Positions 1-64,000 of a DNA stretch of 64,000 bases are shown in pieces. The stretch lies in assembly GCA_902581045.1 (NCBI GenBank), contig CACHMU010000003.1, positions 1 through 64,000 of the forward strand. The letters run 5' to 3'. The position numbers were made by a program, and so were the translations under genes. Numbering within the stretch: position 1 is the stretch's first letter; the number at the start of each line of letters is the position of its first letter. Source of the stretch: an uncultured Fidelibacterota bacterium. GTDB lineage: Bacteria; Fidelibacterota; Marinisomatia; Marinisomatales; TCS55. Under the pieces are notes generated by a model that ran no database searches, was not told the origin of the DNA, and was given only the letters and a program-made list of their open reading frames with translations.

Positions 1-531
1 CTTAAAGATGTTAATAACGCAATCGATATGGTGCTTAAGGATAATGATTCTATGTTATTTATGATAGGAGAGCGAAAAAATGAACTTGGCGGAAGTGCTT
101 ACTATAATTTATATGATGAACTTGGATCTAATGTTCCAATGCCTGATTTAGATGAAGTTAGGAATCAAATATATGCGATTACAGATTGCATAGATTTTAA
201 ACTTATTAAATCTTGTCACGATATTTCTGATGGTGGTGTTGTATGCTCAATCATTGAAATGGCTATTAGCAATTCAATCGGATGTGATTTGACTTTTAAT
301 GACAAATTGCCCCTTTATCAAACTTTGTTTTCTGAAACAGGTGGATTTGTAATTGAAGTAGATAAAAACAATATTAATGATATAGAGTCTATTTTTGAAA
401 AATATAAAATAAATGTAATTCCAATTGGCAAAACGACCAACACGCCAACTATAATGATTAATCAGACTATTGAACTCTCCATTGATCATCTTAAGATTAC
501 TTGGGAAAACGGATTAAGAGAAAAACTATAA
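1..531 (+). CDS. purL: PurL, FGAM synthase large subunit, C-terminal part (5' truncated by window)
   Basis: The reading frame is open from base 1, upstream of the ATG used by the ORF track at 28, so this is the 3' end of a longer gene. The fragment holds the C-terminal AIRS-like half of phosphoribosylformylglycinamidine synthase, with the motif CHDISDGG typical of PurL. It stops at REKL without a glutaminase domain. This indicates the small PurL type, which needs separate PurQ and PurS. Both are supplied by the fused gene two positions downstream. The enzyme performs step 4 of purine synthesis, FGAR to FGAM, in the cytoplasm. The stop overlaps the purM start by one base (TAATG), implying translational coupling. 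Confidence 0.93.
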   Translation, partial: LKDVNNAIDMVLKDNDSMLFMIGERKNELGGSAYYNLYDELGSNVPMPDLDEVRNQIYAITDCIDFKLIKSCHDISDGGVVCSIIEMAISNSIGCDLTFNDKLPLYQTLFSETGGFVIEVDKNNINDIESIFEKYKINVIPIGKTTNTPTIMINQTIELSIDHLKITWENGLREKL

Positions 532-1568
532 TGAAGAAATTAGATTATAAGTCAGCTGGTGTAGATATTGATGCTGGAAATCAAGCAGTGGACTTAATTA
601 AATCCAAAGTTAAATCAACCTTTACAAAAAACGTTTTAACGGGTATTGGTTCTTTTGGTTCACTATATGATTTAAAACCAATTCTACAAAAATATGATAA
701 TCCTGTTCTGGTTCAAAGCATTGATGGTGTCGGCACTAAAACTATTATTGCAAAAAAAATGAAAAAATATGATACCATTGGTATTGATCTTTTAAGCGCA
801 GCTGCGAATGACATTTTAGTGATGGGTGCTCGCCCCTTAACCTTTCTGGACTATATTGCGAACGACAAACTAGACCCCCTAATAATTAAGGAAATTATTG
901 ATGGAATGGTATCTGCATGTAAAGATAGTGGGGTATCACTTGTTGGTGGAGAAACAGCTGAAATGCCAGATGTTTATCTTACTGGTGAACATGATTTGGT
1001 TGGAGTAATAACTGGGGTTGTTGAAAAGAAGAAAATAATAACAGGTGAAAAAATTCAACATGGGGATGTGGTCTTAGGTTTACCATCAAGCGGGTTACAC
1101 ACAAATGGTTTTTCACTAGCAAGAAAAATATTTTTTGAATACGGAGGATATAGTATTTCAGATAATATTGATGAACTAGATAAATCAGTAGGCCTTACGT
1201 TGCTTGAACCCCACACAAACTATACCAATCATGTTTTCTCCTTATTAAACAAATCTATTCCAATAAATGGGATTGCACATATTACAGGTGGCGGGTTGGT
1301 AGAAAATATTCCTAGAATACTTCCAAATAATTGTGCGGTGGAAATAATTGATAATAGCTGGCCGATATTGTCTGTATTTAAAGTGATGCAATCAATTGGG
1401 AATGTTAGTTTAGATGAAATGTACAGAGCTTTCAATATGGGTATAGGAATGGTATTTATTGTAAACCCTGACAATATGGATGAAATAATATTAAACCTTA
1501 AACCCCTAACAGAAGTTTTTCATATTGGTAATGTTATTAAAGGTGTGAATGAAGTAGTGTTTAAATAA
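531..1568 (+). CDS. purM: PurM, phosphoribosylformylglycinamidine cyclo-ligase (AIR synthetase)
   Basis: This enzyme converts FGAM to AIR with ATP, step 5 of purine synthesis. The protein of 345 aa has the usual length. It carries the family motifs DGVGTK near residue 65 and GGETAEMPDVY near residue 140. The ORF track starts at 501, which would put 30 bases inside purL. The ATG at 531 overlaps the purL stop by one base, and the protein then begins MKKLDYKSAGVDIDAG, matching PurM N-termini, so 531 is preferred. It ends in a one-base overlap with the purQ-purS start. It is the second gene of the purine operon. Confidence 0.96.
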   Translation: MKKLDYKSAGVDIDAGNQAVDLIKSKVKSTFTKNVLTGIGSFGSLYDLKPILQKYDNPVLVQSIDGVGTKTIIAKKMKKYDTIGIDLLSAAANDILVMGARPLTFLDYIANDKLDPLIIKEIIDGMVSACKDSGVSLVGGETAEMPDVYLTGEHDLVGVITGVVEKKKIITGEKIQHGDVVLGLPSSGLHTNGFSLARKIFFEYGGYSISDNIDELDKSVGLTLLEPHTNYTNHVFSLLNKSIPINGIAHITGGGLVENIPRILPNNCAVEIIDNSWPILSVFKVMQSIGNVSLDEMYRAFNMGIGMVFIVNPDNMDEIILNLKPLTEVFHIGNVIKGVNEVVFK

Positions 1569-2821
1569 TGGCAAAGATAGCAATCATACAATTTCCGGGA
1601 TCCAATACTGAAAGAGAAACCTTTATGGCCTGCGAGAGAACAGGGTTAACCCCGGTAGAATTTTTGTGGAACGAACCGGTGCAGGAATTGTCAAAATTTC
1701 ATGGTTATATTTTAGTCGGAGGTTTTTCATATGAAGACAGATCTAGAGCAGGTGTAATAGCATCATTAGAACCAATAATAGATAAACTTAAATTAGAATC
1801 AGAAAGTGGAAAACCAATTTTAGGTATATGTAATGGGGCTCAAATTTTAATTGAAAGCGGAATGGTTCCGGGGTTAAGAAATTATCAAGTTGGGGCGGCC
1901 CTTACTGATAATAAAAGAATACAAAACAATCAAATAGTCGGAGTTGGGTATTATAATACATGGGCAAATCTAAAAATGGGTGTTGAGCCAAACAGGTGTG
2001 CGTTCACCAGGCATATGAAAAAAGACGATTGGATGAATATACCACTTGCTCATGGTGAAGGAAGATTTGTCCTTCCAAAACCATTGTTAAAAGAAATGAT
2101 TGATAGCCAACAAACAGTATATAGATATTGTGATAATGATGGTAATGTAATAGATGAATTCCCTACTAATCCAAACGGGTCGGAGTATAGCTTAGCTGGA
2201 GTCTGTAATCCACAGGGAAATGTTATGGCTATTATGCCGCATCCAGAACGCACCCCAAATGGAGACGCGATTTTTTCATCTATGTTGGAATATGTTAATG
2301 AAGGAAACCCAAGAACAAATCATCAATTAAGTTCAAAAAAAGTACCCTTAGAAATTAATGATTATAAAAACAATAATAATACTGAGTGGATAATTGATAT
2401 GATAATTAATGATAACGAAGCATCTTCGGTCCAAAATGCCCTCATACAAAAAGGATACGATGTTTTATTATCAAGACAGACACATTGGGAGATAGAAATT
2501 GATGAAAATATTGATGAAATATTAACAAAAATAGACACAACGGGAGAATTATATAATTCTAATAAAGAATACTTGAGTGAAATTAAGTCAAACGAGAATA
2601 CAGTGTCTTTTTTAATCCGACAAAAAGAAGACATACATGGTCGAGCTAAATATGAATCTCTTACAGAAAAATTTGGAATAAGTGAGGTTTTAAATATTAA
2701 ACACGGAGTAATATGGAATGTAATTGTAAACAGCGGTAATTTTGAATCAACAATAAACAGTATTTTAGGAACAAACATATTATTTAACACATTATCTTAT
2801 GAATGCTATAGAATCAAATAA
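1568..2821 (+). CDS. purQ: PurQ glutaminase fused to C-terminal PurS-like domains (FGAM synthase subunits)
   Basis: Residues 1-245 are the PurQ class I glutamine amidotransferase that feeds ammonia to PurL. The nucleophile is the Cys of GICNGAQ near residue 88, and the His/Glu pair is in MPHPERTPNGDAIF near 225. Typical PurQ proteins are about 225-270 aa; this one has 417. After a linker at about 246-271, residues 346-416 resemble PurS: DIHGRAKYESL, then a FGISEVLNIKHG strand, then LFNTLSYECYRI aligned by eye with the PurS end LANTVIEDYRYEV. Residues 272-340 look like a second, more diverged copy (IIDMIIND, helix, VLLSRQTHWEIEID). PurS acts as a dimer, so a tandem copy may mimic it. The PurQ assignment is firm, the second PurS repeat is inference. 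Confidence 0.9.
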   Translation: MAKIAIIQFPGSNTERETFMACERTGLTPVEFLWNEPVQELSKFHGYILVGGFSYEDRSRAGVIASLEPIIDKLKLESESGKPILGICNGAQILIESGMVPGLRNYQVGAALTDNKRIQNNQIVGVGYYNTWANLKMGVEPNRCAFTRHMKKDDWMNIPLAHGEGRFVLPKPLLKEMIDSQQTVYRYCDNDGNVIDEFPTNPNGSEYSLAGVCNPQGNVMAIMPHPERTPNGDAIFSSMLEYVNEGNPRTNHQLSSKKVPLEINDYKNNNNTEWIIDMIINDNEASSVQNALIQKGYDVLLSRQTHWEIEIDENIDEILTKIDTTGELYNSNKEYLSEIKSNENTVSFLIRQKEDIHGRAKYESLTEKFGISEVLNIKHGVIWNVIVNSGNFESTINSILGTNILFNTLSYECYRIK

Positions 2822-3785
2822 ACATTACAAAAAACGGATTAATTCCGAATTACAAAACACATTAACAGAGACCAATCTTTCTCAAGGGAATAAAAGGACA
2901 GGAAAAGTTAGGGACCAATATGAACTTGAAGACAAAATTGTCTTAATCACAACGGATAGGCAAAGTGCTTTTGATAGAGTATTAGCATCAATTCCTTTTA
3001 AAGGGCAGGTCCTAAACCTTACTAGTGCCTGGTGGTTTGAACAAACAAAAGAGATTATTCCCAATCAGGTAATAAATATTCCAGATCCAAATGTTACTCT
3101 TGCTAAAAAGTGTAACGTTATACCTATAGAATTTGTTGTCCGAGGTTTTATTACAGGAAGCACAAGTACTTCACTTTGGACTGTATATAATAATGGTGAC
3201 AGAGAGTATTGTGGTAATATTATTCCAGATGGATTAGTAAAAAATCAAAAGCTAGAAGAAAATATGCTTACGCCAACCACAAAGGAAGAAGACCACGATC
3301 GCCCCATTGCTCCAAGTGAAATTGTTTCCGAAGGATGGATGACTCAAAATGATTGGGATTATTGCAGCGTAAAGGCCCTTGAATTATTTTCTTTTGGACA
3401 AAAAAAAGCAGCTGAGAATGGTATGATTCTTGTTGATACAAAATATGAAATGGGACATGATGATGATGGAAATATTTTATTAATTGATGAAATTCACACA
3501 CCTGACTCAAGTCGCTATTGGATAGCCGATACATATGAGGAAAGAATGGCTAACGGATTTGAGCCACAAAATATTGATAAGGAATTTTTGCGGCTTTGGT
3601 TTGTTGATAACTGTGATCCATATAATGATGAACAACTACCAGAAGCTCCAAATGATTTAGTATCTGAGCTTTCAAGTCGATATATATACTTATATGAAAC
3701 CATTACCGGTCAGTCATTCCCCTTTCCTGAAGCCGATCTCTCAATTCATGAAAGAATTAATAGTAATTTAAAGGATCTAATATGA
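2799..3785 (+). CDS. purC: PurC, SAICAR synthase
   Basis: PurC ligates CAIR and aspartate with ATP to give SAICAR (step 7). The protein has 328 aa. The N-terminal GKVRDQYEL and TTDRQSAFDRVLASIPFKGQVL are family signatures, as is FVVRGFITGSTSTSLW. The later motif VDTKYEMGHDDDGNILLIDEIHTPDSSR completes the ATP/Mg site. The start at 2799 lies 23 bases inside purQ-purS. It is the only suitable ATG before the conserved NTLTETN segment, and no clear Shine-Dalgarno is visible. The gene ends in a four-base overlap (ATGA type) with purE, an adjacency that mirrors the PurC-PurE fusion of animal PAICS. Confidence 0.95.
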   Translation: MNAIESNKHYKKRINSELQNTLTETNLSQGNKRTGKVRDQYELEDKIVLITTDRQSAFDRVLASIPFKGQVLNLTSAWWFEQTKEIIPNQVINIPDPNVTLAKKCNVIPIEFVVRGFITGSTSTSLWTVYNNGDREYCGNIIPDGLVKNQKLEENMLTPTTKEEDHDRPIAPSEIVSEGWMTQNDWDYCSVKALELFSFGQKKAAENGMILVDTKYEMGHDDDGNILLIDEIHTPDSSRYWIADTYEERMANGFEPQNIDKEFLRLWFVDNCDPYNDEQLPEAPNDLVSELSSRYIYLYETITGQSFPFPEADLSIHERINSNLKDLI

Positions 3786-4168
3786 ATGTTGTAATTATAA
3801 TGGGTTCAACATCTGATGAGCCACACGCAAAAAAAATCACCGATAAATTAGATGAGTTTGGTATTAGCTGGGAACAGCATGCCGCTTCAGCTCATAAAGA
3901 ACCCCTGAAGGTTTTGGAAATTCTAAACGCTAACAAAGACAAAGAAAATATTGTATATATTACTATAGCAGGAAGATCCAATGCTTTGTCAGGGTTTGTT
4001 GCGGCAAACTCTGAATTCCCGACACTAGGCTGTCCACCTTTTTCAGATAAAGCAGATATGCTCGTAAATATTCACTCCACACTTCAAATGCCAAGCAATA
4101 CACCAGTAATGACTGTTGTGGATCCCGGGAACTGCGCGCTGGCTGTTAAACGAATTTTTGGTGTTTAG
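3782..4168 (+). CDS. purE: PurE, class II (CO2-using) AIR carboxylase
   Basis: This 128 aa enzyme carboxylates AIR to CAIR (step 6). The N-terminus IIMGSTSDEPHAKKI and the SAHKEP segment are general PurE features. The central motif AGRSNALSGFVAAN, followed by CPPFSDK, matches class II enzymes (animal PAICS, Treponema type: AGRSNGLGPV and CPP). Class I enzymes have an AGGAAHLPGM motif instead. Class II enzymes use CO2 directly and need no PurK. No purK is present in this otherwise complete operon, which agrees. The protein is shorter than most class I PurE (about 160 aa). It overlaps purC by 4 bases and purB by 8. Confidence 0.92.
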   Translation: MNVVIIMGSTSDEPHAKKITDKLDEFGISWEQHAASAHKEPLKVLEILNANKDKENIVYITIAGRSNALSGFVAANSEFPTLGCPPFSDKADMLVNIHSTLQMPSNTPVMTVVDPGNCALAVKRIFGV

Positions 4169-5510
4169 TCAACTTAATGCTATTTCACCACTTGATGGAC
4201 GTTATGCAAGTAGCGTAAAGGCTCTCGCTGATTACTTTTCAGAATCTGCCCTTATGCAGTATCGGCTAAAAGTCGAGATTGAATATCTTATTGCTCTGGG
4301 TAGTGAAAAAAAGATTGATGGTCTTCCAGCATTCTCTAAAAGCGAACAGATAACGTTAAGAAAAATTTATCAAAACTTTAATAATTCAGCTGCCCAAAAA
4401 ATAAAAGATATTGAGGCAACAACAAAACACGATGTGAAGGCAATTGAATATTATATTCAAAGTAAGTTAAGAAAAAAACTACATCCATGGGTTCATTTTG
4501 CACTTACATCAGAAGATGTAAACAATTTATCCTATTCATTAATGTGGGAAAATTGTTTAAAAAAAGTTTATTTACCCAAGCTAATATCAATTAATAAGCA
4601 ATTAATAAGGCTTGCAAAAAAGTATAAAAACTCATCTATGCTAGCTTTGACTCATGGTCAACCAGCTACTCCAACAACTTTTGGGAAAGAATTAGCAGTA
4701 TATTGCTCAAGAATAAAACGACAAATAAATAAGATAAAATCTCATGATCTTCTTGGAAAATTTGGTGGGGCAACAGGCACATGGTCAGCGCATCAAATTG
4801 CATATCCAAAAGTAAATTGGATTCGTTTTGCAAAAAAATATATTAAATCAATTGGTCTTACACCCAATTTAATCACAACACAAATTGAACCACACGATTC
4901 TGCTGCGGAGAGTTATTACCAAATAGTTTTAGTTAATTCTATTCTGGCCGATCTATGTAAAGATATATGGCAGTATGTTAGCAGAGGAATTTTAAGTCAA
5001 AAAAAAGTTGCTGGTGAGGTAGGTTCATCCACTATGCCCCATAAAATAAATCCCATACAATTTGAAAATGCAGAAGGGAATATCGGTATAGCAAATTCTA
5101 TTTTAACGCACCTAGCACAAAAACTCCCCAATTCAAGAATGCAGAGAGACTTAACCGACTCAACGACCTTACGAAATCAAGGTGTAGCTTTAGGACATTC
5201 CTATTTAGCTTTAAACAATATATCAAAAGGGATGAAAAGAGTAACTATCAATAAATTGGAAATGGATAAAGAGCTAAATGATCATTGGGAAATATTAGCT
5301 GAAGCAGTACAAACGATACTTAGGAAAGCTGGCCAATTAGATGCATATGAGAAATTAAAAAGTTTTACTCGCGGACAAAGTATTAATGTAGAGGAATTAT
5401 CAAAACATATTAACGAGTTAAACATATCCCCAGAAGACAAAAAGAGACTATCGTCTCTAACCCCACAATCATATATTGGGATTGCAAATAAATTGGTTGA
5501 ACTAATATAA
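4161..5510 (+). CDS. purB: PurB, adenylosuccinate lyase
   Basis: PurB cleaves SAICAR to AICAR and fumarate (step 8) and also adenylosuccinate to AMP. The fumarase/aspartase superfamily signature GSSTMPHKINPIQFEN is present near residue 290, with THGQPATPTTFGKE earlier. The length of 449 aa and the N-terminus QLNAISPLDGRY match the E. coli-type enzyme. The ORF track begins at 4116, deep within purE. The GTG at 4161 gives the N-terminus M-FSQLNAISPLDGRY and an 8-base overlap with purE, so I choose it. A TTG one codon upstream is the alternative. The stop overlaps the purF ATG by one base. Confidence 0.94.
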   Translation: MFSQLNAISPLDGRYASSVKALADYFSESALMQYRLKVEIEYLIALGSEKKIDGLPAFSKSEQITLRKIYQNFNNSAAQKIKDIEATTKHDVKAIEYYIQSKLRKKLHPWVHFALTSEDVNNLSYSLMWENCLKKVYLPKLISINKQLIRLAKKYKNSSMLALTHGQPATPTTFGKELAVYCSRIKRQINKIKSHDLLGKFGGATGTWSAHQIAYPKVNWIRFAKKYIKSIGLTPNLITTQIEPHDSAAESYYQIVLVNSILADLCKDIWQYVSRGILSQKKVAGEVGSSTMPHKINPIQFENAEGNIGIANSILTHLAQKLPNSRMQRDLTDSTTLRNQGVALGHSYLALNNISKGMKRVTINKLEMDKELNDHWEILAEAVQTILRKAGQLDAYEKLKSFTRGQSINVEELSKHINELNISPEDKKRLSSLTPQSYIGIANKLVELI

Positions 5511-6997
5511 TGTGTGGGATAGCTGGAATATTTTCACACAAGCCAGTTGCGTCAGAACTTTATGATAGTATAATTAATTTACAACACCGGGGACAAGATG
5601 CGGCAGGAATTATGACCTATGATAAACGGATGCATAAAGAAAAAGGTGTTGGTCTTGCTAAAGAAATTTTTAATTCCGAAAACATGGAGTTACTTACTGG
5701 CAATATAGGTATTTCGCATAATCGCTATCCAACACATGGCGGATTTAGCCATGGGGAGGTGCAACCCTTTTGGACATCTGTTCCTTATGGGATTGCTCTT
5801 GCCCATAATGGAAATTTGACTAACTATAACGAACTTGCTTCAGAGGTAACCAAAACCGAAACTCGTTATTTGAATACTAATAGTGATTCTGAAGTACTAT
5901 TGCATTTATTTGCAGATGCCCTTCATAAGGATTCACCACCACAAACAAGCAAAGAGTTTTTTGAGCTACTTTGTGAATCAGTTAGTAATATTTTTAATAA
6001 AGTAAGAGGTGCTTACTCAGTGACCTCAATTATAATAGGTAAGGGCTTAGTTGTATTTAGAGACCCTCATGGCATTAGACCGCTGGTTAAAGGAGAAAGA
6101 TCAAATGGTAATGGAGGAAAAGACTATATTTTTGCTTCTGAAAACACCATGTTCTATGCAATGGGATATGAACCCCAAGGAACAGTACTACCAGGAGAGC
6201 TTATTTATGTTGATGAAAATGGAGAGATATTTAGTAAGCGACTTATAAAAAAAGAATTTAATCCCTGTATATTTGAATATGTCTATTTTGCTAGACCTGA
6301 TGCTACTTTAAATGATGTAAGTGTATATCGATCACGATTAAGAATGGGGCAAAACCTTGCTGATTCATGGAAAGAAAAATATCCAGATAAAACCCCAGAT
6401 ATTGTAATCCCTGCGCCAAGCACCGCCAATACAGCTGCCCTTTCTTTTGCTAATGCTTTAGGGGTTAGGTATTCTGAAGGGTTATATAAAAACACTTTTA
6501 TAGGTAGAACCTTTATTATGCCTGGACAGGAAGAAAGAAAAAAATCTGTTAAATATAAATTGGTACCTCAAGAGCTAGAAATTCGAGATAAAAAAGTAAT
6601 GATCTTAGATGATAGTATCGTTCGTGGTAATACCAGCAGAGAGATTGTAAGAATGTTAAAAGATTTTGGTGCTAAAGAAGTTTATTTTACAGTTGCATGT
6701 CCGCCAGTTAAGTCGCCCTGTTTTTATGGAGTAGATATGCCCACTAAAAAAGAACTGATTGCTGGCAATATGTCTGAACAACAAATAGAAAAATATTTAG
6801 AAGTTGATGCCCTACTATATCAAACAATTGAGGATCTTGTTGAAGCAGTAACTCGCAGAGGGAATCATTATATAGATCGTCCTTGCATGGCATGTCTTGA
6901 TGGATACTATGTTGCAAAGGATATAGATAATGCAAAGATTACTGAAATGGAAGAGATGAGAACATTTGATCGAACAAGTGGAGATTCAGTAAGTTAA
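5510..6997 (+). CDS. purF: PurF, amidophosphoribosyltransferase
   Basis: PurF makes phosphoribosylamine from PRPP and glutamine, the committed first step. The protein starts MCGIAG, so Cys2 becomes the N-terminal nucleophile after Met removal, with no propeptide as in Bacillus. The N-terminal Ntn-glutaminase domain has NLQHRGQDAAGI and HNRYPTHGG. The phosphoribosyltransferase domain has the PRPP loop VMILDDSIVRGNTSRE near 365. Cysteines in NPCIFEYVYFARPD, KSPCFYGVD and RPCMACLDG sit where Bacillus-type PurF binds a 4Fe-4S cluster, so a cluster is likely (inference). The length of 495 aa is normal. A 23-base gap follows before purD, the largest in the operon upstream of purH. Confidence 0.96.
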   Translation: MCGIAGIFSHKPVASELYDSIINLQHRGQDAAGIMTYDKRMHKEKGVGLAKEIFNSENMELLTGNIGISHNRYPTHGGFSHGEVQPFWTSVPYGIALAHNGNLTNYNELASEVTKTETRYLNTNSDSEVLLHLFADALHKDSPPQTSKEFFELLCESVSNIFNKVRGAYSVTSIIIGKGLVVFRDPHGIRPLVKGERSNGNGGKDYIFASENTMFYAMGYEPQGTVLPGELIYVDENGEIFSKRLIKKEFNPCIFEYVYFARPDATLNDVSVYRSRLRMGQNLADSWKEKYPDKTPDIVIPAPSTANTAALSFANALGVRYSEGLYKNTFIGRTFIMPGQEERKKSVKYKLVPQELEIRDKKVMILDDSIVRGNTSREIVRMLKDFGAKEVYFTVACPPVKSPCFYGVDMPTKKELIAGNMSEQQIEKYLEVDALLYQTIEDLVEAVTRRGNHYIDRPCMACLDGYYVAKDIDNAKITEMEEMRTFDRTSGDSVS

Positions 6998-7020
6998 AAT
7001 TCTTTTAACATTTTTAATAA

Positions 7021-8334
7021 ATGAAACATAAAATATTAGTTGTTGGTTCTGGCGCTAGAGAGCATGCTATTATACGCGCACTAAATCGCTCTGTTCATAA
7101 AAAAGAGATTTATTGTATTGCTTCTAATATGAATCCTGGAATCGTTAACTCTTGTGAAAACTTCACTATGGGTGATATCAACGATCCAACATTTGTTACA
7201 AATTATGCAAGACATGTATCTGCGACCATAGCTATTATTGGTCCTGAAAACCCACTGGCAGCAGGTGTAGCTGATGTATTATGGTCTATTGGCATTAAAA
7301 CAGTTGGACCAACAAGGGACCTTGCTCAGATTGAATCTTCCAAAGCATTCACAAGAAATTTGTTAAAAGAATATCATATACCTGGTGGACCAGAGTATAA
7401 GACCTTTAGCTCCATGCGAGGAGTAGAAGATTTTTTAAATACTTTGGAAGACAATTATGTTGTTAAATATGATGGTCTGATGGGTGGTAAAGGAGTTAAG
7501 GTTGCTGGGGAACACTTACATTCACATACGGAAGCTTTAGCTTACTGTAAAGAATTATTGGATAGTGATGCTCAGTTTGTAATTGAAGAAAAATTTATTG
7601 GTGAAGAGTTTTCACTTATGAGTTTTTGTGATGGTGATAATCTTAAACACATGCCAGCAGTTCAAGATCACAAACGAGCTTATGACGGTGATACTGGACC
7701 TAATACTGGCGGTATGGGAACATATTCTGATAGCAATCACTCCTTGCCTTTTTTAACAAAACAAGATATAGATGATGCTAAAACAATTAATCAAGCTACT
7801 GCAAAAGCTATAAAAAATAAATTTGATTTATCATATAGAGGAATACTCTATGGCGGCTTTATGGCTACAGCTAATGGTGTTAAACTAATTGAATACAATG
7901 CAAGGTTCGGGGATCCAGAGGCAATGAATGTTTTATCAATATTAGAGTCTGATTTCGTTGATATTTGTTATGCCATTGTTAACGGAAACCTTAATGATGT
8001 ACCAGTAAAATTTTCAACAAAAGCAACAGTTTGTAAATATGCTGTCCCAAATGGTTATCCAGACAATCCAGTTAAAGGTCAAGAAATTGACGTTTCTAAA
8101 ATATCAAACCATAATGGTTTATATTATGCATCCGTTAATATTCAAAAAGAAAAACTAGTGGAATCAGGAAGTCGAACTATTGCTTATGTGGGTATTGCGG
8201 ATTCTATTTTTGATGCAGAAACAATTGCTGAAAATGAAATAATATCTATTGAGGGTCCACTTTTTCATAGAAAAGATATTGGTAAAAAAGAATTAATTCA
8301 GAAAAGAATAGATCACATGAAAAGTTTACGATGA
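7021..8334 (+). CDS. purD: PurD, phosphoribosylamine-glycine ligase (GAR synthetase)
   Basis: PurD joins glycine to phosphoribosylamine with ATP (step 2). The 437 aa protein has the N-terminal ILVVGSGAREHAI motif. An ATP-grasp domain follows with VKYDGLMGGKGVKVAG near residue 155, then DGDTGPNTGGMGTYS and the metal-binding EYNARFGDPEAMN near 295. All are standard for the family. It starts with ATG 23 bases after purF and overlaps purN by four bases (ATGA), so it is translationally coupled to purN. Nothing unusual was seen. Confidence 0.96.
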   Translation: MKHKILVVGSGAREHAIIRALNRSVHKKEIYCIASNMNPGIVNSCENFTMGDINDPTFVTNYARHVSATIAIIGPENPLAAGVADVLWSIGIKTVGPTRDLAQIESSKAFTRNLLKEYHIPGGPEYKTFSSMRGVEDFLNTLEDNYVVKYDGLMGGKGVKVAGEHLHSHTEALAYCKELLDSDAQFVIEEKFIGEEFSLMSFCDGDNLKHMPAVQDHKRAYDGDTGPNTGGMGTYSDSNHSLPFLTKQDIDDAKTINQATAKAIKNKFDLSYRGILYGGFMATANGVKLIEYNARFGDPEAMNVLSILESDFVDICYAIVNGNLNDVPVKFSTKATVCKYAVPNGYPDNPVKGQEIDVSKISNHNGLYYASVNIQKEKLVESGSRTIAYVGIADSIFDAETIAENEIISIEGPLFHRKDIGKKELIQKRIDHMKSLR

Positions 8335-8903
8335 TAAACCTTGGTGTTTTAGGATCAACAAAAGGTACTGATTTACAAGTCATTATTGATGCTATATCTG
8401 AAAAAAAACTCAATGCTAAAATTGCAGTTGTTATATCAAACAACTCTGATGCATTTATACTTAGACGAGCAAAGAATCATGATATCCCCGCAAAACTTAT
8501 TTCACACAAAAGTAAAGAGCGACATATATTTGATTCTGAAATAACTTTGATTCTTAAAAAACATAAAGTTGACCTAGTATTGCTTATTGGATTTATGAGA
8601 ATATTATCTTCAGAATTTTGTAAAGAATGGAATAAAAAAATAATTAACGTTCATCCGTCATTATTACCTAAGTATAGTGGTGGAATGGACACCAGTGTTC
8701 ATGAACAGGTTTTAAAAAATGGCGATAAAGAAACTGGATGTACAATTCATTATGTCACAGATCAGTTAGATGCGGGACCAATATTAATGCAATCAAAATG
8801 TGAAGTTAAAGATTCAGACACAGTTGATACATTAAAAGAACGAGTACAAAAATTAGAAGGAGATTTGTTTATTGATTGTATTAAGCTATTAGATAAATCT
8901 TAA
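8331..8903 (+). CDS. purN: PurN, GAR transformylase (formyl-THF dependent)
   Basis: PurN transfers formyl from 10-formyl-THF to GAR (step 3). The 190 aa protein contains the catalytic NVHPSLLPKY (Asn and His) and TDQLDAGPILMQ (Asp), as in E. coli PurN. The N-terminal phosphate-binding LGSTKGTDLQ replaces the more common SGxGSNLQ loop and keeps glycine and a hydroxyl residue. Its start overlaps the purD stop by 4 bases. The hotdog thioesterase gene begins 7 bases after its stop. Confidence 0.93.
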   Translation: MINLGVLGSTKGTDLQVIIDAISEKKLNAKIAVVISNNSDAFILRRAKNHDIPAKLISHKSKERHIFDSEITLILKKHKVDLVLLIGFMRILSSEFCKEWNKKIINVHPSLLPKYSGGMDTSVHEQVLKNGDKETGCTIHYVTDQLDAGPILMQSKCEVKDSDTVDTLKERVQKLEGDLFIDCIKLLDKS

Positions 8904-8910
8904 TTAAATA

Positions 8911-9327
8911 ATGGATAAGAAAAAAGTAATAAAAGAAATATCAGTTTTTCAGAAAAACACAATTACTGATTATCTAGGTATTAAAATAACGGACTATGGT
9001 GATAATTATATATGTGGGGAAATGCCCGTAGATGATAGAACAAAACAACCATATGGACTTCTTCATGGTGGGGCAAGTGTGGTTTTTGCTGAAACATTAG
9101 GAAGTATTGGTGCAGGCATGAATATAGATTATAAAAAAAAATCAGTTGTTGGTATAGAAATCAATGCCAGCCATTTACAATCTATAAAAGAGGGATTGGT
9201 TTATGGGCGAGCAGAACCATTTAGAATTGGCAGAACCATGCAGGTTTGGAACATTAATATTACTGATAAAAAAAATAATTTAATTTGTACAAGTCGCTTG
9301 ACGCTTGCAGTTATAAATCAAAAATGA
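8911..9327 (+). CDS. Hotdog-fold acyl-CoA thioesterase of the MenI/YdiI (PaaI-like) group
   Basis: The 138 aa protein resembles E. coli YdiI (DHNA-CoA thioesterase, MenI) and YbdB. It has DDRTKQPYGLLHGGASVVFAET, with the hotdog His-Gly-Gly and the catalytic Glu in the AET position, then GIEINASHLQS and a C-terminal TSRLTLAV strand. Family members hydrolyse aromatic or fatty acyl-CoA. A role in menaquinone synthesis is possible but no men genes are nearby. It sits between purN and purH, 7 bases after purN and with an ATGA overlap into purH, so it is cotranscribed with purine genes. No purine role is known for the family and the placement may be fortuitous. Confidence 0.85.
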   Translation: MDKKKVIKEISVFQKNTITDYLGIKITDYGDNYICGEMPVDDRTKQPYGLLHGGASVVFAETLGSIGAGMNIDYKKKSVVGIEINASHLQSIKEGLVYGRAEPFRIGRTMQVWNINITDKKNNLICTSRLTLAVINQK

Positions 9328-10880
9328 TTGAAAAACCAAAAATAAACAGGGATCCAATTCAAATTAAACGAGCGCTTATTTCAGTATATGATAAGACAGA
9401 TATTTTTGATTTAGCAAAAGTATTACATGATAATCAAATTGAAATTTTATCAACCGGTGGAACATCAATAGCCTTAAGAGAAAACAACATACCAGTTCAG
9501 GATGTTAGTGATTATACTAATTTTCCTGAAATAATGGATGGGCGAGTTAAAACAATAAATCCATTAGTTGAGGGCGGGATCCTTGGGTTAAGAGATATCC
9601 ATGAGGATGACGCAAAATCAAATTCAATAAAATGGATTGATTTGGTGATATGTAATTTGTACCCATTTTCAGAAACAATTAATAGGACTAATTGTGATTT
9701 ACCACTTGCTTTGGAAAACATTGATATAGGTGGGCCAACTATGATTAGATCAGCAGCAAAAAATTTGGGTTGGGTGTGTGTATTAGTTGATCCATCAGAC
9801 TATAAATCAATTTCATCTGAATTAAATAAAAGTGGTACAATTTCATTTTCTACTCGAGAGAAACTTGCATCAAAAGCCTTTGGACATACAGCTGAGTATG
9901 ATACAATGATATATAATTATTTGCATAGTGAATCATTACCTAACATTTTGAATTTATCTTATACTAAACACTCACATTTAAGATATGGAGAAAACCCACA
10001 CCAATCTGCCGCATCCTATACGGTTTATGGAAATTCTGATAATAATATTCTTAATGCCACAATTCATCAAGGTAAAAAACTTTCATATAATAATATTATG
10101 GATGCTGATAGCGCACTAGCTTGCGTACGAGAGTTTCATAAACCAACATGTGTTATTGTAAAACATTCTAATCCGTGTGGTGTTGCAATTGGGAAAAATT
10201 TATTAGAAGCTTATAATAATGCATTTAATGCTGATTCAATATCTGCATTCGGCGGGATTGTGGCGCTTAATAAACAATGTACCGCTGATGTTGCAGAGGC
10301 AATCATCAATGTATTTGCAGAAATAGTATTGGCGCCATCATTTGACGATGATGCATTAAAGATTTTTTCGAAAAAACAAAATTTGCGAATTTTATCTATT
10401 GGAAACCTTAATGTAAGAAAACCTAAAATAGAGGTTAGGCATATTGATGGTGGCTTATTGGCCCAAGATACAGACATAAAAAACTTAACCGAAAACGATT
10501 TACAAGTTGTAACTAAAGCTCAACCATCTAAATCAGATATTAAAACGGCTTTGTTTACTTGGAAGGTTTTGAGGCATGCTAAATCAAATGGCATACTGAT
10601 CGCAAAAAATAATATTACAGTAGGATTAGGTGCAGGCCAGGTCAGTAGAGTTGATGCTGTTTCAATGGCTCTTCAAAAGGGTGGGAAAAATGTTGCTGGT
10701 GGGGTTTTAGCATCAGATGCCTTTTTTCCCTTTAGGGACAGTATTGATTCATTAAAGGACTCAGGAATATCAGCCATTATTCAACCTGGTGGCTCTATTA
10801 GAGATAAGGAAGTAATTGATGCTTGTGATGAATATAATATATCTATGATGTTTACTGGAGTTCGATGTTTTAAACATTAA
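9324..10880 (+). CDS. purH: PurH, bifunctional AICAR transformylase / IMP cyclohydrolase
   Basis: PurH does steps 9 and 10, formylating AICAR and closing the ring to IMP. The N-terminal MGS-like cyclohydrolase domain carries RALISVYDKTDI and LSTGGTS. The C-terminal transformylase domain has VKHSNPCGVAIG and the ending SIRDKEVIDACDEYNISMMFTG. The ORF track starts at 9285. The ATG at 9324, overlapping the previous stop as ATGA, gives 518 aa and a normal N-terminus, so it is chosen. This is the last purine gene, and its stop overlaps the convergent rhodanese gene by 4 bases. No separate terminator is visible. Confidence 0.95.
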   Translation: MIEKPKINRDPIQIKRALISVYDKTDIFDLAKVLHDNQIEILSTGGTSIALRENNIPVQDVSDYTNFPEIMDGRVKTINPLVEGGILGLRDIHEDDAKSNSIKWIDLVICNLYPFSETINRTNCDLPLALENIDIGGPTMIRSAAKNLGWVCVLVDPSDYKSISSELNKSGTISFSTREKLASKAFGHTAEYDTMIYNYLHSESLPNILNLSYTKHSHLRYGENPHQSAASYTVYGNSDNNILNATIHQGKKLSYNNIMDADSALACVREFHKPTCVIVKHSNPCGVAIGKNLLEAYNNAFNADSISAFGGIVALNKQCTADVAEAIINVFAEIVLAPSFDDDALKIFSKKQNLRILSIGNLNVRKPKIEVRHIDGGLLAQDTDIKNLTENDLQVVTKAQPSKSDIKTALFTWKVLRHAKSNGILIAKNNITVGLGAGQVSRVDAVSMALQKGGKNVAGGVLASDAFFPFRDSIDSLKDSGISAIIQPGGSIRDKEVIDACDEYNISMMFTGVRCFKH

Positions 10881-11191
10881 TATATTGGTACTGATGAATC
10901 AATAAGTTCTGACCATGAATTTATTCCACCATTTAAGTTATATACATTGTAACCAAGTGGCTTTAGGTATTCACAAACATTTGCTGATCTTACGCCACTA
11001 TGACACATTACAATTATTTTTTTGTTTTTCTCTAACTCTTGATGTCTTTCGGCAATTTCACCAATAGATATATTTATATGTGGATTAATACTAGCGAAAT
11101 CAATTTCATTTTTTTCTCGCACATCTAATAAAATAAAGTCTTCGCTATTATCTTTCATCTTTTTTAATTCTAAAACGTCAATTTCATTCAT
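10877..11191 (-). CDS. Single-domain rhodanese-like sulfurtransferase
   Basis: The protein of about 104 aa is a one-domain rhodanese of the GlpE/PspE type. It contains FILLDVREKNEIDFASI and the active-site loop CHSGVRS (Cys-x4-Arg), followed by LNGGINSW. The family moves sulfane sulfur between small thiols or proteins. No signal peptide is seen, so it is likely cytoplasmic. The ORF track begins at a TTG at 11224. The ATG at 11191 fits the domain start better and has GGAG 11 bases upstream. It stands alone on the minus strand and is convergent with purH, overlapping its stop. Confidence 0.85.
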   Translation of the reverse strand: MNEIDVLELKKMKDNSEDFILLDVREKNEIDFASINPHINISIGEIAERHQELEKNKKIIVMCHSGVRSANVCEYLKPLGYNVYNLNGGINSWSELIDSSVPIY

Positions 11192-11259
11192 CAAATAATA
11201 ATCTCCATAAAATTCATTTAACAATCTTACATTCTATCAATAAATTTTTAAAGAATTAT

Positions 11260-11619
11260 ATGAAAATAAAACACCTAATACCTATTATTTTTATGCTGAT
11301 ATATGGATGTGCATCAAATAATGGAGAACGTAGACCCTCAAGACCAAGAAATATTATTTCCCAAGAAGAAATTCAAGAAAATGCCACGGCGCTCAATGCT
11401 TATGATATTATTTCTTTTGCCAGACCAGCATGGTTGCGAACAAGAGATAAAACACCCGTAGTTTATTTAAATGGTGTACAACTTGGTGGTTTAGATCAAC
11501 TTTCAAATATATCAAGCTCATCTATTAAAGAATTACGATTATTAACTCCATCAGAAGCTGCAGTGCTATATGGTACAGGCGCCGGCATGGGCGGAGCTAT
11601 TGATATTAAAATACGATAA
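11260..11619 (+). CDS. Small lipoprotein with a TonB-receptor plug-like domain
   Basis: The 119 aa protein begins with a lipoprotein signal (MKIKHLIPIIFMLIYGC, Cys17 as lipid anchor). The C-terminal half, VVYLNGVQLGGLDQLSNI then IKELRLLTPSEAAVLYGTGA and GGAIDIKI, reads like the end of a TonB-dependent receptor plug, with the typical pattern of a strand, an ELRLLTPSEA segment and AxxYGxGxxxGxI. No barrel follows, so this is a plug without a receptor. Such orphan plug-like lipoproteins are known in some bacterial groups but their role is not established. It is followed at 11637 by a perfect inverted repeat that could end the transcript. Confidence 0.7.
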   Translation: MKIKHLIPIIFMLIYGCASNNGERRPSRPRNIISQEEIQENATALNAYDIISFARPAWLRTRDKTPVVYLNGVQLGGLDQLSNISSSSIKELRLLTPSEAAVLYGTGAGMGGAIDIKIR

Positions 11620-11636
11620 GCTTTTTTAAACAAGCA

Positions 11637-11687
11637 TTTACAAATGATATATCAAACCACTTATTTGTTTAATATATCATTTGTAAA
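11637..11687. terminator. Perfect 16-bp inverted repeat, possible terminator
   Basis: TTTACAAATGATATAT (11637-11652) is repeated in exact reverse complement at 11672-11687, with a 19-base spacer. It lies between the plug-like lipoprotein stop (11619) and the next start (11712). The stem is AT-rich and lacks a clear T-run afterwards, so it may be a weak terminator or an operator-like site instead. The symmetry itself is read directly. Confidence 0.5.
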
Positions 11688-11711
11688 ATTGCACCTAATT
11701 ATTAATAAAAT

Positions 11712-12950
11712 ATGGTTTTAATTCTCTCTATATCTGTATTTATTTTAGTAACGACACTATTTATCCTGGATATGAATCGGGACCAAAACATAAATAGTAA
11801 TGTTTCAACTTATTTTCAGCCACTCTTTGCTGAGACTATTGTAAGTCATAATTATGCTGTGAGGCCGGAACTTGTATGGCAAGAAATCACAAAATTATCA
11901 GATTATAATTTTTGGTTTCCCGGTATTCTAAGAATTTTACCTGTTGTTGACACGGATAGATTCGTTCATCAATATTCATTTGATAAATTTCAATTAGCCC
12001 CAGGATCATCAATAAAAGTCCGCCCATTTAGTCTTTCACCATTATTTGCTGGACGTGTGATATCCGTAAGAGCAAATAAAAAACTTTCAATGGAACTCCG
12101 GTTTAACCCCTTTCATAAAGAAACAATAATATTTGATTTAGAACAGATCCCTGAAGGGACTTCTGTTACTTGTACAAGATTTAGCAAAGGTGTTTTTTCT
12201 TGGATGAGTATATTGGGTTTTGCAAATAAGAAATCTAAAATTTTAGATAATCTAGGTTATTTGATTCCTGAAGAAGAAGCTTTGAGCGATGATCAAGCAA
12301 GCGCTACGACTGATGCTGGTCCTCAATATAGTAGGGAAGCTATAATTGCTAGATCTGTCCAAGCTGGTTTAGATGGTAATATGGATATGATCAATGCAAT
12401 ACCAGATAAGCCAACAAGAGGCATGGCTAAAGCTATGCTCGTTCAGACAAAACGAAAAGGTGGAGTAATGCCGGATCATCTTGTTAAAGCATTATCAGAG
12501 GAGCCAGCTGAAGGTCAACCAACTGAAGATAAAGTTTCAAGTAATAAAAAGACCGAAAATATTGATTCTGGTCTTCCTTCATTTGATGATCAAGAGCAAC
12601 TAATTTCATTTGTTGTTAATAAGGCTCTTGATGGAGACGATGAACCGTTAAATGCAATTGGTGATAAAGTTACTAGAGGAAAGGCTAAAGCTTTAATGGT
12701 AAAAATTAAAAGGGGCGCATTAGAGCGCCCACAAATGCCTGAAGTAAAACAAGAACCATCAATACCAGGGCCAAGCGCTATAGAAACTCTTAACGTTGAT
12801 AATGGCAATTCTGAATCTGAATTAATAGAAAGATTAGTTGCAGCAGGACTTGATGGAAATATGGATGAAATTAATGCATTAGACGATCGAGTTTTGAGAG
12901 GAAAAATAAAAGCTGCCATTGTAAAAGCAAAGCGCGCAGCCACAAATTAA
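11712..12950 (+). CDS. Membrane-anchored SRPBCC-like protein with three C-terminal repeats of unknown function
   Basis: The 412 aa protein starts with a hydrophobic anchor (residues 1-19). Residues about 40-190 look like an SRPBCC/polyketide-cyclase-type lipid-binding fold (VSHNYAVRPELVWQEITKLSDYNFWFPG opening, then alternating strands). The remainder is built from three copies of a motif of about 42 residues near 208-250, 294-335 and 367-408. The shared core is AGLDGNMDxINAIxDKxTRGKAKAxxVxxKR, predicted helical. Acidic, proline-rich linkers separate them. I do not recognise the repeat. The basic KAKA/KxKR ends could bind nucleic acid or acidic polymers, but this is only a guess. The SRPBCC call is moderate. 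Confidence 0.6.
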   Translation: MVLILSISVFILVTTLFILDMNRDQNINSNVSTYFQPLFAETIVSHNYAVRPELVWQEITKLSDYNFWFPGILRILPVVDTDRFVHQYSFDKFQLAPGSSIKVRPFSLSPLFAGRVISVRANKKLSMELRFNPFHKETIIFDLEQIPEGTSVTCTRFSKGVFSWMSILGFANKKSKILDNLGYLIPEEEALSDDQASATTDAGPQYSREAIIARSVQAGLDGNMDMINAIPDKPTRGMAKAMLVQTKRKGGVMPDHLVKALSEEPAEGQPTEDKVSSNKKTENIDSGLPSFDDQEQLISFVVNKALDGDDEPLNAIGDKVTRGKAKALMVKIKRGALERPQMPEVKQEPSIPGPSAIETLNVDNGNSESELIERLVAAGLDGNMDEINALDDRVLRGKIKAAIVKAKRAATN

Positions 12951-12978
12951 ATTATATTTATCTTTTTACCTTATTATA

Positions 12979-14718
12979 ATGCTTTCATTTATTAGGTATT
13001 TTATCTTTTTATTTATTGCTACAAAAATATATTCCCAAGTATCTGTGACATCTGATTTATCATCTAATTATGCAAACAGCCAAAATGATTATAATTATTT
13101 TGAAAACCTAATGAATATAAATGTTGCAAGTGGAAATTATATGGGCTGGATTGAACTAGAATTTTCAAATCCACCAATCTTAGGCTTAGACTATAAAGGC
13201 ATTAGAAAATTTCGGTTAGATTATATCGGAGATATTACACAATTAAAAATCGGTGATTTATATGAATATTGGGGTAATGGAATGATATTAAATAGTGTTG
13301 ATGACAAAAGTATTGATTTAGATACAGGTATAAGAGGTGCGTTGCTTACTCTCTCTAGAGAACAGATTGATTTTTCAATTTTAGCAGGAAATCAAAAAAT
13401 AATGAGAAGCTCCAACCAAATTTCAGATTACAATGAACGAATTCCAAATTATAAATCTGATTATAATTTATACGGTAGTCGATTGAATTTTATATATAAC
13501 AATTTTTCTGGTGGCATCCATTTTATTTTGGCTAATCAATTTGATAAAAACATAAATGATATCTATAAAAGGAATCCTCATAGACTAGTCGGATTCAATA
13601 TTGATTATTTTTCAGAAAAATTAGATTTAATCTTTGAATATCTTTCAAAAGACAATAATGGTTCTGGGCTATTTGCTGACTTAACAGTACATAAAGAAAA
13701 ACTTATTTTTTTAAATCCTGCTTCCATTGGATTAACCTATAAAAATTATCTCTTTTCATTTCGTAGTCCAAATGAAAGATGGGACTTTGTGAATAATAAA
13801 ATCGGAATAATACCAATTCAACAAATGCCTACTGCTTTTCAGCTTCATAGCGCCTACTTGCTTTCAAGAATCACTCATGTTATTGATTACAATGATGAGG
13901 TTGGGTTTAATTTTAATATTAAGGGAAAATTATTTGATAATTATGAGTTTTTATTTAGTTATTCTAAATCTAGTAGAAGTGATGAGTGGAAATTGGATGA
14001 TAATTACGAATGGTCAAAAAATAAAAAAAACAATTCTATAACATTAACTCCTAGCAATAATGACTTATTTAATCCTTTTAAAGAAGTTTATTTAGAGATA
14101 GATGGATTTAATAACAGTGGTAAACATTATTATAAATTTGGTTTTTCGTCAATGAGGGATATCTTAGAACTTTATGAAAATCAGAAAATTATTAGTCATG
14201 ATGCAATAACACTAAATCGATATAGTTATGAATTAAGATCCGCGCAAACCTTTCCAATATCTTATACATACAGATTAACGGATAATCATAGTGTTGATTT
14301 TATATTTGAATATCAAAGTCTAAAAAAAGGGATTGTTAGTAATGATGATCTGCAAGCAAAGAATCTGTTCTCATCAAATTTTTCTAAACCATCACAAATA
14401 AATAGATTTATTAATCTAGGGTATTCTTATTCACCAAAATGGTCAATCAATTTTAGTGTTGATTATGCGGATACTGAAGAAAAAATTGTTTTAGATGGGA
14501 ATCGCTATAATAATTTGCTTGAACAATTAATAAGCAATTTTTTTAATAATGAATTAACATGGGCGAATCTGGAGATAGCATATAATTTTAAACAAAATTA
14601 TCGATTATCAGTTTCATATGGTTCAAAAAGAGGCGGTGTTTATTGTAGTAATGGAATATGCAGATACATGCAACCATTTGAAAATGGTTTTGCAATTAAA
14701 ATGATATCTTCATTTTAA
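12979..14718 (+). CDS. Outer-membrane beta-barrel protein, unknown function
   Basis: The 579 aa protein has an N-terminal signal peptide (MLSFIRYFIFLFIATKIYSQ). It is rich in alternating, aromatic strand segments, Asn/Asp/Ser turns and closes with FAIKMISSF, an aromatic C-terminal residue typical of barrels inserted by BamA. The segment KIGDLYEYWGNGMIL followed by DTGIRG recalls large DUF6029-like barrels of Bacteroidetes relatives, though this is from memory. A cluster with two cysteines (YCSNGICRY) lies close to the end. It begins 28 bases after the SRPBCC gene and its stop overlaps the convergent DHFR-like gene. Confidence 0.75.
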   Translation: MLSFIRYFIFLFIATKIYSQVSVTSDLSSNYANSQNDYNYFENLMNINVASGNYMGWIELEFSNPPILGLDYKGIRKFRLDYIGDITQLKIGDLYEYWGNGMILNSVDDKSIDLDTGIRGALLTLSREQIDFSILAGNQKIMRSSNQISDYNERIPNYKSDYNLYGSRLNFIYNNFSGGIHFILANQFDKNINDIYKRNPHRLVGFNIDYFSEKLDLIFEYLSKDNNGSGLFADLTVHKEKLIFLNPASIGLTYKNYLFSFRSPNERWDFVNNKIGIIPIQQMPTAFQLHSAYLLSRITHVIDYNDEVGFNFNIKGKLFDNYEFLFSYSKSSRSDEWKLDDNYEWSKNKKNNSITLTPSNNDLFNPFKEVYLEIDGFNNSGKHYYKFGFSSMRDILELYENQKIISHDAITLNRYSYELRSAQTFPISYTYRLTDNHSVDFIFEYQSLKKGIVSNDDLQAKNLFSSNFSKPSQINRFINLGYSYSPKWSINFSVDYADTEEKIVLDGNRYNNLLEQLISNFFNNELTWANLEIAYNFKQNYRLSVSYGSKRGGVYCSNGICRYMQPFENGFAIKMISSF

Positions 14719-15167
14719 TTGTTTTCTAAAATTTTATATTGGTACTGAAAAATATATTCTTCTTTATCAACTACTATTACATTTTCTAATAAAAGAGTAG
14801 GTTCTTTAATATTATCTTGAAATAATTTTATACCACTACCAAATATTAAAGGATGGGGAGTAATATATAAATGAGTTAAGTGAGAATAAAATTTTTTATT
14901 TGTTATTCCCCCACCAGCAACAAAACATTTTTTACTATTAATTTTTTCTATTACTTCTTTTGGCTTATTATTTCTATGAAATACAATTACTTCTCGATTA
15001 TCTAATTCACTTTCTAGACAATTAAATGTGTTTGAACCCATTATTACAGGATAACCGAACGTTTGCTTTTTAAATAAATGTAGGTCTTTTGACCAGGTTA
15101 TAATTTCGTTACTATGTCGTGCAATAAATCCATCATGCGTTACCGCCGCGATAAGAATTACGTCCAT
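14715..15167 (-). CDS. Dihydrofolate reductase / RibD C-terminal family reductase
   Basis: The 150 aa protein has DHFR-like features: IAAVTHDGFIARHS, then TWSKDLHLFKKQTFGYPVIMGSNTFNCL. The Asp after Trp-Ser-Lys corresponds to catalytic Asp27 of E. coli, with the intervening loop two residues shorter. The C-terminal half (FVAGGGITNKKFY, then TPHPLIFGSGIKLF) looks more like RibD-C reductases. So it may reduce dihydrofolate or another pteridine or pyrimidine with NADPH. It is the last gene of the aceE-aceF-lpd-M16-M16 operon, with the start at 15167 overlapping the previous stop. Confidence 0.72.
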   Translation of the reverse strand: MDVILIAAVTHDGFIARHSNEIITWSKDLHLFKKQTFGYPVIMGSNTFNCLESELDNREVIVFHRNNKPKEVIEKINSKKCFVAGGGITNKKFYSHLTHLYITPHPLIFGSGIKLFQDNIKEPTLLLENVIVVDKEEYIFQYQYKILENN

Positions 15168-16441
15168 TATTTGTTATTAAATGATCCGGCAGAAACAATC
15201 GTTAGTTTTTTTGGGTCTATATATTTACCAATCGCATTGTTTACTTGATCTAACTTCAGATTATTAATTATATCTGGATACTGATCTAAGTGTTTGATTT
15301 CTTTACTTCTTTCAACGTTTGATAAAATTTGACTTACGAGACCTCCAGTTGTATCCAAACCCACTTTAAATGTACCCGTAATAGTAGATTTTTTTGCTTC
15401 TAACTCATCTTTTGTAATTCCATTGTTATACCAAATTTGTATTTGTTCAAGAGTAGCTTCTTTACCTTTATCTATTAGTTGAGGTGCAAACGTACCCCAT
15501 GTGGTCCAATATCCGTCCAAACCAAATTTTAAACCGCTTATAGATGATCCAATACCATATGTTAAGCCCTGCTCATCTCGTACTGTTTGCATAAGACGTG
15601 CAGAAAAATTTCCACCAAGTATATAAACACCCATCATTAGTGCATAATAATCTTCATGTTCTTCATCAATCCCTATTGATTGTCCAATGTATATATCAGC
15701 ACTTGTTTTATCCTTTATGTTAAGTGATTCATCAATTGGAATAGATTCATTCGCTTTTAAGGTTTTTTCTATTTGACTTAGATTTTGTGAGCCGCAATTA
15801 TTAAATGCTTTATTTATTTGATCATTAAATAATCGATCATCAACATCGCCAGCTACCGCAATATTCATTGAACCTAGGCCATAAGCTTTATTATGAAAAC
15901 TTATAAGATCATCTTTTGTTATTGAATTAATAAAATCAATGGTTTCATCTATTTCAAACTGATAATTCAAATGATTTTCAGGATATATTTTTTGTGTAAA
16001 TAAAATATGTGCCTGCTTTTTTGTATCTTCCCTTGATTGTTCAATCTGTCCTATTAGCCTTGTTTTTAATTTTTCAAGCTCATTGTTTTCAAAAACCGGA
16101 TTTTTAAACTCATCAGATAAAACATCAATTACCATTGGAATATTATCTTTCAAACAATGAGTTGTAAAAAAAGTATGATGTTGTGTAGATCCAAACTTTA
16201 TTTCTGCACCAACAGAATCTAAAACTTCACTAATATCATATTTACTTCTATTAGTTGTACCCTTATCAACCATTGCCGCAGTTATTGAGGAAATTTTTGG
16301 ATTAATATTACCACTGTAATTAGCGCCACCATTAAAACTTCCGGAGAAGGTTATCACTTCTTTGGCCTTTGTTGGAATAATATGTGTTTTTATTCCCTCA
16401 ACAGGATTAGTAGTAATTACTTGATTTTCGAAAAACCCCAA
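15167..16441 (-). CDS. M16 peptidase family, non-catalytic partner subunit
   Basis: The 424 aa protein has the two-lobe M16 layout but lacks the HxxEH zinc motif: the expected position reads NPKISSITAAMVDKGTT. It keeps the substrate-binding Arg/Tyr segment VRDEQGLTYGIGSSISG of the C-lobe. In M16B families such subunits pair with a catalytic partner, here the gene directly upstream. No signal peptide is visible, suggesting a cytoplasmic protease. The start appears to be a TTG at 16441, immediately after the partner's TAA. No closer ATG would keep the domain intact. Confidence 0.86.
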   Translation of the reverse strand: MGFFENQVITTNPVEGIKTHIIPTKAKEVITFSGSFNGGANYSGNINPKISSITAAMVDKGTTNRSKYDISEVLDSVGAEIKFGSTQHHTFFTTHCLKDNIPMVIDVLSDEFKNPVFENNELEKLKTRLIGQIEQSREDTKKQAHILFTQKIYPENHLNYQFEIDETIDFINSITKDDLISFHNKAYGLGSMNIAVAGDVDDRLFNDQINKAFNNCGSQNLSQIEKTLKANESIPIDESLNIKDKTSADIYIGQSIGIDEEHEDYYALMMGVYILGGNFSARLMQTVRDEQGLTYGIGSSISGLKFGLDGYWTTWGTFAPQLIDKGKEATLEQIQIWYNNGITKDELEAKKSTITGTFKVGLDTTGGLVSQILSNVERSKEIKHLDQYPDIINNLKLDQVNNAIGKYIDPKKLTIVSAGSFNNK

Positions 16442-17749
16442 TTAATTAGTCTCATTATTATTTGAAACAAACCAACCCGTTGTTTTCTTATTATCAATCA
16501 GATATTTATTGGCAACAGACTTTATATCGTTTTTTGTAACAGAATTTATCTTTTTTATAAAAGTCGTATAAAAAGTCCAATCACCTATTGCAAGAGCTTC
16601 GTTAATTGCACTTGCGACAGCATATGAACCATCCCGACTAAATGCCACACTTGCTTTTGTTTGCGCCTTTGCTCTCTGGAGCTCATCATCACTAATACCA
16701 TTATCAATAATTTCTTTATAGGTATTTAAAATAATCTCTTCAATGTTTTTATGGTTTTCTCCTGGGTTTAAAAATGCGTATGAAATAAATAATCCGTTGT
16801 CCTTAAATGGGAAATCATACATGAACAATGATGTTGCTAATCCCGGGTCAATCAGGGCCCTCTGTAATCTGCTAGACTTACCATCTGCAAGAATTTTACT
16901 AAGCAGGTGAAATGAATAGGTATCCTTATTTAAACCTGGTGGTGTTTTATGTGCCACTGCAACAATATCTGTTTGCCCATTTCTATTTACAGTTATACGC
17001 CTTTCTCCTTCTTGATTGGGTTCTTCAGTATACATATATGGTATATCATGTGTGCTTTTTGAATGCTGCCCAAAATATTCGTTAACTAAGTTTAAAGTAT
17101 TATTTTTATCAATGTCTCCAATAATGGTTACCGTAGCATTGTTCGGCCAATAATATGTATTATAAAATTCTTTTAGTCTTTCTGTGCTTACATTTTCAAT
17201 ATCTGATTTCCATCCTATTGTTGAGTGATGATATGGGTGAGCTTGATATGCCGTTGCCCAAATATTTTTATCTAGTACATCAAATGGACTATTTTCTCCA
17301 CGTTCAAATTCATTTCTTACGACTGTCATTTCGGGCTGACGATCTTCATCTTTTAAGAATGCATATCTCATTCGATCTGATTCTATAGCAATTGCTTTTT
17401 CTAAATGTTCGCTTGGCACTACTTCAAAATAATTGGTTCTATCATTCCAAGTAGTAGCATTTATTTGTGCCCCAATGCTTTGTAGCTCGGTCCAAATTGC
17501 TGTTCCTTTTTCTTTATTATAATTTTTTGAACCTTTAAACATTAAATGTTCTAATAGATGTGTTGATCCAGTATAGCCTATAGCTTCATTTCGCGAGCCA
17601 ACATGATAGGTTACCATTAGAGTTGTTACAGGAGCAGAGTGATCTTCTAACAATAAAACTCTTAAACCATTTTTAGAAAGGATGAATTCATCAATATCCC
17701 CCGATGTTTTAATGAAGTCAAAATTTTTATTATTATTATTTTGGGACAT
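16442..17749 (-). CDS. M16 family zinc metallopeptidase, catalytic subunit
   Basis: The 435 aa protein contains the inverted zinc motif HLLEH in GSTHLLEHLMFKGS and the downstream third ligand region VVRNEFERGENSP. This is an active M16 (pitrilysin/processing peptidase-like) subunit. Its substrate is not predictable; family members degrade peptides or process proteins. The ORF track starts at 17806. The ATG at 17749 (MSQNNNNKNFDF) leaves only a 14-base overlap with lpd and removes an implausible hydrophobic N-terminus that is a read-through of lpd sequence. With the next gene it forms a catalytic/non-catalytic pair. Confidence 0.9.
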   Translation of the reverse strand: MSQNNNNKNFDFIKTSGDIDEFILSKNGLRVLLLEDHSAPVTTLMVTYHVGSRNEAIGYTGSTHLLEHLMFKGSKNYNKEKGTAIWTELQSIGAQINATTWNDRTNYFEVVPSEHLEKAIAIESDRMRYAFLKDEDRQPEMTVVRNEFERGENSPFDVLDKNIWATAYQAHPYHHSTIGWKSDIENVSTERLKEFYNTYYWPNNATVTIIGDIDKNNTLNLVNEYFGQHSKSTHDIPYMYTEEPNQEGERRITVNRNGQTDIVAVAHKTPPGLNKDTYSFHLLSKILADGKSSRLQRALIDPGLATSLFMYDFPFKDNGLFISYAFLNPGENHKNIEEIILNTYKEIIDNGISDDELQRAKAQTKASVAFSRDGSYAVASAINEALAIGDWTFYTTFIKKINSVTKNDIKSVANKYLIDNKKTTGWFVSNNNETN

Positions 17750-19151
17750 ATAGATCAGTAATAGTTCCAAGAAATACTTCAGCTGCCATAGCAAAAGTTT
17801 CACCAACTGTTGGGTGTGGATGAACAGTTAATGCTATATCTTCCGCATCAACCCCCATTTCAATAGATATCATTGCTTCAGATATCATATCACCGGCACC
17901 CGGACCAACTATTCCAACACCTAGCACTTTTTTATTATCTGGATCAAAGAGGATTTTTGTTTTTCCTTGATTTGCACCCATGGCAATTGCCCTTCCACTT
18001 GCTGCCCAGGGGAACTCTCCTTTATTATATTTTATTTTATTTTGTTTAGCTTCTACCTCATTAAGCCCTGCCCAGGCAACTTCAGGATCTGTATAAACCA
18101 CAGATGGAATTGCTTGGCAATCCATAGCAGCCGGATGTCCAGCACATACTTCAGCTGCAACTTTCCCCTCATGAGTGGCCTTATGAGCTAACATTGGATT
18201 TCCTACAATGTCACCAATTGCAAAAATATTTTCTACAGATGTTCTTTGATAAACATCAACATCGATATAACCATCAACATTTAATTTTATATCTGTATTT
18301 TCAATTTTCAATAATTCCAGATTAGGTTTTCTTCCAATAGCAATTAATACCTTATTATAATTAGACTTAGTTACACCATTTCCATTTTCAATTGTTACAT
18401 TTATTGAGTTATTTTTTTGCACCTCTAACTTTGTGACCTTTGATGATAATAAAATTGAATCAAATTGCTTATTTAATTTTCTGTAAAGTGGTTTTACAAT
18501 ATCTTCATCAGCACCTGGAATTATATTGGGCATGAATTCGACCAGCGTAACCTTAGATCCCAGCGATGAATATACCTGTCCAAGCTCCAAGCCAATTGCA
18601 CCACCTCCGATGACAAGTAAGTTTTTTGGTATATCATTTAATTCAAGCGCCGTTCTAGAATTTAAGACTGACTCGTGTTCTACGGATATACCTGGTATCA
18701 TACTTGAAGTTGAACCTGCAGCAATAATACATTTTTGAAATTTTATAGTTGAAACGGATGATTTTGTTTTTACGTTTAACTCGTTATTATTTTTGAAGCT
18801 TGCTAATCCTTGAATTGTTTCAACACCTCGAGCCTTAGCCATTTTATCAATACCTTGGTTGAGTTGTGATACAATTTTATTTTTATGTGATCTTATTTGA
18901 TCTAGATCAATACTAGGTTTATTATATAATACCCCCATTTTAGAAAGACTATGTGCTTCATCCATAACTTTTGAAATATGAAGAAGTGCTTTTGATGGAA
19001 TACAGCCACGGTTTAGACACACACCTCCAAGAGTAGGATCACGATCAATTAATACAACATTTTTACCAAGATCAGCAGCACGAAAAGCAGCAGCATAACC
19101 CCCGGGCCCTGCTCCAATTACAGCAATTTCTGCTTGCGTAGTTTTGTTCAT
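17736..19151 (-). CDS. lpd: Dihydrolipoamide dehydrogenase (E3 of pyruvate dehydrogenase)
   Basis: This 471 aa flavoprotein reoxidises dihydrolipoyl groups with NAD+. It has the FAD site AVIGAGPGGYAAAFRAADLG, the redox disulfide GGVCLNRGCIPSKALLH, the NAD site LLVIGGGAIGLELG, the second FAD motif FAIGDIVG and the C-terminal His-Glu pair in HPHPTVGET. It directly follows aceF (start at 19151, aceF stop at 19152), as expected for a PDH operon, and overlaps the M16 gene downstream. Confidence 0.95.
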   Translation of the reverse strand: MNKTTQAEIAVIGAGPGGYAAAFRAADLGKNVVLIDRDPTLGGVCLNRGCIPSKALLHISKVMDEAHSLSKMGVLYNKPSIDLDQIRSHKNKIVSQLNQGIDKMAKARGVETIQGLASFKNNNELNVKTKSSVSTIKFQKCIIAAGSTSSMIPGISVEHESVLNSRTALELNDIPKNLLVIGGGAIGLELGQVYSSLGSKVTLVEFMPNIIPGADEDIVKPLYRKLNKQFDSILLSSKVTKLEVQKNNSINVTIENGNGVTKSNYNKVLIAIGRKPNLELLKIENTDIKLNVDGYIDVDVYQRTSVENIFAIGDIVGNPMLAHKATHEGKVAAEVCAGHPAAMDCQAIPSVVYTDPEVAWAGLNEVEAKQNKIKYNKGEFPWAASGRAIAMGANQGKTKILFDPDNKKVLGVGIVGPGAGDMISEAMISIEMGVDAEDIALTVHPHPTVGETFAMAAEVFLGTITDLYVPK

Positions 19152-20420
19152 TTATTTATCCGAAAAATTTGAAATATCCTCAAGTACTTCACTAAATTTT
19201 GAAGTGAAACTTGCCCCCGCAACACCATCAATGACTCTATGATCATATGATAATGAAAAAGGCATAATATATTTTGGTGAATTATTTTTTATTTTTTCAC
19301 TATAAATATTTTCCCACCAACTTTGTGAGATACCTAATATTGCAACTTCTGGAGGATTGATTATTGGGGTGAAAAAAGTACCACCTACCCCGCCAAGACT
19401 TGAAATTGTAAATGTTCCAGATTGCAGTTCATGTGGCTTAAGCTTTTTATCTCTAGCTCTCTGACTTAAATCACCTAGTTCTTTTGATAATTCAATTATA
19501 GACTTTTTATCTACATCTTTTACAACAGGTACTACAAGTCCGTTTGGAGTATCAACCGCAACACCTAAATTAAAGTATTTTTTAATAATAAGATTTTCAC
19601 CATTTTGATCTAAAGAACTATTGAATTTGGGCATTTCTTTAAGAACTATTGTAGCTGCTTTCATCAAAAATGGTAGAAATGTTACTTTTATTTTCTTTTT
19701 GGCATTATTTTTATTCAGTTTCTTTCTGTATTCATTCAAAGCAGTAATATCTGCCTTATCAAATTGTGTTACATGCGGTATTGATTGCCAGGCGTGCTGG
19801 AGTCGTTTGCCAGTAATTTTATTAATTTTTGTCAGTTTTTGTGCTTCAACTTTTCCCCATTGAGAAAAATCAACTTCTGGTTCTTGGTATCCAATATCCC
19901 CAGATGACATAGCCATTTGAAGTTTTATATAGTTATTAAGATCATCTTTGGTTATACGACCCTTAGCTCCAGTTCCTTTTATTATATTTAAATTAATATT
20001 TAATTCTCTAGAAAGTCTTCTAACCCCTGGTGATGCAAAACCATGTTTATTATCATTATAACTAAATGAATCATTTAATAAAGGTTCTTCAGGAGAGATG
20101 CTATCAGTTTTATCATCATCCTTTTTTGATTCTTCTTTTTCATTTTTAAATTCTGGAACAACAGCTGTTTTTTCAGATTTGTCATCTAATTCTACGCTAA
20201 TTAATTTTTGTCCAGTTTTGATTTCATTACCTACTTCAACAAAAATACTATTGACCTTACCATTAACTTCTGATGGTATTTCCATTGAAGCTTTATCTGA
20301 TTCTAAAACCAGAATTGTTTTGTCAGCTGTAATTACATCACCCACAGATACTTTAACCTCACTTACTTCCGCACCATCAATTCCTTCTCCTAAATCTGGC
20401 AGTTTAATCTCTTTAATCAC
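19152..20420 (-). CDS. aceF: Dihydrolipoamide acetyltransferase (E2 of pyruvate dehydrogenase), single lipoyl domain
   Basis: The 422 aa protein starts with one lipoyl domain (residues 1-80, lipoylated Lys in ESDKASMEIP). A charged linker follows, then the peripheral subunit-binding domain near 130-170 (ASPGVRRLSRELNINL and GAKGRITKDDL). The catalytic acetyltransferase domain ends with SYDHRVIDGVAGASF, giving the active-site His. E. coli AceF has three lipoyl domains, so this is a compact version. It sits 8 bases after aceE and abuts lpd. Confidence 0.94.
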   Translation of the reverse strand: MIKEIKLPDLGEGIDGAEVSEVKVSVGDVITADKTILVLESDKASMEIPSEVNGKVNSIFVEVGNEIKTGQKLISVELDDKSEKTAVVPEFKNEKEESKKDDDKTDSISPEEPLLNDSFSYNDNKHGFASPGVRRLSRELNINLNIIKGTGAKGRITKDDLNNYIKLQMAMSSGDIGYQEPEVDFSQWGKVEAQKLTKINKITGKRLQHAWQSIPHVTQFDKADITALNEYRKKLNKNNAKKKIKVTFLPFLMKAATIVLKEMPKFNSSLDQNGENLIIKKYFNLGVAVDTPNGLVVPVVKDVDKKSIIELSKELGDLSQRARDKKLKPHELQSGTFTISSLGGVGGTFFTPIINPPEVAILGISQSWWENIYSEKIKNNSPKYIMPFSLSYDHRVIDGVAGASFTSKFSEVLEDISNFSDK

Positions 20421-20428
20421 CTTGACTC

Positions 20429-23083
20429 CTAAACGGTTATTGGACTTGGTTTTTCAGGGTCTAAATCATATTTTTTCATAGCACTTTGTATTATACTTGT
20501 TTCAATATTTCCTTCTAAAGCTAATGCCTTTAATGCAGTTAGTACTATATAATATCGATCAACCTCAAAAAATCTTCTCAGATTTTCCCTTGTATCGCTA
20601 CGCCCAAACCCATCAGTTCCAAGTGCATAAAAATTGCCGGGTACATAAGGTCCAATTTGTTCAGAAACCATTTTTACGTAATCAGAAACAGCAACAGTTG
20701 GTACATTATTTTTACTTAAGCATTTTTCTAAATGTGATTTTTTAGGTGTTTTGTCTGAGTGAAGCAGATTCCACCTTTCTGTTTCTTCTGCATCCCTTCT
20801 AAGTTCACTAAAACTTGTTACATTCCAAATACCAGCTTCTATTCCCCAATCCTTTTTTAATAATTTTTCAGCCTCAAGAACTTCTCGCATTAAAGGGCCA
20901 CTTCCTAATAATCTTACTCTAGGTGTTTTTGTTGATTTTATTTTATATAAACCATTTATTATATCTTTTTGTATTTTAGCTGGCATTGGAGGGTGCACGT
21001 AGTTTTCATTTTCCAAGGTTAAATAATAAATTACATCTTTATTCTCTTGACACATTTCCACGAGTCCACGATGTATAATTGTAGCAATTTCATAACCATA
21101 TGCCAAATCATAGGCTTTAATATTAGGTGTAGCCGCAGCAGCCAAATGACTATGACCATCTTGGTGTTGTAAGCCCTCACCATTTAATGTTGTTCGACCA
21201 GCTGTACCCCCCAACAAGAATCCTCGCGCTTTCATATCACCTGCTGCCCAAATCAAATCCCATGTTCTCTGAAATCCAAACATTGAATAATATATATAAA
21301 AAGGTATCATCTTTATACCATGATTACTATAGCTTGTTCCAGCAGCAATAAATGATGATACAGCACCAGCTTCATTAATCCCCTCTTCTAATATTTGCCC
21401 ATTAGTTGCTTCTTTATAATATAAGAACTGATCAGAGTCAACGGGGTCATAGAGCTGTCCTGCGCTGGAATAGATTCCAAGCTGTCGGAATAATGGATCC
21501 ATACCAAACGTTCTAGCCTCATCTGGTATTATTGGCACAATATTTTGACCGATATCTTTATCTTTTGCCAATAGAGTAATTAATCTGACATAGGCCATAG
21601 TTGTAGATATTTTTCTATCTCCACTACCATCAATTAATTCTTTAAAGATAGATATATTTGGAACTTTTAGTTTTTTAGATTTATCAGACCTTGATGGTAA
21701 AAAACCACCTAGCTTCTTTCTTTGATCAATAAGATATTTATATTCTTTAGTGTTTTTATTAAACCGATAGAAAGGGGCTTTCATTGCCTCTTCATCATTA
21801 AATTTTAGGTTAAACCTATCTCTAAAATATAAGAGTTCTTTTTCATTAAGCTTTTTTTGATTGTGTGTTATATTTCTACCTTCACCAGCTTCACCTAAAC
21901 CATATCCTTTTATAGTTCTAGCTAAAATCACTGTAGGTCTATCTTTATGATTAATAGCCTCATTATAAGCGGCGTACATTTTTTCAGGATCATGGCCGCC
22001 TAATCTTAATCGTTCTAATTGTTTATCAGAAAGGTGATCAACCATTTTTAATAGTTCAGATGATTTGCCAAAAAAATGCTCACGTATATATGCGCCATCT
22101 TCTACAATATATTTTAATAAATCCCCATCAACAATTTCTTCCAGTCTATTTAAAAGCAACTCATTAGATTCATTCTCAATCAACTCATCCCAATCGCTTC
22201 CCCATATTACTTTTATTACATTCCATCCAGCGCCCCGAAATGCACCTTCTAATTCCTGTATAACTTTTGAGTTTCCCCTTACAGGACCATCTAATCTTTG
22301 AAGATTACAATTAACTACAAAAACAAGGTTATCTAATTTTTCTCGCGTGGCCAAAGTTAGCGCACCAAGTGCCTCAGGTTCATCCATTTCTCCATCGCCT
22401 AAAAACGCAAATACTTTTCTAGAAGATTCTTTTTTTAGTTTTCGATCAGATAAGTAACGCATAAATCGAGCCTGATATATTGCCATTATTGGGCCTAAAC
22501 CCATAGATACAGTGGCAAACTGCCAAAAGTCTGGCATTAAATATGTATGTGGATAAGATGACAGTCCACCCTCTTCTGATAGTTCCCTTCTAAAATTATG
22601 TAAATGCTTAGCATCTAGTCGTCCTTCAAGATATGCTCTTGAATAAATCCCTGGAGATGCATGGCCCTGAAAAAATATTAAATCTGCCCCATCCTTATGA
22701 TTAGGTCCTTTGAAAATATGATTGAAAGCAACTTCATAAAGAGTTGCTGCAGATGCAAATGTTGATATATGACCACCAATTCCAGGCGTTTCCTTATTAG
22801 CTTTAGTAACCATAGCCATAGCATTCCATCGAATAATAGATTTAATTTTTCTCTCAAGAATCCTATCACCAGGATAAGAAGGCTGGTCCCCTGGTAAGAT
22901 TGTATTTATAAATGGTGTATTCGTATTAAATGGTAAGCGAGCACCGTTGGCTTGAGCAAATTCTATAAGTTTTTCTAATAGATATCTGGTACGCTCATAC
23001 CCGTGCTCTTCAAGAGCATCTTCAATTGACTCTATCCACTCTTTCGTTTCTTGAGGGTCTATATCTTTATATTTTTCCGCCAT
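20429..23083 (-). CDS. aceE: Pyruvate dehydrogenase E1, homodimeric AceE type
   Basis: The 884 aa protein matches the E. coli AceE size (887). It carries the thiamine diphosphate motif GDGEMDEPEALGAL ending in VVNCNLQRLDGPV, the substrate-channel segment FFQGHASPGIYSRAYLEGRL, and the transketolase-like central domain (GGTAGRTTLNGEGLQHQDGHSH). It decarboxylates pyruvate and acetylates the E2 lipoyl group. It is the first gene of the minus-strand PDH operon, so a promoter is expected in the 110 bases upstream (23084-23193), although no clear box stands out. Homodimeric AceE is typical of Proteobacteria and less so of FCB bacteria. Confidence 0.96.
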   Translation of the reverse strand: MAEKYKDIDPQETKEWIESIEDALEEHGYERTRYLLEKLIEFAQANGARLPFNTNTPFINTILPGDQPSYPGDRILERKIKSIIRWNAMAMVTKANKETPGIGGHISTFASAATLYEVAFNHIFKGPNHKDGADLIFFQGHASPGIYSRAYLEGRLDAKHLHNFRRELSEEGGLSSYPHTYLMPDFWQFATVSMGLGPIMAIYQARFMRYLSDRKLKKESSRKVFAFLGDGEMDEPEALGALTLATREKLDNLVFVVNCNLQRLDGPVRGNSKVIQELEGAFRGAGWNVIKVIWGSDWDELIENESNELLLNRLEEIVDGDLLKYIVEDGAYIREHFFGKSSELLKMVDHLSDKQLERLRLGGHDPEKMYAAYNEAINHKDRPTVILARTIKGYGLGEAGEGRNITHNQKKLNEKELLYFRDRFNLKFNDEEAMKAPFYRFNKNTKEYKYLIDQRKKLGGFLPSRSDKSKKLKVPNISIFKELIDGSGDRKISTTMAYVRLITLLAKDKDIGQNIVPIIPDEARTFGMDPLFRQLGIYSSAGQLYDPVDSDQFLYYKEATNGQILEEGINEAGAVSSFIAAGTSYSNHGIKMIPFYIYYSMFGFQRTWDLIWAAGDMKARGFLLGGTAGRTTLNGEGLQHQDGHSHLAAAATPNIKAYDLAYGYEIATIIHRGLVEMCQENKDVIYYLTLENENYVHPPMPAKIQKDIINGLYKIKSTKTPRVRLLGSGPLMREVLEAEKLLKKDWGIEAGIWNVTSFSELRRDAEETERWNLLHSDKTPKKSHLEKCLSKNNVPTVAVSDYVKMVSEQIGPYVPGNFYALGTDGFGRSDTRENLRRFFEVDRYYIVLTALKALALEGNIETSIIQSAMKKYDLDPEKPSPITV

Positions 23084-23193
23084 ATATATGATTTATTTTT
23101 ACGGATTATTTATTAGGAAATTACATCCTTTATTGAAAACAGATTGAGATTTATCTCTGAAAAGAATTTTAAATATCTTTAAAGAGTTTTTAT

Positions 23194-23445
23194 TTATATT
23201 GAATCAATATCTATATTATTCTTTTTAAGAAAATCTATAGTTTTACTACAAATAGGGGCAGATGTATATAAACGAATTTTTGTATTTTGAATTTCATTTA
23301 TTTTTTTTGCCTGATTTAAAACTCTTAGACCATCACTCATAATAATTCTACTTTTTCTGTCTATAATAATTCCAATATGATCATCACTTTGAACTAAATT
23401 AATTCTCGAGCTCAAACCAAAGTCTACAGCTGATATTTTTTTCAA
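23194..23445 (-). CDS. Small protein of unknown function
   Basis: This 83 aa ORF starts with TTG six bases after the S10 peptidase stop and has reasonable amino-acid composition: HIGIIIDRKSRIIMSDGLRV, then TKIRLYTSAPICSKTIDFL. I recognise no family. No signal peptide or membrane segment is seen. The tight spacing suggests it is the last gene of the operon that includes the pilus-like genes and the S10 peptidase. The unusual start and small size leave some doubt about coding. Confidence 0.45.
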   Translation of the reverse strand: MKKISAVDFGLSSRINLVQSDDHIGIIIDRKSRIIMSDGLRVLNQAKKINEIQNTKIRLYTSAPICSKTIDFLKKNNIDIDSI

Positions 23446-23451
23446 AACTAA

Positions 23452-24936
23452 TTAGTATTTTGCGGGCGCACCATTTTTAGGTGTTGAGTATACAATAAAC
23501 GATCTTATATCTTCATTAGATTTTCTTAAATCTTCTTTTCTGAGGTACATCATATGTCCGCTTCTATAACCTTTAAAAATCAACCTGTCTTTCATTCTAC
23601 CACTTGGGTCCAGACGCCACATAGTATATTTTGCATCAAAATATTTTGTTGCACCATCATAATAACCCGACTGTATCATTGTATGTAAATATGGGTTTTG
23701 AGCCATTGCTTGCCTAAGATTCTCACCAGTATTATTGTTTGATCTGTCCCAAGGCCTTACTGGACCAAACATATTATATTTTACATCTGTTTCAAATTTT
23801 AATACATTTTTATAATAGTAATTTATTGCCGGGGTGAAAGAATGAAGCCATGAGGTTAATTCAGAATTAAAATCAGGACGCTCCCCACCTTTGGTTTTAT
23901 CTAAACCCTTATAGCGTGAGTCTAAACGACCAACTGTGTAGCCTTCTTCCCTTAATAGTTCTTTCCAAAAAAATGATGTTGGAACATCTAGATTATAAGA
24001 AAGAATTGATTCTTTTGATATGCCAGAAAAGCGAGACATGGTTTCAGCCGCCTCATCTCTGGTTTCACTAGATACATACCCACCTTTTGCCAGGATAGGC
24101 ATTAATTGGTTTATAGAATAATCCTCAGATAGTTGTAAAACTTTAAGTAAATCTTGTGCCTGAAGATCTTTGGGTAATTTTTTATGATACCATGCAGCGG
24201 CAGTAAAATATGGTAATCTAAGCGAAGCGCCAAGAGGGCCAGCACGTCTACCAGCACCAGAATCAATTCCTAATTCTGTTGGAGAAACCAATATTACCCC
24301 ATTTAAATACATCCATTGTCGATTTTGTAATGCATGCGCGAGTCCAGAAACACGTGTTGTCCCATAGCTTTCCCCAATAAGATATTTTGGAGATTCCCAC
24401 CGATTTACACGCTGGATAAATGTATTGATCCATTCAGCTAAATATTTTATATCTGCATTTACGCCAAAAAAGGTCTCTTTTTTTACTTTTTTATCCAAAA
24501 TTCGTGAATATCCTGTGTTAACAGGATTGACGAATACAATATCAGCTATATCTAAAATGGAATATGGATTATTTTTAACACCGTATGGCTGAATTGGAAA
24601 CCCCTCATCATCAACATTAAGTATCATTGGGCCAGTGTATGCTAAGTGCATCCAGACGGAACCAGAGCCGGGGCCACCATTAAAGGAAATTAATATCGGA
24701 CGGCTAGCACGATTACTTATATTTTGACGCTCATAATAAGTATAGTGTACTGCTGCTATTGGCTTACCATCGTTGTCCCACACTGGTTGTGTTCCGGTTG
24801 TAGCACTATAATTAACCTTTTTGTTTTTAATTTGTGTACTATGAAATGTAACAATTGCAGTATCACCTGGAATAGATACAGATTGGGCTTTAATTATTCC
24901 TAATATGATAAAGATAAAAATAAATTTCTTTTTCAT
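23452..24936 (-). CDS. Secreted S10 family serine carboxypeptidase
   Basis: The 494 aa protein has a signal peptide (MKKKFIFIFIILGIIKAQS), so it acts in the periplasm or outside. The S10 features are the oxyanion region ILISFNGGPGSGSVWMH, the nucleophile in YLIGESYGTTR, the Asp in GYYDGATKYFDA and the His in GYRSGHMMYLRKED. S10 enzymes cut C-terminal residues from peptides and work best at acid pH. It follows the PilO/PilP-like gene by 22 bases on the same strand. It may be cotranscribed, but a functional link is not evident. Confidence 0.9.
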   Translation of the reverse strand: MKKKFIFIFIILGIIKAQSVSIPGDTAIVTFHSTQIKNKKVNYSATTGTQPVWDNDGKPIAAVHYTYYERQNISNRASRPILISFNGGPGSGSVWMHLAYTGPMILNVDDEGFPIQPYGVKNNPYSILDIADIVFVNPVNTGYSRILDKKVKKETFFGVNADIKYLAEWINTFIQRVNRWESPKYLIGESYGTTRVSGLAHALQNRQWMYLNGVILVSPTELGIDSGAGRRAGPLGASLRLPYFTAAAWYHKKLPKDLQAQDLLKVLQLSEDYSINQLMPILAKGGYVSSETRDEAAETMSRFSGISKESILSYNLDVPTSFFWKELLREEGYTVGRLDSRYKGLDKTKGGERPDFNSELTSWLHSFTPAINYYYKNVLKFETDVKYNMFGPVRPWDRSNNNTGENLRQAMAQNPYLHTMIQSGYYDGATKYFDAKYTMWRLDPSGRMKDRLIFKGYRSGHMMYLRKEDLRKSNEDIRSFIVYSTPKNGAPAKY

Positions 24937-24958
24937 TTTTTATTCCTTTAAAATTAGC

Positions 24959-25960
24959 TTAATTGTTTAAACGGGTGCTATATAGCTTTCCCTTATATAT
25001 AAATGTCATTTGATTATTTTTTCTTGCATTAGAGAAAGCTTTTTTAAAACCATCTAGAGAATATACAGATTGATTTTCATCAACTTCTACTTCCAAAACC
25101 AGACTTTTTCTTTTACCAGATAAAATAACACCCTCTTCATCAATTCTAGATATTATATAAGGGCCAATCTTTGATCCCAATGAATAGAGTTTATTATTAA
25201 TAATTGCACCCAGTGGTTTAGACAATATTGTTTGAGTTAGTAAATATTCTTTTTTAAATGACATCTGGCTCTCAAAATCTCTCTTCTTATTAGATAATCT
25301 TGATTCTGAAAAAATGTCATTTTTCCAATTAATTTGAGTTGATAAAATTTCATTAGGTATTTTAGGAACTGTATTTTTTATTTTTTCTATATTTATATTA
25401 TTATCGTAGATATTTTGATTTTGTAGCGATCTATATAAAAACATATTAAGGGATGCTTCCACTTGTCTTTTATTATTTGTAGACTTGATTTCCATTGCAT
25501 TTATGAGATAGCTCATTTCAGATAAAGCATTAATTAGTAAACCGATATTTAAAAAAGCCCCTCTTATCGAAAGCTCAACATTATACCTTTCTACCTTAAC
25601 GGTAAGACCTTGAATAGCATTTTGTGGGATATCAAGAGTGTTCTTTAATCTAGGAATTAGTTCATCTATCGAAACATTATATTTTTTGCAAATATCTTTA
25701 ATTTCATTTAATGCTAAAACAACATCGTCATCATTTTCGAAATAAGATGCTAGTGACGATATGTTTTTTATGTACCTATCATATTTATTTTGTAAATCCA
25801 ATATTGATTCATTATTTTTTTCAAAAAGTTTAATATTAGATTTTGTAAGATTAATTTTTTCTTTGGTTTCTTTTTGTAAATCTATAGAAACAAAGTTATA
25901 ATAACATATTCCAATGATTAATAATAACGTAGTAGCCATTTTATATGAATATATTTTCAT
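24959..25960 (-). CDS. PilO-like inner-membrane protein with C-terminal PilP/GspC-like domain
   Basis: The 333 aa protein has one N-terminal membrane helix (about residues 8-25), a coiled-coil stretch (28-70) and a periplasmic ferredoxin-like PilO-type fold. That fold covers about 75-180 (DICKKYNVSIDELIPRL, LSIRGAFLNIGLLINALSEM, INAMEIKS). Residues about 255-333 resemble the HR domain of PilP/GspC: LSKPLGAIINNKLYSLG, KIGPYIISRIDEEGVIL, then short strands. In type IV pili and type II secretion these parts are separate proteins joining the inner-membrane platform to the secretin. Here they seem fused. Its ATG overlaps the PilN-like stop as ATGA. Family assignment is by pattern only. Confidence 0.65.
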   Translation of the reverse strand: MKIYSYKMATTLLLIIGICYYNFVSIDLQKETKEKINLTKSNIKLFEKNNESILDLQNKYDRYIKNISSLASYFENDDDVVLALNEIKDICKKYNVSIDELIPRLKNTLDIPQNAIQGLTVKVERYNVELSIRGAFLNIGLLINALSEMSYLINAMEIKSTNNKRQVEASLNMFLYRSLQNQNIYDNNINIEKIKNTVPKIPNEILSTQINWKNDIFSESRLSNKKRDFESQMSFKKEYLLTQTILSKPLGAIINNKLYSLGSKIGPYIISRIDEEGVILSGKRKSLVLEVEVDENQSVYSLDGFKKAFSNARKNNQMTFIYKGKLYSTRLNN

Positions 25961-27462
25961 ATTGTAATATCTATAGTAAAAAGTATACTGCTTTGTTTAA
26001 TGGTTTGTTGATTAATTAAAACAGCATCTTTTATAAGATTTTGTTTTTTTATATCGCTTATCATTTGGTTTAATATTCGCCTTCCACTTGAGCCCGCAAC
26101 TCCAATTTTACCATAGAGTGATACAACAAAGTTTCCGCTTTCTTCTTTTTGATTGAGCGTTAATCGGCTAATACTAGTTGCATCAGGAACTAATGATGAA
26201 AGCAATTTTGTAATAAGAACACTTTTTTTTGAATAATGTTCATCAAAAGCTTTTGTTTTGACTAATTGCTCACCAACAATATTGCTTTTTATTAAAGATA
26301 ATTTTTTTTCTTGAATGGGAAGGAAATGATTTAGATCTCTTGATAATATATAATTATTTGAAGAGAAATATATAAGTGAAATTACTATACTAGTTTGGAT
26401 TATTACACCAACACCTGTTCTCCAAATAGATGAAGATGTTTTTGATGATATAGTTTGATAATCAAAATTTTGAACCTTATCTATGCTATCCTTTTCAACA
26501 ATAGTTTCTTTATTATCTAATTTTTCATTATCAGAGGACTTTTCACTTTCTTCAAAGGGAGTTTTCTCATTGATATGTGAATAGTCACTCTCGTGTTCAG
26601 AGTCTTCAATTTCAACTGATTCATCAGTGCTGATTCCAGATTCCTTTTTTAATTGATCTAGGCTTTCCTTCACAGATGGTTGAGCCTGCTCAATTAACTG
26701 ACGATGTTTGCTGATATCAATTTTTAAGCGAACCTCATCTATATCTTCTTCATATTTAATAAGCTTCGTTTTTTGCTTATCTAAATATTGACTGTATGTT
26801 TCATCTTTTTGTCCAGTTAGGGCAGCTTCTTCAATTATCAACTTTAATTTCGCATATGATCTTTTTGTTATGGTGACATCTGACCCTATAAGTGTTTTGG
26901 TGGCTTTGTTTAATTTTTTTTCAAATTCTTTTTTAGCTGCCTTTACTCGTCTTTTACTAGCCACAACCGAACAACGAATTTTCTTTTTTTGTAATTCATC
27001 AAAGTGATTTTCTATCGTACTGTAATGATCACACCATAATATATTATATGATTCAGATATTTTTGATTCAGGTTCAAGCGACATAATCAAATCATGATAT
27101 TTATTTATTTCGCGCTCTATTGCTACAAAATCATTTGCGGTTGAATTATCATTTATATTTAATAATAAATTGATGATGTTGGATTCACCATTTGATAGTT
27201 TGAGTTGAAACAACTGATATTTTTGTTCCTCTATGCTCTTTCTTATAGATTTAAGATATTCATTATAATCTTTATCTTTCTCTGCAAGGTCTTTACCCTT
27301 ATCTATAATTTTTTCAAGCTTTTTTATTGTGTCAGATACACTTTTAAAATCCTTTATAGAGCTAGTTGTTTTAGTATTAATATCTCTTTTGATTTTATAC
27401 TTATCAGCTAATTTCGAATGAACTGAATTAATATCAACTTTAGCTTTTTTATCTTTACTCAT
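25957..27462 (-). CDS. Coiled-coil protein with membrane anchor and PilN-like periplasmic domain
   Basis: The 501 aa protein has a long, charged, Lys/Glu-rich cytoplasmic part (1-340) with coiled-coil stretches and an acidic Ser/Glu linker (about 275-325). One membrane helix follows near 345-365 (TGVGVIIQTSIVISLIYF). The C-terminal region 370-501 resembles the PilN/GspL periplasmic domain: LLSSLVPDATSISRLTL, strand, GSSGRRILNQMISDIKK, then IKDAVLINQ and a final strand. Normal PilN has only a short cytoplasmic tail that binds PilM. No PilM is present here, and the upstream neighbour is a ParA-like ATPase with a one-base overlap. The long tail may bind that ATPase (inference). Confidence 0.65.
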   Translation of the reverse strand: MSKDKKAKVDINSVHSKLADKYKIKRDINTKTTSSIKDFKSVSDTIKKLEKIIDKGKDLAEKDKDYNEYLKSIRKSIEEQKYQLFQLKLSNGESNIINLLLNINDNSTANDFVAIEREINKYHDLIMSLEPESKISESYNILWCDHYSTIENHFDELQKKKIRCSVVASKRRVKAAKKEFEKKLNKATKTLIGSDVTITKRSYAKLKLIIEEAALTGQKDETYSQYLDKQKTKLIKYEEDIDEVRLKIDISKHRQLIEQAQPSVKESLDQLKKESGISTDESVEIEDSEHESDYSHINEKTPFEESEKSSDNEKLDNKETIVEKDSIDKVQNFDYQTISSKTSSSIWRTGVGVIIQTSIVISLIYFSSNNYILSRDLNHFLPIQEKKLSLIKSNIVGEQLVKTKAFDEHYSKKSVLITKLLSSLVPDATSISRLTLNQKEESGNFVVSLYGKIGVAGSSGRRILNQMISDIKKQNLIKDAVLINQQTIKQSSILFTIDITI

Positions 27463-28277
27463 TATTTTTTCTTTTTATTAACAAACCTTCCAACGGCTAA
27501 AGCAACTTTGTCATAACTTTGTGCAACCATACTACCCGGTGAATATTCGTGTATAGATTGACGGCTACTGTGTGACTTAGCTATGATATTAGAATATGGT
27601 ATAGTAGCATTAAAAACCCCAGAAGAAAACTTATCATCTGCAACCTTCTTCATCTCTCTTGACTGTGCGGAATTATTTACATATTTTGTTAATAGAATAG
27701 GCAGTGGTTTTATGCGTGGATTAAGTTTCTTTACATCATCAATTATTTTTTTGATAACTACTCGCGCATCCAAGGACCATTGATCTTCCGCACTTAATAT
27801 ATACCAATACCAATTACTTAGGAGTAAAGCATTTAATGTAAGCACGGATGCCTTTTGAGGGGGGGTGTCAAAAATAATATAATCAAATTGAGATTTAAGT
27901 TTTCTACTAAAAAAATGAATGAAAAGTCTAAAAATATTTGTATCTAATAATGATTTCATTTCAACTTCAGTACTATCCAACATAAGGGTAGATGCTAAAA
28001 GCTTGATATTGGGGTTTCTTGTAGAAACTATATAGTCAGATGCACTATCTCCAGATGATTTCAATAAATTAGTAATGTTTTTTCCGTTTTCGACAACATC
28101 TCTATTGTAGTTTTTCGCAAGTGTTGATGAAGAGTTTGCCTGAGCATCAAGATCACAAACAAGAACATTTTTCCGTTTATTAGCAAGACTCCATGCAAAA
28201 TTTATTGCCGTTGTTGATCTGCCAACACCACCTTTATTGCAAACGATAGTAATTATTTGTGTTTTTTGTTTGGCCAT
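27462..28277 (-). CDS. ParA/MinD-like ATPase with an altered P-loop
   Basis: The 271 aa protein is a deviant-Walker ATPase: NKGGVGRSTTAINFAWSLA near residue 14, switch region DLDAQANSSST, Walker B FDYIIFDTPPQKA, and C-terminal LTKYVNNSAQSREM. The signature Lys of KGG is present but the canonical P-loop Lys is Arg (codon AGA), which is unusual and may impair hydrolysis. Relatives position plasmids, chemoreceptors, cellulose synthases or Tad pili (CpaE). There is no ParB gene next to it. It sits between a pseudopilin-like gene and the PilN-like gene, so a role in placing or gating that envelope complex is more likely than DNA segregation. Confidence 0.82.
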   Translation of the reverse strand: MAKQKTQIITIVCNKGGVGRSTTAINFAWSLANKRKNVLVCDLDAQANSSSTLAKNYNRDVVENGKNITNLLKSSGDSASDYIVSTRNPNIKLLASTLMLDSTEVEMKSLLDTNIFRLFIHFFSRKLKSQFDYIIFDTPPQKASVLTLNALLLSNWYWYILSAEDQWSLDARVVIKKIIDDVKKLNPRIKPLPILLTKYVNNSAQSREMKKVADDKFSSGVFNATIPYSNIIAKSHSSRQSIHEYSPGSMVAQSYDKVALAVGRFVNKKKK

Positions 28278-28293
28278 TTGCTTTTTTTATAAC

Positions 28294-29043
28294 TCACTTA
28301 ATAATTGACACACCCTCAGATGTAGCTTCTAAACCATCTTTTGATGTAGAGAGTTTAGTGTTTAATCTTAAATCATTTCCTATTTCATATCTATTATTAT
28401 CATCTCCCCCATCCCACTTCATTTTTTCTTTGAAAAATCGGCTCTCTAAAAATACACTAATTTCATATGAGTTTGTTGTATTTAAGGACTTATAGGCAAT
28501 AACACATTCTATGGGTATTCCATTATTGTCAAATTGGCTTTGCTTAGTCTTAAGAGTATCATTATTTATTAAACTATTTCCATTCTCCCAGTTATCAAGA
28601 TTCTGTTTCCTTTGATTATTAGCTTGTGGCAAACTTTGTATTTCAGGTTTATTGGCATTTAGAAGCGAATGATATAATTTATTTTTTACATTTGTAACGT
28701 AAGTATTTAAATCAAAGTTTATTATAGTACTATAAATATGTTCAGCAGTTTTCAATGATTTATAATAATAGTAATTAAACGGTAGTGTCACGCTTGTATA
28801 TGCGGGGTCTCTAAATATATTCGTTAATAATTTCTCATTATATAGAAGTTCACTGATATTATTGTTTATTCCAGATTTAGGGTATTCACCATTAACTGTA
28901 TAATAAAACTGTATTGATTTTGATAAAGCACGGGCATTAAATATTCTTAATTGATCTCTTGATGCTTTCATAGCTTCAATGCTTACAGTGGACATGAAAA
29001 GTATTAATGAAAAGAAAATAACAAATTTTGTAAAATATTTCAT
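28294..29043 (-). CDS. Exported pseudopilin-like (GspG-like) protein
   Basis: The 249 aa protein has an N-terminal hydrophobic segment ending SIEA, perhaps a signal peptide or anchor. No type III prepilin G/E cleavage site is obvious. The body resembles type II secretion pseudopilins: ARALSKSIQFYYTVNGEYPKSG, then LTNIFRDPAYTSVTLPFNYYYYKS. The late part SRFFKEKMKWDGGDDNNRYEIGNDL recalls the C-terminal calcium-site region of GspG. It lies 16 bases upstream of the ParA-like gene. The role is unknown; the context suggests an extracytoplasmic component of the same complex. Confidence 0.6.
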   Translation of the reverse strand: MKYFTKFVIFFSLILFMSTVSIEAMKASRDQLRIFNARALSKSIQFYYTVNGEYPKSGINNNISELLYNEKLLTNIFRDPAYTSVTLPFNYYYYKSLKTAEHIYSTIINFDLNTYVTNVKNKLYHSLLNANKPEIQSLPQANNQRKQNLDNWENGNSLINNDTLKTKQSQFDNNGIPIECVIAYKSLNTTNSYEISVFLESRFFKEKMKWDGGDDNNRYEIGNDLRLNTKLSTSKDGLEATSEGVSIIK

Positions 29044-29063
29044 TAATAAGTAATCATGGTTTT

Positions 29064-29468
29064 TTATTGGATAATTTCTATCGAGCTTATTATGTTTTGA
29101 GTAAAATCATAACCAATGATAAATATTAAAAGTAAGGACAATACAATTAACAAAGTAAATGACTGCTTAAATATATCAGTAGAATTAATATTTAAATCAA
29201 CGGGAGCATCGGTATCTAAAGCTTGTGATGCAGTAGATTTTAGATTTTTAGGTTTAAGTATAGTGTCATAATCTGGCTTAACAGTCTTTTTGTTGGTGTC
29301 TCCAACTTCAGCAGGCTTCTTTATCATGCCATGTATATATAAATCACAAATTTTACATTCAGTATCATTGATAGTTAAACGCTCATTACAATTAGAACAA
29401 ATATAAGTGTTAGAGAATGGGTAGGCTGGGTCGCGAGGGTCAGATAGTCTATGAACGAGGTTTTTCAT
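29064..29468 (-). CDS. Zinc-ribbon protein with a C-terminal membrane helix
   Basis: The 134 aa protein has two CxxC pairs (CSNC at 24-27, CKIC at 38-41), forming a short zinc ribbon. A polar linker follows, then one membrane helix near 98-120 (FTLLIVLSLLLIFIIGY). This would put the zinc ribbon in the cytoplasm with a tail anchor. It is the first gene of the minus-strand pilus-like operon, 20 bases upstream of the pseudopilin-like gene. I recognise no named family. Confidence 0.6.
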   Translation of the reverse strand: MKNLVHRLSDPRDPAYPFSNTYICSNCNERLTINDTECKICDLYIHGMIKKPAEVGDTNKKTVKPDYDTILKPKNLKSTASQALDTDAPVDLNINSTDIFKQSFTLLIVLSLLLIFIIGYDFTQNIISSIEIIQ

Positions 29469-29884
29469 ATTAAAAATTACAAATAATTATTCAGATGGAT
29501 ATAAAAAAATTAAGAATGAATAACTACACTGACTAAGTATGAACAGTAAAACATAAATCGTAATGGGATATATATTTTATTAGTCACAACTAAAAAAAGA
29601 GTAAAAAATAATAATAGAAATATTTAAGGCTAATACTTAATTATAAGATGACCAAAATTAAATCAATATTTTATTTTATATAAAATATAGTTACGTCGGT
29701 AGAATTAAAAATATATATTAAAATCTCACGTTAATACTTAATTAGAACGTAAATAAATACCTGATTATTATGTATAATTAAAGCAATTAAGTGTTAAAAC
29801 TGCATTATTTGAATAAAAAGTGCAAATAATTAAGAAAATACTATTATTTTAATTGGTACAATTAATTATAAAAGGAGAAAAGAT
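29469..29884. other. AT-rich intergenic region between divergent genes
   Basis: This stretch of 416 bases between the minus-strand zinc-ribbon gene and the plus-strand ArsC-like gene holds no ORF of note and should contain both promoters. It is visibly A-rich on the plus strand. A 13-base direct repeat TAATACTTAATTA occurs at 29631-29643 and 29732-29744. No tRNA or clear stable RNA structure was seen. Confidence 0.6.
29871..29877 (+). promoter_or_regulatory. Ribosome binding site deciding the selenoprotein start
   Basis: AAAGGAG lies seven bases before the ATG at 29885. This is a good Shine-Dalgarno and marks translation starting upstream of the in-frame TGA, not at the TTG at 29939 used by the ORF track. 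Confidence 0.75.
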
Positions 29885-30232
29885 ATGGATAAATATATTA
29901 TTTATCATAATTCGAGATGAGGTAAAAGTAGATCTGCTTTGCAGTTGCTGCGTGACAGCAATATTGAACCTCAAATAATAGAGTATATTAAAAATCCTCC
30001 GTCAATAGTCGAATTAAAAAGGATTTCTAGATTATTAGGGCTAGATCCATCGGAATGGATACGTAAAACGGAAAAAGACTATAAAAATAATAATCTAAAG
30101 GACATAAAAGATAGTGAGAAAATATTTTCTTTAATGAGTAAATACCCAAAATTGATTGAAAGACCAATTGTTATATATAATGAACAGGCAGTGATTGGCA
30201 GACCCCCTGAAAATGTATTAGAATTGAAATAA
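29885..30232 (+). CDS. ArsC/YfgD-like thioredoxin-fold reductase, probable selenoprotein (TGA = Sec)
   Basis: Read from the ATG at 29885, the frame gives MDKYIIYHNSR, a TGA at 29918-29920, then GKSRSALQLLRDSNIEP and continues open to 30232. ArsC/Spx-family reductases have IYHNPRC-SKSR at this place, so the TGA falls exactly on the catalytic Cys. The rest is a normal ArsC-like protein ending LIERPIVIYNEQAVIGRPPENV, 115 residues in all. A Shine-Dalgarno precedes the ATG and a SECIS-like hairpin follows the TGA. It is thus read as selenocysteine and the protein as a Sec-based arsenate-reductase-like oxidoreductase. Its substrate is unknown. A pseudogene with a nonsense mutation is the alternative; the sel genes are not in this window. 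Confidence 0.82.
29918..29962 (+). promoter_or_regulatory. Bacterial SECIS-like element after in-frame TGA
   Basis: After the TGA (29918-29920) the coding sequence can form a hairpin: TTGCTG (29945-29950), loop CGTGA (29951-29955), CAGCAA (29956-29961), extendable by one G-U pair. The loop starts 31 bases after the TGA, within the 16-37 range given for bacterial SECIS elements, and has a G in its first two positions as that consensus asks. SelB would bind here to deliver Sec-tRNA. Confidence 0.65.
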
Positions 30233-30886
30233 AATATTTTTTACTTACCTTAATAGATAAAGTATTAATAATATAACGCTCGTCGATAATTATCGGTAAT
30301 AATTAATAAATATATGTAAATTATACATAATATATTAAGTTACATCAAGTTTTAAAATGGTCTCACGCTCACCACTTTTATTATATTTTAAAGTTTTCTC
30401 TACACTATTTTTATGTATTAATTAGTAATTCCATATAATTAATATTTTTTATAATCTTCAATTATTATCAAATATTTCATGTTTCGATTAATATTTTAAC
30501 AATATTTTTATTTATCATTCTTTTTTGATCATTTTTTAATCAAAATCTTTTAAATAATATTTATTTTCAATTTAATTGGGCTCATTTTCTTATTTTAATT
30601 CTACTATTAATTCATCATTACTTGGCATATTGTGATACTATCCGTTTGTATTATTTAATTAATCATATTTCATGGTTATTTTTTATCTTATTTTGATATA
30701 AATAACTCTATAATATTATTTTTTATAATATTATTTATTTTAATTTTTGGTTTTATATATTTTATTCACTGTATTTTCATTTCAATATATTTTTATTTAT
30801 ATTACTTTATTCCGATAAATAACTTGATGATATACTATATATTATCCGAAATTCCGAATAGTAGTAATTAGTTAATCCTTGTTTTT
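30233..30886. other. Long, extremely AT-rich, T-rich non-coding region
   Basis: This stretch of 654 bases carries no credible ORF on either strand. It is unusually AT-rich even for this genome and T-rich on the plus strand, whereas the region left of the ArsC-like gene is A-rich. It includes a 12-base palindrome CGATAATTATCG at 30284-30295 and a doubled TATAATATTATTT near 30709-30735. I see no tRNA, CRISPR or DnaA box. It may hold the promoter for the next gene, an unannotated RNA, or mark an insertion scar. Confidence 0.5.
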
Positions 30887-31822
30887 ATGCCTGATATAGA
30901 TATATATAAAACCATAATTCAAATTGTTGATACTGACAACATTAATGATTCGACATCAAATAGATCATTAATAAAATTTCTTTTACCAATTGATTCAGCA
31001 TTTGGTTATTATACTGGTAATAAGGCTGAGTTCTATGACCCCCAGGAGGACCAAATATTTTATAGAAATTTTAAAGTTGAAGATGAAGAATCACGTTTGA
31101 ATTCAATTAATTATATTAATGGTAGAATAGATTATTATAATAGACACTGCGATGAGCAAATAAATAAGGGCGTATTATCAAGAAACGAATTTAGTAAAAT
31201 ACCCCACGTTTATCATTGGGCTGTTAAACTCCGACTTGTTAACCCAATAGTTCAGTCTACTACTGATTTTATGTTACGTAATAACATCGCTTTCGTACGC
31301 ATTGTAGATGATGAATATATATACAAATGTGCTCGACATCTTTCAACTGATGTTTTTATTCCACGTTTTAATAAAATGATTTACGATTATTTGATTTCGT
31401 TAACTAAAGGTAAAACTTTAGTTGTCCAAAATACTTTTTATAATCCTATATTAGAATTTGAGGACTGGTTTATGTCATCAGGGTTAGATATTGACAAAAC
31501 ACCTAGTTTGTTAAAAGGATTAAAGGGTGTAAAAAAATCTATATCACCTGTCATTTTAGATGTTGATACTAAAACTACATCTATTAATATGAAACCAACT
31601 GTTAAAGCAAATCCTGATTACAAAAAGTGGTATCAAAGTCCTATTGAAGCTAAAATAGTAAACTTGATAGAGAATGATTCCCTTGATACTTTTGTTGATG
31701 ATTGTCGATTTAAGAATGTTAATAAAATCAACATTAAGAAATTATCTGAGAAGCTAAACTGTAGTGATAAAACCGCGAAAAAAATGCTTCAGTTACATGC
31801 TCCATATATTTTAGAACTATAA
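30887..31822 (+). CDS. Hypothetical protein with possible C-terminal helix-turn-helix
   Basis: The 311 aa protein is not recognised. It has no signal peptide or membrane helix. It is rich in Asp, Asn, Tyr and Lys. The last 40 residues (INIKKLSEKLNCSDKTAKKMLQLHAPYIL) read like a helix-turn-helix, which would make it DNA-binding. Phage or plasmid replication or regulatory proteins can look like this, but I have no specific match. It follows the T-rich non-coding region and is three bases upstream of the asparaginase-like gene, so both are probably one transcript. No Shine-Dalgarno is evident at the ATG. Confidence 0.6.
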   Translation: MPDIDIYKTIIQIVDTDNINDSTSNRSLIKFLLPIDSAFGYYTGNKAEFYDPQEDQIFYRNFKVEDEESRLNSINYINGRIDYYNRHCDEQINKGVLSRNEFSKIPHVYHWAVKLRLVNPIVQSTTDFMLRNNIAFVRIVDDEYIYKCARHLSTDVFIPRFNKMIYDYLISLTKGKTLVVQNTFYNPILEFEDWFMSSGLDIDKTPSLLKGLKGVKKSISPVILDVDTKTTSINMKPTVKANPDYKKWYQSPIEAKIVNLIENDSLDTFVDDCRFKNVNKINIKKLSEKLNCSDKTAKKMLQLHAPYILEL

Positions 31823-31825
31823 ATC

Positions 31826-32311
31826 ATGAAAGTACAGATTTTTGTTACCGGGGGTACATTCGATAAAGAATATAATGAGATTTCAGGTGAGCTAAAATTC
31901 AATAATACTCACCTTGAAGAAATATTAGAATTAGGTAGATCACAAGTTAATACTTCTATTAAAACATTAATGATGAAGGATAGCCTTGAGATGACCGATA
32001 AAGATCGATCACTGATTTTGAGTGAATGTAAAAAGTCAGATGTTGATCAGGTAATTATAACACATGGAACTGACACAATGGTCGAAACCGCAAAATTTAT
32101 TGCTAAAGAAAAGTTAAATAAAACTGTAGTTTTAACAGGTGCAATGATACCAATCAATTTTGGCAGCTCTGATGGATTGTTTAATCTTGGTAGTGCACTA
32201 GGTTTTGTTCAAAGCTTGCAATATGGAGTGTATATTGCAATGCATGGTAGATGTTTTTCTTACAATAAGGTTAAAAAAAATCTACAATCAGGTATATTTG
32301 AATTAATATAG
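31826..32311 (+). CDS. Single-domain asparaginase-like protein
   Basis: The 161 aa protein corresponds to the N-terminal domain of bacterial L-asparaginases. It has IFVTGGTFDKEYNE (nucleophile Thr) and VIITHGTDTMVETAKFI (Thr-Asp pair), plus KTVVLTGAMIP. Full enzymes are about 330 aa with a second domain that completes the active site. Short one-domain homologues exist in many bacteria, so this need not be a truncation. Its activity is uncertain. It is coupled to the preceding hypothetical gene (3-base gap) and convergent with the M24 gene. Confidence 0.82.
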   Translation: MKVQIFVTGGTFDKEYNEISGELKFNNTHLEEILELGRSQVNTSIKTLMMKDSLEMTDKDRSLILSECKKSDVDQVIITHGTDTMVETAKFIAKEKLNKTVVLTGAMIPINFGSSDGLFNLGSALGFVQSLQYGVYIAMHGRCFSYNKVKKNLQSGIFELI

Positions 32312-32317
32312 TTTTAC

Positions 32318-33682
32318 TCATTTATCCCAATCGATTTCAATCATTTCCGTTTGACGGGGATCAATATATTCACACACTTTTCCATCGAAAAATGCATCTT
32401 CTTCTAACATTATTGCTACTTCTTTTTCCCATTCATCTATAAAAATTTTTGCATTGAGTTCTATTGAGTAAGCAGTATTTGCAAAAAGGGGATAGTCACC
32501 ATTTACAGGTACCCCATTTTGTTTGTCCCACATTCCAATGGTTGGGCCAGATCCATGACCATAATATCCAATTGGATGTGTATAAATTTGGGGTTTTATA
32601 CCCTCATCCTTAGCTTGCTTAATAGATGATTTTAGCATTTCATTTCCTGTACGGCCAACTTTGAATTGATCTGTCAAAATATCTTGCAAACGATTACCTG
32701 TTTTTAATGCAGTAACTAAGTAATCAGGAGTTTTAGATTCATTTGGCATTAATACATATGCATGTTGTTGTGTATCAGTATTTAAGCCAAGATATGTAAT
32801 CCCAAAATCAACATGTAAAAGATCTCCAGGGAGAATTACATTATCCGGTTTAGATTTTGAAAAAGATGATAAAAAATCAAATTTGTTGTTATCATTCCGT
32901 TGAATATCAACAGACGGATGAAACCACGTTACAAGATTAAGATCACGAATTCTTTCACGAAACCACCAGACTAAATCATCTGTAGTAGTAACCCCTGGCT
33001 CAATAACATTAGACGAAAATCCTTCTTTAATTATTTTGTGCGCAATATTGCATATGTTTGGATATAATTCCATTTCCATATCACTTCGAGTTTCAAGCCA
33101 CCCAATTGCAACTTTTTCTGCACTAACCACACGATTTTTATATTTATTAGGTAGTGATTTTAAAAACAGTTCGTTTTCTACTGCTGTTAACCCATCTGCT
33201 TGAGCAAAATATTGACTTTTATTTATTCCAATTTTATCAGGATTTTTATCAATAATTAGATCAGCAAGAGCACGATATTGATTTGGTTGTTTTTCTGGAT
33301 CCCATGACTTTTTGAAAACCTCACCAACGTCGTACCTAGCAATTGCATAAGTTTCAAGAGGCATACTGTTACCTGGGTCAAAGATAACTAAAACCGTTCT
33401 TCTTCTTGCATTAAGCCAAGTTGCTGGTAACATAGTTCGAATAACTGGATCCTCATTATATTCTCTGGCTATAATAACCCACATATCTAGTTTGTTACGT
33501 TTCATAATCTCGGGCAAAACACTTGTAAATCGATCTTTCAATAATTTATTTCTAACCTCAGCTCTTTCTCTCATTGGTAATATTTGATTTTTTAAGGCAT
33601 CTTGTTTGGTATCCAGCTTTCCGCATGCATTTGAAATAAAAATAATAATTATTGATCCGAATAGCTTTAGTAGTTGTTTCAT
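32318..33682 (-). CDS. M24 metallopeptidase lipoprotein (Xaa-Pro aminopeptidase-like)
   Basis: The protein of 454 aa is an M24 (pita-bread) metallopeptidase. The metal ligands are visible: Asp in LLHVDFG and Asp in LNTDTQQ eleven residues on, His in THPIGYYGHGSGP, Glu in YSIELNAK and Glu in VAIMLEED. The ORF track begins at 33862 and would overlap the divergent gene. The ATG at 33682 has GGAG four bases upstream and gives a lipoprotein signal (MKQLLKLFGSIIIIFISNAC), so it is chosen. It is therefore anchored in the envelope and may cut peptides with proline at position 2. Confidence 0.88.
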   Translation of the reverse strand: MKQLLKLFGSIIIIFISNACGKLDTKQDALKNQILPMRERAEVRNKLLKDRFTSVLPEIMKRNKLDMWVIIAREYNEDPVIRTMLPATWLNARRRTVLVIFDPGNSMPLETYAIARYDVGEVFKKSWDPEKQPNQYRALADLIIDKNPDKIGINKSQYFAQADGLTAVENELFLKSLPNKYKNRVVSAEKVAIGWLETRSDMEMELYPNICNIAHKIIKEGFSSNVIEPGVTTTDDLVWWFRERIRDLNLVTWFHPSVDIQRNDNNKFDFLSSFSKSKPDNVILPGDLLHVDFGITYLGLNTDTQQHAYVLMPNESKTPDYLVTALKTGNRLQDILTDQFKVGRTGNEMLKSSIKQAKDEGIKPQIYTHPIGYYGHGSGPTIGMWDKQNGVPVNGDYPLFANTAYSIELNAKIFIDEWEKEVAIMLEEDAFFDGKVCEYIDPRQTEMIEIDWDK

Positions 33683-33794
33683 AACACTCCGTTTTATAAT
33701 ATTTTTTTTGTTAATTTGTTGGAAGTTAAGTTTGTGAATAGATATAATAAATAAAAAGAAATTATAACTATTTAGAAAGAAGAAAAGGACATCA

Positions 33795-34898
33795 ATGTAT
33801 TTTATTTGTTCAGACTGTAAAAAAGAATTAGAAGAATTATCTCGACCATTAGGACTTTGCAAATGTGGTAAACCTCTTGAGGTACATTATTTATGGGAAA
33901 ATCAGGCGCGTAGCATCGATATTAATGATAATGAAAAAACACTATGGAGATATAAAACTGTTCTTCCTGAAGTAAATAATTTTATAAGTCTTGGCGAAGG
34001 ACATACTCCTTTAATACCTATTGGAGAGAATCTTTTTTTAAAAGATGAAACGGTAAATCCAACAGGTTCTTTCAAAGATAGAGGGATGGCTCTTGCAATC
34101 ACGATGGCAAAAGTTCAAGGTGTGCAGCAAATTTGTTTACCTTCTGCAGGAAATGCTGGTATATCTGCTAGTGCATATTGCAAAGAAGCTGATATTGAAT
34201 GTCATGTATTTCTACCGGAAACGATACCTGATGAATTCAAAAAAGAAACTGAAAAATTTGATGCTAAGCTGACTTTAGCTGGGCAAACTATTTCAGATGC
34301 CGCAAAGGAAATGTTGAAAAATAAAGAAGATAATTGGTTCGATATTTCAACATTAAAAGAACCTTTTAGGGTTGAGGGTAAAAAAACATTAGGATATGAA
34401 ATAGCCGAGCAATTGGGTTGGAAATTTCCAGATGTAATTATTTATGAAACTGGGGGCGGAACGGGTCTAATTGGTATGTGGAAAGCATTTTTGGAAATGA
34501 AAAGCTTAGGTTGGGTAAAAGGAAAACTTCCAAGAATGGTTGCCGCACAATCAGATGGATGTGCGCCTGTAGTGAAAGCATTTCAAAATTTAGAGAAAAC
34601 GACAAAATTTTGGGATAATAGTTCTACTATTGCATTAGGCTTAAACGTGCCAGGACCTCTAGGTGGATCATGGATTTTAGACGTATTGTATAATAGTAAT
34701 GGGATAGCATTAAGCGTGCCGGAATCAGAACTTTCAGATTTAACAACAATGTTCAATGAATTAACAAATCTTAATGCAAGTGCAGAAGCTGGTGTAGTGT
34801 GGGGTGCATATTATTCACTAATTAATCGAAATTGGATACACCCTAAAGAATCTGTAGTATTATTTGCAACAGGCATAGAACGTTGTAAATTCAAGTAA
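33795..34898 (+). CDS. thrC: Threonine synthase family PLP-dependent enzyme
   Basis: The 367 aa protein begins with a short zinc-ribbon-like segment (CSDC and CKCG) followed by the PLP fold. The PLP lysine is in NPTGSFKDRGMALAI, with LPSAGNAGISASAYC and the phosphate-binding ETGGGTGLIGMWKAF. This arrangement is typical of short threonine synthases that turn O-phosphohomoserine into threonine. Related dehydratases or cysteate-type synthases share the motifs, so the exact substrate is open. AAAGGA stands before the ATG at 33795. It is divergent from the M24 gene. Confidence 0.82.
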   Translation: MYFICSDCKKELEELSRPLGLCKCGKPLEVHYLWENQARSIDINDNEKTLWRYKTVLPEVNNFISLGEGHTPLIPIGENLFLKDETVNPTGSFKDRGMALAITMAKVQGVQQICLPSAGNAGISASAYCKEADIECHVFLPETIPDEFKKETEKFDAKLTLAGQTISDAAKEMLKNKEDNWFDISTLKEPFRVEGKKTLGYEIAEQLGWKFPDVIIYETGGGTGLIGMWKAFLEMKSLGWVKGKLPRMVAAQSDGCAPVVKAFQNLEKTTKFWDNSSTIALGLNVPGPLGGSWILDVLYNSNGIALSVPESELSDLTTMFNELTNLNASAEAGVVWGAYYSLINRNWIHPKESVVLFATGIERCKFK

Positions 34899-34915
34899 TT
34901 TTATAAACTCACTTT

Positions 34916-36001
34916 ATGATCAAATTAACAAGATTTACTTTCATAATTTTTATTGGCTTAATTTTTAATTCTTGTGAGCCCATCGCAAATCAATTCGATG
35001 ATTTTGAAGATGCAGTGATGTATGAATCTTTAATAATCAAAGAATTTCCATCTAAAAAAACAATTAAAGTTATGACATGGAATATTCGTTTTGGTGTTGC
35101 AAGATTAAGATTTTTTGGAGATGGTTGTGGTGATCGAGTCATTATGACAAAAAAAGAGGTTTTACTTGGACTCGAAGGCCTAGCAAATAAAATAAAAATA
35201 GAAGACCCAGATATTTTACTCTTACAAGAAGTAGATATTCAGTCAAAAAAAACAGCTTATATTGATCAAGCACAATGGTTATTAGATAATACGGAAATGA
35301 ATTATGGTGCTTACGCATCGATGTGGCAATCACAAGTTATTCTTGCGGATGGCTTAGGAAGAGTAAATACTGGCAATCTTATTTTATCTAAATGGAAACT
35401 AAAAGATGCTGAACGCTATCAACTTGCATTACGAGAAGATCAAGATGGACTAACTAAATATTTTTATTTGAAAAGGAATGTCCTTAAGGCAAAAGTTGAA
35501 ATGCCAAATAATCCTTTTTATGCTGTTAATACTCATCTAACAGCATTTGCCGAGGATGATAGTACTAAGTTGCGTCATATTAATGGCTTTAAAAATATTT
35601 TAGATGGTATAGTTGCTGATGGTCAAAACTTTGTTGCGGGAGGTGATTTAAATGCATTGCCTACTAATGCGTCCAAATTAGATTATTGCTTAGAGGATCA
35701 ATGTGAAAATGAATCATATCATTCAGATAAAGAGCCAGGCCACAAACCTGGAGCATACTTTGCGAAACAAATTGATGGTTTGTCAGATTTATATAAAACA
35801 TACAAACCTGCAATTTCTCTTGAAGAATATGGAGCAAACGAATTAAAACATTTTACTCACAGTCCAGATAATAAATTAAAATTAGATCGTAAACTCGATT
35901 ATTTATGGACCAACACTTCTTGGTCAAATAGTATTACACATCAGGAAGCAACGACATTATCTGATCATATTCCAGTAAGCGCCTTATGGGACGTAAAATG
36001 A
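34916..36001 (+). CDS. Lipoprotein of the endonuclease/exonuclease/phosphatase (EEP) family
   Basis: The 361 aa protein starts with a lipoprotein signal (LTRFTFIIFIGLIFNSC). The EEP fold motifs are KVMTWNIRFG, ILLLQEVDIQ, YAVNTHLTAFAE, FVAGGDLNALP and the final LSDHIPVSALW, giving the Mg-binding Asn, Glu, Asp and His. Family members cleave phosphoester bonds in DNA, inositol phosphates or lipids. The envelope location suggests an extracytoplasmic nuclease or phospho(di)esterase. Cysteines in the extracellular-type loops (GDGCGD, CLEDQCEN) may form disulfides. Its stop overlaps the next ATG (ATGA). Confidence 0.85.
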   Translation: MIKLTRFTFIIFIGLIFNSCEPIANQFDDFEDAVMYESLIIKEFPSKKTIKVMTWNIRFGVARLRFFGDGCGDRVIMTKKEVLLGLEGLANKIKIEDPDILLLQEVDIQSKKTAYIDQAQWLLDNTEMNYGAYASMWQSQVILADGLGRVNTGNLILSKWKLKDAERYQLALREDQDGLTKYFYLKRNVLKAKVEMPNNPFYAVNTHLTAFAEDDSTKLRHINGFKNILDGIVADGQNFVAGGDLNALPTNASKLDYCLEDQCENESYHSDKEPGHKPGAYFAKQIDGLSDLYKTYKPAISLEEYGANELKHFTHSPDNKLKLDRKLDYLWTNTSWSNSITHQEATTLSDHIPVSALWDVK

Positions 36002-36771
36002 ATAAAAAAATACTCAAATTCACTTTTTCGTTATTAATAATGACAGCAATAAATGCTCAATGGAAATCTGAAACTGCATTCACTCTTGAAAAAGGTCGTA
36101 AGGAAATTAGTTTATTTGCCCCATTTAGAATTGGACTTCAAAATAGTACAGAACTTGCTATTAATAAATTTCTATTAATTCCAAATGTGTCAATTAAACA
36201 GATAAGGCCATCGATAAATAAATGGTCAATGGCACAAAGGTTTCAATTGGAATATCCATCATTGGGGATGAAATGGCTTCAAAGTCCTTTGGGAAAAGAA
36301 TTAGGTGATCCTAACATGTTTGCGTTGATTTCACCAGAATTTGAAATTCCACAAATGATTTCAATATATGCGGAAATGATTGGGACAACAGGATCAACTC
36401 AAAATGGTCAATTAACCCTTAATGGTGGACTAGGTTTTTCTTTGAACGGAAAAAATTTATCAGATGATGCCACGATTGATTTACCAATAATCTATCCAAG
36501 ATTATCAATTTATTATAATCAAGTTTTAATTCAACTAGGTGGAGAATATTATAAACAGTTTTCAGAAAAACTAGCTTATCTTGTTGATTATGATATGTTT
36601 TTAATGCCAAATGGTAGAGGTCGATATGCCTTTGAACATAAAAGTGGAATGGTTTGGTCAAAGAATCAAAAGTTTAAAATTCTTTTTGGATATAAATTGA
36701 CTGCAGGGGAATATCCGTTTGGAACGCAAGCGCATTTATTACCATTGTTGGACTTACAATTTGGCTGGTAA
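35998..36771 (+). CDS. Small outer-membrane beta-barrel protein, unknown
   Basis: The 257 aa protein has a signal peptide (MNKKILKFTFSLLIMTAINAQ), alternating amphipathic strands and a terminal LLDLQFGW, which fits a small outer-membrane barrel. The ORF track starts 12 bases earlier. The ATG at 35998 overlaps the EEP stop as ATGA and is preferred. The function is not recognised. It directly precedes two multiheme cytochrome genes and could be an accessory membrane protein for them, but it seems too small for a classical porin-cytochrome conduit. Confidence 0.68.
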   Translation: MNKKILKFTFSLLIMTAINAQWKSETAFTLEKGRKEISLFAPFRIGLQNSTELAINKFLLIPNVSIKQIRPSINKWSMAQRFQLEYPSLGMKWLQSPLGKELGDPNMFALISPEFEIPQMISIYAEMIGTTGSTQNGQLTLNGGLGFSLNGKNLSDDATIDLPIIYPRLSIYYNQVLIQLGGEYYKQFSEKLAYLVDYDMFLMPNGRGRYAFEHKSGMVWSKNQKFKILFGYKLTAGEYPFGTQAHLLPLLDLQFGW

Positions 36772-38347
36772 TTCATTTAAACAATATTTAATAATATTTA
36801 TTTCTTTTTCGTTTATTCAATCACAAAATGTTTTAAAGACGATTCCTATCATCGAAGAATTAGGATGTGGAAATTGTCATAGTGGTGTAAATGTTTCAAC
36901 GATACTATTGAATCGAGCCCCTGATCTAAGTTATGCAGGACTTAAATATAATGAAGCATTTCTTTTTGATTATCTTAAATCACCCCAAAAAATACGTTAT
37001 AATATTGGTAATTCAAGAATGCCAAACTTTGGATTTTCTGATGATGAAGCTTTGGCTCTAACAAAATATCTTATGTCCCGAAACATTTTACCAGACGGGA
37101 TATCAATACAGTCAAAATCAATTAAATCAAATAATAATGGATTTGATTTAATTCATCAAGAGTATCAGTGCACTGCATGCCATACTTTAAATGGTGTAGG
37201 TCAGTTGAAATCAACAGATCTTAATACTGCTACCGTAAGATTGCAGAATAATTGGTTGTATGACCTTTTATTGAATCCAGATTTATACGTTCCTAAAAAA
37301 TCGCCAATGCCAAAATTTTTTGAAGAAGGTGATTTAAATGATGAAAAAAATATAACGAAAATGATTGGATTTCTTTCTCATATATCTAAAGACAAAATGA
37401 TTGAATTAGAACGTGAATTAAATAAATCAAAACAAAAATACCCTAAAATTTCTAAGAAAAATGGTAAGAATATTTTTCTTTCACAGAACTGCCAAGCATG
37501 TCACAAAATGAATGGAGAAGAGAATTGGTTTGTTTCTCATAATGCCCCTGATTTAACTGCACAGAAAATGAAGACAAAACCAATTTGGTTAATGAATTAT
37601 TTGCAAAGCACACCACCGATTAGACCTAATGGATATTTTCCTGGGACAGGTAGTCGTATGCCAAACTATAATTTAACAAAAGTAGAAATAGAAAAAATTT
37701 ATACATGGCTTGGAAAAGGAAATCTAAAAACAAAATTTAAAACAATTTCACCCTTTCAATCACAAAAAGTAAAAAAATTACTAAATGATCATTACTCTTG
37801 CTTGGGCTGCCATCAGCTAAATGGCAAAGGTGGAAAGATTGGCCCAGATCTCAGCAATGTTGGTAACCGCCTCACAGATGGATATATAAAAATGGCGATA
37901 GAAATGCCTCATATGGTAATGCCAGAAAGTATAATGCCTAAAATTGAAATCCCTCAAAATTTATTGCCATTAGTACAATCTTTTTTATCGAACAATAAAA
38001 ATAATAATAATGTTAAATATGCTAATTTAATTTCCACGCCCCCTTATAAAATTGATAATGCTTATAAGGCAAATTGTGCACCATGCCATGGATTAAAGGG
38101 AGATGGCTTTGGGTTTAATGCTTCAAACCTTGATGTTTCACCAGGTAATTTTACAGATGGTAAAAAAATTAGTTTACGATCTGATAATGCATTGTATGAT
38201 ACAATTTATGGAGGTGGCAGAATTATGAATAAAAATCATTTTATGCCACCGTGGGGGCAAAAATTTGATAAAAAAGAAATAGTGGAATACGTATCTAAAA
38301 TTAGAAAATTTTGTGAATGTGAACCACCAGATTGGTCAAAAAATTAA
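36761..38347 (+). CDS. Exported pentaheme cytochrome c (tandem mono-heme domains)
   Basis: The protein has five CxxCH heme sites in order: CGNCH, CTACH, CQACH, CLGCH and CAPCH. Each lies in a small cytochrome c-like domain with a downstream Met-containing segment such as SRMPNFGF or GSRMPNYNL, a likely axial ligand. The ORF track starts at 36719. A TTG at 36761 gives a signal-like N-terminus (KQYLIIFISFSFIQSQ) and an 11-base overlap with the barrel gene, so I choose it; the start is uncertain. About 528 aa. It would carry electrons in the periplasm or at the outer membrane. Confidence 0.85.
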   Translation: MAGNSFKQYLIIFISFSFIQSQNVLKTIPIIEELGCGNCHSGVNVSTILLNRAPDLSYAGLKYNEAFLFDYLKSPQKIRYNIGNSRMPNFGFSDDEALALTKYLMSRNILPDGISIQSKSIKSNNNGFDLIHQEYQCTACHTLNGVGQLKSTDLNTATVRLQNNWLYDLLLNPDLYVPKKSPMPKFFEEGDLNDEKNITKMIGFLSHISKDKMIELERELNKSKQKYPKISKKNGKNIFLSQNCQACHKMNGEENWFVSHNAPDLTAQKMKTKPIWLMNYLQSTPPIRPNGYFPGTGSRMPNYNLTKVEIEKIYTWLGKGNLKTKFKTISPFQSQKVKKLLNDHYSCLGCHQLNGKGGKIGPDLSNVGNRLTDGYIKMAIEMPHMVMPESIMPKIEIPQNLLPLVQSFLSNNKNNNNVKYANLISTPPYKIDNAYKANCAPCHGLKGDGFGFNASNLDVSPGNFTDGKKISLRSDNALYDTIYGGGRIMNKNHFMPPWGQKFDKKEIVEYVSKIRKFCECEPPDWSKN

Positions 38348-38356
38348 TACTCCAAA

Positions 38357-40549
38357 ATGAAATATAGTTTTTTAATTCTTGTATTTTTTAATTCACTATT
38401 TTTTGGTCAAAATAATCAATTTTCTGGTTCAGAGACATGTTCTTCTTGCCACCCGGATCAATATGATAGTTGGAAAGAATCGACCCATGGAAATGCGGGA
38501 GGAATACCAAACAAAGAACGGATTTTGGCGCCTTTTGATGGTCAAAAGATCGAATTAAAAAATGGATGGTTTGTACCCTTTAAAGAAAATAATCGATATT
38601 ATTTTCGTTCTCAGGAAAATGGTTTTCCCGAAAAAAAATATGAAGTTTTCGGAGTTGTTGGAGGTGGATTTTTGTATGGAGGCGGAACTCAATCCTATTT
38701 TGGACTTTTCCCAGATGGCACAATGAGATTATTACCATTTGATTATAACCCAGAACGTAAGATATGGTTTTTTGAATCTAATAATTTATCAGGATGGCTT
38801 CCTGCATCTAAAAATATTTCACCAAGACAAATGTCAGAATGGCCACCAAATAGAGCATTGGGAACTCTAGAGGAAAAACAAAATTGCCAACAATGTCATG
38901 GTAGCCAGATTACAACTGCATTTGAATTAAGTAAAGGTAAATATGAGACAAGTTTTACTGATTTATCAATTAATTGTGAATCATGTCACGGGCCGGCTAA
39001 AGAACATGTAGAAATCATGAAATTTGGTAAAACAATAATTAAAGGATATACAGGGATTAAATCTTTAACAACATTAAACAAAGAGGAATCTGTAAATCTA
39101 TGTGCACAATGTCATGCACTGAAAGATGTAATTAGACCCGGATATTTACCCGGCATGGATTTTGAAAACTATTTCAGCACAAAATTTTCTATGTTAGGTG
39201 ATAATCCATATTATCCCGATGGAAGAGTTAAAGCCTTTGGATATCAGCAAAATCATATTTTTAGTGACTGCTATTTAAATGGCTCTATGACATGTGTAGA
39301 TTGTCATAATCCTCATTCAAATAGTTATCAAGATATCAATCGCAATCCTCTTAAAGGAAGGTTTGATAATGGACAATGTATTTCTTGTCACGCATCTATT
39401 TCGGAAAATATTTCAGCGCATACTTTTCATGAAAGTAACTCTAAAGGAAGTCAGTGCACTTCTTGTCATATGCCGTTTCAGCAACATCGTGCTGTTGGTA
39501 ATGAAATCAGATTTGCTAGAGCAGATCATACAATATCTATACCTCGACCAGATCTTGATAAAACACTAGGTATTACAAATGCTTGCTCACAATGTCATGA
39601 TGAATTATCTAATAATCAAATTAGTAATCAAATTAAATCATGGTATGGGAAATTGAAGCCATTACATCCATTGGAATCAGCACTTTTTTCTTACATTGAT
39701 AAAAATGATTCAAATAGTGATATGATAAAATTAATTGGTAGTAATCAAGATCCATACCCACAGGTTTTTGCAGGCCTGGCGGCGGCGTTTATGTCTGACA
39801 ATGTAATGCAAGATTCAAAATTATATATTAATCGATTAATGAACTTATCAAACAATAAGGATTTAGATATTAAAAGCCTAGCACTCGCATATTTAGATAT
39901 GATGGGCTCAACTAATCCATTATTATCAACATTTACAATTGACATCCTATCAAAATCAGGGAAAGATCAAAGTAAAATTAGAACACGTTGGTCAATTGCT
40001 TTAGCCTATAAAGCACAAGACCTATCTAATAAAGGATTATATTATGATGGAATTGAATTGTACAAGAAAGCTTTAACTATTTGGCCTAAAAATAATCGAG
40101 CTCGTAGGGGTTTAGCATCTACATATTTATTGATAAATGATATTGAAAATGCAATTATTGTTTATGGTGAAATTATTAAATCTAATAAACTTGATTGGCA
40201 GGCATGGGTGAGCCTTGCTAATGCGCAGGCAATTAACGAACAAAATGAAATAGCATTAGAAGCATATATGCGCTCTCTTGAGATTAATACTTACAATTCA
40301 TCAGCTCATCTAGGTATTGGAAATGTTTTGTATAAAATGAAGAATTATGTTTTAGCTGAAAAACATTTAATTAAATCTATTGAGCTAGACCAATCAATGA
40401 CAGACTCTTATATATATCTAGCGGCAATTCAAATACAACGTCAGGATTTTAAAAGGGCCACCTCATATCTTAATCGAGGATTGATATTAAAACCAGATCA
40501 CGAGATCGGGAAAATGATGAAAGATGAATTAAATAAACTTGATGAATAA
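38357..40549 (+). CDS. Exported octaheme cytochrome c with C-terminal TPR domain
   Basis: The 730 aa protein has a signal peptide (MKYSFLILVFFNSLFFGQ) and eight CxxCH motifs: CSSCH, CQQCH, CESCH, CAQCH, CVDCH, CISCH, CTSCH and CSQCH. The N-terminal GSETCSSCHPDQYDSWKESTHGNA resembles cytochrome c554-type multihemes. From about residue 540 on the sequence is helical with TPR repeats (LYKKALTIWPKNNRARRGLAS and later copies). Multiheme-TPR proteins occur in environmental bacteria with largely unknown roles. It is 9 bases after the pentaheme gene, so the pair likely forms one electron-transfer module. Confidence 0.86.
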   Translation: MKYSFLILVFFNSLFFGQNNQFSGSETCSSCHPDQYDSWKESTHGNAGGIPNKERILAPFDGQKIELKNGWFVPFKENNRYYFRSQENGFPEKKYEVFGVVGGGFLYGGGTQSYFGLFPDGTMRLLPFDYNPERKIWFFESNNLSGWLPASKNISPRQMSEWPPNRALGTLEEKQNCQQCHGSQITTAFELSKGKYETSFTDLSINCESCHGPAKEHVEIMKFGKTIIKGYTGIKSLTTLNKEESVNLCAQCHALKDVIRPGYLPGMDFENYFSTKFSMLGDNPYYPDGRVKAFGYQQNHIFSDCYLNGSMTCVDCHNPHSNSYQDINRNPLKGRFDNGQCISCHASISENISAHTFHESNSKGSQCTSCHMPFQQHRAVGNEIRFARADHTISIPRPDLDKTLGITNACSQCHDELSNNQISNQIKSWYGKLKPLHPLESALFSYIDKNDSNSDMIKLIGSNQDPYPQVFAGLAAAFMSDNVMQDSKLYINRLMNLSNNKDLDIKSLALAYLDMMGSTNPLLSTFTIDILSKSGKDQSKIRTRWSIALAYKAQDLSNKGLYYDGIELYKKALTIWPKNNRARRGLASTYLLINDIENAIIVYGEIIKSNKLDWQAWVSLANAQAINEQNEIALEAYMRSLEINTYNSSAHLGIGNVLYKMKNYVLAEKHLIKSIELDQSMTDSYIYLAAIQIQRQDFKRATSYLNRGLILKPDHEIGKMMKDELNKLDE

Positions 40550-40553
40550 AAAA

Positions 40554-42683
40554 TTATGCAGCCGGTTCAATTATATGATGCCATCTATTTATTTCTAGGT
40601 CTTTTAAAACCTGATTTTTATCAGATGCAGGCCAATAAATATTAATTATAGAAATTTTATTATTTTCCCCAATTCCTATCATTTGTTGAAAAGGGTTTCC
40701 ACCAAAACTTCCCCCACTTGAAACTGTTCTATGTATTGAAATTCCATTTTTTAAAACAATCTCTATTCTAGCACCAATTGCTAACGCATTTGACTGTGAG
40801 CCATGAAGCGATAAACCAATCCAATTTGTATTCCAATTCCCAGGGTTTTCATAGAGTGTATTTTGATAAACACTTCCTTCGTATGCTCCTCCCATAACTG
40901 CATGTATATCAAGATCACCATCTTGATCTATATCAGCAAATGAAACACCGTGGCCTTTTTGAAGATGACCAAGCCTACTTTCAAAAGTAACATCTTTAAA
41001 TGCCTGACCATTATCATTGATAAACATTCTATTAGGTTGAATTGATCTATAGTCTGGATCTCCAGTGCCAATATATAAATCTAAAAAACCGTCATTATTT
41101 ATATCTCCGAAATTTGACCCCATAGTAAGCAAAGGATGATTCATATTTGTTTCAAAAGTCACATTAGAAAATGTACCATCTTTATTGTTCTTGTATAATC
41201 TGGGGGTTTCTCCATCATTTGGTATACCTAAATAATCCATTGCAACATGCCCAGTAGAATTATCATAGCCTGAAACCCAAATATCTTCCCATCCATCATT
41301 ATTATAATCGAATATCCATGCAGGAAAACTATCTATAGGTTCCAAAACACCTGCTATATTGCCAATATCAGTAAATGACCAATTTGCTGTTTCACCATTA
41401 TTTCGATATAATGAATTTGGTTGACCTAACCTTGAGATGAAAATATCAAGATCACCATCATTATCAATATCCCCCCAGACAACTGCTTTAATAAAACCAA
41501 AAATATTTAATCCTATAGATTGTGATTTTTCAGTGAAAGTACCATCACCATTATTATGGTATAGCTCAGAATTATATATCGGACCATTAGTTGTTTCATT
41601 TCCTATAATAAGATCTAAAAACCCATCATTATTGTAATCTCCCCAGGACGCAGTTTGTGTCGGAAACTCTGAATAAATATTTGCAGAAATTGTGACATCT
41701 ATAAATGTACCATCACCATTATTTTTTAATAACGAATTAGGTATTTTACCATCTTCTGAAAACCATCCGCCCCGCAAAACAAATATATCTACAAATCCAT
41801 CATTATTGTAATCTCCATGAACCATATTTAGGCCACCAGTAATTCCAATTAGATTTGATTTATCAGTTTGGTTGGAAAAATTACCGGTTCCATCATTTAC
41901 AAATAGCTGGATTTGATTGTGACTTCCCCAAGATGATGCCAGTATGTCTATATCACCGTCATTATCAAAATCCTCGGTAATTGATCCACCAGCAAGACCA
42001 ATATGATCTAATCCTATTTTTGATGCAATTTCTTTGAATTCTGGGAATTCAACAGATTTTGAACCATTTAATTTTGGAATTAGCCATTTTTTTGGTACAC
42101 CATCAGGGAAATCACCCTTTAACATATATGCAAGATTTATTAGCCATCTGTAAACAAAATTATCTGGATCTATAGATAATAATTTTTTATAGATTTCAAT
42201 AGCCTGATTGGCGCCAGTCTTATCTCGATGTATTCCTGAACCTCTAATAGGTATGATACAAGATTCTGCATTATGACCATCAAGACAATTAGTTTCTTCT
42301 CCCAATCGTAAATTGGTTATCGCCAAAAGATCTAACACTGAATTAATAAATTCCTCGGGGGCATTCAATTGTAATGAGTCAATAGTATTTAATACATAAT
42401 TATATTGATCAATAGCTTGCTTGGGATAGCCAGCATTAAGCATTTCATTTGCTATGACTGCTTGATGTTGAAGCTTCGAAGCAATATCATTATCAAAATT
42501 TTGTTTTTGTAGCCAAGCAAGACGTTTTTTATTTTCATAAATATTTGTTTCTGGATTAGTAACGCTTGATTTTTCTGCAAGAATTTCAATCATTTTATTA
42601 TGATTGCTTTTCTCTTGAGATTCGCACCCATTTAAATAAAAAATGATAAATATAAAAAGTGTCAGTTTAATTAGAGGATTCAT
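40554..42683 (-). CDS. CRTAC1-type lipoprotein (FG-GAP/VCBS repeats, ASPIC/UnbV domain)
   Basis: The 709 aa protein has a lipoprotein signal (LIKLTLFIFIIFYLNGC), an N-terminal helical TPR-like region (about 30-190) and a propeller of FG-GAP/VCBS repeats. At least seven repeats carry the calcium-loop motif DxDxDGxxD, such as DFDNDGDIDIL, DYNNDGFVDIF and DIDQDGDLDIH. The C-terminal IGARIEIVLKNGISIHRTVSSGGSFGG is an ASPIC/UnbV domain. Such surface proteins probably bind ligands or partners with calcium. It is convergent with the octaheme gene and divergent from the LVIVD array. Confidence 0.88.
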   Translation of the reverse strand: MNPLIKLTLFIFIIFYLNGCESQEKSNHNKMIEILAEKSSVTNPETNIYENKKRLAWLQKQNFDNDIASKLQHQAVIANEMLNAGYPKQAIDQYNYVLNTIDSLQLNAPEEFINSVLDLLAITNLRLGEETNCLDGHNAESCIIPIRGSGIHRDKTGANQAIEIYKKLLSIDPDNFVYRWLINLAYMLKGDFPDGVPKKWLIPKLNGSKSVEFPEFKEIASKIGLDHIGLAGGSITEDFDNDGDIDILASSWGSHNQIQLFVNDGTGNFSNQTDKSNLIGITGGLNMVHGDYNNDGFVDIFVLRGGWFSEDGKIPNSLLKNNGDGTFIDVTISANIYSEFPTQTASWGDYNNDGFLDLIIGNETTNGPIYNSELYHNNGDGTFTEKSQSIGLNIFGFIKAVVWGDIDNDGDLDIFISRLGQPNSLYRNNGETANWSFTDIGNIAGVLEPIDSFPAWIFDYNNDGWEDIWVSGYDNSTGHVAMDYLGIPNDGETPRLYKNNKDGTFSNVTFETNMNHPLLTMGSNFGDINNDGFLDLYIGTGDPDYRSIQPNRMFINDNGQAFKDVTFESRLGHLQKGHGVSFADIDQDGDLDIHAVMGGAYEGSVYQNTLYENPGNWNTNWIGLSLHGSQSNALAIGARIEIVLKNGISIHRTVSSGGSFGGNPFQQMIGIGENNKISIINIYWPASDKNQVLKDLEINRWHHIIEPAA

Positions 42684-42753
42684 TATATATAAGTATTTTA
42701 CCCCAAATTTAATTGGTTATTTTGTATATTTGATTGCTTTTATCATATATAAG

Positions 42754-42760
42754 AGGAGGT
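42754..42760 (+). promoter_or_regulatory. Perfect Shine-Dalgarno of the LVIVD array's first gene
   Basis: AGGAGGT, extended to GAGGAGGT, lies six bases before the ATG at 42767. This full anti-SD match is the strongest site noticed in the window and suggests high expression of the first propeller protein. Confidence 0.7.
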
Positions 42761-42766
42761 AAGTAA

Positions 42767-44836
42767 ATGCGAAAATACACATTGGTATTTTTATCGCTAT
42801 TTCATATTTCAAGTGTATTTGGACAAGAAAAGCTTCACTTTGAATTTGGGATGGATTCATTAATAATGAATGTTGGTGAATCGAAAGAGATAACAATTAA
42901 ATTATTAGATGAAAATGGAAAACTTGCACAAAATCCATTTTATGTTTTTGGAGAAAGAAAAACATTATCAGTTTCTCCTCGAATTAGTGATTCCACAGGC
43001 ATTGCGAGTGTAACACTAAAAGCTCATAAGCCAGGGCGTTTGAGCTTAAGTACTCGAACTATTACAGTAAAACGGGAAGATCGTATTAGAGCAAACTTAA
43101 TTATAAACGTACCCTCGCCTCCTTTAGATCGTATTGTTTTTAACCAAAGGCCTTCTAAACTTTACTCAGGTACCTCAACACCTTTATCAGTTGTGGTTTT
43201 TGATGAAGCCGATCTAAAGCGATCAGAATTAAATGTTAAATTAACATCTAGTAATAAAAACGTAGCTGAATTTGATATTCTTGGAAATTTAGAAACAAAG
43301 AAGTCAGGCAGTACTACAATTTCTGCTAGAATTGAAAACTTAAAAGAATCATTTAAAATTAATGTGGTGAAAAATCCTGTACGCAAAGTTACACTATCTT
43401 TAGATAAAGAAGAAATTAGAACTGGTGACGTTATTGTTTTGAATGCAAAAACTTTAAATAAAAGTGGTCGTATTATTGATGATATACCAATCACCTATTC
43501 TTACCATGGTCAAGCTGATTATGGTGAATTTGCGCTCCCCGCAGCAGGGTTAGTAACGGAAGATGGAAGGTTTGTTGCTGAAACTGCGGGTTTGTATACG
43601 CTTATTGCTTCTAGTAATGGTTATTCAGCTCAGAAAACAATTAAGGTTATTCCAAGAGATGTGAAGAAACAAGTAAAGTTAGTGGGGCACGGATTAATTT
43701 CGAATGTATTAACAGGTGACTTGTGGGTTTGGGCTGGCGTGGATAAGCATGAAGGAAAAGATTTTGCTGTAACAGGTACTTGGAGTTCTAATGGTGAAGC
43801 TTATTTTTGGGATGTTACAGACCCTTCCAATATGACGATTATTGACACAATAACTGTTGATGCTCGAACAGTAAATGATGTAAAAATCTCAGAAGATGGT
43901 CGTGTAGGCGTGATTACAAGAGAAGGAGCCTCAAATAGAAAAAATGGATTTGTAATATTAGATGTAAGTGACCCATATAATGTTACGATATCAGCCGAAT
44001 ATAATGATGATATGACAGGAGGAGTCCATAATGTATTTATATATGAAAATCATGTTTATGCTGTAAATAATGGTCGTAAATATGATATCATCAATATTGA
44101 TGACCCTGCAAATCCTTTTCGTGTAGGTGTGTTTGAATTAGACACGCCTGGTCATAGTATTCATGATGTATGGATTGAAAATGGGATTGCTTATTCTTCA
44201 AATTGGAGTGATGGGGTTGTTGCGGTTGATATTGGAGGGGCAAAATTTGATGAAACAGATCGATCTAAATCACAGTTTAACCCATTGTTATCAAGAACAG
44301 GCCAAGGTAGTCCCTCAAATCCTGTAAAACTAGCTTCAATGGAAGATCCAACAGGACGCAATCATGCGGCTTTCCCATTTTTGAGTAAATCAACTGGGAA
44401 TTTTTATATTATAGCAGGTGATGAAAATTTTCCGTGGGGTGTTTTAGCTACTAAAGGTCAGCCATCAAATCCGCGAGGAGGTTACCATTTTTTGAATTTT
44501 ACTGATCCTGATAACCCAAAGGAAGAAGCTATTTATGAGGTACCAGAAGCTGGTTCTCATAACTTGTGGGTATTCGATGATGTGCTAATAGCTGGAAACT
44601 ATCAAGGAGGATTACGAGTTGTAGATATTTCCGGTGATCTCCTTGGAGATATTTACAAACAAGGCCGAGAAATTGGTCTTTATGTACCTTATCATAAAGA
44701 AGGTAAAATACCAAATGCACCATTTGTTTGGGGGGCACAACCTTATAAAGATTATATTTTCTTTGCTGATATGAATTCAGGATTGTATTGTATTCAATTG
44801 GTTGACGGCCAGCCATCAGGTAGGCGGATTCCGTGA
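42767..44836 (+). CDS. LVIVD-repeat propeller protein with Ig-like domains, copy A
   Basis: The 689 aa exported protein (signal MRKYTLVFLSLFHISSVFG) has an N-terminal half of Ig-like (Big2/invasin-type) strands (MNVGESKEITIKLLDENGK, GNLETKKSGSTTISARI, EIRTGDVIVLNAKT). The C-terminal half is a LVIVD-type beta-propeller (EAYFWDVTDPSNM, VILDVSDPYNVTI, YDIINIDDPANPFRV, LRVVDISGDLL). The core HNVFIYENHVYAVNNGRKYD and ASNRKNGF is shared by all four copies. A conserved HAAFPF and HNLWV may bind ligand. The function is unknown; surface exposure and adhesion or enzyme-like binding are possible. Copies A and C share the GRNHAAFPFLS and WGAQPYKDYIF forms. Confidence 0.85.
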   Translation: MRKYTLVFLSLFHISSVFGQEKLHFEFGMDSLIMNVGESKEITIKLLDENGKLAQNPFYVFGERKTLSVSPRISDSTGIASVTLKAHKPGRLSLSTRTITVKREDRIRANLIINVPSPPLDRIVFNQRPSKLYSGTSTPLSVVVFDEADLKRSELNVKLTSSNKNVAEFDILGNLETKKSGSTTISARIENLKESFKINVVKNPVRKVTLSLDKEEIRTGDVIVLNAKTLNKSGRIIDDIPITYSYHGQADYGEFALPAAGLVTEDGRFVAETAGLYTLIASSNGYSAQKTIKVIPRDVKKQVKLVGHGLISNVLTGDLWVWAGVDKHEGKDFAVTGTWSSNGEAYFWDVTDPSNMTIIDTITVDARTVNDVKISEDGRVGVITREGASNRKNGFVILDVSDPYNVTISAEYNDDMTGGVHNVFIYENHVYAVNNGRKYDIINIDDPANPFRVGVFELDTPGHSIHDVWIENGIAYSSNWSDGVVAVDIGGAKFDETDRSKSQFNPLLSRTGQGSPSNPVKLASMEDPTGRNHAAFPFLSKSTGNFYIIAGDENFPWGVLATKGQPSNPRGGYHFLNFTDPDNPKEEAIYEVPEAGSHNLWVFDDVLIAGNYQGGLRVVDISGDLLGDIYKQGREIGLYVPYHKEGKIPNAPFVWGAQPYKDYIFFADMNSGLYCIQLVDGQPSGRRIP

Positions 44837-44881
44837 TAGAGCAAACGTTAAAATTGTACTTTTAAGAATTTGGAGATTAAA

Positions 44882-46999
44882 ATGAAAAAAATATATACAA
44901 TAGTATTTTTATTATCATTTACTGGGTTATTTGGGCAACCACCAAGGTCCCTCAATACGGATCTTGAATTTGTTTTTGAACATCCATTGTTACTTCACCG
45001 TCTAGACTCTCTTTCACTGAATATTGGTGAAGAAGCTTCAGTATTGATTCGACTCGTTGATTTAAAAGGGAATCAAGTAAAAACCACATTTATGATTCGA
45101 GGACAAAGAAAAGCAATTGTTGCTGAGCCACGAAGAAGTGACACAACTGGAGTCGCAAAAGTAACAATAAAAGCACTTGATTCTGGAGAATTAAATCTTA
45201 GAGCGATGGCTATTGGGAAAAAAGGAAGAACCGTTGGTGCATTGAAAATTAATGTACCTTTAATTCCATTAGAAAAAATAACTTTCGTTAATCCGATCCA
45301 AAAAGTTTTTGTTGGAACATCCGTAAAATATTCTGTTAAAATTTTTGACAAAGCAAAAAGAATCAGAAAGAATATGAATGTTGTTTTTACATCAAGCAAT
45401 AATAACGTAGCTGAATTTGATAATTTTGGCAATTTGACGATTAATAAACCAGGTAAAACAACTATTACCGCTACAGTAGATGATATAGTAGAATCCTTAG
45501 TTGTATCTGCCAAAAAAAACCCAGCAAGAAAAATAAAATTTGATATAAGTGAAAATCAAGTAAGAACTGGCGATGTAATAAAATTAAATGCTACTGTTTT
45601 AGATGGTCGGAATAAAGTTCTTGAAAATATTCCTATAGTTTTTTCTTTTTCAGGTAAAGCTATTAATCAAACTGATAATTTTATCAATAATCGATCAACT
45701 GAAAGTATTGGTTTACCAGCATCCGGATTAATTACACAAAATGGTAAATTTGTTGCTGAAACAGCTGGGATTTATACATTAACCGCCCAATCAAGCGGAT
45801 TTTCAGCATCTAAAAAAGTCAAAGTTGTTCCTAGAAACGTACGTAAGAGGCTTGAAGTTGTAGGACACGGTACTATTTCAAATGTGAATACTTCAGATCT
45901 ATGGGTTTGGCCGGGTGTTGGAAAACATAAGGGAAAAGATTTTGCTGTAACTGGTACACACAGTGCGGATGGTGAGGCGTATTTTTGGGATATTAGTGAC
46001 CCAGCTAATATGGCAATAATTGATACAATAAAGGTTGATGCACGTACTGTAAATGATGTAAAAATTTCTGAAGATGGTAGAGTTGGTGTTATATCAAGAG
46101 AAGGGGCTTCAAATCGTAAAAATGGATTAGTCATACTAGATGTTACTGATCCATTCAATGTATCAATTATTAATGAATATAATGATGATTTAACTGGAGG
46201 AGTTCATAATGTATTTATTTATGAAGATCATATTTATGCATTAAGCGCTGGAAGGCGATATGATATAATTAATATAAGTGATCCTGCGAATCCATTTCGT
46301 GTGGGGTCTTATGAATTGAATACCCCTGGACACAGTATTCATGATGTCTGGGTAGAAAATGGAATTGCTTATTCATCGAATTGGAGTGATGGTGTTCATG
46401 TAGTTGATGTGGGTGGAATAAAGCAGAGCGAGAAGTCAAGAGCTAAAAACCAATTTAATCCGTTTTTAGCATTAGCAGGCAAAGGGAGTCCAGGAAATCC
46501 AATAAAATTAGGTAGCAAAGAGGATCCAAATGGACATAACCATGCAGCATTTCCATTCCAAAGTGAATCAACAAATAAATTTTATATTATTACAGGTGAT
46601 GAGTGGGCAAAGGCTGTTCCAGGCTCACCAGAAAGAATATTCCAAGGAGGATTCCATTTTCTTGATTTTACAGATATAAAAAATCCTGTTGAAACCGCAA
46701 TTTATCAGGTGCCAGAAGTTGGATCGCATAACCATTGGGTTAAAGGTGATACATTATTTGCAGGTTATTATTATGGAGGAATACGAGTTGTAGATATTTC
46801 AGGAGAACTAATGGGTAATTTATATGCACAAGGTAGAGAAATTGCCTTCTTCAAAGGTGTAGATCCTGATGGTACAACGGCTAATCAAACCAATGTATGG
46901 GGAGTGATTCCATATAAGGGATTAATTTATTTTGCTGATCTCAATAATGGTTTATGGGCTGTTAGACTAGTAGATAATGAGCCATTAGGAACAAATTAA
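44882..46999 (+). CDS. LVIVD-repeat propeller protein with Ig-like domains, copy B
   Basis: The 705 aa paralogue has signal MKKIYTIVFLLSFTGLFG, Ig-like strands (LNIGEEASVLIRLVDLKGN and GNLTINKPGKTTITATV) and the same propeller core (EAYFWDISDPANM, VILDVTDPFNVSI). It belongs with copy D by its NGHNHAAFPF segment and the ending PYKGLIYFADLNNGLWAVRLVDNE. The ORF track starts with a TTG at 44870. The ATG at 44882 follows GGAG by six bases and is the better start. It lies 45 bases after copy A. Confidence 0.85.
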   Translation: MKKIYTIVFLLSFTGLFGQPPRSLNTDLEFVFEHPLLLHRLDSLSLNIGEEASVLIRLVDLKGNQVKTTFMIRGQRKAIVAEPRRSDTTGVAKVTIKALDSGELNLRAMAIGKKGRTVGALKINVPLIPLEKITFVNPIQKVFVGTSVKYSVKIFDKAKRIRKNMNVVFTSSNNNVAEFDNFGNLTINKPGKTTITATVDDIVESLVVSAKKNPARKIKFDISENQVRTGDVIKLNATVLDGRNKVLENIPIVFSFSGKAINQTDNFINNRSTESIGLPASGLITQNGKFVAETAGIYTLTAQSSGFSASKKVKVVPRNVRKRLEVVGHGTISNVNTSDLWVWPGVGKHKGKDFAVTGTHSADGEAYFWDISDPANMAIIDTIKVDARTVNDVKISEDGRVGVISREGASNRKNGLVILDVTDPFNVSIINEYNDDLTGGVHNVFIYEDHIYALSAGRRYDIINISDPANPFRVGSYELNTPGHSIHDVWVENGIAYSSNWSDGVHVVDVGGIKQSEKSRAKNQFNPFLALAGKGSPGNPIKLGSKEDPNGHNHAAFPFQSESTNKFYIITGDEWAKAVPGSPERIFQGGFHFLDFTDIKNPVETAIYQVPEVGSHNHWVKGDTLFAGYYYGGIRVVDISGELMGNLYAQGREIAFFKGVDPDGTTANQTNVWGVIPYKGLIYFADLNNGLWAVRLVDNEPLGTN

Positions 47000-47133
47000 A
47001 ATGAAAAAATTAATTAAATTCCCAATGAATATTTACATTGACTATGCTTGTATTATATGAGATAGTCTAAAGGTGTAGTTTATTTTATCAGATTTAATTA
47101 ATTTTTTCATTAAGCATGAATAAGAGGAGATTT

Positions 47134-49209
47134 ATGAATAAAAGAAAATTATTATTTTTACCATTTTTAATTTTTGTAATGCTCAATGGCCAAGATGGTA
47201 ATAAAGAAAAGTTTCATTTTCAATTTGAAATGGATTCATTGGAGATGAATGTAGGTGAGTCTAAACAAATAAAAATTAAGCTATTAGATAAAAATGGGGA
47301 ATTAGCTCAAAACCCTTTTTTTATTTCCGGGGCAAGAAAATCGTTATCGGTTTCACCAAGAATAAGTGATTCAACAGGCGTTGCTATTGTCACTGTAAAA
47401 GCACATAAACCAGGCCGCTTAAGATTAGGGACTAGATCAATAACTGTCAAGCGAGATGAGCGAATAAGGGATTTTATTATTGTTAATGTTCCATATCCAC
47501 CTCTTGATAAAATAGTATTTAATAAAACTCCTAATAAGCTATATGCAGGAACGGTAACAGAATTCCTAGTTGAAGTTTTTGATGTTTCAGGTTTGACACG
47601 AGAAGATATAGATGTAGAGTTAATATCTAGCAAACAGTCAGTTGCTGAGTTTGATGCTTTTGGTAACTTAGAAACAAAAAAACCTGGTAGAATAACTATT
47701 ACTGCAAAAGCTCAAAATGTAAAAGAAACATTTAAAGTTAGTGTTGTAAAAAATCCAACACGCAGTGTTGTTATGAATCCAGCTGAAACTGAAATACGCA
47801 CTGGAGATGTTCTTCATTTAAATGGCCAAGCTTTAGATAAAAGAAAGTCTATAATAAAGGATGCGCCTTTAACATATACATATTCAGGCCAGGCCAATTA
47901 TGGAGAATTTGGTCTACCAGCATCTGGATTAGTTACGAATGATGGAAGATTTGTTGCAGAAACATCAGGACTTTATACTTTAACGGCATCATCAGGCGGA
48001 TATTCAACACAAACTACCATAAATGTTTTACCTAGAGATGTAAAGAAAAAAGTTGAATTGGTAGGTCATGGATTAATTTCAGATGTTCTTACAAGTGATT
48101 TGTGGATATGGCCGGGAATTGGTAAACATAAGGGTAAAGATTTTGCTGTTACTGGCACATGGGGTTCTAATGGAGAAGCATACTTTTGGGATGTATCTAA
48201 CCCAGATAGTATGATAATTATTGATACAGTCACTGTAGATGCGCGAACAGTAAATGATGTTAAGATTTCAGAAGATGGAAGGATTGGTGTAATTACACGT
48301 GAAGGAGCATCAAATAGAAAAAATGGGTTTGTTGTATTAGATGTCTCAGACCCATATAATGTTACAATTTCAGCTGAATTCAATGATGATATGACAGGTG
48401 GCGTTCATAATGTGTTTATTTATGACAATCATGTTTATGCTGTGAATAATGGTAGAAAATATGACATCATAAATGTTGATGATCCTAAAAATCCATTTAG
48501 AGTTGGTGTTTTTGAACTAGATACCCCTGGTCATAGTATCCATGATGTTTGGATTGAAGATGGAATAGCGTATTCATCAAATTGGAGTGATGGAGTTGTT
48601 GCAGTTGATATTGGAGGTACAAAGTTTGATGAATCTGATCGTTCAAAATCTCAATATAATCCATTACTAATCAAGGCAGGTGAAGGCAGTCCATCATCAC
48701 CAAAAAAATTAGCAGAAATGGGTGATCCAACTGGACGTAATCATGCTGCATTCCCTTTTTTAAGTCAATCAACCAATCAATTTTATATAATTAGTGGTGA
48801 TGAAATATTTCCTTGGGGTGTATTGGCAACACAGGGTAAGCCTTCAAATCCTAGAGGAGGGTTTCACTTTTTAAATTTTTCTGACCCTGATAATCCAAGA
48901 GAAGATGCAATATATCAGGTTCCTGAAGCAGGTTCACATAATCTATGGGTTCATGGTGATACGCTTATTGCAGGTTTTTATCAAGGAGGACTACGTATTG
49001 TAGATATATCAGGAGAATTATTAGGTGATATATATAATCAGGGAAGGGAGATTGGAGTTTATCAATCATCTCATAAAGAAGGTAAAATACCTAATGCACC
49101 AATGGTATGGGGTGCACAGCCTTATAAAGATTATATTTTTATAGCTGATATGAATTCAGGTTTATACTGTATTCAACTTGTTGATGAAAATAAATCAGAT
49201 ACGCCTTAG
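47134..49209 (+). CDS. LVIVD-repeat propeller protein with Ig-like domains, copy C
   Basis: The 691 aa paralogue (signal MNKRKLLFLPFLIFVMLNG) is closest to copy A: same MDSLEMNVGESKQIKIKLLDKNGE opening, GRNHAAFPFLSQS segment and WGAQPYKDYIFIADMNSGLYCIQLVDE ending. The ORF track begins at 47116. The ATG at 47134 has GAGGAG five bases upstream and a clean signal peptide, so it is chosen. A gap of 134 bases separates it from copy B, longer than the other gaps and possibly holding a second promoter. Confidence 0.84.
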   Translation: MNKRKLLFLPFLIFVMLNGQDGNKEKFHFQFEMDSLEMNVGESKQIKIKLLDKNGELAQNPFFISGARKSLSVSPRISDSTGVAIVTVKAHKPGRLRLGTRSITVKRDERIRDFIIVNVPYPPLDKIVFNKTPNKLYAGTVTEFLVEVFDVSGLTREDIDVELISSKQSVAEFDAFGNLETKKPGRITITAKAQNVKETFKVSVVKNPTRSVVMNPAETEIRTGDVLHLNGQALDKRKSIIKDAPLTYTYSGQANYGEFGLPASGLVTNDGRFVAETSGLYTLTASSGGYSTQTTINVLPRDVKKKVELVGHGLISDVLTSDLWIWPGIGKHKGKDFAVTGTWGSNGEAYFWDVSNPDSMIIIDTVTVDARTVNDVKISEDGRIGVITREGASNRKNGFVVLDVSDPYNVTISAEFNDDMTGGVHNVFIYDNHVYAVNNGRKYDIINVDDPKNPFRVGVFELDTPGHSIHDVWIEDGIAYSSNWSDGVVAVDIGGTKFDESDRSKSQYNPLLIKAGEGSPSSPKKLAEMGDPTGRNHAAFPFLSQSTNQFYIISGDEIFPWGVLATQGKPSNPRGGFHFLNFSDPDNPREDAIYQVPEAGSHNLWVHGDTLIAGFYQGGLRIVDISGELLGDIYNQGREIGVYQSSHKEGKIPNAPMVWGAQPYKDYIFIADMNSGLYCIQLVDENKSDTP

Positions 49210-49225
49210 AAAAATGGAGATTAAA

Positions 49226-51271
49226 ATGAAAAAGTTTTTTTTGACAATATATTTACTATTATTTAGTTTTGTTTATACACAAGAAACAATAGAAAATAAA
49301 TTTGAATTTGTTTTTGAACCAGACTCACTTTTTTTACGTGTTGGAGAAACTGGATCAGTCACAATTAAATTGGTTAATTCTAATGGTGAATTAGCAAATA
49401 ACCCATTTTATATTTATGGTCGTCCTAGAAGGTCCCTAGAGTCAAGTCCAAGGATTAGTGATTCCACAGGCATTGCGACCGTAAGTATAAAACCATATAA
49501 ACCAGGTAAATTAACTTTAAGTGTTAGAAGTATTTCGCAGAAGAGAGAGGATAGAGTTTATGGTGGGATGACCGTTCAAGTTCCTTTTCCCCCATTGGAG
49601 AGGATAGTATTTGATAACCCACAAAAAAAATTATATCTAGGAACTTCTCTTCAATATAAGACAACAGTCTTTGATCAAGCTAATTTATTAAGAGATGACG
49701 CTAAAGTAGAATTATCAACTTCTAATAATAGTATTGCTGAATTTGATAATTACGGAAACTTAAAAGCGAAAAAAGCTGGTAAAGTAAAAGTTGTTGCTAC
49801 AGCAGAAAATATTTCTGAATCATTTGAAATAAATATAGTCAAAAATCCGGTGAGAAAAATTTCACTTGAAACAGAAAAAAATATAATTCGAACAGGAGAT
49901 GTATTACAATTTTCAGCGAAAACCTTAGATAGATCAGGTCGCCATATTAAAGATATACCTATTGTTTATTCATACAATGGCAAAGCCGAATATGGAATAG
50001 GGCTTCCCGCAGCAGCATTAATTAATTCTTCAGGTAAATTTGTTGCTGAGACTCCTGGTGTATTTACAATAACTGCACAATCAGGAGGGTTTTCTGCTAG
50101 GAAAACAATAAAAGTTACCCCTAGGAATGTTAAAAAGCGTGTAAGAGTGGTTGGGCATGGAACTGTTTCTGATGTCAATACTTCAGATCTATGGGTATGG
50201 CCAGGTGTAGGAAAACATAAGGGTAAAGATTTTGCGGCAACTGGTACCTGGGGAGCTAATGGTGAGGCTTATTTTTGGGATGTTACAGATCCTTCTAAAA
50301 TGGCAATTATTGATACAATTACCGTTGATGCAAGAACTGTAAACGATGTTAAGGTTTCAGAAGATGGAAGAGTAGCTGTTATTACTCGTGAAGGTGCATC
50401 CAATCGTAAAAATGGATTTGTAGTTTTGGATATTACTGATCCTTTTAATGTAAAAATAACAGCTGAGTTTAATGATGATATGACCGGAGGTGTTCATAAT
50501 GTTTTTATCTATGATAATCATGTCTATGCTGTAAATAATGGAAGGAAATATGATATCATTAATATTGAGGATCCATATAATCCTTTTCGTGTTGGTCGTT
50601 ATGAATTAGATACTCCCGGACATGGAGTCCATGATGTATGGATAGAAGATGGTATTGCATATTCTTCAAATTGGGCAGATGGTGTGCATGCAGTTGATGT
50701 AGGTGGAATAAAATTTAATGAAAAGAACAGATCCAAGATAAAATATAATCCATTACTTGCAATGGCTGGCCAAGGTAGCCCAGGTAACCCAGTAAAACTT
50801 GCAGGAATGGCTGATCCTAATGGACATAATCATGCAGCGTTCCCTTTTATTAGCCAATCAACTGACAAGTTTTATATTATTGCCGGTGATGAATGGGGTA
50901 ATCAATTTGGTATGGCAGGGGGTTTTCATTTTCTTGATTTCACTGATCCAAAAAATCCGAAAGAAAGTGCTGTGTATCAAGTTCCTGAAGCTGGTTCACA
51001 TAATCACTGGGTTCATGGAGATACATTGCTCGCTTCATATTATCAAGGTGGTTTAAGAGTGGTTGATATTTCTGGTGAATTAATGGGTGATATTTATTCG
51101 CAAGGCAGAGAAATAGCATTCTTCCTTTCAAGTGATCCTGATGGTTTTATGGCTAATCGTCCAAATGTTTGGGGTACAATGCCATATAAAGGTTTAATTT
51201 ATTTTTCAGATATGAATAATGGTCTCTGGGCCATAAAGTTAGAAGATGATAATAGATTTGGGACAAATTAA
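49226..51271 (+). CDS. LVIVD-repeat propeller protein with Ig-like domains, copy D
   Basis: The 681 aa paralogue (signal MKKFFLTIYLLLFSFVYTQ) groups with copy B by NGHNHAAFPF and MPYKGLIYFSDMNNGLWAIKLED. Ig-like strands lead into the shared propeller core VDARTVNDVKVSEDGRVAV. The ORF track starts at 49178, inside copy C. The ATG at 49226 sits six bases after GGAG in the context TGGAGATTAAAATGAAAAA, the same context as copy B. It abuts the YncE-like gene with no spacer. Confidence 0.84.
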   Translation: MKKFFLTIYLLLFSFVYTQETIENKFEFVFEPDSLFLRVGETGSVTIKLVNSNGELANNPFYIYGRPRRSLESSPRISDSTGIATVSIKPYKPGKLTLSVRSISQKREDRVYGGMTVQVPFPPLERIVFDNPQKKLYLGTSLQYKTTVFDQANLLRDDAKVELSTSNNSIAEFDNYGNLKAKKAGKVKVVATAENISESFEINIVKNPVRKISLETEKNIIRTGDVLQFSAKTLDRSGRHIKDIPIVYSYNGKAEYGIGLPAAALINSSGKFVAETPGVFTITAQSGGFSARKTIKVTPRNVKKRVRVVGHGTVSDVNTSDLWVWPGVGKHKGKDFAATGTWGANGEAYFWDVTDPSKMAIIDTITVDARTVNDVKVSEDGRVAVITREGASNRKNGFVVLDITDPFNVKITAEFNDDMTGGVHNVFIYDNHVYAVNNGRKYDIINIEDPYNPFRVGRYELDTPGHGVHDVWIEDGIAYSSNWADGVHAVDVGGIKFNEKNRSKIKYNPLLAMAGQGSPGNPVKLAGMADPNGHNHAAFPFISQSTDKFYIIAGDEWGNQFGMAGGFHFLDFTDPKNPKESAVYQVPEAGSHNHWVHGDTLLASYYQGGLRVVDISGELMGDIYSQGREIAFFLSSDPDGFMANRPNVWGTMPYKGLIYFSDMNNGLWAIKLEDDNRFGTN

Positions 51272-52402
51272 ATGAGTAAAAATATGAAAAGAACTATACA
51301 ATTAATATTCGTTGTCACAATAATGATTAATAATTTATTTGCAAAAGATTATTATATCTATTGCACTGCAGAATCCGAAGATGAAGTAGCTTTAATTCGT
51401 TTCGATGGAAAAGTTGCTCATGTTGAAAAGCGAATACCCGTAGGTGTATGGCCAGTTGAAATTGAAGGTCCTCATGGTATTTCAGTTTCGCCTGATGGAG
51501 ATTATTGGTATTTGTCAATGGCACATGGTATGCCATATGGTCATTTATATAAATATGAAACAGGTACTGATAAGATGGTTGATCGTGTTGAGCTAGGGTT
51601 GTTCCCGGCAACAATGGGAATCTCTAATGCCACAGGATTATTATATATTGTGAATTTTAATTTACATGGTGGTCATAGTGAAGTTAGTGATGTGTCAATT
51701 GTTGATCCTGATGAAATGATTGAGATTGAAAGAGTTGAAACCGGTATTATGCCACATGGATCCAGATTGTTAAACAATGGATTAAAGCACTATTCAGTTG
51801 CAATGATGTCAGGTGAATTATATGAAATTGATGCTATGACTATGGAATTAAAGCGTACCCTTTCCACATCACCAATGAAGAAAATGAACAAACATAGTGG
51901 ACACAATATGAAAGGGATGAATCATAGTAAAATGAAAATGAATTCTATGAGCCATAATATGCCTGCTGAAAAACCTACCTGGGTTTATCCACATCCAAAT
52001 GATAATTTTCTTTATGTAGTTAATAATGGAACAGATAATGTTGTTGAAATAGATGTAAATAAGTGGGAAATCACCAGAACATTTAAAACTGATAAAGGAC
52101 CCTATAATTGTGAAGTAAGTCAAGATGGTAAATATTTAGTTGTTACTTATAAAAGCGCTGCGAAGACAGGTGTATGGGATCTAGCAACTGGCAAAGAACT
52201 TGCAAAATTTAAAAATACAAGGAAAGTCACCCATGGCGTTGTTATTTCACCAGATAGTAGATATGCATTTGTATCGGTTGAAGGTATAGGTAAAGAACCA
52301 GGGGCTGTTGAAATTTTTGATTTAAAAAAGTTAAAAGCAGTTACAATTGCAGAAATTGGCAAACAAGCTGGAGGAATTGCATTCTGGAAAATGGATAACT
52401 AA
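51272..52402 (+). CDS. YncE-like beta-propeller protein with His/Met-rich insert
   Basis: The 376 aa exported protein (signal near residues 5-24) folds as a propeller with WD/YncE-like blades (PHGISVSPDGDYWYLSMA, GLLYIVNFNLHG, DNFLYVVNNGTDNVVEIDV, GKYLVVTYKSAAKTGVWDL). Between blades, residues about 202-230 are nearly all Met, His, Lys, Asn and Ser (KHSGHNMKGMNHSKMKMNS), resembling copper/silver-binding loops of periplasmic proteins such as CopA/PcoE. Its ATG follows the copy D stop directly. Copper handling or copper-dependent activity is an inference from composition. Confidence 0.78.
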   Translation: MSKNMKRTIQLIFVVTIMINNLFAKDYYIYCTAESEDEVALIRFDGKVAHVEKRIPVGVWPVEIEGPHGISVSPDGDYWYLSMAHGMPYGHLYKYETGTDKMVDRVELGLFPATMGISNATGLLYIVNFNLHGGHSEVSDVSIVDPDEMIEIERVETGIMPHGSRLLNNGLKHYSVAMMSGELYEIDAMTMELKRTLSTSPMKKMNKHSGHNMKGMNHSKMKMNSMSHNMPAEKPTWVYPHPNDNFLYVVNNGTDNVVEIDVNKWEITRTFKTDKGPYNCEVSQDGKYLVVTYKSAAKTGVWDLATGKELAKFKNTRKVTHGVVISPDSRYAFVSVEGIGKEPGAVEIFDLKKLKAVTIAEIGKQAGGIAFWKMDN

Positions 52403-55400
52403 TCACCTGTATATTTTATAATTACTTTTTCCTCATTAAATGATTCTGAAGAATTGGAACCATCGGGCCATTGTATTTTTATACTACTTACCGGTTTATT
52501 ATATCCCATAATTTGAACAGGTGAATTTTGAGACCAATATCCGGAACCAGATTGAATTTCACGAACAGGCCCTGAAGAACCATCTTTATATTTTATTTGA
52601 ATTTTTGAACCAAAACCCCAAGGATTTAACCTTGATCCTCTTAGGATTACTCTGACGCCAGATTTACTTTTTATGTTTTGAAACAATTTTGTTTCTGCTC
52701 CATTTTGTGAAACTAAAAGATCAACCCTACCATCATTATTGTAATCTGAAAATGCGGCACCTCGCTGATCTCCGTAAACTAATATCCCACTATTATGACC
52801 ATAAATAGTTTCAAAGTTTCCATTTCCATCACCAAGCATTATAAGTCCTCGACCGGAATCATTTCTATCGGTTTCTATTTGAACGGCAAAAAAGTTTTGG
52901 CTTAAAAATATATCTTCATGTCCATCTCCATTAATATCTGCTACACCAGCATGCATTGCAGTAGATATTTGTGCTTCGAATGGAAGAGGATAAGATGTAA
53001 AACTACCTCCATTATTTATTAATACTACACTTTCTAAAGTATTAGCTTCAAGATAAGGTGAAGTTTCAAGCGTATTGCCAAAAATATCATTCAATGTTGA
53101 CTGAGCATAATTTAAAAAAGTTTGTTTTTCTTCACGAACAAATGGCATTGCATTTGAAATGCATGAGAATCCTCTTTCCGGTACTAGGTCATTAAAATCA
53201 CCATCATAATGTGCTTCTACAATATCAAGTACATTATTATTATCAAAATCGTTAAAGAACACTTTTCGCGGATGAGATGGAGTAAAGTGATATTTTGTAT
53301 TTAATCCCCAATTCGTTGCCACAATATCCATAAGACCATCTTCATTAAAATCACCAGTTGCAATACCATTCCACCATCCATTTAATTTATCTAGATTTAA
53401 TTTTGATGTGATATTTTTTAATATTCCATTTTCATTTTGTAAAATTGTAATTGGTCCCCACTCCAAAGCAAGAAGTAGATCTGGGTCTCCATCATTATCT
53501 ATATCACTAAATACAGATCCAGACACAAGGCCTATATTTGATAAAACTTTTGAGTTTTTATCATCAGGAAAATATTCTCCATTTTTATTTATATATAGTG
53601 TTGATGATGCAGGTTTTGGATATTCTCCAGGAATCACTCGTCCACCCGCAAAAATATCTAGATCTCCATCATTGTCAATATCTACCTGAGATAGTGGACC
53701 AATCATATGATTAATACTAGTAAAATTATTTTGCTCTTTTCTTGAAAAAATAGAAATAATACTGCTTTCATTAAAATTTGATTCAAAATTGCTTTTACCA
53801 ACAATAATCCCCTTTTCACCATTATTATTAACTGCACTAATTATTGTTGTAACATCATGTTTTAAGTCTTTTTCAACAGAAAAAGGAATAAACGTTTCTC
53901 CATCTATATTTTCAAAATGGTCAATTGATCCACCCTTGCCACCTGCAATAAATAAATCATCATCACCATCAAGATCGCTATCAAACCATGAAATTCCAGG
54001 GCCCATTTGACTAAATCTATTTGGTAATAAACTTTGGTGAAAAAAATCATCATATGGATCTTCATGATGTTGATGATTCAAAAGCTGACTTACATCTTTA
54101 AAAATTGGATCCAATTTATTTTCTTTAACTGCTAGTGCACGACTTTTAGTTTGTCTAATTGTATATAGTTGATTTTTAATTAATGAGTCAATAACTGTAA
54201 TAGTGCCATCTCTCCATTTGATTTCAGCGGACATAAATCCATCATTAGCTGCAAAAACTTGTAATGGATCTGAGCCTGATAAATAACGACCTCCTGATAT
54301 TATTTCACGAGATTGATACATACCACCACCTTCAATTTTAATTTTTGCTCCAATGGCTTGAAAATTATTATCATAGCCTTCAAGACGTATAGCAATACGT
54401 GGTTTGTTAGCATTATTTTTATAAATCCCAATATTTTGATTCAATCTATTTATTACTAAATCTAAATCACCATCATTATCTAGATCAGCTGTTGCCATTC
54501 CATGAGAAATATCTTTGTCATTACCAATACCCCAGCCATTTTCAACATTTTCAAATTTTAGATTTCCTTTATTTCTTAAAGCCACATTTTTTAATTCAAG
54601 TGTTGGGTAGTTGAGTAACATGCGTTTGTATTCTTCAAAGGATTTTATTTTCGGTAAAGCATCTCTTTGTTTTTGCTGAGAGTCTGAATCTTGCACATCA
54701 AACATATGCCCAGTACCAATTAGTATATCTTCATGCCCATCTAAATCAACATCAATAAATATTGTTCCCCATGACCATTCTGAAGCTTGAGTATTACTAT
54801 ATTGTGAAATTTCGCTAAATGTTTGATCTCCTCGATTTAAAAATAATGTATTGTGCATATATTGAGGTCGATTATCAATTTCTCCAATAGCAAGTGGAGT
54901 TGGTGCCATAGTCCCCATTTGTGTTTTTTGTAAAATATGTGATTGGCTCATCATATCAGTAACAAAGAAATCAGTCTCTCCATCTTTATTTAAATCAGAA
55001 AAATCTACTGCCATAGATGAATTACTTGTATGACGTATGGCTAGTTTATTAATCAATCTAAAAGTTCCATCTCCATTGTTAATCCAAATTCTATCAGGAC
55101 TTTCAAAATCATTGCATATATAAATATCTGGATGTGTATCATTATTTATATCTCTAAATTGAGCCATTAGTCCCCAATCTCTAAGATGTTCCTTTATAGG
55201 ATTTCCATTTTCATCTTTAAAATGACTATTAGTCATATCAATCAACTCAAAATTCCCTTTTCCATCATTAATATAAAATTGATCAACTTCAGCCATTTCA
55301 AAGCGTAATAGGACATCTCCTTTTACTGCTGCTTCATATTCTTTATTATAGGGTGGGAGCACTATCCATCGATTATTTGTTATTTCCATCAATGTATTAT

Positions 55401-55443
55401 CAAAACTAATTACTGGAGGTGGCAATGAATCTCTCATTGCCAA
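52399..55443 (-). CDS. Very large CRTAC1-type protein, main part (downstream of a frameshift)
   Basis: The 1014 aa ORF contains many FG-GAP/VCBS calcium loops (DINNDTHPDIYI, DVDLDGHEDILI, DLDNDGDLDLVI, DIDNDGDPDLLL, DYNNDGRVDLLV). It has ASPIC/UnbV-like segments near the middle (AIGAKIKIEGGG) and at the C-terminus (GSRLNPWGFGSKIQIKYKDG). Its annotated ATG lies inside a repeat. The in-frame sequence continues upstream to 55593 (PNSIFFNDGKGKF), then loses frame at a G8 tract. With the ORF at 55571-56044 it forms one gene of about 1214 residues. Its stop overlaps the YncE-like gene by 4 bases. Confidence 0.85.
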   Translation of the reverse strand: MAMRDSLPPPVISFDNTLMEITNNRWIVLPPYNKEYEAAVKGDVLLRFEMAEVDQFYINDGKGNFELIDMTNSHFKDENGNPIKEHLRDWGLMAQFRDINNDTHPDIYICNDFESPDRIWINNGDGTFRLINKLAIRHTSNSSMAVDFSDLNKDGETDFFVTDMMSQSHILQKTQMGTMAPTPLAIGEIDNRPQYMHNTLFLNRGDQTFSEISQYSNTQASEWSWGTIFIDVDLDGHEDILIGTGHMFDVQDSDSQQKQRDALPKIKSFEEYKRMLLNYPTLELKNVALRNKGNLKFENVENGWGIGNDKDISHGMATADLDNDGDLDLVINRLNQNIGIYKNNANKPRIAIRLEGYDNNFQAIGAKIKIEGGGMYQSREIISGGRYLSGSDPLQVFAANDGFMSAEIKWRDGTITVIDSLIKNQLYTIRQTKSRALAVKENKLDPIFKDVSQLLNHQHHEDPYDDFFHQSLLPNRFSQMGPGISWFDSDLDGDDDLFIAGGKGGSIDHFENIDGETFIPFSVEKDLKHDVTTIISAVNNNGEKGIIVGKSNFESNFNESSIISIFSRKEQNNFTSINHMIGPLSQVDIDNDGDLDIFAGGRVIPGEYPKPASSTLYINKNGEYFPDDKNSKVLSNIGLVSGSVFSDIDNDGDPDLLLALEWGPITILQNENGILKNITSKLNLDKLNGWWNGIATGDFNEDGLMDIVATNWGLNTKYHFTPSHPRKVFFNDFDNNNVLDIVEAHYDGDFNDLVPERGFSCISNAMPFVREEKQTFLNYAQSTLNDIFGNTLETSPYLEANTLESVVLINNGGSFTSYPLPFEAQISTAMHAGVADINGDGHEDIFLSQNFFAVQIETDRNDSGRGLIMLGDGNGNFETIYGHNSGILVYGDQRGAAFSDYNNDGRVDLLVSQNGAETKLFQNIKSKSGVRVILRGSRLNPWGFGSKIQIKYKDGSSGPVREIQSGSGYWSQNSPVQIMGYNKPVSSIKIQWPDGSNSSESFNEEKVIIKYTGD

Positions 55444-55570
55444 CCTTTTGTAGTTTGTGATATATAGATCTAGGTCTCCGTCATTATCTACATCAGCAAG
55501 AGCCGATGAGGTGCTACCAGGACTGCTTAATTTGGAATCTAATTTAGATTCAGTAAACTTCCCTTTACCA

Positions 55571-56044
55571 TCATTGAAAAATATACTGTTTGGCCCCCCC
55601 CAATGCAGTTACAATCAAATCTAAATCTCTGTCTCCATCTACATCAGCAAAAACAGAACCATTTGAATATCTATTTGGGCAAGCAACACCAGAAGTTTGA
55701 GTGACATCTTTAAATTTCCAATTACCCATATTCATAAATAAAAGATTATTTTCTTTTAATCGTGGAATATAAATATCTACCCAACCATCTCCATTCATAT
55801 CTCCAAGAGCTATACCAGACCCATGCATGAGATGCTGGTTTTCGAGGATTTCTTTTTCACCAATTTCATTCTTTGCAATTATTCCAGTTACTGATGGATC
55901 CACTTCAGTAAAACCATCTGACTCAGTTATTAATATTTCATTTAGTGACTCAATATTAATTAACTGTGCAGTATTTTTTTTATTGGTATTACTGCAACCC
56001 GTGAAAAATATTATTAATATTATATAGTTTAAACGTTTTATCAT
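55571..56044 (-). CDS. N-terminal part of the frameshifted CRTAC1-type lipoprotein
   Basis: The 157 aa ORF has a lipoprotein signal (RLNYIILIIFFTGC) and the first VCBS repeats (DMNGDGWVDIYI, DVDGDRDLDLIV). It reads through TALGG into an unrelated tail (AKQYIFQ) because the minus strand has eight G at 55594-55601. Seven would continue as TALGGPNSIFFNDG in frame with the 1014 aa ORF. So this is the start of the same gene, not a separate one. Either the extra base is a sequencing error or the tract varies. Confidence 0.85.
   Translation of the reverse strand: MIKRLNYIILIIFFTGCSNTNKKNTAQLINIESLNEILITESDGFTEVDPSVTGIIAKNEIGEKEILENQHLMHGSGIALGDMNGDGWVDIYIPRLKENNLLFMNMGNWKFKDVTQTSGVACPNRYSNGSVFADVDGDRDLDLIVTALGGAKQYIFQ
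55594..55601 (-). other. G8 homopolymer tract causing the frameshift
   Basis: Eight C on the plus strand (eight G in the gene) shift the reading frame by +1. The downstream frame encodes perfect VCBS sequence. Candidate slipped-strand phase-variation site or sequencing indel. Confidence 0.75.
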
Positions 56045-56066
56045 TTTAAAGAATTTAATAAAATAT

Positions 56067-56564
56067 TTAGGAATTGGTCCTAGCAGATTTAGTCATAGAT
56101 AAAACAATTTCAGTACTTTCCTTAAAAGAGTGGTGCTGAACTTTTGTTGCTTTGAAAAAATAATAAAGTGTTAATAAATAAAATATATGAAACCACCATT
56201 CTGAAATTCTACCCTCAGTATTGAATTTGATATAATAAATACCATCTATTATAACTGTTGCCATAAATAACATAGTAACCATCATTGTTGGTGGGTATAG
56301 TTTTCTTTTAATCGCAAACATTTTTTTGTACAAACCGTCGCCAAGCTCTATATGTTTTTCAAGATATTCTCTTACGTTAACACCGGTTCCAACGAAAAAA
56401 AACATCACAAGAGTTTGAGCAGCAATAAAAATTATACTAACCATTAAATCAAAAGTAATTCGATTTGTTAGCCAAAAATCAAAATAGTGATTCAGTCCAA
56501 TTTGGATTAAACCAAATCCTGAAAGCCCTACAAGGACATAACAAAGTATCATAAAAAACCACAT
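56067..56564 (-). CDS. Integral membrane protein, unknown, about four helices
   Basis: The 165 aa protein has about four membrane helices (near 2-22, 40-60, 92-110 and 122-142) and a short cytoplasmic tail with a paired His (KVQHHSFKES). I recognise no family. It starts 9 bases after the ychF stop on the same strand, so they may be cotranscribed. Its conserved-looking charged loop VREYLEKHIELGDGLYKK faces one side. Function unknown. Confidence 0.68.
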   Translation of the reverse strand: MWFFMILCYVLVGLSGFGLIQIGLNHYFDFWLTNRITFDLMVSIIFIAAQTLVMFFFVGTGVNVREYLEKHIELGDGLYKKMFAIKRKLYPPTMMVTMLFMATVIIDGIYYIKFNTEGRISEWWFHIFYLLTLYYFFKATKVQHHSFKESTEIVLSMTKSARTNS

Positions 56565-56572
56565 ACTTTTAC

Positions 56573-57670
56573 CTATACATTAAAATGAAAATAAATGCAG
56601 TCTCCATCTTTAACAATATATTCTTTTCCTTGCAATTGTGATAGGCCAGCATCCTTTGCTTTTATTTCAGATCCAAATTTAATTAGGTCATCATATTTTA
56701 TTACTTCGGCTTTAATAAAGCCTTTTTCAAAATCTGTATGAATTTCACTTGCAGCTTTTGGCGCATTAGTACCTTTTTTTATTGTCCAAGCTCGTACTTC
56801 TGTAGGGCCCCCTGTAAAATAAGTTTCTAATCCTAATAGTTTGAATCCAGCATGAATTAATTTATTTAACCCAGGCTCAGACAAATTATATTCTTTAAGG
56901 AAAATCTTTTTTTCTTCTGAATCAAGAGTTGATATTTCTTGTTCAATTTTTCCACACAGTCTAATAGCAAAATTATTTTTCTTATTTGCATAATCAAATA
57001 GACGCTGAATATCCTCATTACGTTTTGAATTCATTATTTCTTTTTCATCTACGTTTGCTACATAGAGGAAGGGTTTTCGTGTTAATAAAAAAAGCGATTC
57101 AATAAAATTAATATCATCTTTTTCCACAGAAAATGTTCTTGCCATATTGCCTTCATTTGAATGTTCTTTTAAGTTTAAAAGTATATCTAATTCTCTGCCA
57201 GCATCTTTATCTTTTTTTGCCAATTTTTCTAATCTAATAATATTTTTATTTATTGTTTCTAGGTCTGCTAATAAAAGTTCAGTTTCAATTAATTCGACAT
57301 CTCGAATAGGATCAATTGTTCCTTCTACATGTGTAATATTTTCATCTTTAAAACATCTGACAACATGAATTATAGCAGAAACTTGTCGAATTTGACCTAA
57401 AAATTGGTTGCCTAATCCTTCACCTTTATTTGCTCCTCTAACAAGACCGGCAATATCTGTAAATTCAACCGTTGCTGGCGTAACTTTTTCAGGTTTATAT
57501 ATTCCATCTAATTTTTTCAATCTTTCGTCAGGTAAAGTAACAACACCGATGTGTTGTTCAATTGTACAAAATGGATAATTTTCAGAAGGAACTGAAGATT
57601 CTGTTAAAGCATTGAATATAGTAGATTTACCTACATTAGGTAAACCAACAATGCCACACCGAAGTGCCAT
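56573..57670 (-). CDS. ychF: YchF, redox-regulated ribosome-associated ATPase (OLA1 family)
   Basis: The 365 aa protein starts ALRCGIVGLPNVGKSTIFNAL (G1) and has the DIAGLVRGANKGEGLGNQFL G3 region. The NVDE motif replaces the NKxD of GTPases, which underlies its ATP preference. The C-terminal TGS domain contains YFTGGPTEVRAWTIKKGTNAPKAA and ends QGKEYIVKDGDCIYFHFNV. The family binds ribosomes and acts in stress responses. Nothing unusual was seen apart from its pairing with a membrane gene. Confidence 0.95.
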   Translation of the reverse strand: MALRCGIVGLPNVGKSTIFNALTESSVPSENYPFCTIEQHIGVVTLPDERLKKLDGIYKPEKVTPATVEFTDIAGLVRGANKGEGLGNQFLGQIRQVSAIIHVVRCFKDENITHVEGTIDPIRDVELIETELLLADLETINKNIIRLEKLAKKDKDAGRELDILLNLKEHSNEGNMARTFSVEKDDINFIESLFLLTRKPFLYVANVDEKEIMNSKRNEDIQRLFDYANKKNNFAIRLCGKIEQEISTLDSEEKKIFLKEYNLSEPGLNKLIHAGFKLLGLETYFTGGPTEVRAWTIKKGTNAPKAASEIHTDFEKGFIKAEVIKYDDLIKFGSEIKAKDAGLSQLQGKEYIVKDGDCIYFHFNV

Positions 57671-57702
57671 AAATAATTCCTATTTAAAATTTTTGGTTAA
57701 TA

Positions 57703-58248
57703 TTAAAATGGGTCAAGTGCTGGGTCTTTCCCATGATCCCATGTCAACCCTTCAAATAAACCTACTTGAAGATCTTTAGCAAAATAAATTGCTTTATCTT
57801 TTACCTCAAGAACGGCGTCACACCATGCCATATAAGTTGGGCGTGTAATAAATTTTTTAATATCAATCTTATAAATAATTTTTTCATGATATGGACGCAC
57901 TTGGCCTTTAAACTTGAGATCTTTTACACCTAAAGCACGTCCACGACCATCACCGCCAAGCCAAGTTAGAAAAAACCCAATCAATTGCCAAAACCCATCT
58001 AGTCCTAAACATCCTGGCATAACGGGATCTCCTTTGAAATGACAATCAAAAAACCACAAAGATTTTTTTATATCAAGCTCAGCTTTAATTTCACCTTTTC
58101 CATATTTTCCACCCTTATCAGAAATATGCAAAATACGATCAATCATTAGCATAGGTGGCATGGGTAGTCTACCTTTATCTTCACCAAATAACTTTCCAAG
58201 ACTACTATCGATTAATTCTTTTTTTGTGAAGCTTGATTTCCGTTCCAT
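57703..58248 (-). CDS. fabA: FabA, 3-hydroxydecanoyl-ACP dehydratase/isomerase
   Basis: The 181 aa hotdog dehydratase has the FabA signature FDCHFKGDPVMPGCLGLDGFWQL, with catalytic His and Asp, and MPPMLMIDRI near the start. The length matches E. coli FabA (172). It makes and isomerises trans-2-decenoyl-ACP for unsaturated fatty acids, usually with FabB, which is not in the window. It is divergent from the FabI-like gene across 139 bases, so both fatty-acid genes may share a control region. Confidence 0.92.
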   Translation of the reverse strand: MERKSSFTKKELIDSSLGKLFGEDKGRLPMPPMLMIDRILHISDKGGKYGKGEIKAELDIKKSLWFFDCHFKGDPVMPGCLGLDGFWQLIGFFLTWLGGDGRGRALGVKDLKFKGQVRPYHEKIIYKIDIKKFITRPTYMAWCDAVLEVKDKAIYFAKDLQVGLFEGLTWDHGKDPALDPF

Positions 58249-58387
58249 TGATTTTATTTCCTTTGGATAAACCTTAATTTACCTTAATAATAAAGAAAAA
58301 AAATCTAATCTTTTCTAATTTTCTAACTCGTTTTATTGCTAGTTGTATATATTTAAATTTGATTAAATAATTATGGAGAATTAACAA

Positions 58388-59170
58388 ATGTCTGAATGGG
58401 TATTATTATTAGGGGGATCAACTGGGCATGGAGGAGCTACAGCAAAGAGATTAGCCAAAGATGGTTATGGTATCATTGCTTTTCATTTTGATAGAGGAGA
58501 CGCTAAAAAAATTGCTGAAGAAACCATCTCGGAAGTAAATGAATTATCAAATGGAAGATGTCATTATTTTAACACTAATGCAGCTGCAGAAGAGACCATA
58601 AATGAGTTTTTACCAAAAATAAAAGAAATCACAAATGGTGCCAAACTTAAATTATTGCTTCATTCAATTGCTTTTGGTACCACAACAAACTTTTTTGGTA
58701 ATAAGCCTGTAACTCAGAGGCAGATGGACATGACAGTCCATGTAATGGGAAACTCGATTTTATATTGGACTCAAAAATTATTTTCTGAAAAACTATTAGG
58801 TAAAGGTTCTCGGGTAATAGGCTTAACCAGCGAAGGAAATTATTTGGCAATGGAAGGATATGGACCTGTAAGTGTAGCAAAAGTTGCAATGGAAGCAGTA
58901 CTTCGTCAGATAGGCTGGGAGCTAGGTGAGCATGGAATCACTGCAAATGCTATACAAGCAGGAGTTACACCTACAAGAGCATTAACAAAGATAACCGATA
59001 GGTGGGAAGATTGGGTTGAAAGCACAAAAAGTAGAAATCCAATGCGTAGGACAACAACGCCCGAAGACATAGCGGGAACAATATCAATGCTATTAAGACC
59101 AGAAGCTGATTTTATCAATTGTTCTATTATCTATTGTGATGGTGGAGAGCATCGCTCTGGAGCGATCTAG
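58388..59170 (+). CDS. Enoyl-ACP reductase-like SDR (FabI/FabL type)
   Basis: The 260 aa short-chain dehydrogenase has the N-terminal nucleotide site LLGGSTGHGGATAKRLAKDG. LLLHSIAFG corresponds to the VHSIAFA of FabI. The catalytic Tyr and Lys are in EGYGPVSVAKVAMEAV with Y-x6-K spacing, as in FabI/FabL and unlike the Y-x3-K of classical SDRs. AIQAGVTPTRAL matches AISAGPIRTLAA of FabI. It likely reduces enoyl-ACP with NAD(P)H in the last step of elongation. It lies divergent from fabA. Confidence 0.78.
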   Translation: MSEWVLLLGGSTGHGGATAKRLAKDGYGIIAFHFDRGDAKKIAEETISEVNELSNGRCHYFNTNAAAEETINEFLPKIKEITNGAKLKLLLHSIAFGTTTNFFGNKPVTQRQMDMTVHVMGNSILYWTQKLFSEKLLGKGSRVIGLTSEGNYLAMEGYGPVSVAKVAMEAVLRQIGWELGEHGITANAIQAGVTPTRALTKITDRWEDWVESTKSRNPMRRTTTPEDIAGTISMLLRPEADFINCSIIYCDGGEHRSGAI

Positions 59171-59178
59171 AATAAAAA

Positions 59179-59556
59179 TTATTGAGAATCGGAATCTTCT
59201 AATTTAGATCTTTGTTTGATTAGAGAGACTAGATCATAATGGTCTTTAATAGGCTGTAATTCAAAACAGGTCTCAGCCTCTTGTAAAGCGTAATCCCACC
59301 AGCCTTTTTTAGTATACATCAATGATAAATTATAATGTGCCTTGCTTAAAACCTGATATTCTTCTCTAGAAAGTGATTGCACTTTTTCAGGGAAAAGTCT
59401 TGTTACTTCTTTAAACTCTAAAATAGCTTCTTCTACCAATCCTTTTTGTGCATACCATTTACCCAATTTTAGATGACGTTCAGGGTCCTCCTTACATCCT
59501 CCAATAAAAAGAGGAATTAAGACTGAAATTATTACGTTGATAGTTCTATACTTCAT
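59179..59556 (-). CDS. Small TPR lipoprotein
   Basis: The 125 aa protein has a lipoprotein signal (INVIISVLIPLFIGGC) and two TPR-like repeats (LKLGKWYAQKGLVEEAILEFKEV and KAHYNLSLMYTKKGWWDYALQEAE). It probably acts as a small periplasmic scaffold. It is convergent with the FabI-like gene and 58 bases downstream of the EamA transporter gene on the same strand. Confidence 0.8.
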   Translation of the reverse strand: MKYRTINVIISVLIPLFIGGCKEDPERHLKLGKWYAQKGLVEEAILEFKEVTRLFPEKVQSLSREEYQVLSKAHYNLSLMYTKKGWWDYALQEAETCFELQPIKDHYDLVSLIKQRSKLEDSDSQ

Positions 59557-59614
59557 AATAAAGTGATAAAATTTCAGTTTTTAAGTCAACAAATACAAGT
59601 AAAACATTTTGATA

Positions 59615-60511
59615 TTAATCTGCGCTATTTTCATTTGATAATAGGATAATTGATGTTAGTAGTAAAATAGCTCCTAGAAATTGATATACAGTCATGATTC
59701 TTTCATATATGAACCAATCAATTGTTACTGCTGACAAAGGCCAGAATAACTCATAAATTGTTACATGAGATGCTGGAAGATGATTTAAACCGTAATAATA
59801 TATAAATAGTGCGATAGAACCTGTGCTGATTACAATTAAAATAATATATAACCAATTTCCAAATGTCATTTCGGGTATTAATTCATATTGGCTATTCGAA
59901 ATAATTATAAATAAAGTTATTGCAGCAGTTATTGTTAACCTTAAAGATGTAATTGTCATAAATGAGATTTGATTTAACGCATGCTTTCCAAGAACCGTTG
60001 AACTTCCCCAGCTAAATGCAGCAAGAAGAGCAAGTAAAGATGCAATTATAGTTTTATCATTCCAATTTTCAATCGGGTTATTACCAAATGTTATCAAATA
60101 TCCACCAATAATTGCAGCAACAGCTAGCATAAAAAAACGTTTTGTAATTTTTTCTTTTAAAATAACAGCTGCCAATGCTATTGCAAATATTGGTTGGAAC
60201 TTTTGGAGTAATACAACCACTGAAAGATCAATATATTCAACGTAGCTAAGGGCTTTAGTATAAAAAAATGTTCCAAGTACTCCCCCGCAAATACTGATCC
60301 AGAATACAGAAATCCACCCGCGCTGATTTAAAGAATATATTTCATTCAATCCTTTTATAAGTAATGGAAAAAATATTATAGCACCAATAGCATGTTCTAA
60401 TGAAATAATTAAGAATGAAGGCAATGAAAAAAGATTTTGTCTAATATATCCATCTAAGCTCCATAGAATAGCTGCACTAATTACAGCTAATGCTGGTAGG
60501 TTCTTTTTCAT
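59615..60511 (-). CDS. EamA-family (DMT superfamily) transporter
   Basis: The 298 aa protein has ten hydrophobic helices in two repeated EamA halves, such as SAAILWSLDGYIRQNLFS and, in the second half, LLAAFSWGSSTVLGKHAL. SLEHAIGAIIFFPLL and TSLRLTITAAITLFI fall in matching helices of the two halves. Members export amino acids or other metabolites across the inner membrane; the substrate cannot be told here. It lies between the TPR lipoprotein and yqgE genes on the minus strand. Confidence 0.86.
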   Translation of the reverse strand: MKKNLPALAVISAAILWSLDGYIRQNLFSLPSFLIISLEHAIGAIIFFPLLIKGLNEIYSLNQRGWISVFWISICGGVLGTFFYTKALSYVEYIDLSVVVLLQKFQPIFAIALAAVILKEKITKRFFMLAVAAIIGGYLITFGNNPIENWNDKTIIASLLALLAAFSWGSSTVLGKHALNQISFMTITSLRLTITAAITLFIIISNSQYELIPEMTFGNWLYIILIVISTGSIALFIYYYGLNHLPASHVTIYELFWPLSAVTIDWFIYERIMTVYQFLGAILLLTSIILLSNENSAD

Positions 60512-60559
60512 TGGTTAAAGTTACAAGATAATAATCTGATTTAGACTAAAGAAAAACTT

Positions 60560-61114
60560 TTAAGCTTTACCGCCAAAAGTTGAAAAGTTCGAAATTTCTA
60601 TACCAAAGGATTGAAGTGCCATAATCCACATTTTGTCTTCTGGTACATCAAAAATGAATTCAGGAGACGTTTCTTGTACAATCCAATCCCCATTTTCAAT
60701 CTCGCTTTCTAATTGGCCATTTGACCATCCAGAATGACCAAGAAAAAATCTACTTTTATTATCAGGGTTTTCAGCTATGCTCTTAAAGGCTTTTTTATCA
60801 CTTGAAAGATAAAAATTATCGGATAGTTTTACTGATTCATATAGTTTAATTTGATATTTATGAAGTAGAATGCCTCTATCAAACATAACAGGTCCACCAA
60901 AATATATGTCGGAAAATGGTTGAAAAGTTTCATTTGAATTAACATTTAATTGTACCAATACCTTTTCTAATATTTGATCATCTAAAGGTTTGTTAACAAT
61001 TAATCCCATCGCCCCATCATTATTATGTTCACACATAAATATTACTGATTCTTTAAAATAAGGACTATCCATATGAGGCATAGCAATTAGTATATGATTC
61101 TTAATTGAATTCAT
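60560..61114 (-). CDS. yqgE: YqgE/AlgH family protein
   Basis: The 184 aa protein has HILIAMPHMDSPYFKESVIFMCEHNNDGAMGLIVNKPL, the family opening, followed by FGGPVMFDRGILLH and FFLGHSGWSNGQLESEI. YqgE/AlgH proteins are widespread and cytoplasmic, with an uncertain, possibly regulatory role. In Pseudomonas AlgH affects alginate genes. It is divergent from uvrA across 128 bases. Confidence 0.93.
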   Translation of the reverse strand: MNSIKNHILIAMPHMDSPYFKESVIFMCEHNNDGAMGLIVNKPLDDQILEKVLVQLNVNSNETFQPFSDIYFGGPVMFDRGILLHKYQIKLYESVKLSDNFYLSSDKKAFKSIAENPDNKSRFFLGHSGWSNGQLESEIENGDWIVQETSPEFIFDVPEDKMWIMALQSFGIEISNFSTFGGKA

Positions 61115-61242
61115 TATTTATCTTATAAATTTGAATAGAATTATCCCAAAAAAAAATAAAATTTAGAGATGAGCTTTTTGAACGATGAAAAATAAGATGT
61201 AACTTCTGGGTCAATTTAAAATTTATCAGATTTTTATACTTA

Positions 61243-64000
61243 ATGGGAATTGCATCACAAAAAATAATAATTAAGGGCGCGCGTCAACATAATTTAAAAA
61301 ACATTGATGTTGAAATTGAACGTAACAAACTTGTAGTCATTACAGGTTTATCTGGATCTGGAAAATCATCACTAGCCTTTGATACAATCTATGCTGAAGG
61401 TCAGCGTAGATATGTAGAATCTCTTTCTTCATACGCAAGACAATTCCTTGGTCTTATGGAGAAACCTGATATGGATTATATTGAAGGTTTATCTCCTGCA
61501 ATTTCAATTGAACAAAAAGCAACAGTTAGAAACCCAAGGTCTACTGTTGGGACAGTTACTGAGATACATGACTATATGAGATTATTATTTGCACATATTG
61601 GTAAGCCTCACTGTTGGGTGTGTGATAGACCTATTCAACGCCAAACAGTTCAACAGATAGTTGATACAATTTTTAAACTTGGAGGTGGAACAAAAATATA
61701 CGTTTTAGCACCAGTTGTCCGTGGCCGAAAAGGACAGCATAAAGGAGTACTAGATGAGGTCAGAAAAGAAGGATTTTTGAGGGTACGTATTGATGGGAAA
61801 ATATATTCTATTGACAAAGACATAAACCTTGAAAAAAATAAAAAACACTCAATTGAAGTAGTAATTGATAGGCTTGAAATAGAAAATGAATTTCAAGAAA
61901 GACTTACAGAGTCTATTGAGCTATCATTAAAAATTGGGTCAGGATTAACAATCGTACATGAATTACCATCAAAAGATCATTTATTTAGTGAAAATTTTGC
62001 ATGCCCATATTGTGAAGTATCAATGGAAGAATTAACCCCTAGAATGTTTTCATTTAACTCTCCATATGGAGCATGCCCACACTGTGATGGAATTGGATCG
62101 CATATGGATATTGATCCTGAGATGTTAGTTCCAGATAAAACTAAATCTCTAATTCAAGGTGCAATAATTCCTTTAGGTGAACAACCTCGAGATAATTGGT
62201 ATGGAAGCATATTAAAAAGTTTATCTTCGCATTATAAGTTTAAATTCACAACTCCATGGTATAAGCTAGATAAAAAAATCAGAGAAATTTTATTAAATGG
62301 AACTGGGCGAAAAAAATTGAAAATGGATTATTCTTCTGATAGATGGAGTGGTACATATACTGGGGGATGGGAGGGAACAATCCCCAATCTTATGAGAAGA
62401 TATAAACAGACAAAATCGAACCATATCCGAGATTGGATCGAGCAATTTATGAGTATGCGAGCTTGTCCAAAATGCTCTGGATCAAGGCTTAAAGAAGAAT
62501 CTCTTGCTGTAATGGTAGGAGAAAAAAACTTAGGAGAGATTTCGTCCCTTTCAATTAAGAAAATTCATGAATTTTTTAATAAACTATCTTTAAATAAAAC
62601 TCATGCAACTATTTCAGAACAAATCTTAAAAGAGGTAAAACAGCGGTTAAGTTTTTTAAATGATGTTGGATTAGATTATTTAACTTTGGACCGGTCAGCA
62701 TCATCACTATCAGGGGGAGAAGCTCAAAGGATTCGTCTTGCAACTCAAATTGGTAGTCAATTGGTAGGTGTCCTTTATATTTTAGATGAACCTTCAATTG
62801 GTCTTCACCCAAGAGATAATAATCGCTTATTAAATTCTTTGAAAAAATTAAGAAATTTAGGTAATTCAATTATAGTCGTTGAGCATGACAAGGAAACTAT
62901 GGAGTCGGCAGATCAGCTTATTGATATAGGCCCTGGCGCTGGAGAACATGGAGGAAAGATTGTTTTTTCTGGTTCTCCAAAGGCAATTGTTAATTCGAAA
63001 AATTCCATAACTGGTCAATATCTTTCTGGAGAAAAACTTATTCCAACTCCTAAAGCTAGGCGAAATGGAAATGGTAAAGTTTTAACAATTTCAGGTGCTA
63101 ATGGAAATAATTTAAAAAATATAAATGTTTCATTCCCTCTGGGTAAAATGATTATAGTTTCCGGTGTTAGTGGTTCAGGAAAAAGTAGCTTAATCAATGA
63201 AACAATTTATCCTGCATTATCAAAAGAGCTCAACAATGCCAGAGCGTATCCACTTTCATATGAATCGATTTCAGGCCTAGAATATTTAGATAAGGTTATT
63301 GATATTGACCAAAAACCCATTGGAAGAACACCAAGATCTAATCCTGCTACCTATACGGGGGTGTTCACAATTATTAGAGATTTATTTACTCAATTACCAG
63401 AGTCAAAAATAAGGGGTTACAAACCAGGAAGATTTTCTTTTAATGTAAAAGGGGGGCGTTGTGAATCATGTGAAGGTGATGGAATTATTAAAATAGAAAT
63501 GAATTTCTTGCCAGATGTTTATGTAACATGTGAGGTTTGTAAAGGAGCACGTTATAATCGAGAAACTTTAGAAATAAAATATAAAGGAAAAAACATTGCT
63601 GATATATTGAATATGTCTGTGGAAGAAGCGCTTGATTTTTTTTCAAATATTCCTCAAATATTAAAAAAACTCGTTACTCTTAATGATGTAGGACTTGGTT
63701 ATATTAGGCTTGGTCAGCAGGCTACTACATTATCTGGTGGAGAAGCACAAAGAGTTAAGTTGGCAACAGAACTATCTAAGGCATCAAAGGATAAAACTTT
63801 TTATATACTTGATGAACCAACAACAGGACTGCATTTTGAAGATATAAATATGTTATTAAGTGTATTACAAAGACTAGTAAACAGAGGGAATACAGTTGTT
63901 GTTATTGAACATAATTTAGATGTAATTAAGTGTGCTGATTGGATAATTGATTTGGGACCAGAAGGGGGAGAAGAAGGTGGAAATGTTCTTTTCTATGGGA
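61243..64000 (+). CDS. uvrA: UvrA, excinuclease ABC subunit A (3' end cut by window)
   Basis: This frame runs from the ATG at 61243 to the window edge with no stop, about 919 residues, and is absent from the ORF track because it is open-ended. It has the first Walker [13 protein letters not shown], the second [14 protein letters not shown], and ABC signatures [12 protein letters not shown] and [12 protein letters not shown] followed by [12 protein letters not shown] and [12 protein letters not shown]. The zinc-binding CxxC pairs are CPYC/CPHC, CPKC and CESC/CEVC. It recognises bulky DNA damage together with UvrB. Typical UvrA is about 940 aa, so only a few residues are missing. Confidence 0.96.

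Follow-up and report, generated by a model that had tools for sequence, protein, structure and literature searches.

The window, i.e. the whole 64-kb stretch of DNA that was analysed, harbors five minus-strand ORFs at positions 24959–29468, which the first-pass annotation had described as five coupled genes and which were all recovered at these coordinates. They encode a zinc-ribbon/transmembrane (TM) protein of 134 aa (fam4; 29064..29468), a protein of 249 aa with a weak likeness to pilins and pseudopilins (fam3; 28294..29043), a ParA/Soj-type ATPase of a distinct subfamily (27462..28277), a coiled-coil–PilN fusion (25957..27462), and a PilO–PilP fusion (24959..25960). The gaps between fam4 and fam3 and between fam3 and the ParA gene amount to 20 and 16 bp, respectively, followed by overlaps of the ParA and PilN genes at TAATG and of the PilN and PilO genes at ATGA, and thus the five genes form one operon. 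Homologues in the same order are present in loci L047–L053, and the dN/dS values of the operon genes (about 0.02–0.17, from comparisons with unsaturated dS only) point to purifying selection. Thus, the ORFs represent real genes. An S10-type peptidase gene (23452..24936, minus strand) follows directly downstream of the PilO–PilP gene and is probably a neighbor rather than a component. An Rfam search gave no match anywhere in the window, a promoter and terminator scan at the operon start yielded nothing above chance, and a repeat search returned chance-like AT-rich matches only.

The fam4 protein was found in every one of the eight loci of sufficient length. It carries a zinc ribbon (C24xxC27...C38xxC41), whereby the CxxC...CxxC pattern is invariant, as well as a single TM segment near the C terminus (residues 104–122), in agreement with its earlier description as a zinc-ribbon membrane protein. 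The N-terminal 30 residues are almost unchanged across the loci. The fam3 protein, which is likewise seen in every locus long enough, consists of an N-terminal TM segment that continues as a helix of ~50 residues, followed by beta strands. It had been annotated as a GspG-like exported protein. A recognizable class III leader (GFTLIE) is not present and the profile search gave no N_methyl match, but the AF2 model (pLDDT 50) weakly suggests a pilin/pseudopilin-like shape, since 6 of the 13 Foldseek matches are pilins or pseudopilins, none of them significant (E>1).

The ATPase (271 aa) matches AAA_31 at 4.8e-31 and finds its best solved-structure matches in ParA/Soj; of the earlier designation "ParA/MinD-like", only the ParA part could therefore be kept. 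The profile search detected no receiver domain in this protein. Its P loop, KGGVGRST, retains the signature Lys, and the Walker A Lys is replaced at position 20 by an Arg, which is invariant in the 10 ParA-subfamily sequences compared. Judged by sequence, the enzyme thus falls into the ParA/Soj branch, with a ParA fold and a deviant Walker A motif that keeps the signature Lys. Identity within the operon ParA subfamily is 49–79%, compared to at most 34% with full-length ParAs from outside the subfamily in the same taxonomic order.

Pfam and NCBIfam searches did not detect PilN, PilO, or PilP similarity in the window proteins. In profile–profile comparisons with the complete T4P/T2SS-like operons of relatives, the window PilN matched the relatives' PilM–PilN fusion at 97.4%, PilO matched their PilO at 99.6%, and PilP their PilP at 99.5%. 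The relatives' PilMN fusion profile in turn matches solved PilM (5e-17) and their PilO profile matches solved PilO (0.003). Homologues of all three alignment proteins are hence encoded together in the operon, and the profile similarity on which the first-pass annotation depended is real. The window PilN starts with a Lys-rich peptide, continues with a helical cytoplasmic part of ~340 residues and a TM segment (346–364), and ends in a periplasmic PilN domain. The long coiled coil had been noted before as a tail but lies at the N terminus (~1–340), in front of the TM segment. A PilM domain was found neither in this protein nor elsewhere in the window. The PilO–PilP protein, which had correctly been called a fusion, comprises a TM segment (8–26), PilO up to ~180, and a PilP/GspC-HR-like domain (~193–333) with the C-terminal motif F..AR....QxxFxYKGKLYST. 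Lys-rich N termini of partner proteins are known to activate ParA/MinD ATPases (PMC7993993; PMC10241942). The Lys cluster at the PilN N terminus occurs in ParA-linked PilNs and not in the ParA-less PilNs compared; it is short, and such termini are not rare, as 12–13% of the proteins in the set have a net charge of at least +3 in the first 10 residues.

The gene order fam4–fam3–ParA–PilN–PilOP is kept in eight loci from several genera of one family of the Marinimicrobia, which are widespread in the ocean and uncultured. In seven of the eight loci, PilOP is followed by fam5 (a two-helix membrane protein) and fam6 (TM/Ig-like) and, where the contig permits, by fam11 and fam12, two predicted outer-membrane proteins. 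The window is the sole locus without this four-gene block, since the S10 peptidase gene adjoins PilOP here but comes after fam5, fam6, fam11, and fam12 in the relative L107/L048. In a second family (G041/G042), the same ParA subfamily heads the operon, with ParA followed by a 2585-aa protein and PilO. The G041 operon is complete and encodes the 2585-aa coiled-coil/PilM/PilN protein, PilO, a PilP-like protein, a secretin, T2SSE, T2SSF, and a pilin; the G041/G042 arrangement represents an evolutionary intermediate. The coiled coil of the window PilN was also considered as a homologue of the 22 repeats in the G041 giant protein, with no detectable homology. The G125 operon likewise shows matches to Secretin (2e-42), T2SSE (9e-128), T2SSF (6e-55), and an N_methyl pilin (1e-10) in the profile search.

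The closest known relative is the alignment subcomplex of T4aP and T2SS (PilM–PilN–PilO–PilP; GspL–GspM–GspC), with which the window has in common homologues of PilN, PilO, and PilP/GspC-HR that are arranged in the same way. The relatives' operons contain a PilM–PilN fusion (like PulL/GspL), PilO, PilP, secretin, T2SSE, T2SSF, and pilin, whereas the window operon is devoid of PilM, motor, platform, and secretin, has PilO and PilP fused, possesses a PilN with a cytoplasmic coiled coil of ~340 residues, and carries a ParA gene upstream. In other Marinimicrobia operons, PilMN is itself fused to an ExeA/GspA-like ATPase (L101) or has the gene for one as its immediate neighbor (L093). This ATPase is similar in its placement but has an AAA_22 fold and is not a ParA. 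The Tad (T4c) pilus also combines a ParA/MinD-family ATPase (TadZ/CpaE) with a pilus-type envelope machine. However, Tad has the TadA motor, the TadB/C platform, RcpC, and a prepilin peptidase, whereas the window encodes a single-domain Soj-type ParA together with PilN, PilO, and PilP and yields no T2SSE, T2SSF, or secretin match; the Tad alignment protein RcpC is without notable similarity to PilN/PilO (PMC12307814). Finally, ParA–ParB, McdA–McdB, PomZ–PomX, and PpfA–TlpT are ParA–cargo systems, which use the nucleoid to place their cargo (PMC10241942; PMC7993993). The window resembles them in that its ParA adjoins a protein combining a coiled coil with a Lys-rich N terminus, but the putative partner here would sit in the membrane as part of a trans-envelope complex, and the Walker A Lys is an Arg. 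A search of the available literature found no described ParA–PilNOP system, as the first-pass annotation had presumed.

We consider it about an even chance (probability roughly 0.5) that the operon encodes a PilN–PilO–PilP alignment frame which stems from a PilMN-type pilus/T2SS operon, has lost the filament engine, and has its location in the cell governed by a dedicated ParA. The pilus/T2SS origin of the frame is well supported because of the PilN/PilO/PilP homology, the lack of motor, platform protein, secretin, and PilM in the window and of T2SSE and prepilin peptidase in most carrier genomes, the linkage of the ParA subfamily to complete operons as well, and the purifying selection. The earlier proposal of a stripped or repurposed alignment complex with a ParA-type partner is thereby supported, also by the intermediate; a complete canonical operon with these genes as ordinary members was not found in the available part of the window's own genome (58% complete). 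With regard to function, ATP-bound ParA would bind the nucleoid in a Soj-like manner, and PilN would reach it from the membrane through its long coiled coil and Lys-rich N terminus. By analogy, PilN would be the physical partner of ParA and engage it as ParB, PomX, and McdB do their ATPases. PilN and PilO would span the inner membrane, whereas the HR domain of PilP would couple to an outer-membrane partner, either an unlinked secretin or, in loci that have them, the outer-membrane proteins encoded downstream. The outcome would be an envelope-spanning assembly that is positioned or tethered. Because the Walker A Lys is an invariant Arg, turnover of the ATPase may be slow and its contact with PilN more tether-like than motor-like. 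Points that weaken this reading are the possibly low ATP turnover itself, the incompleteness of the carrier genomes together with the separate T2SSE/secretin operon of G078, the modest length and commonness of the Lys-rich terminus, and the undetected homology between the coiled coils of the window PilN and the G041 giant protein.

Alignment proteins, usually seen just as stabilizers or guides of filament machines, are under strong selection here and persist with no motor, prepilin peptidase, or secretin encoded alongside. If the positioned-frame reading is true, PilNOP would be able to act on its own as a movable scaffold in the envelope, and the operon offers a test case for ParA positioning trans-envelope assemblies via an inner-membrane coiled coil. 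We only tentatively suggest, as a considerably less probable reading, a trans-envelope machine of a new class, in which the ParA–PilN–PilO/PilP frame and the zinc-ribbon and pilin-like proteins would, in most relatives, work with two outer-membrane proteins and with fam5/fam6 as an inner-membrane unit that may be proton-driven, and which would serve secretion, motility, or surface organization without a pilus ATPase.

It might also be that the operon encodes a reduced secretion or endopilus machine, with fam3 as a short filament or plug in the PilNOP ring that works with the unlinked secretin of ~700 aa, whereby ParA would only place the machine and an unrecognized ATPase or the proton-motive force would drive it. 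We regard this as one chance among several and clearly behind the positioned frame. It would account for the pilin-like fam3 in all loci long enough and agrees with the fact that PilP normally binds the secretin; an unlinked secretin was found in all seven carriers of the window's family, including the window's own genome, which carries one (L086). However, a ~700-aa secretin is also present in relatives that lack the operon (G070, G071), and fam3 has no prepilin leader. As had been noted earlier for PilM, the assembly ATPase, PilC, and the secretin, profile searches for T2SSE, T2SSF, secretin, and PilM gave no match in the 64-kb window. Moreover, T2SSE and prepilin peptidase are missing from six of the seven carrier genomes (G000, G055, G077, G079, G080, and G081, all incomplete), and the chance of these absences arising from incompleteness alone is ~6e-5, if independent. 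The window's own genome shows a T2SSE match below the cut-off only, and the PF01478 prepilin peptidase was found neither there nor in five other carriers, in each case within incomplete genomes. The exception is G078, which has a separate operon with T2SSE/secretin.

Somewhat less probable still is a proton-driven trans-envelope machine, in which fam5/fam6 would form a GldL/GldM-like motor, PilNOP the frame, and fam11/fam12 the outer-membrane parts. The block adjoins the operon in all loci but the window, fam5 and fam6 have an identical distribution, both being present in the same 25 of 130 genomes, the second of the two TM helices of fam5 contains an invariant E55 F56, and fam6, with one TM segment and Ig-like periplasmic domains, is modeled by AF2 (pLDDT 63) as a long helix followed by beta domains. 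Homology to GldL/GldM is, however, unsupported by Pfam, by the PDB profile search, and by AF2 with Foldseek, which returned generic Ig chains only; comparison with two real GldL/GldM pairs gave hhalign values of 44% and 0.2%, and a hairpin shuffle test gave p values of 0.12–0.30. In addition, the fam5/fam6 block was not found in the window's own, 58% complete genome, and the fam5–fam12 block exists without ParA–PilNOP in family f13 and at a separate locus in G056, whose contig stops within fam7, so that the module cannot safely be called absent there. In the empty-site comparison, G070 and G063 have other genes between the asparaginase and S10 genes.

A role of ParA and PilN confined to anchoring the nucleoid or chromosome at the envelope, without any function at the surface, is improbable: a Soj-type ParA encoded with a membrane protein that bears a long cytoplasmic coiled coil, and the absence of a surface motor, would fit such an anchor, but the pilin-like protein, the PilP domain, and the outer-membrane genes are left unexplained, and most Marinimicrobia do without the operon ParA subfamily and carry a different ParA. 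The small genomes and an operon that no longer includes motor, platform, and secretin might suggest a functionless, decaying remnant of a pilus operon, but this is very improbable, being contradicted by the purifying selection (dN/dS 0.02–0.17) and by a gene order that is intact in several genera.

A five-gene operon had been proposed by the first-pass annotation for the window (contig C3; the genome totals 943 kb and is 58% complete), and this was confirmed. The five genes occupy 29468 to 24959 on the minus strand; two of the junctions are gaps (20 and 16 bp), and at two others the start and stop codons overlap (TAATG, ATGA). Their products are, in order, a zinc-ribbon protein of 134 aa whose transmembrane (TM) helix is C-terminal, a protein of 249 aa carrying an N-terminal TM helix, a 271-aa ATPase of the ParA/Soj type, a 501-aa protein in which one TM helix joins about 340 cytoplasmic, mostly helical residues to a periplasmic domain, and a protein of 333 aa that, like the second, has a TM helix at its N terminus. 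The last two proteins gave no match in single-sequence Pfam and NCBIfam scans. By order-wide search, the PilO and PilP halves of the 333-aa protein were found to match two separate genes in the relatives G125 and G129 (E = 6e-22 and 2e-13 for G125). In the same search, the coiled-coil (501-aa) protein aligned through its C-terminal region with the end of a protein of 804 aa (4e-10). The G125 operon (L056) starts with HTH-PilM-PilN, PilO, PilP (weak T2SSB match) and a secretin (2e-42), followed by a receiver, the assembly ATPase T2SSE (9e-128), the platform protein T2SSF (6e-55) and an N_methyl pilin (1e-10). The PilMN-fusion profile matched solved PilM at 5e-17 and the relatives' PilO profile matched solved PilO at 0.003. 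Profile-profile comparison of the window proteins yielded PilO at 99.6%, PilP at 99.5% and PilN at 97.4%, which bears out their suggested PilN/PilO/PilP-like nature; the PilM part is absent from the window PilN protein. A motif F..AR....QxxFxY/F.GKLYST/NT at the C terminus of the PilO-PilP fusion (window:24959-25960 (-), residues 306-333) is shared with one ordinary PilP (L056:9924-10478) and missing from other PilPs.

The zinc-ribbon protein is strongly conserved and has no family match. The 249-aa protein has a predicted N-terminal helix of about 50 residues with strands C-terminal to it. AF2 modelled it poorly (pLDDT 50), and Foldseek gave no significant match, pilins or pseudopilins making up 6 of the 13 non-significant ones. 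Since a prepilin leader is absent, the protein is pilin-like at best.

T2SSE, T2SSF, secretin and PilM were not detected in the 64-kb window with local profiles, for which the secretin of the same genome served as positive control, and the proposed absence of these components nearby was thus upheld. Furthermore, T2SSE and prepilin peptidase are absent from the module carriers G000 (the window's own genome), G055, G077, G079, G080 and G081. Based on their stated completeness values and assuming independence, the chance that such a gene was missed in all six is about 6e-5. The carrier G078 has both, and it holds a separate T2SSE/secretin operon. Most members of the family, the own genome and module-less genomes among them, have an unlinked secretin; in the own genome (L086:8549-10654, contig C6) it is a lone protein of about 700 aa with a C-terminal extension of about 290 aa, and it is conserved across the family with no other pilus genes adjoining. 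That the module is a relic was rejected, as dN/dS between the loci L103 and L106 is 0.02-0.17 for genes with measurable dS.

The window ParA, whose named relatives are almost all from Marinimicrobia (Fidelibacterota) assemblies, belongs to a subfamily with 49-79% identity that was found in 10 of 245 genomes of the phylum; full-length ParAs of the order outside it reach at most 34%. Its P loop reads KGGVGRST, in which the signature lysine is kept and the Walker A lysine is replaced by arginine, as in all 10 ParAs of the subfamily. Judging from P-loop NTPases in general, turnover may possibly be slow or absent. In the INTERMEDIATE case, that of G041 and G042 from another family, an operon opens with a ParA of the same subfamily, which is followed by a protein of about 2585 aa (L055:1127-8884 (-); L054:648-8399 (-)) and PilO, which in G041 continues with a PilP-like protein, secretin, receiver, T2SSE, T2SSF and pilin. 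The large protein comprises 22 tandem repeats of about 65 residues, then an internal HTH (wHTH), PilM and PilN; its length is exceptional for a PilM/GspL homologue, the pilus/T2SS operon around it being otherwise ordinary. Thus, either the ParA-PilN link already existed when the pilus engine was lost, or it has moved from one context to the other. In other Marinimicrobia operons an AAA_22 ATPase, which we take to be ExeA-like, adjoins PilM-PilN (L093:9497-10324) or is fused N-terminally to it (L101:4959-7862).

Taken with the PilNOP homology and the missing engine, the G041/G042 operon supports the earlier interpretation of a stripped or repurposed type IV pilus/T2SS alignment complex with a ParA-type ATPase. 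The core of type 4 filaments is given as pilin, prepilin peptidase, extension ATPase and platform protein, from which PilMNOP is set apart with a role that may be mainly to stabilise the rest (PMC10191384); measured against this core, the module falls outside the type 4 filament machines. In Tad systems a ParA/MinD-family ATPase (TadZ) does accompany a pilus, but the alignment protein there is unrelated (PMC12307814). No description of a ParA-PilNOP system was found in the literature searched. The origin of the module is defined and its function putative.

Partner proteins of ParA-type ATPases are modular and engage the ATPase through an N-terminal peptide with a positive charge (PMC7993993, PMC10241942). 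The window PilN starts with MSKDKKAK, and a Lys-rich start is present in every ParA-linked PilN with a clear start, in both architectures, and absent in the ParA-less PilMN proteins compared. Since these starts carry only a modest net charge, and a value of +3 or higher is reached by 12-13% of all proteins in the set, this is only a hint of ParA engagement. In the inferred mechanism, nucleoid-bound ParA would hold or move PilN via the N terminus and the coiled coil of the latter, an action that PilN-PilO/PilP would pass on through the inner membrane to a partner in the outer membrane.

The five genes occur in identical order in G055, G115, G077, G078, G079, G080 and G081. The G115 contig (G115:C20, L048/L107) shows 99.3% identity to G055 across the module; the two are probably one population binned apart, with G115:C20 a likely binning contamination. 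The same is likely for L105, where the module lies on a contig of a 'Bacteriovoracaceae' MAG. In 7 of 7 relatives fam5 (two TM helices and a short coil) and fam6 (TM helix and Ig-like domains) come after the PilO-PilP gene, and, wherever the contig goes on, fam11 and fam12, which are predicted outer-membrane proteins, come next. In the window an S10 peptidase takes the place of the fam5-fam6 block, and neither gene was found in the 58% complete own genome. Of 130 genomes, 25 have both genes and none has just one of them. Since fam5-fam6 occurs without ParA-PilNOP in family f13 and at a different locus in G056, the two blocks are separable. In f13 the four-gene block is preceded by a TPR protein and a cadherin/Ig-repeat protein (L090, L088, L089, L096, L099, L100), and in L090 a protein near it has a Por_Secre_tail (T9SS sorting) match. 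A recognisable GldM is absent in the phylum except for two likely contaminant contigs; Bacteroidota-type gldKLM(N) contigs lie in two Marinimicrobia bins (G079:C43, L135; G166:C9, L134), where contamination is likely.

Elsewhere in the window, four consecutive plus-strand ORFs of about 690-709 aa (window:42767-51271) may represent a tandem surface-protein duplication; the first and last, which were the two scanned, have weak bacterial Ig-like (Big) domain matches. A short asparaginase of 161 aa (window:31826-32311) consists of the N-terminal domain only, and the same length is kept in relatives.
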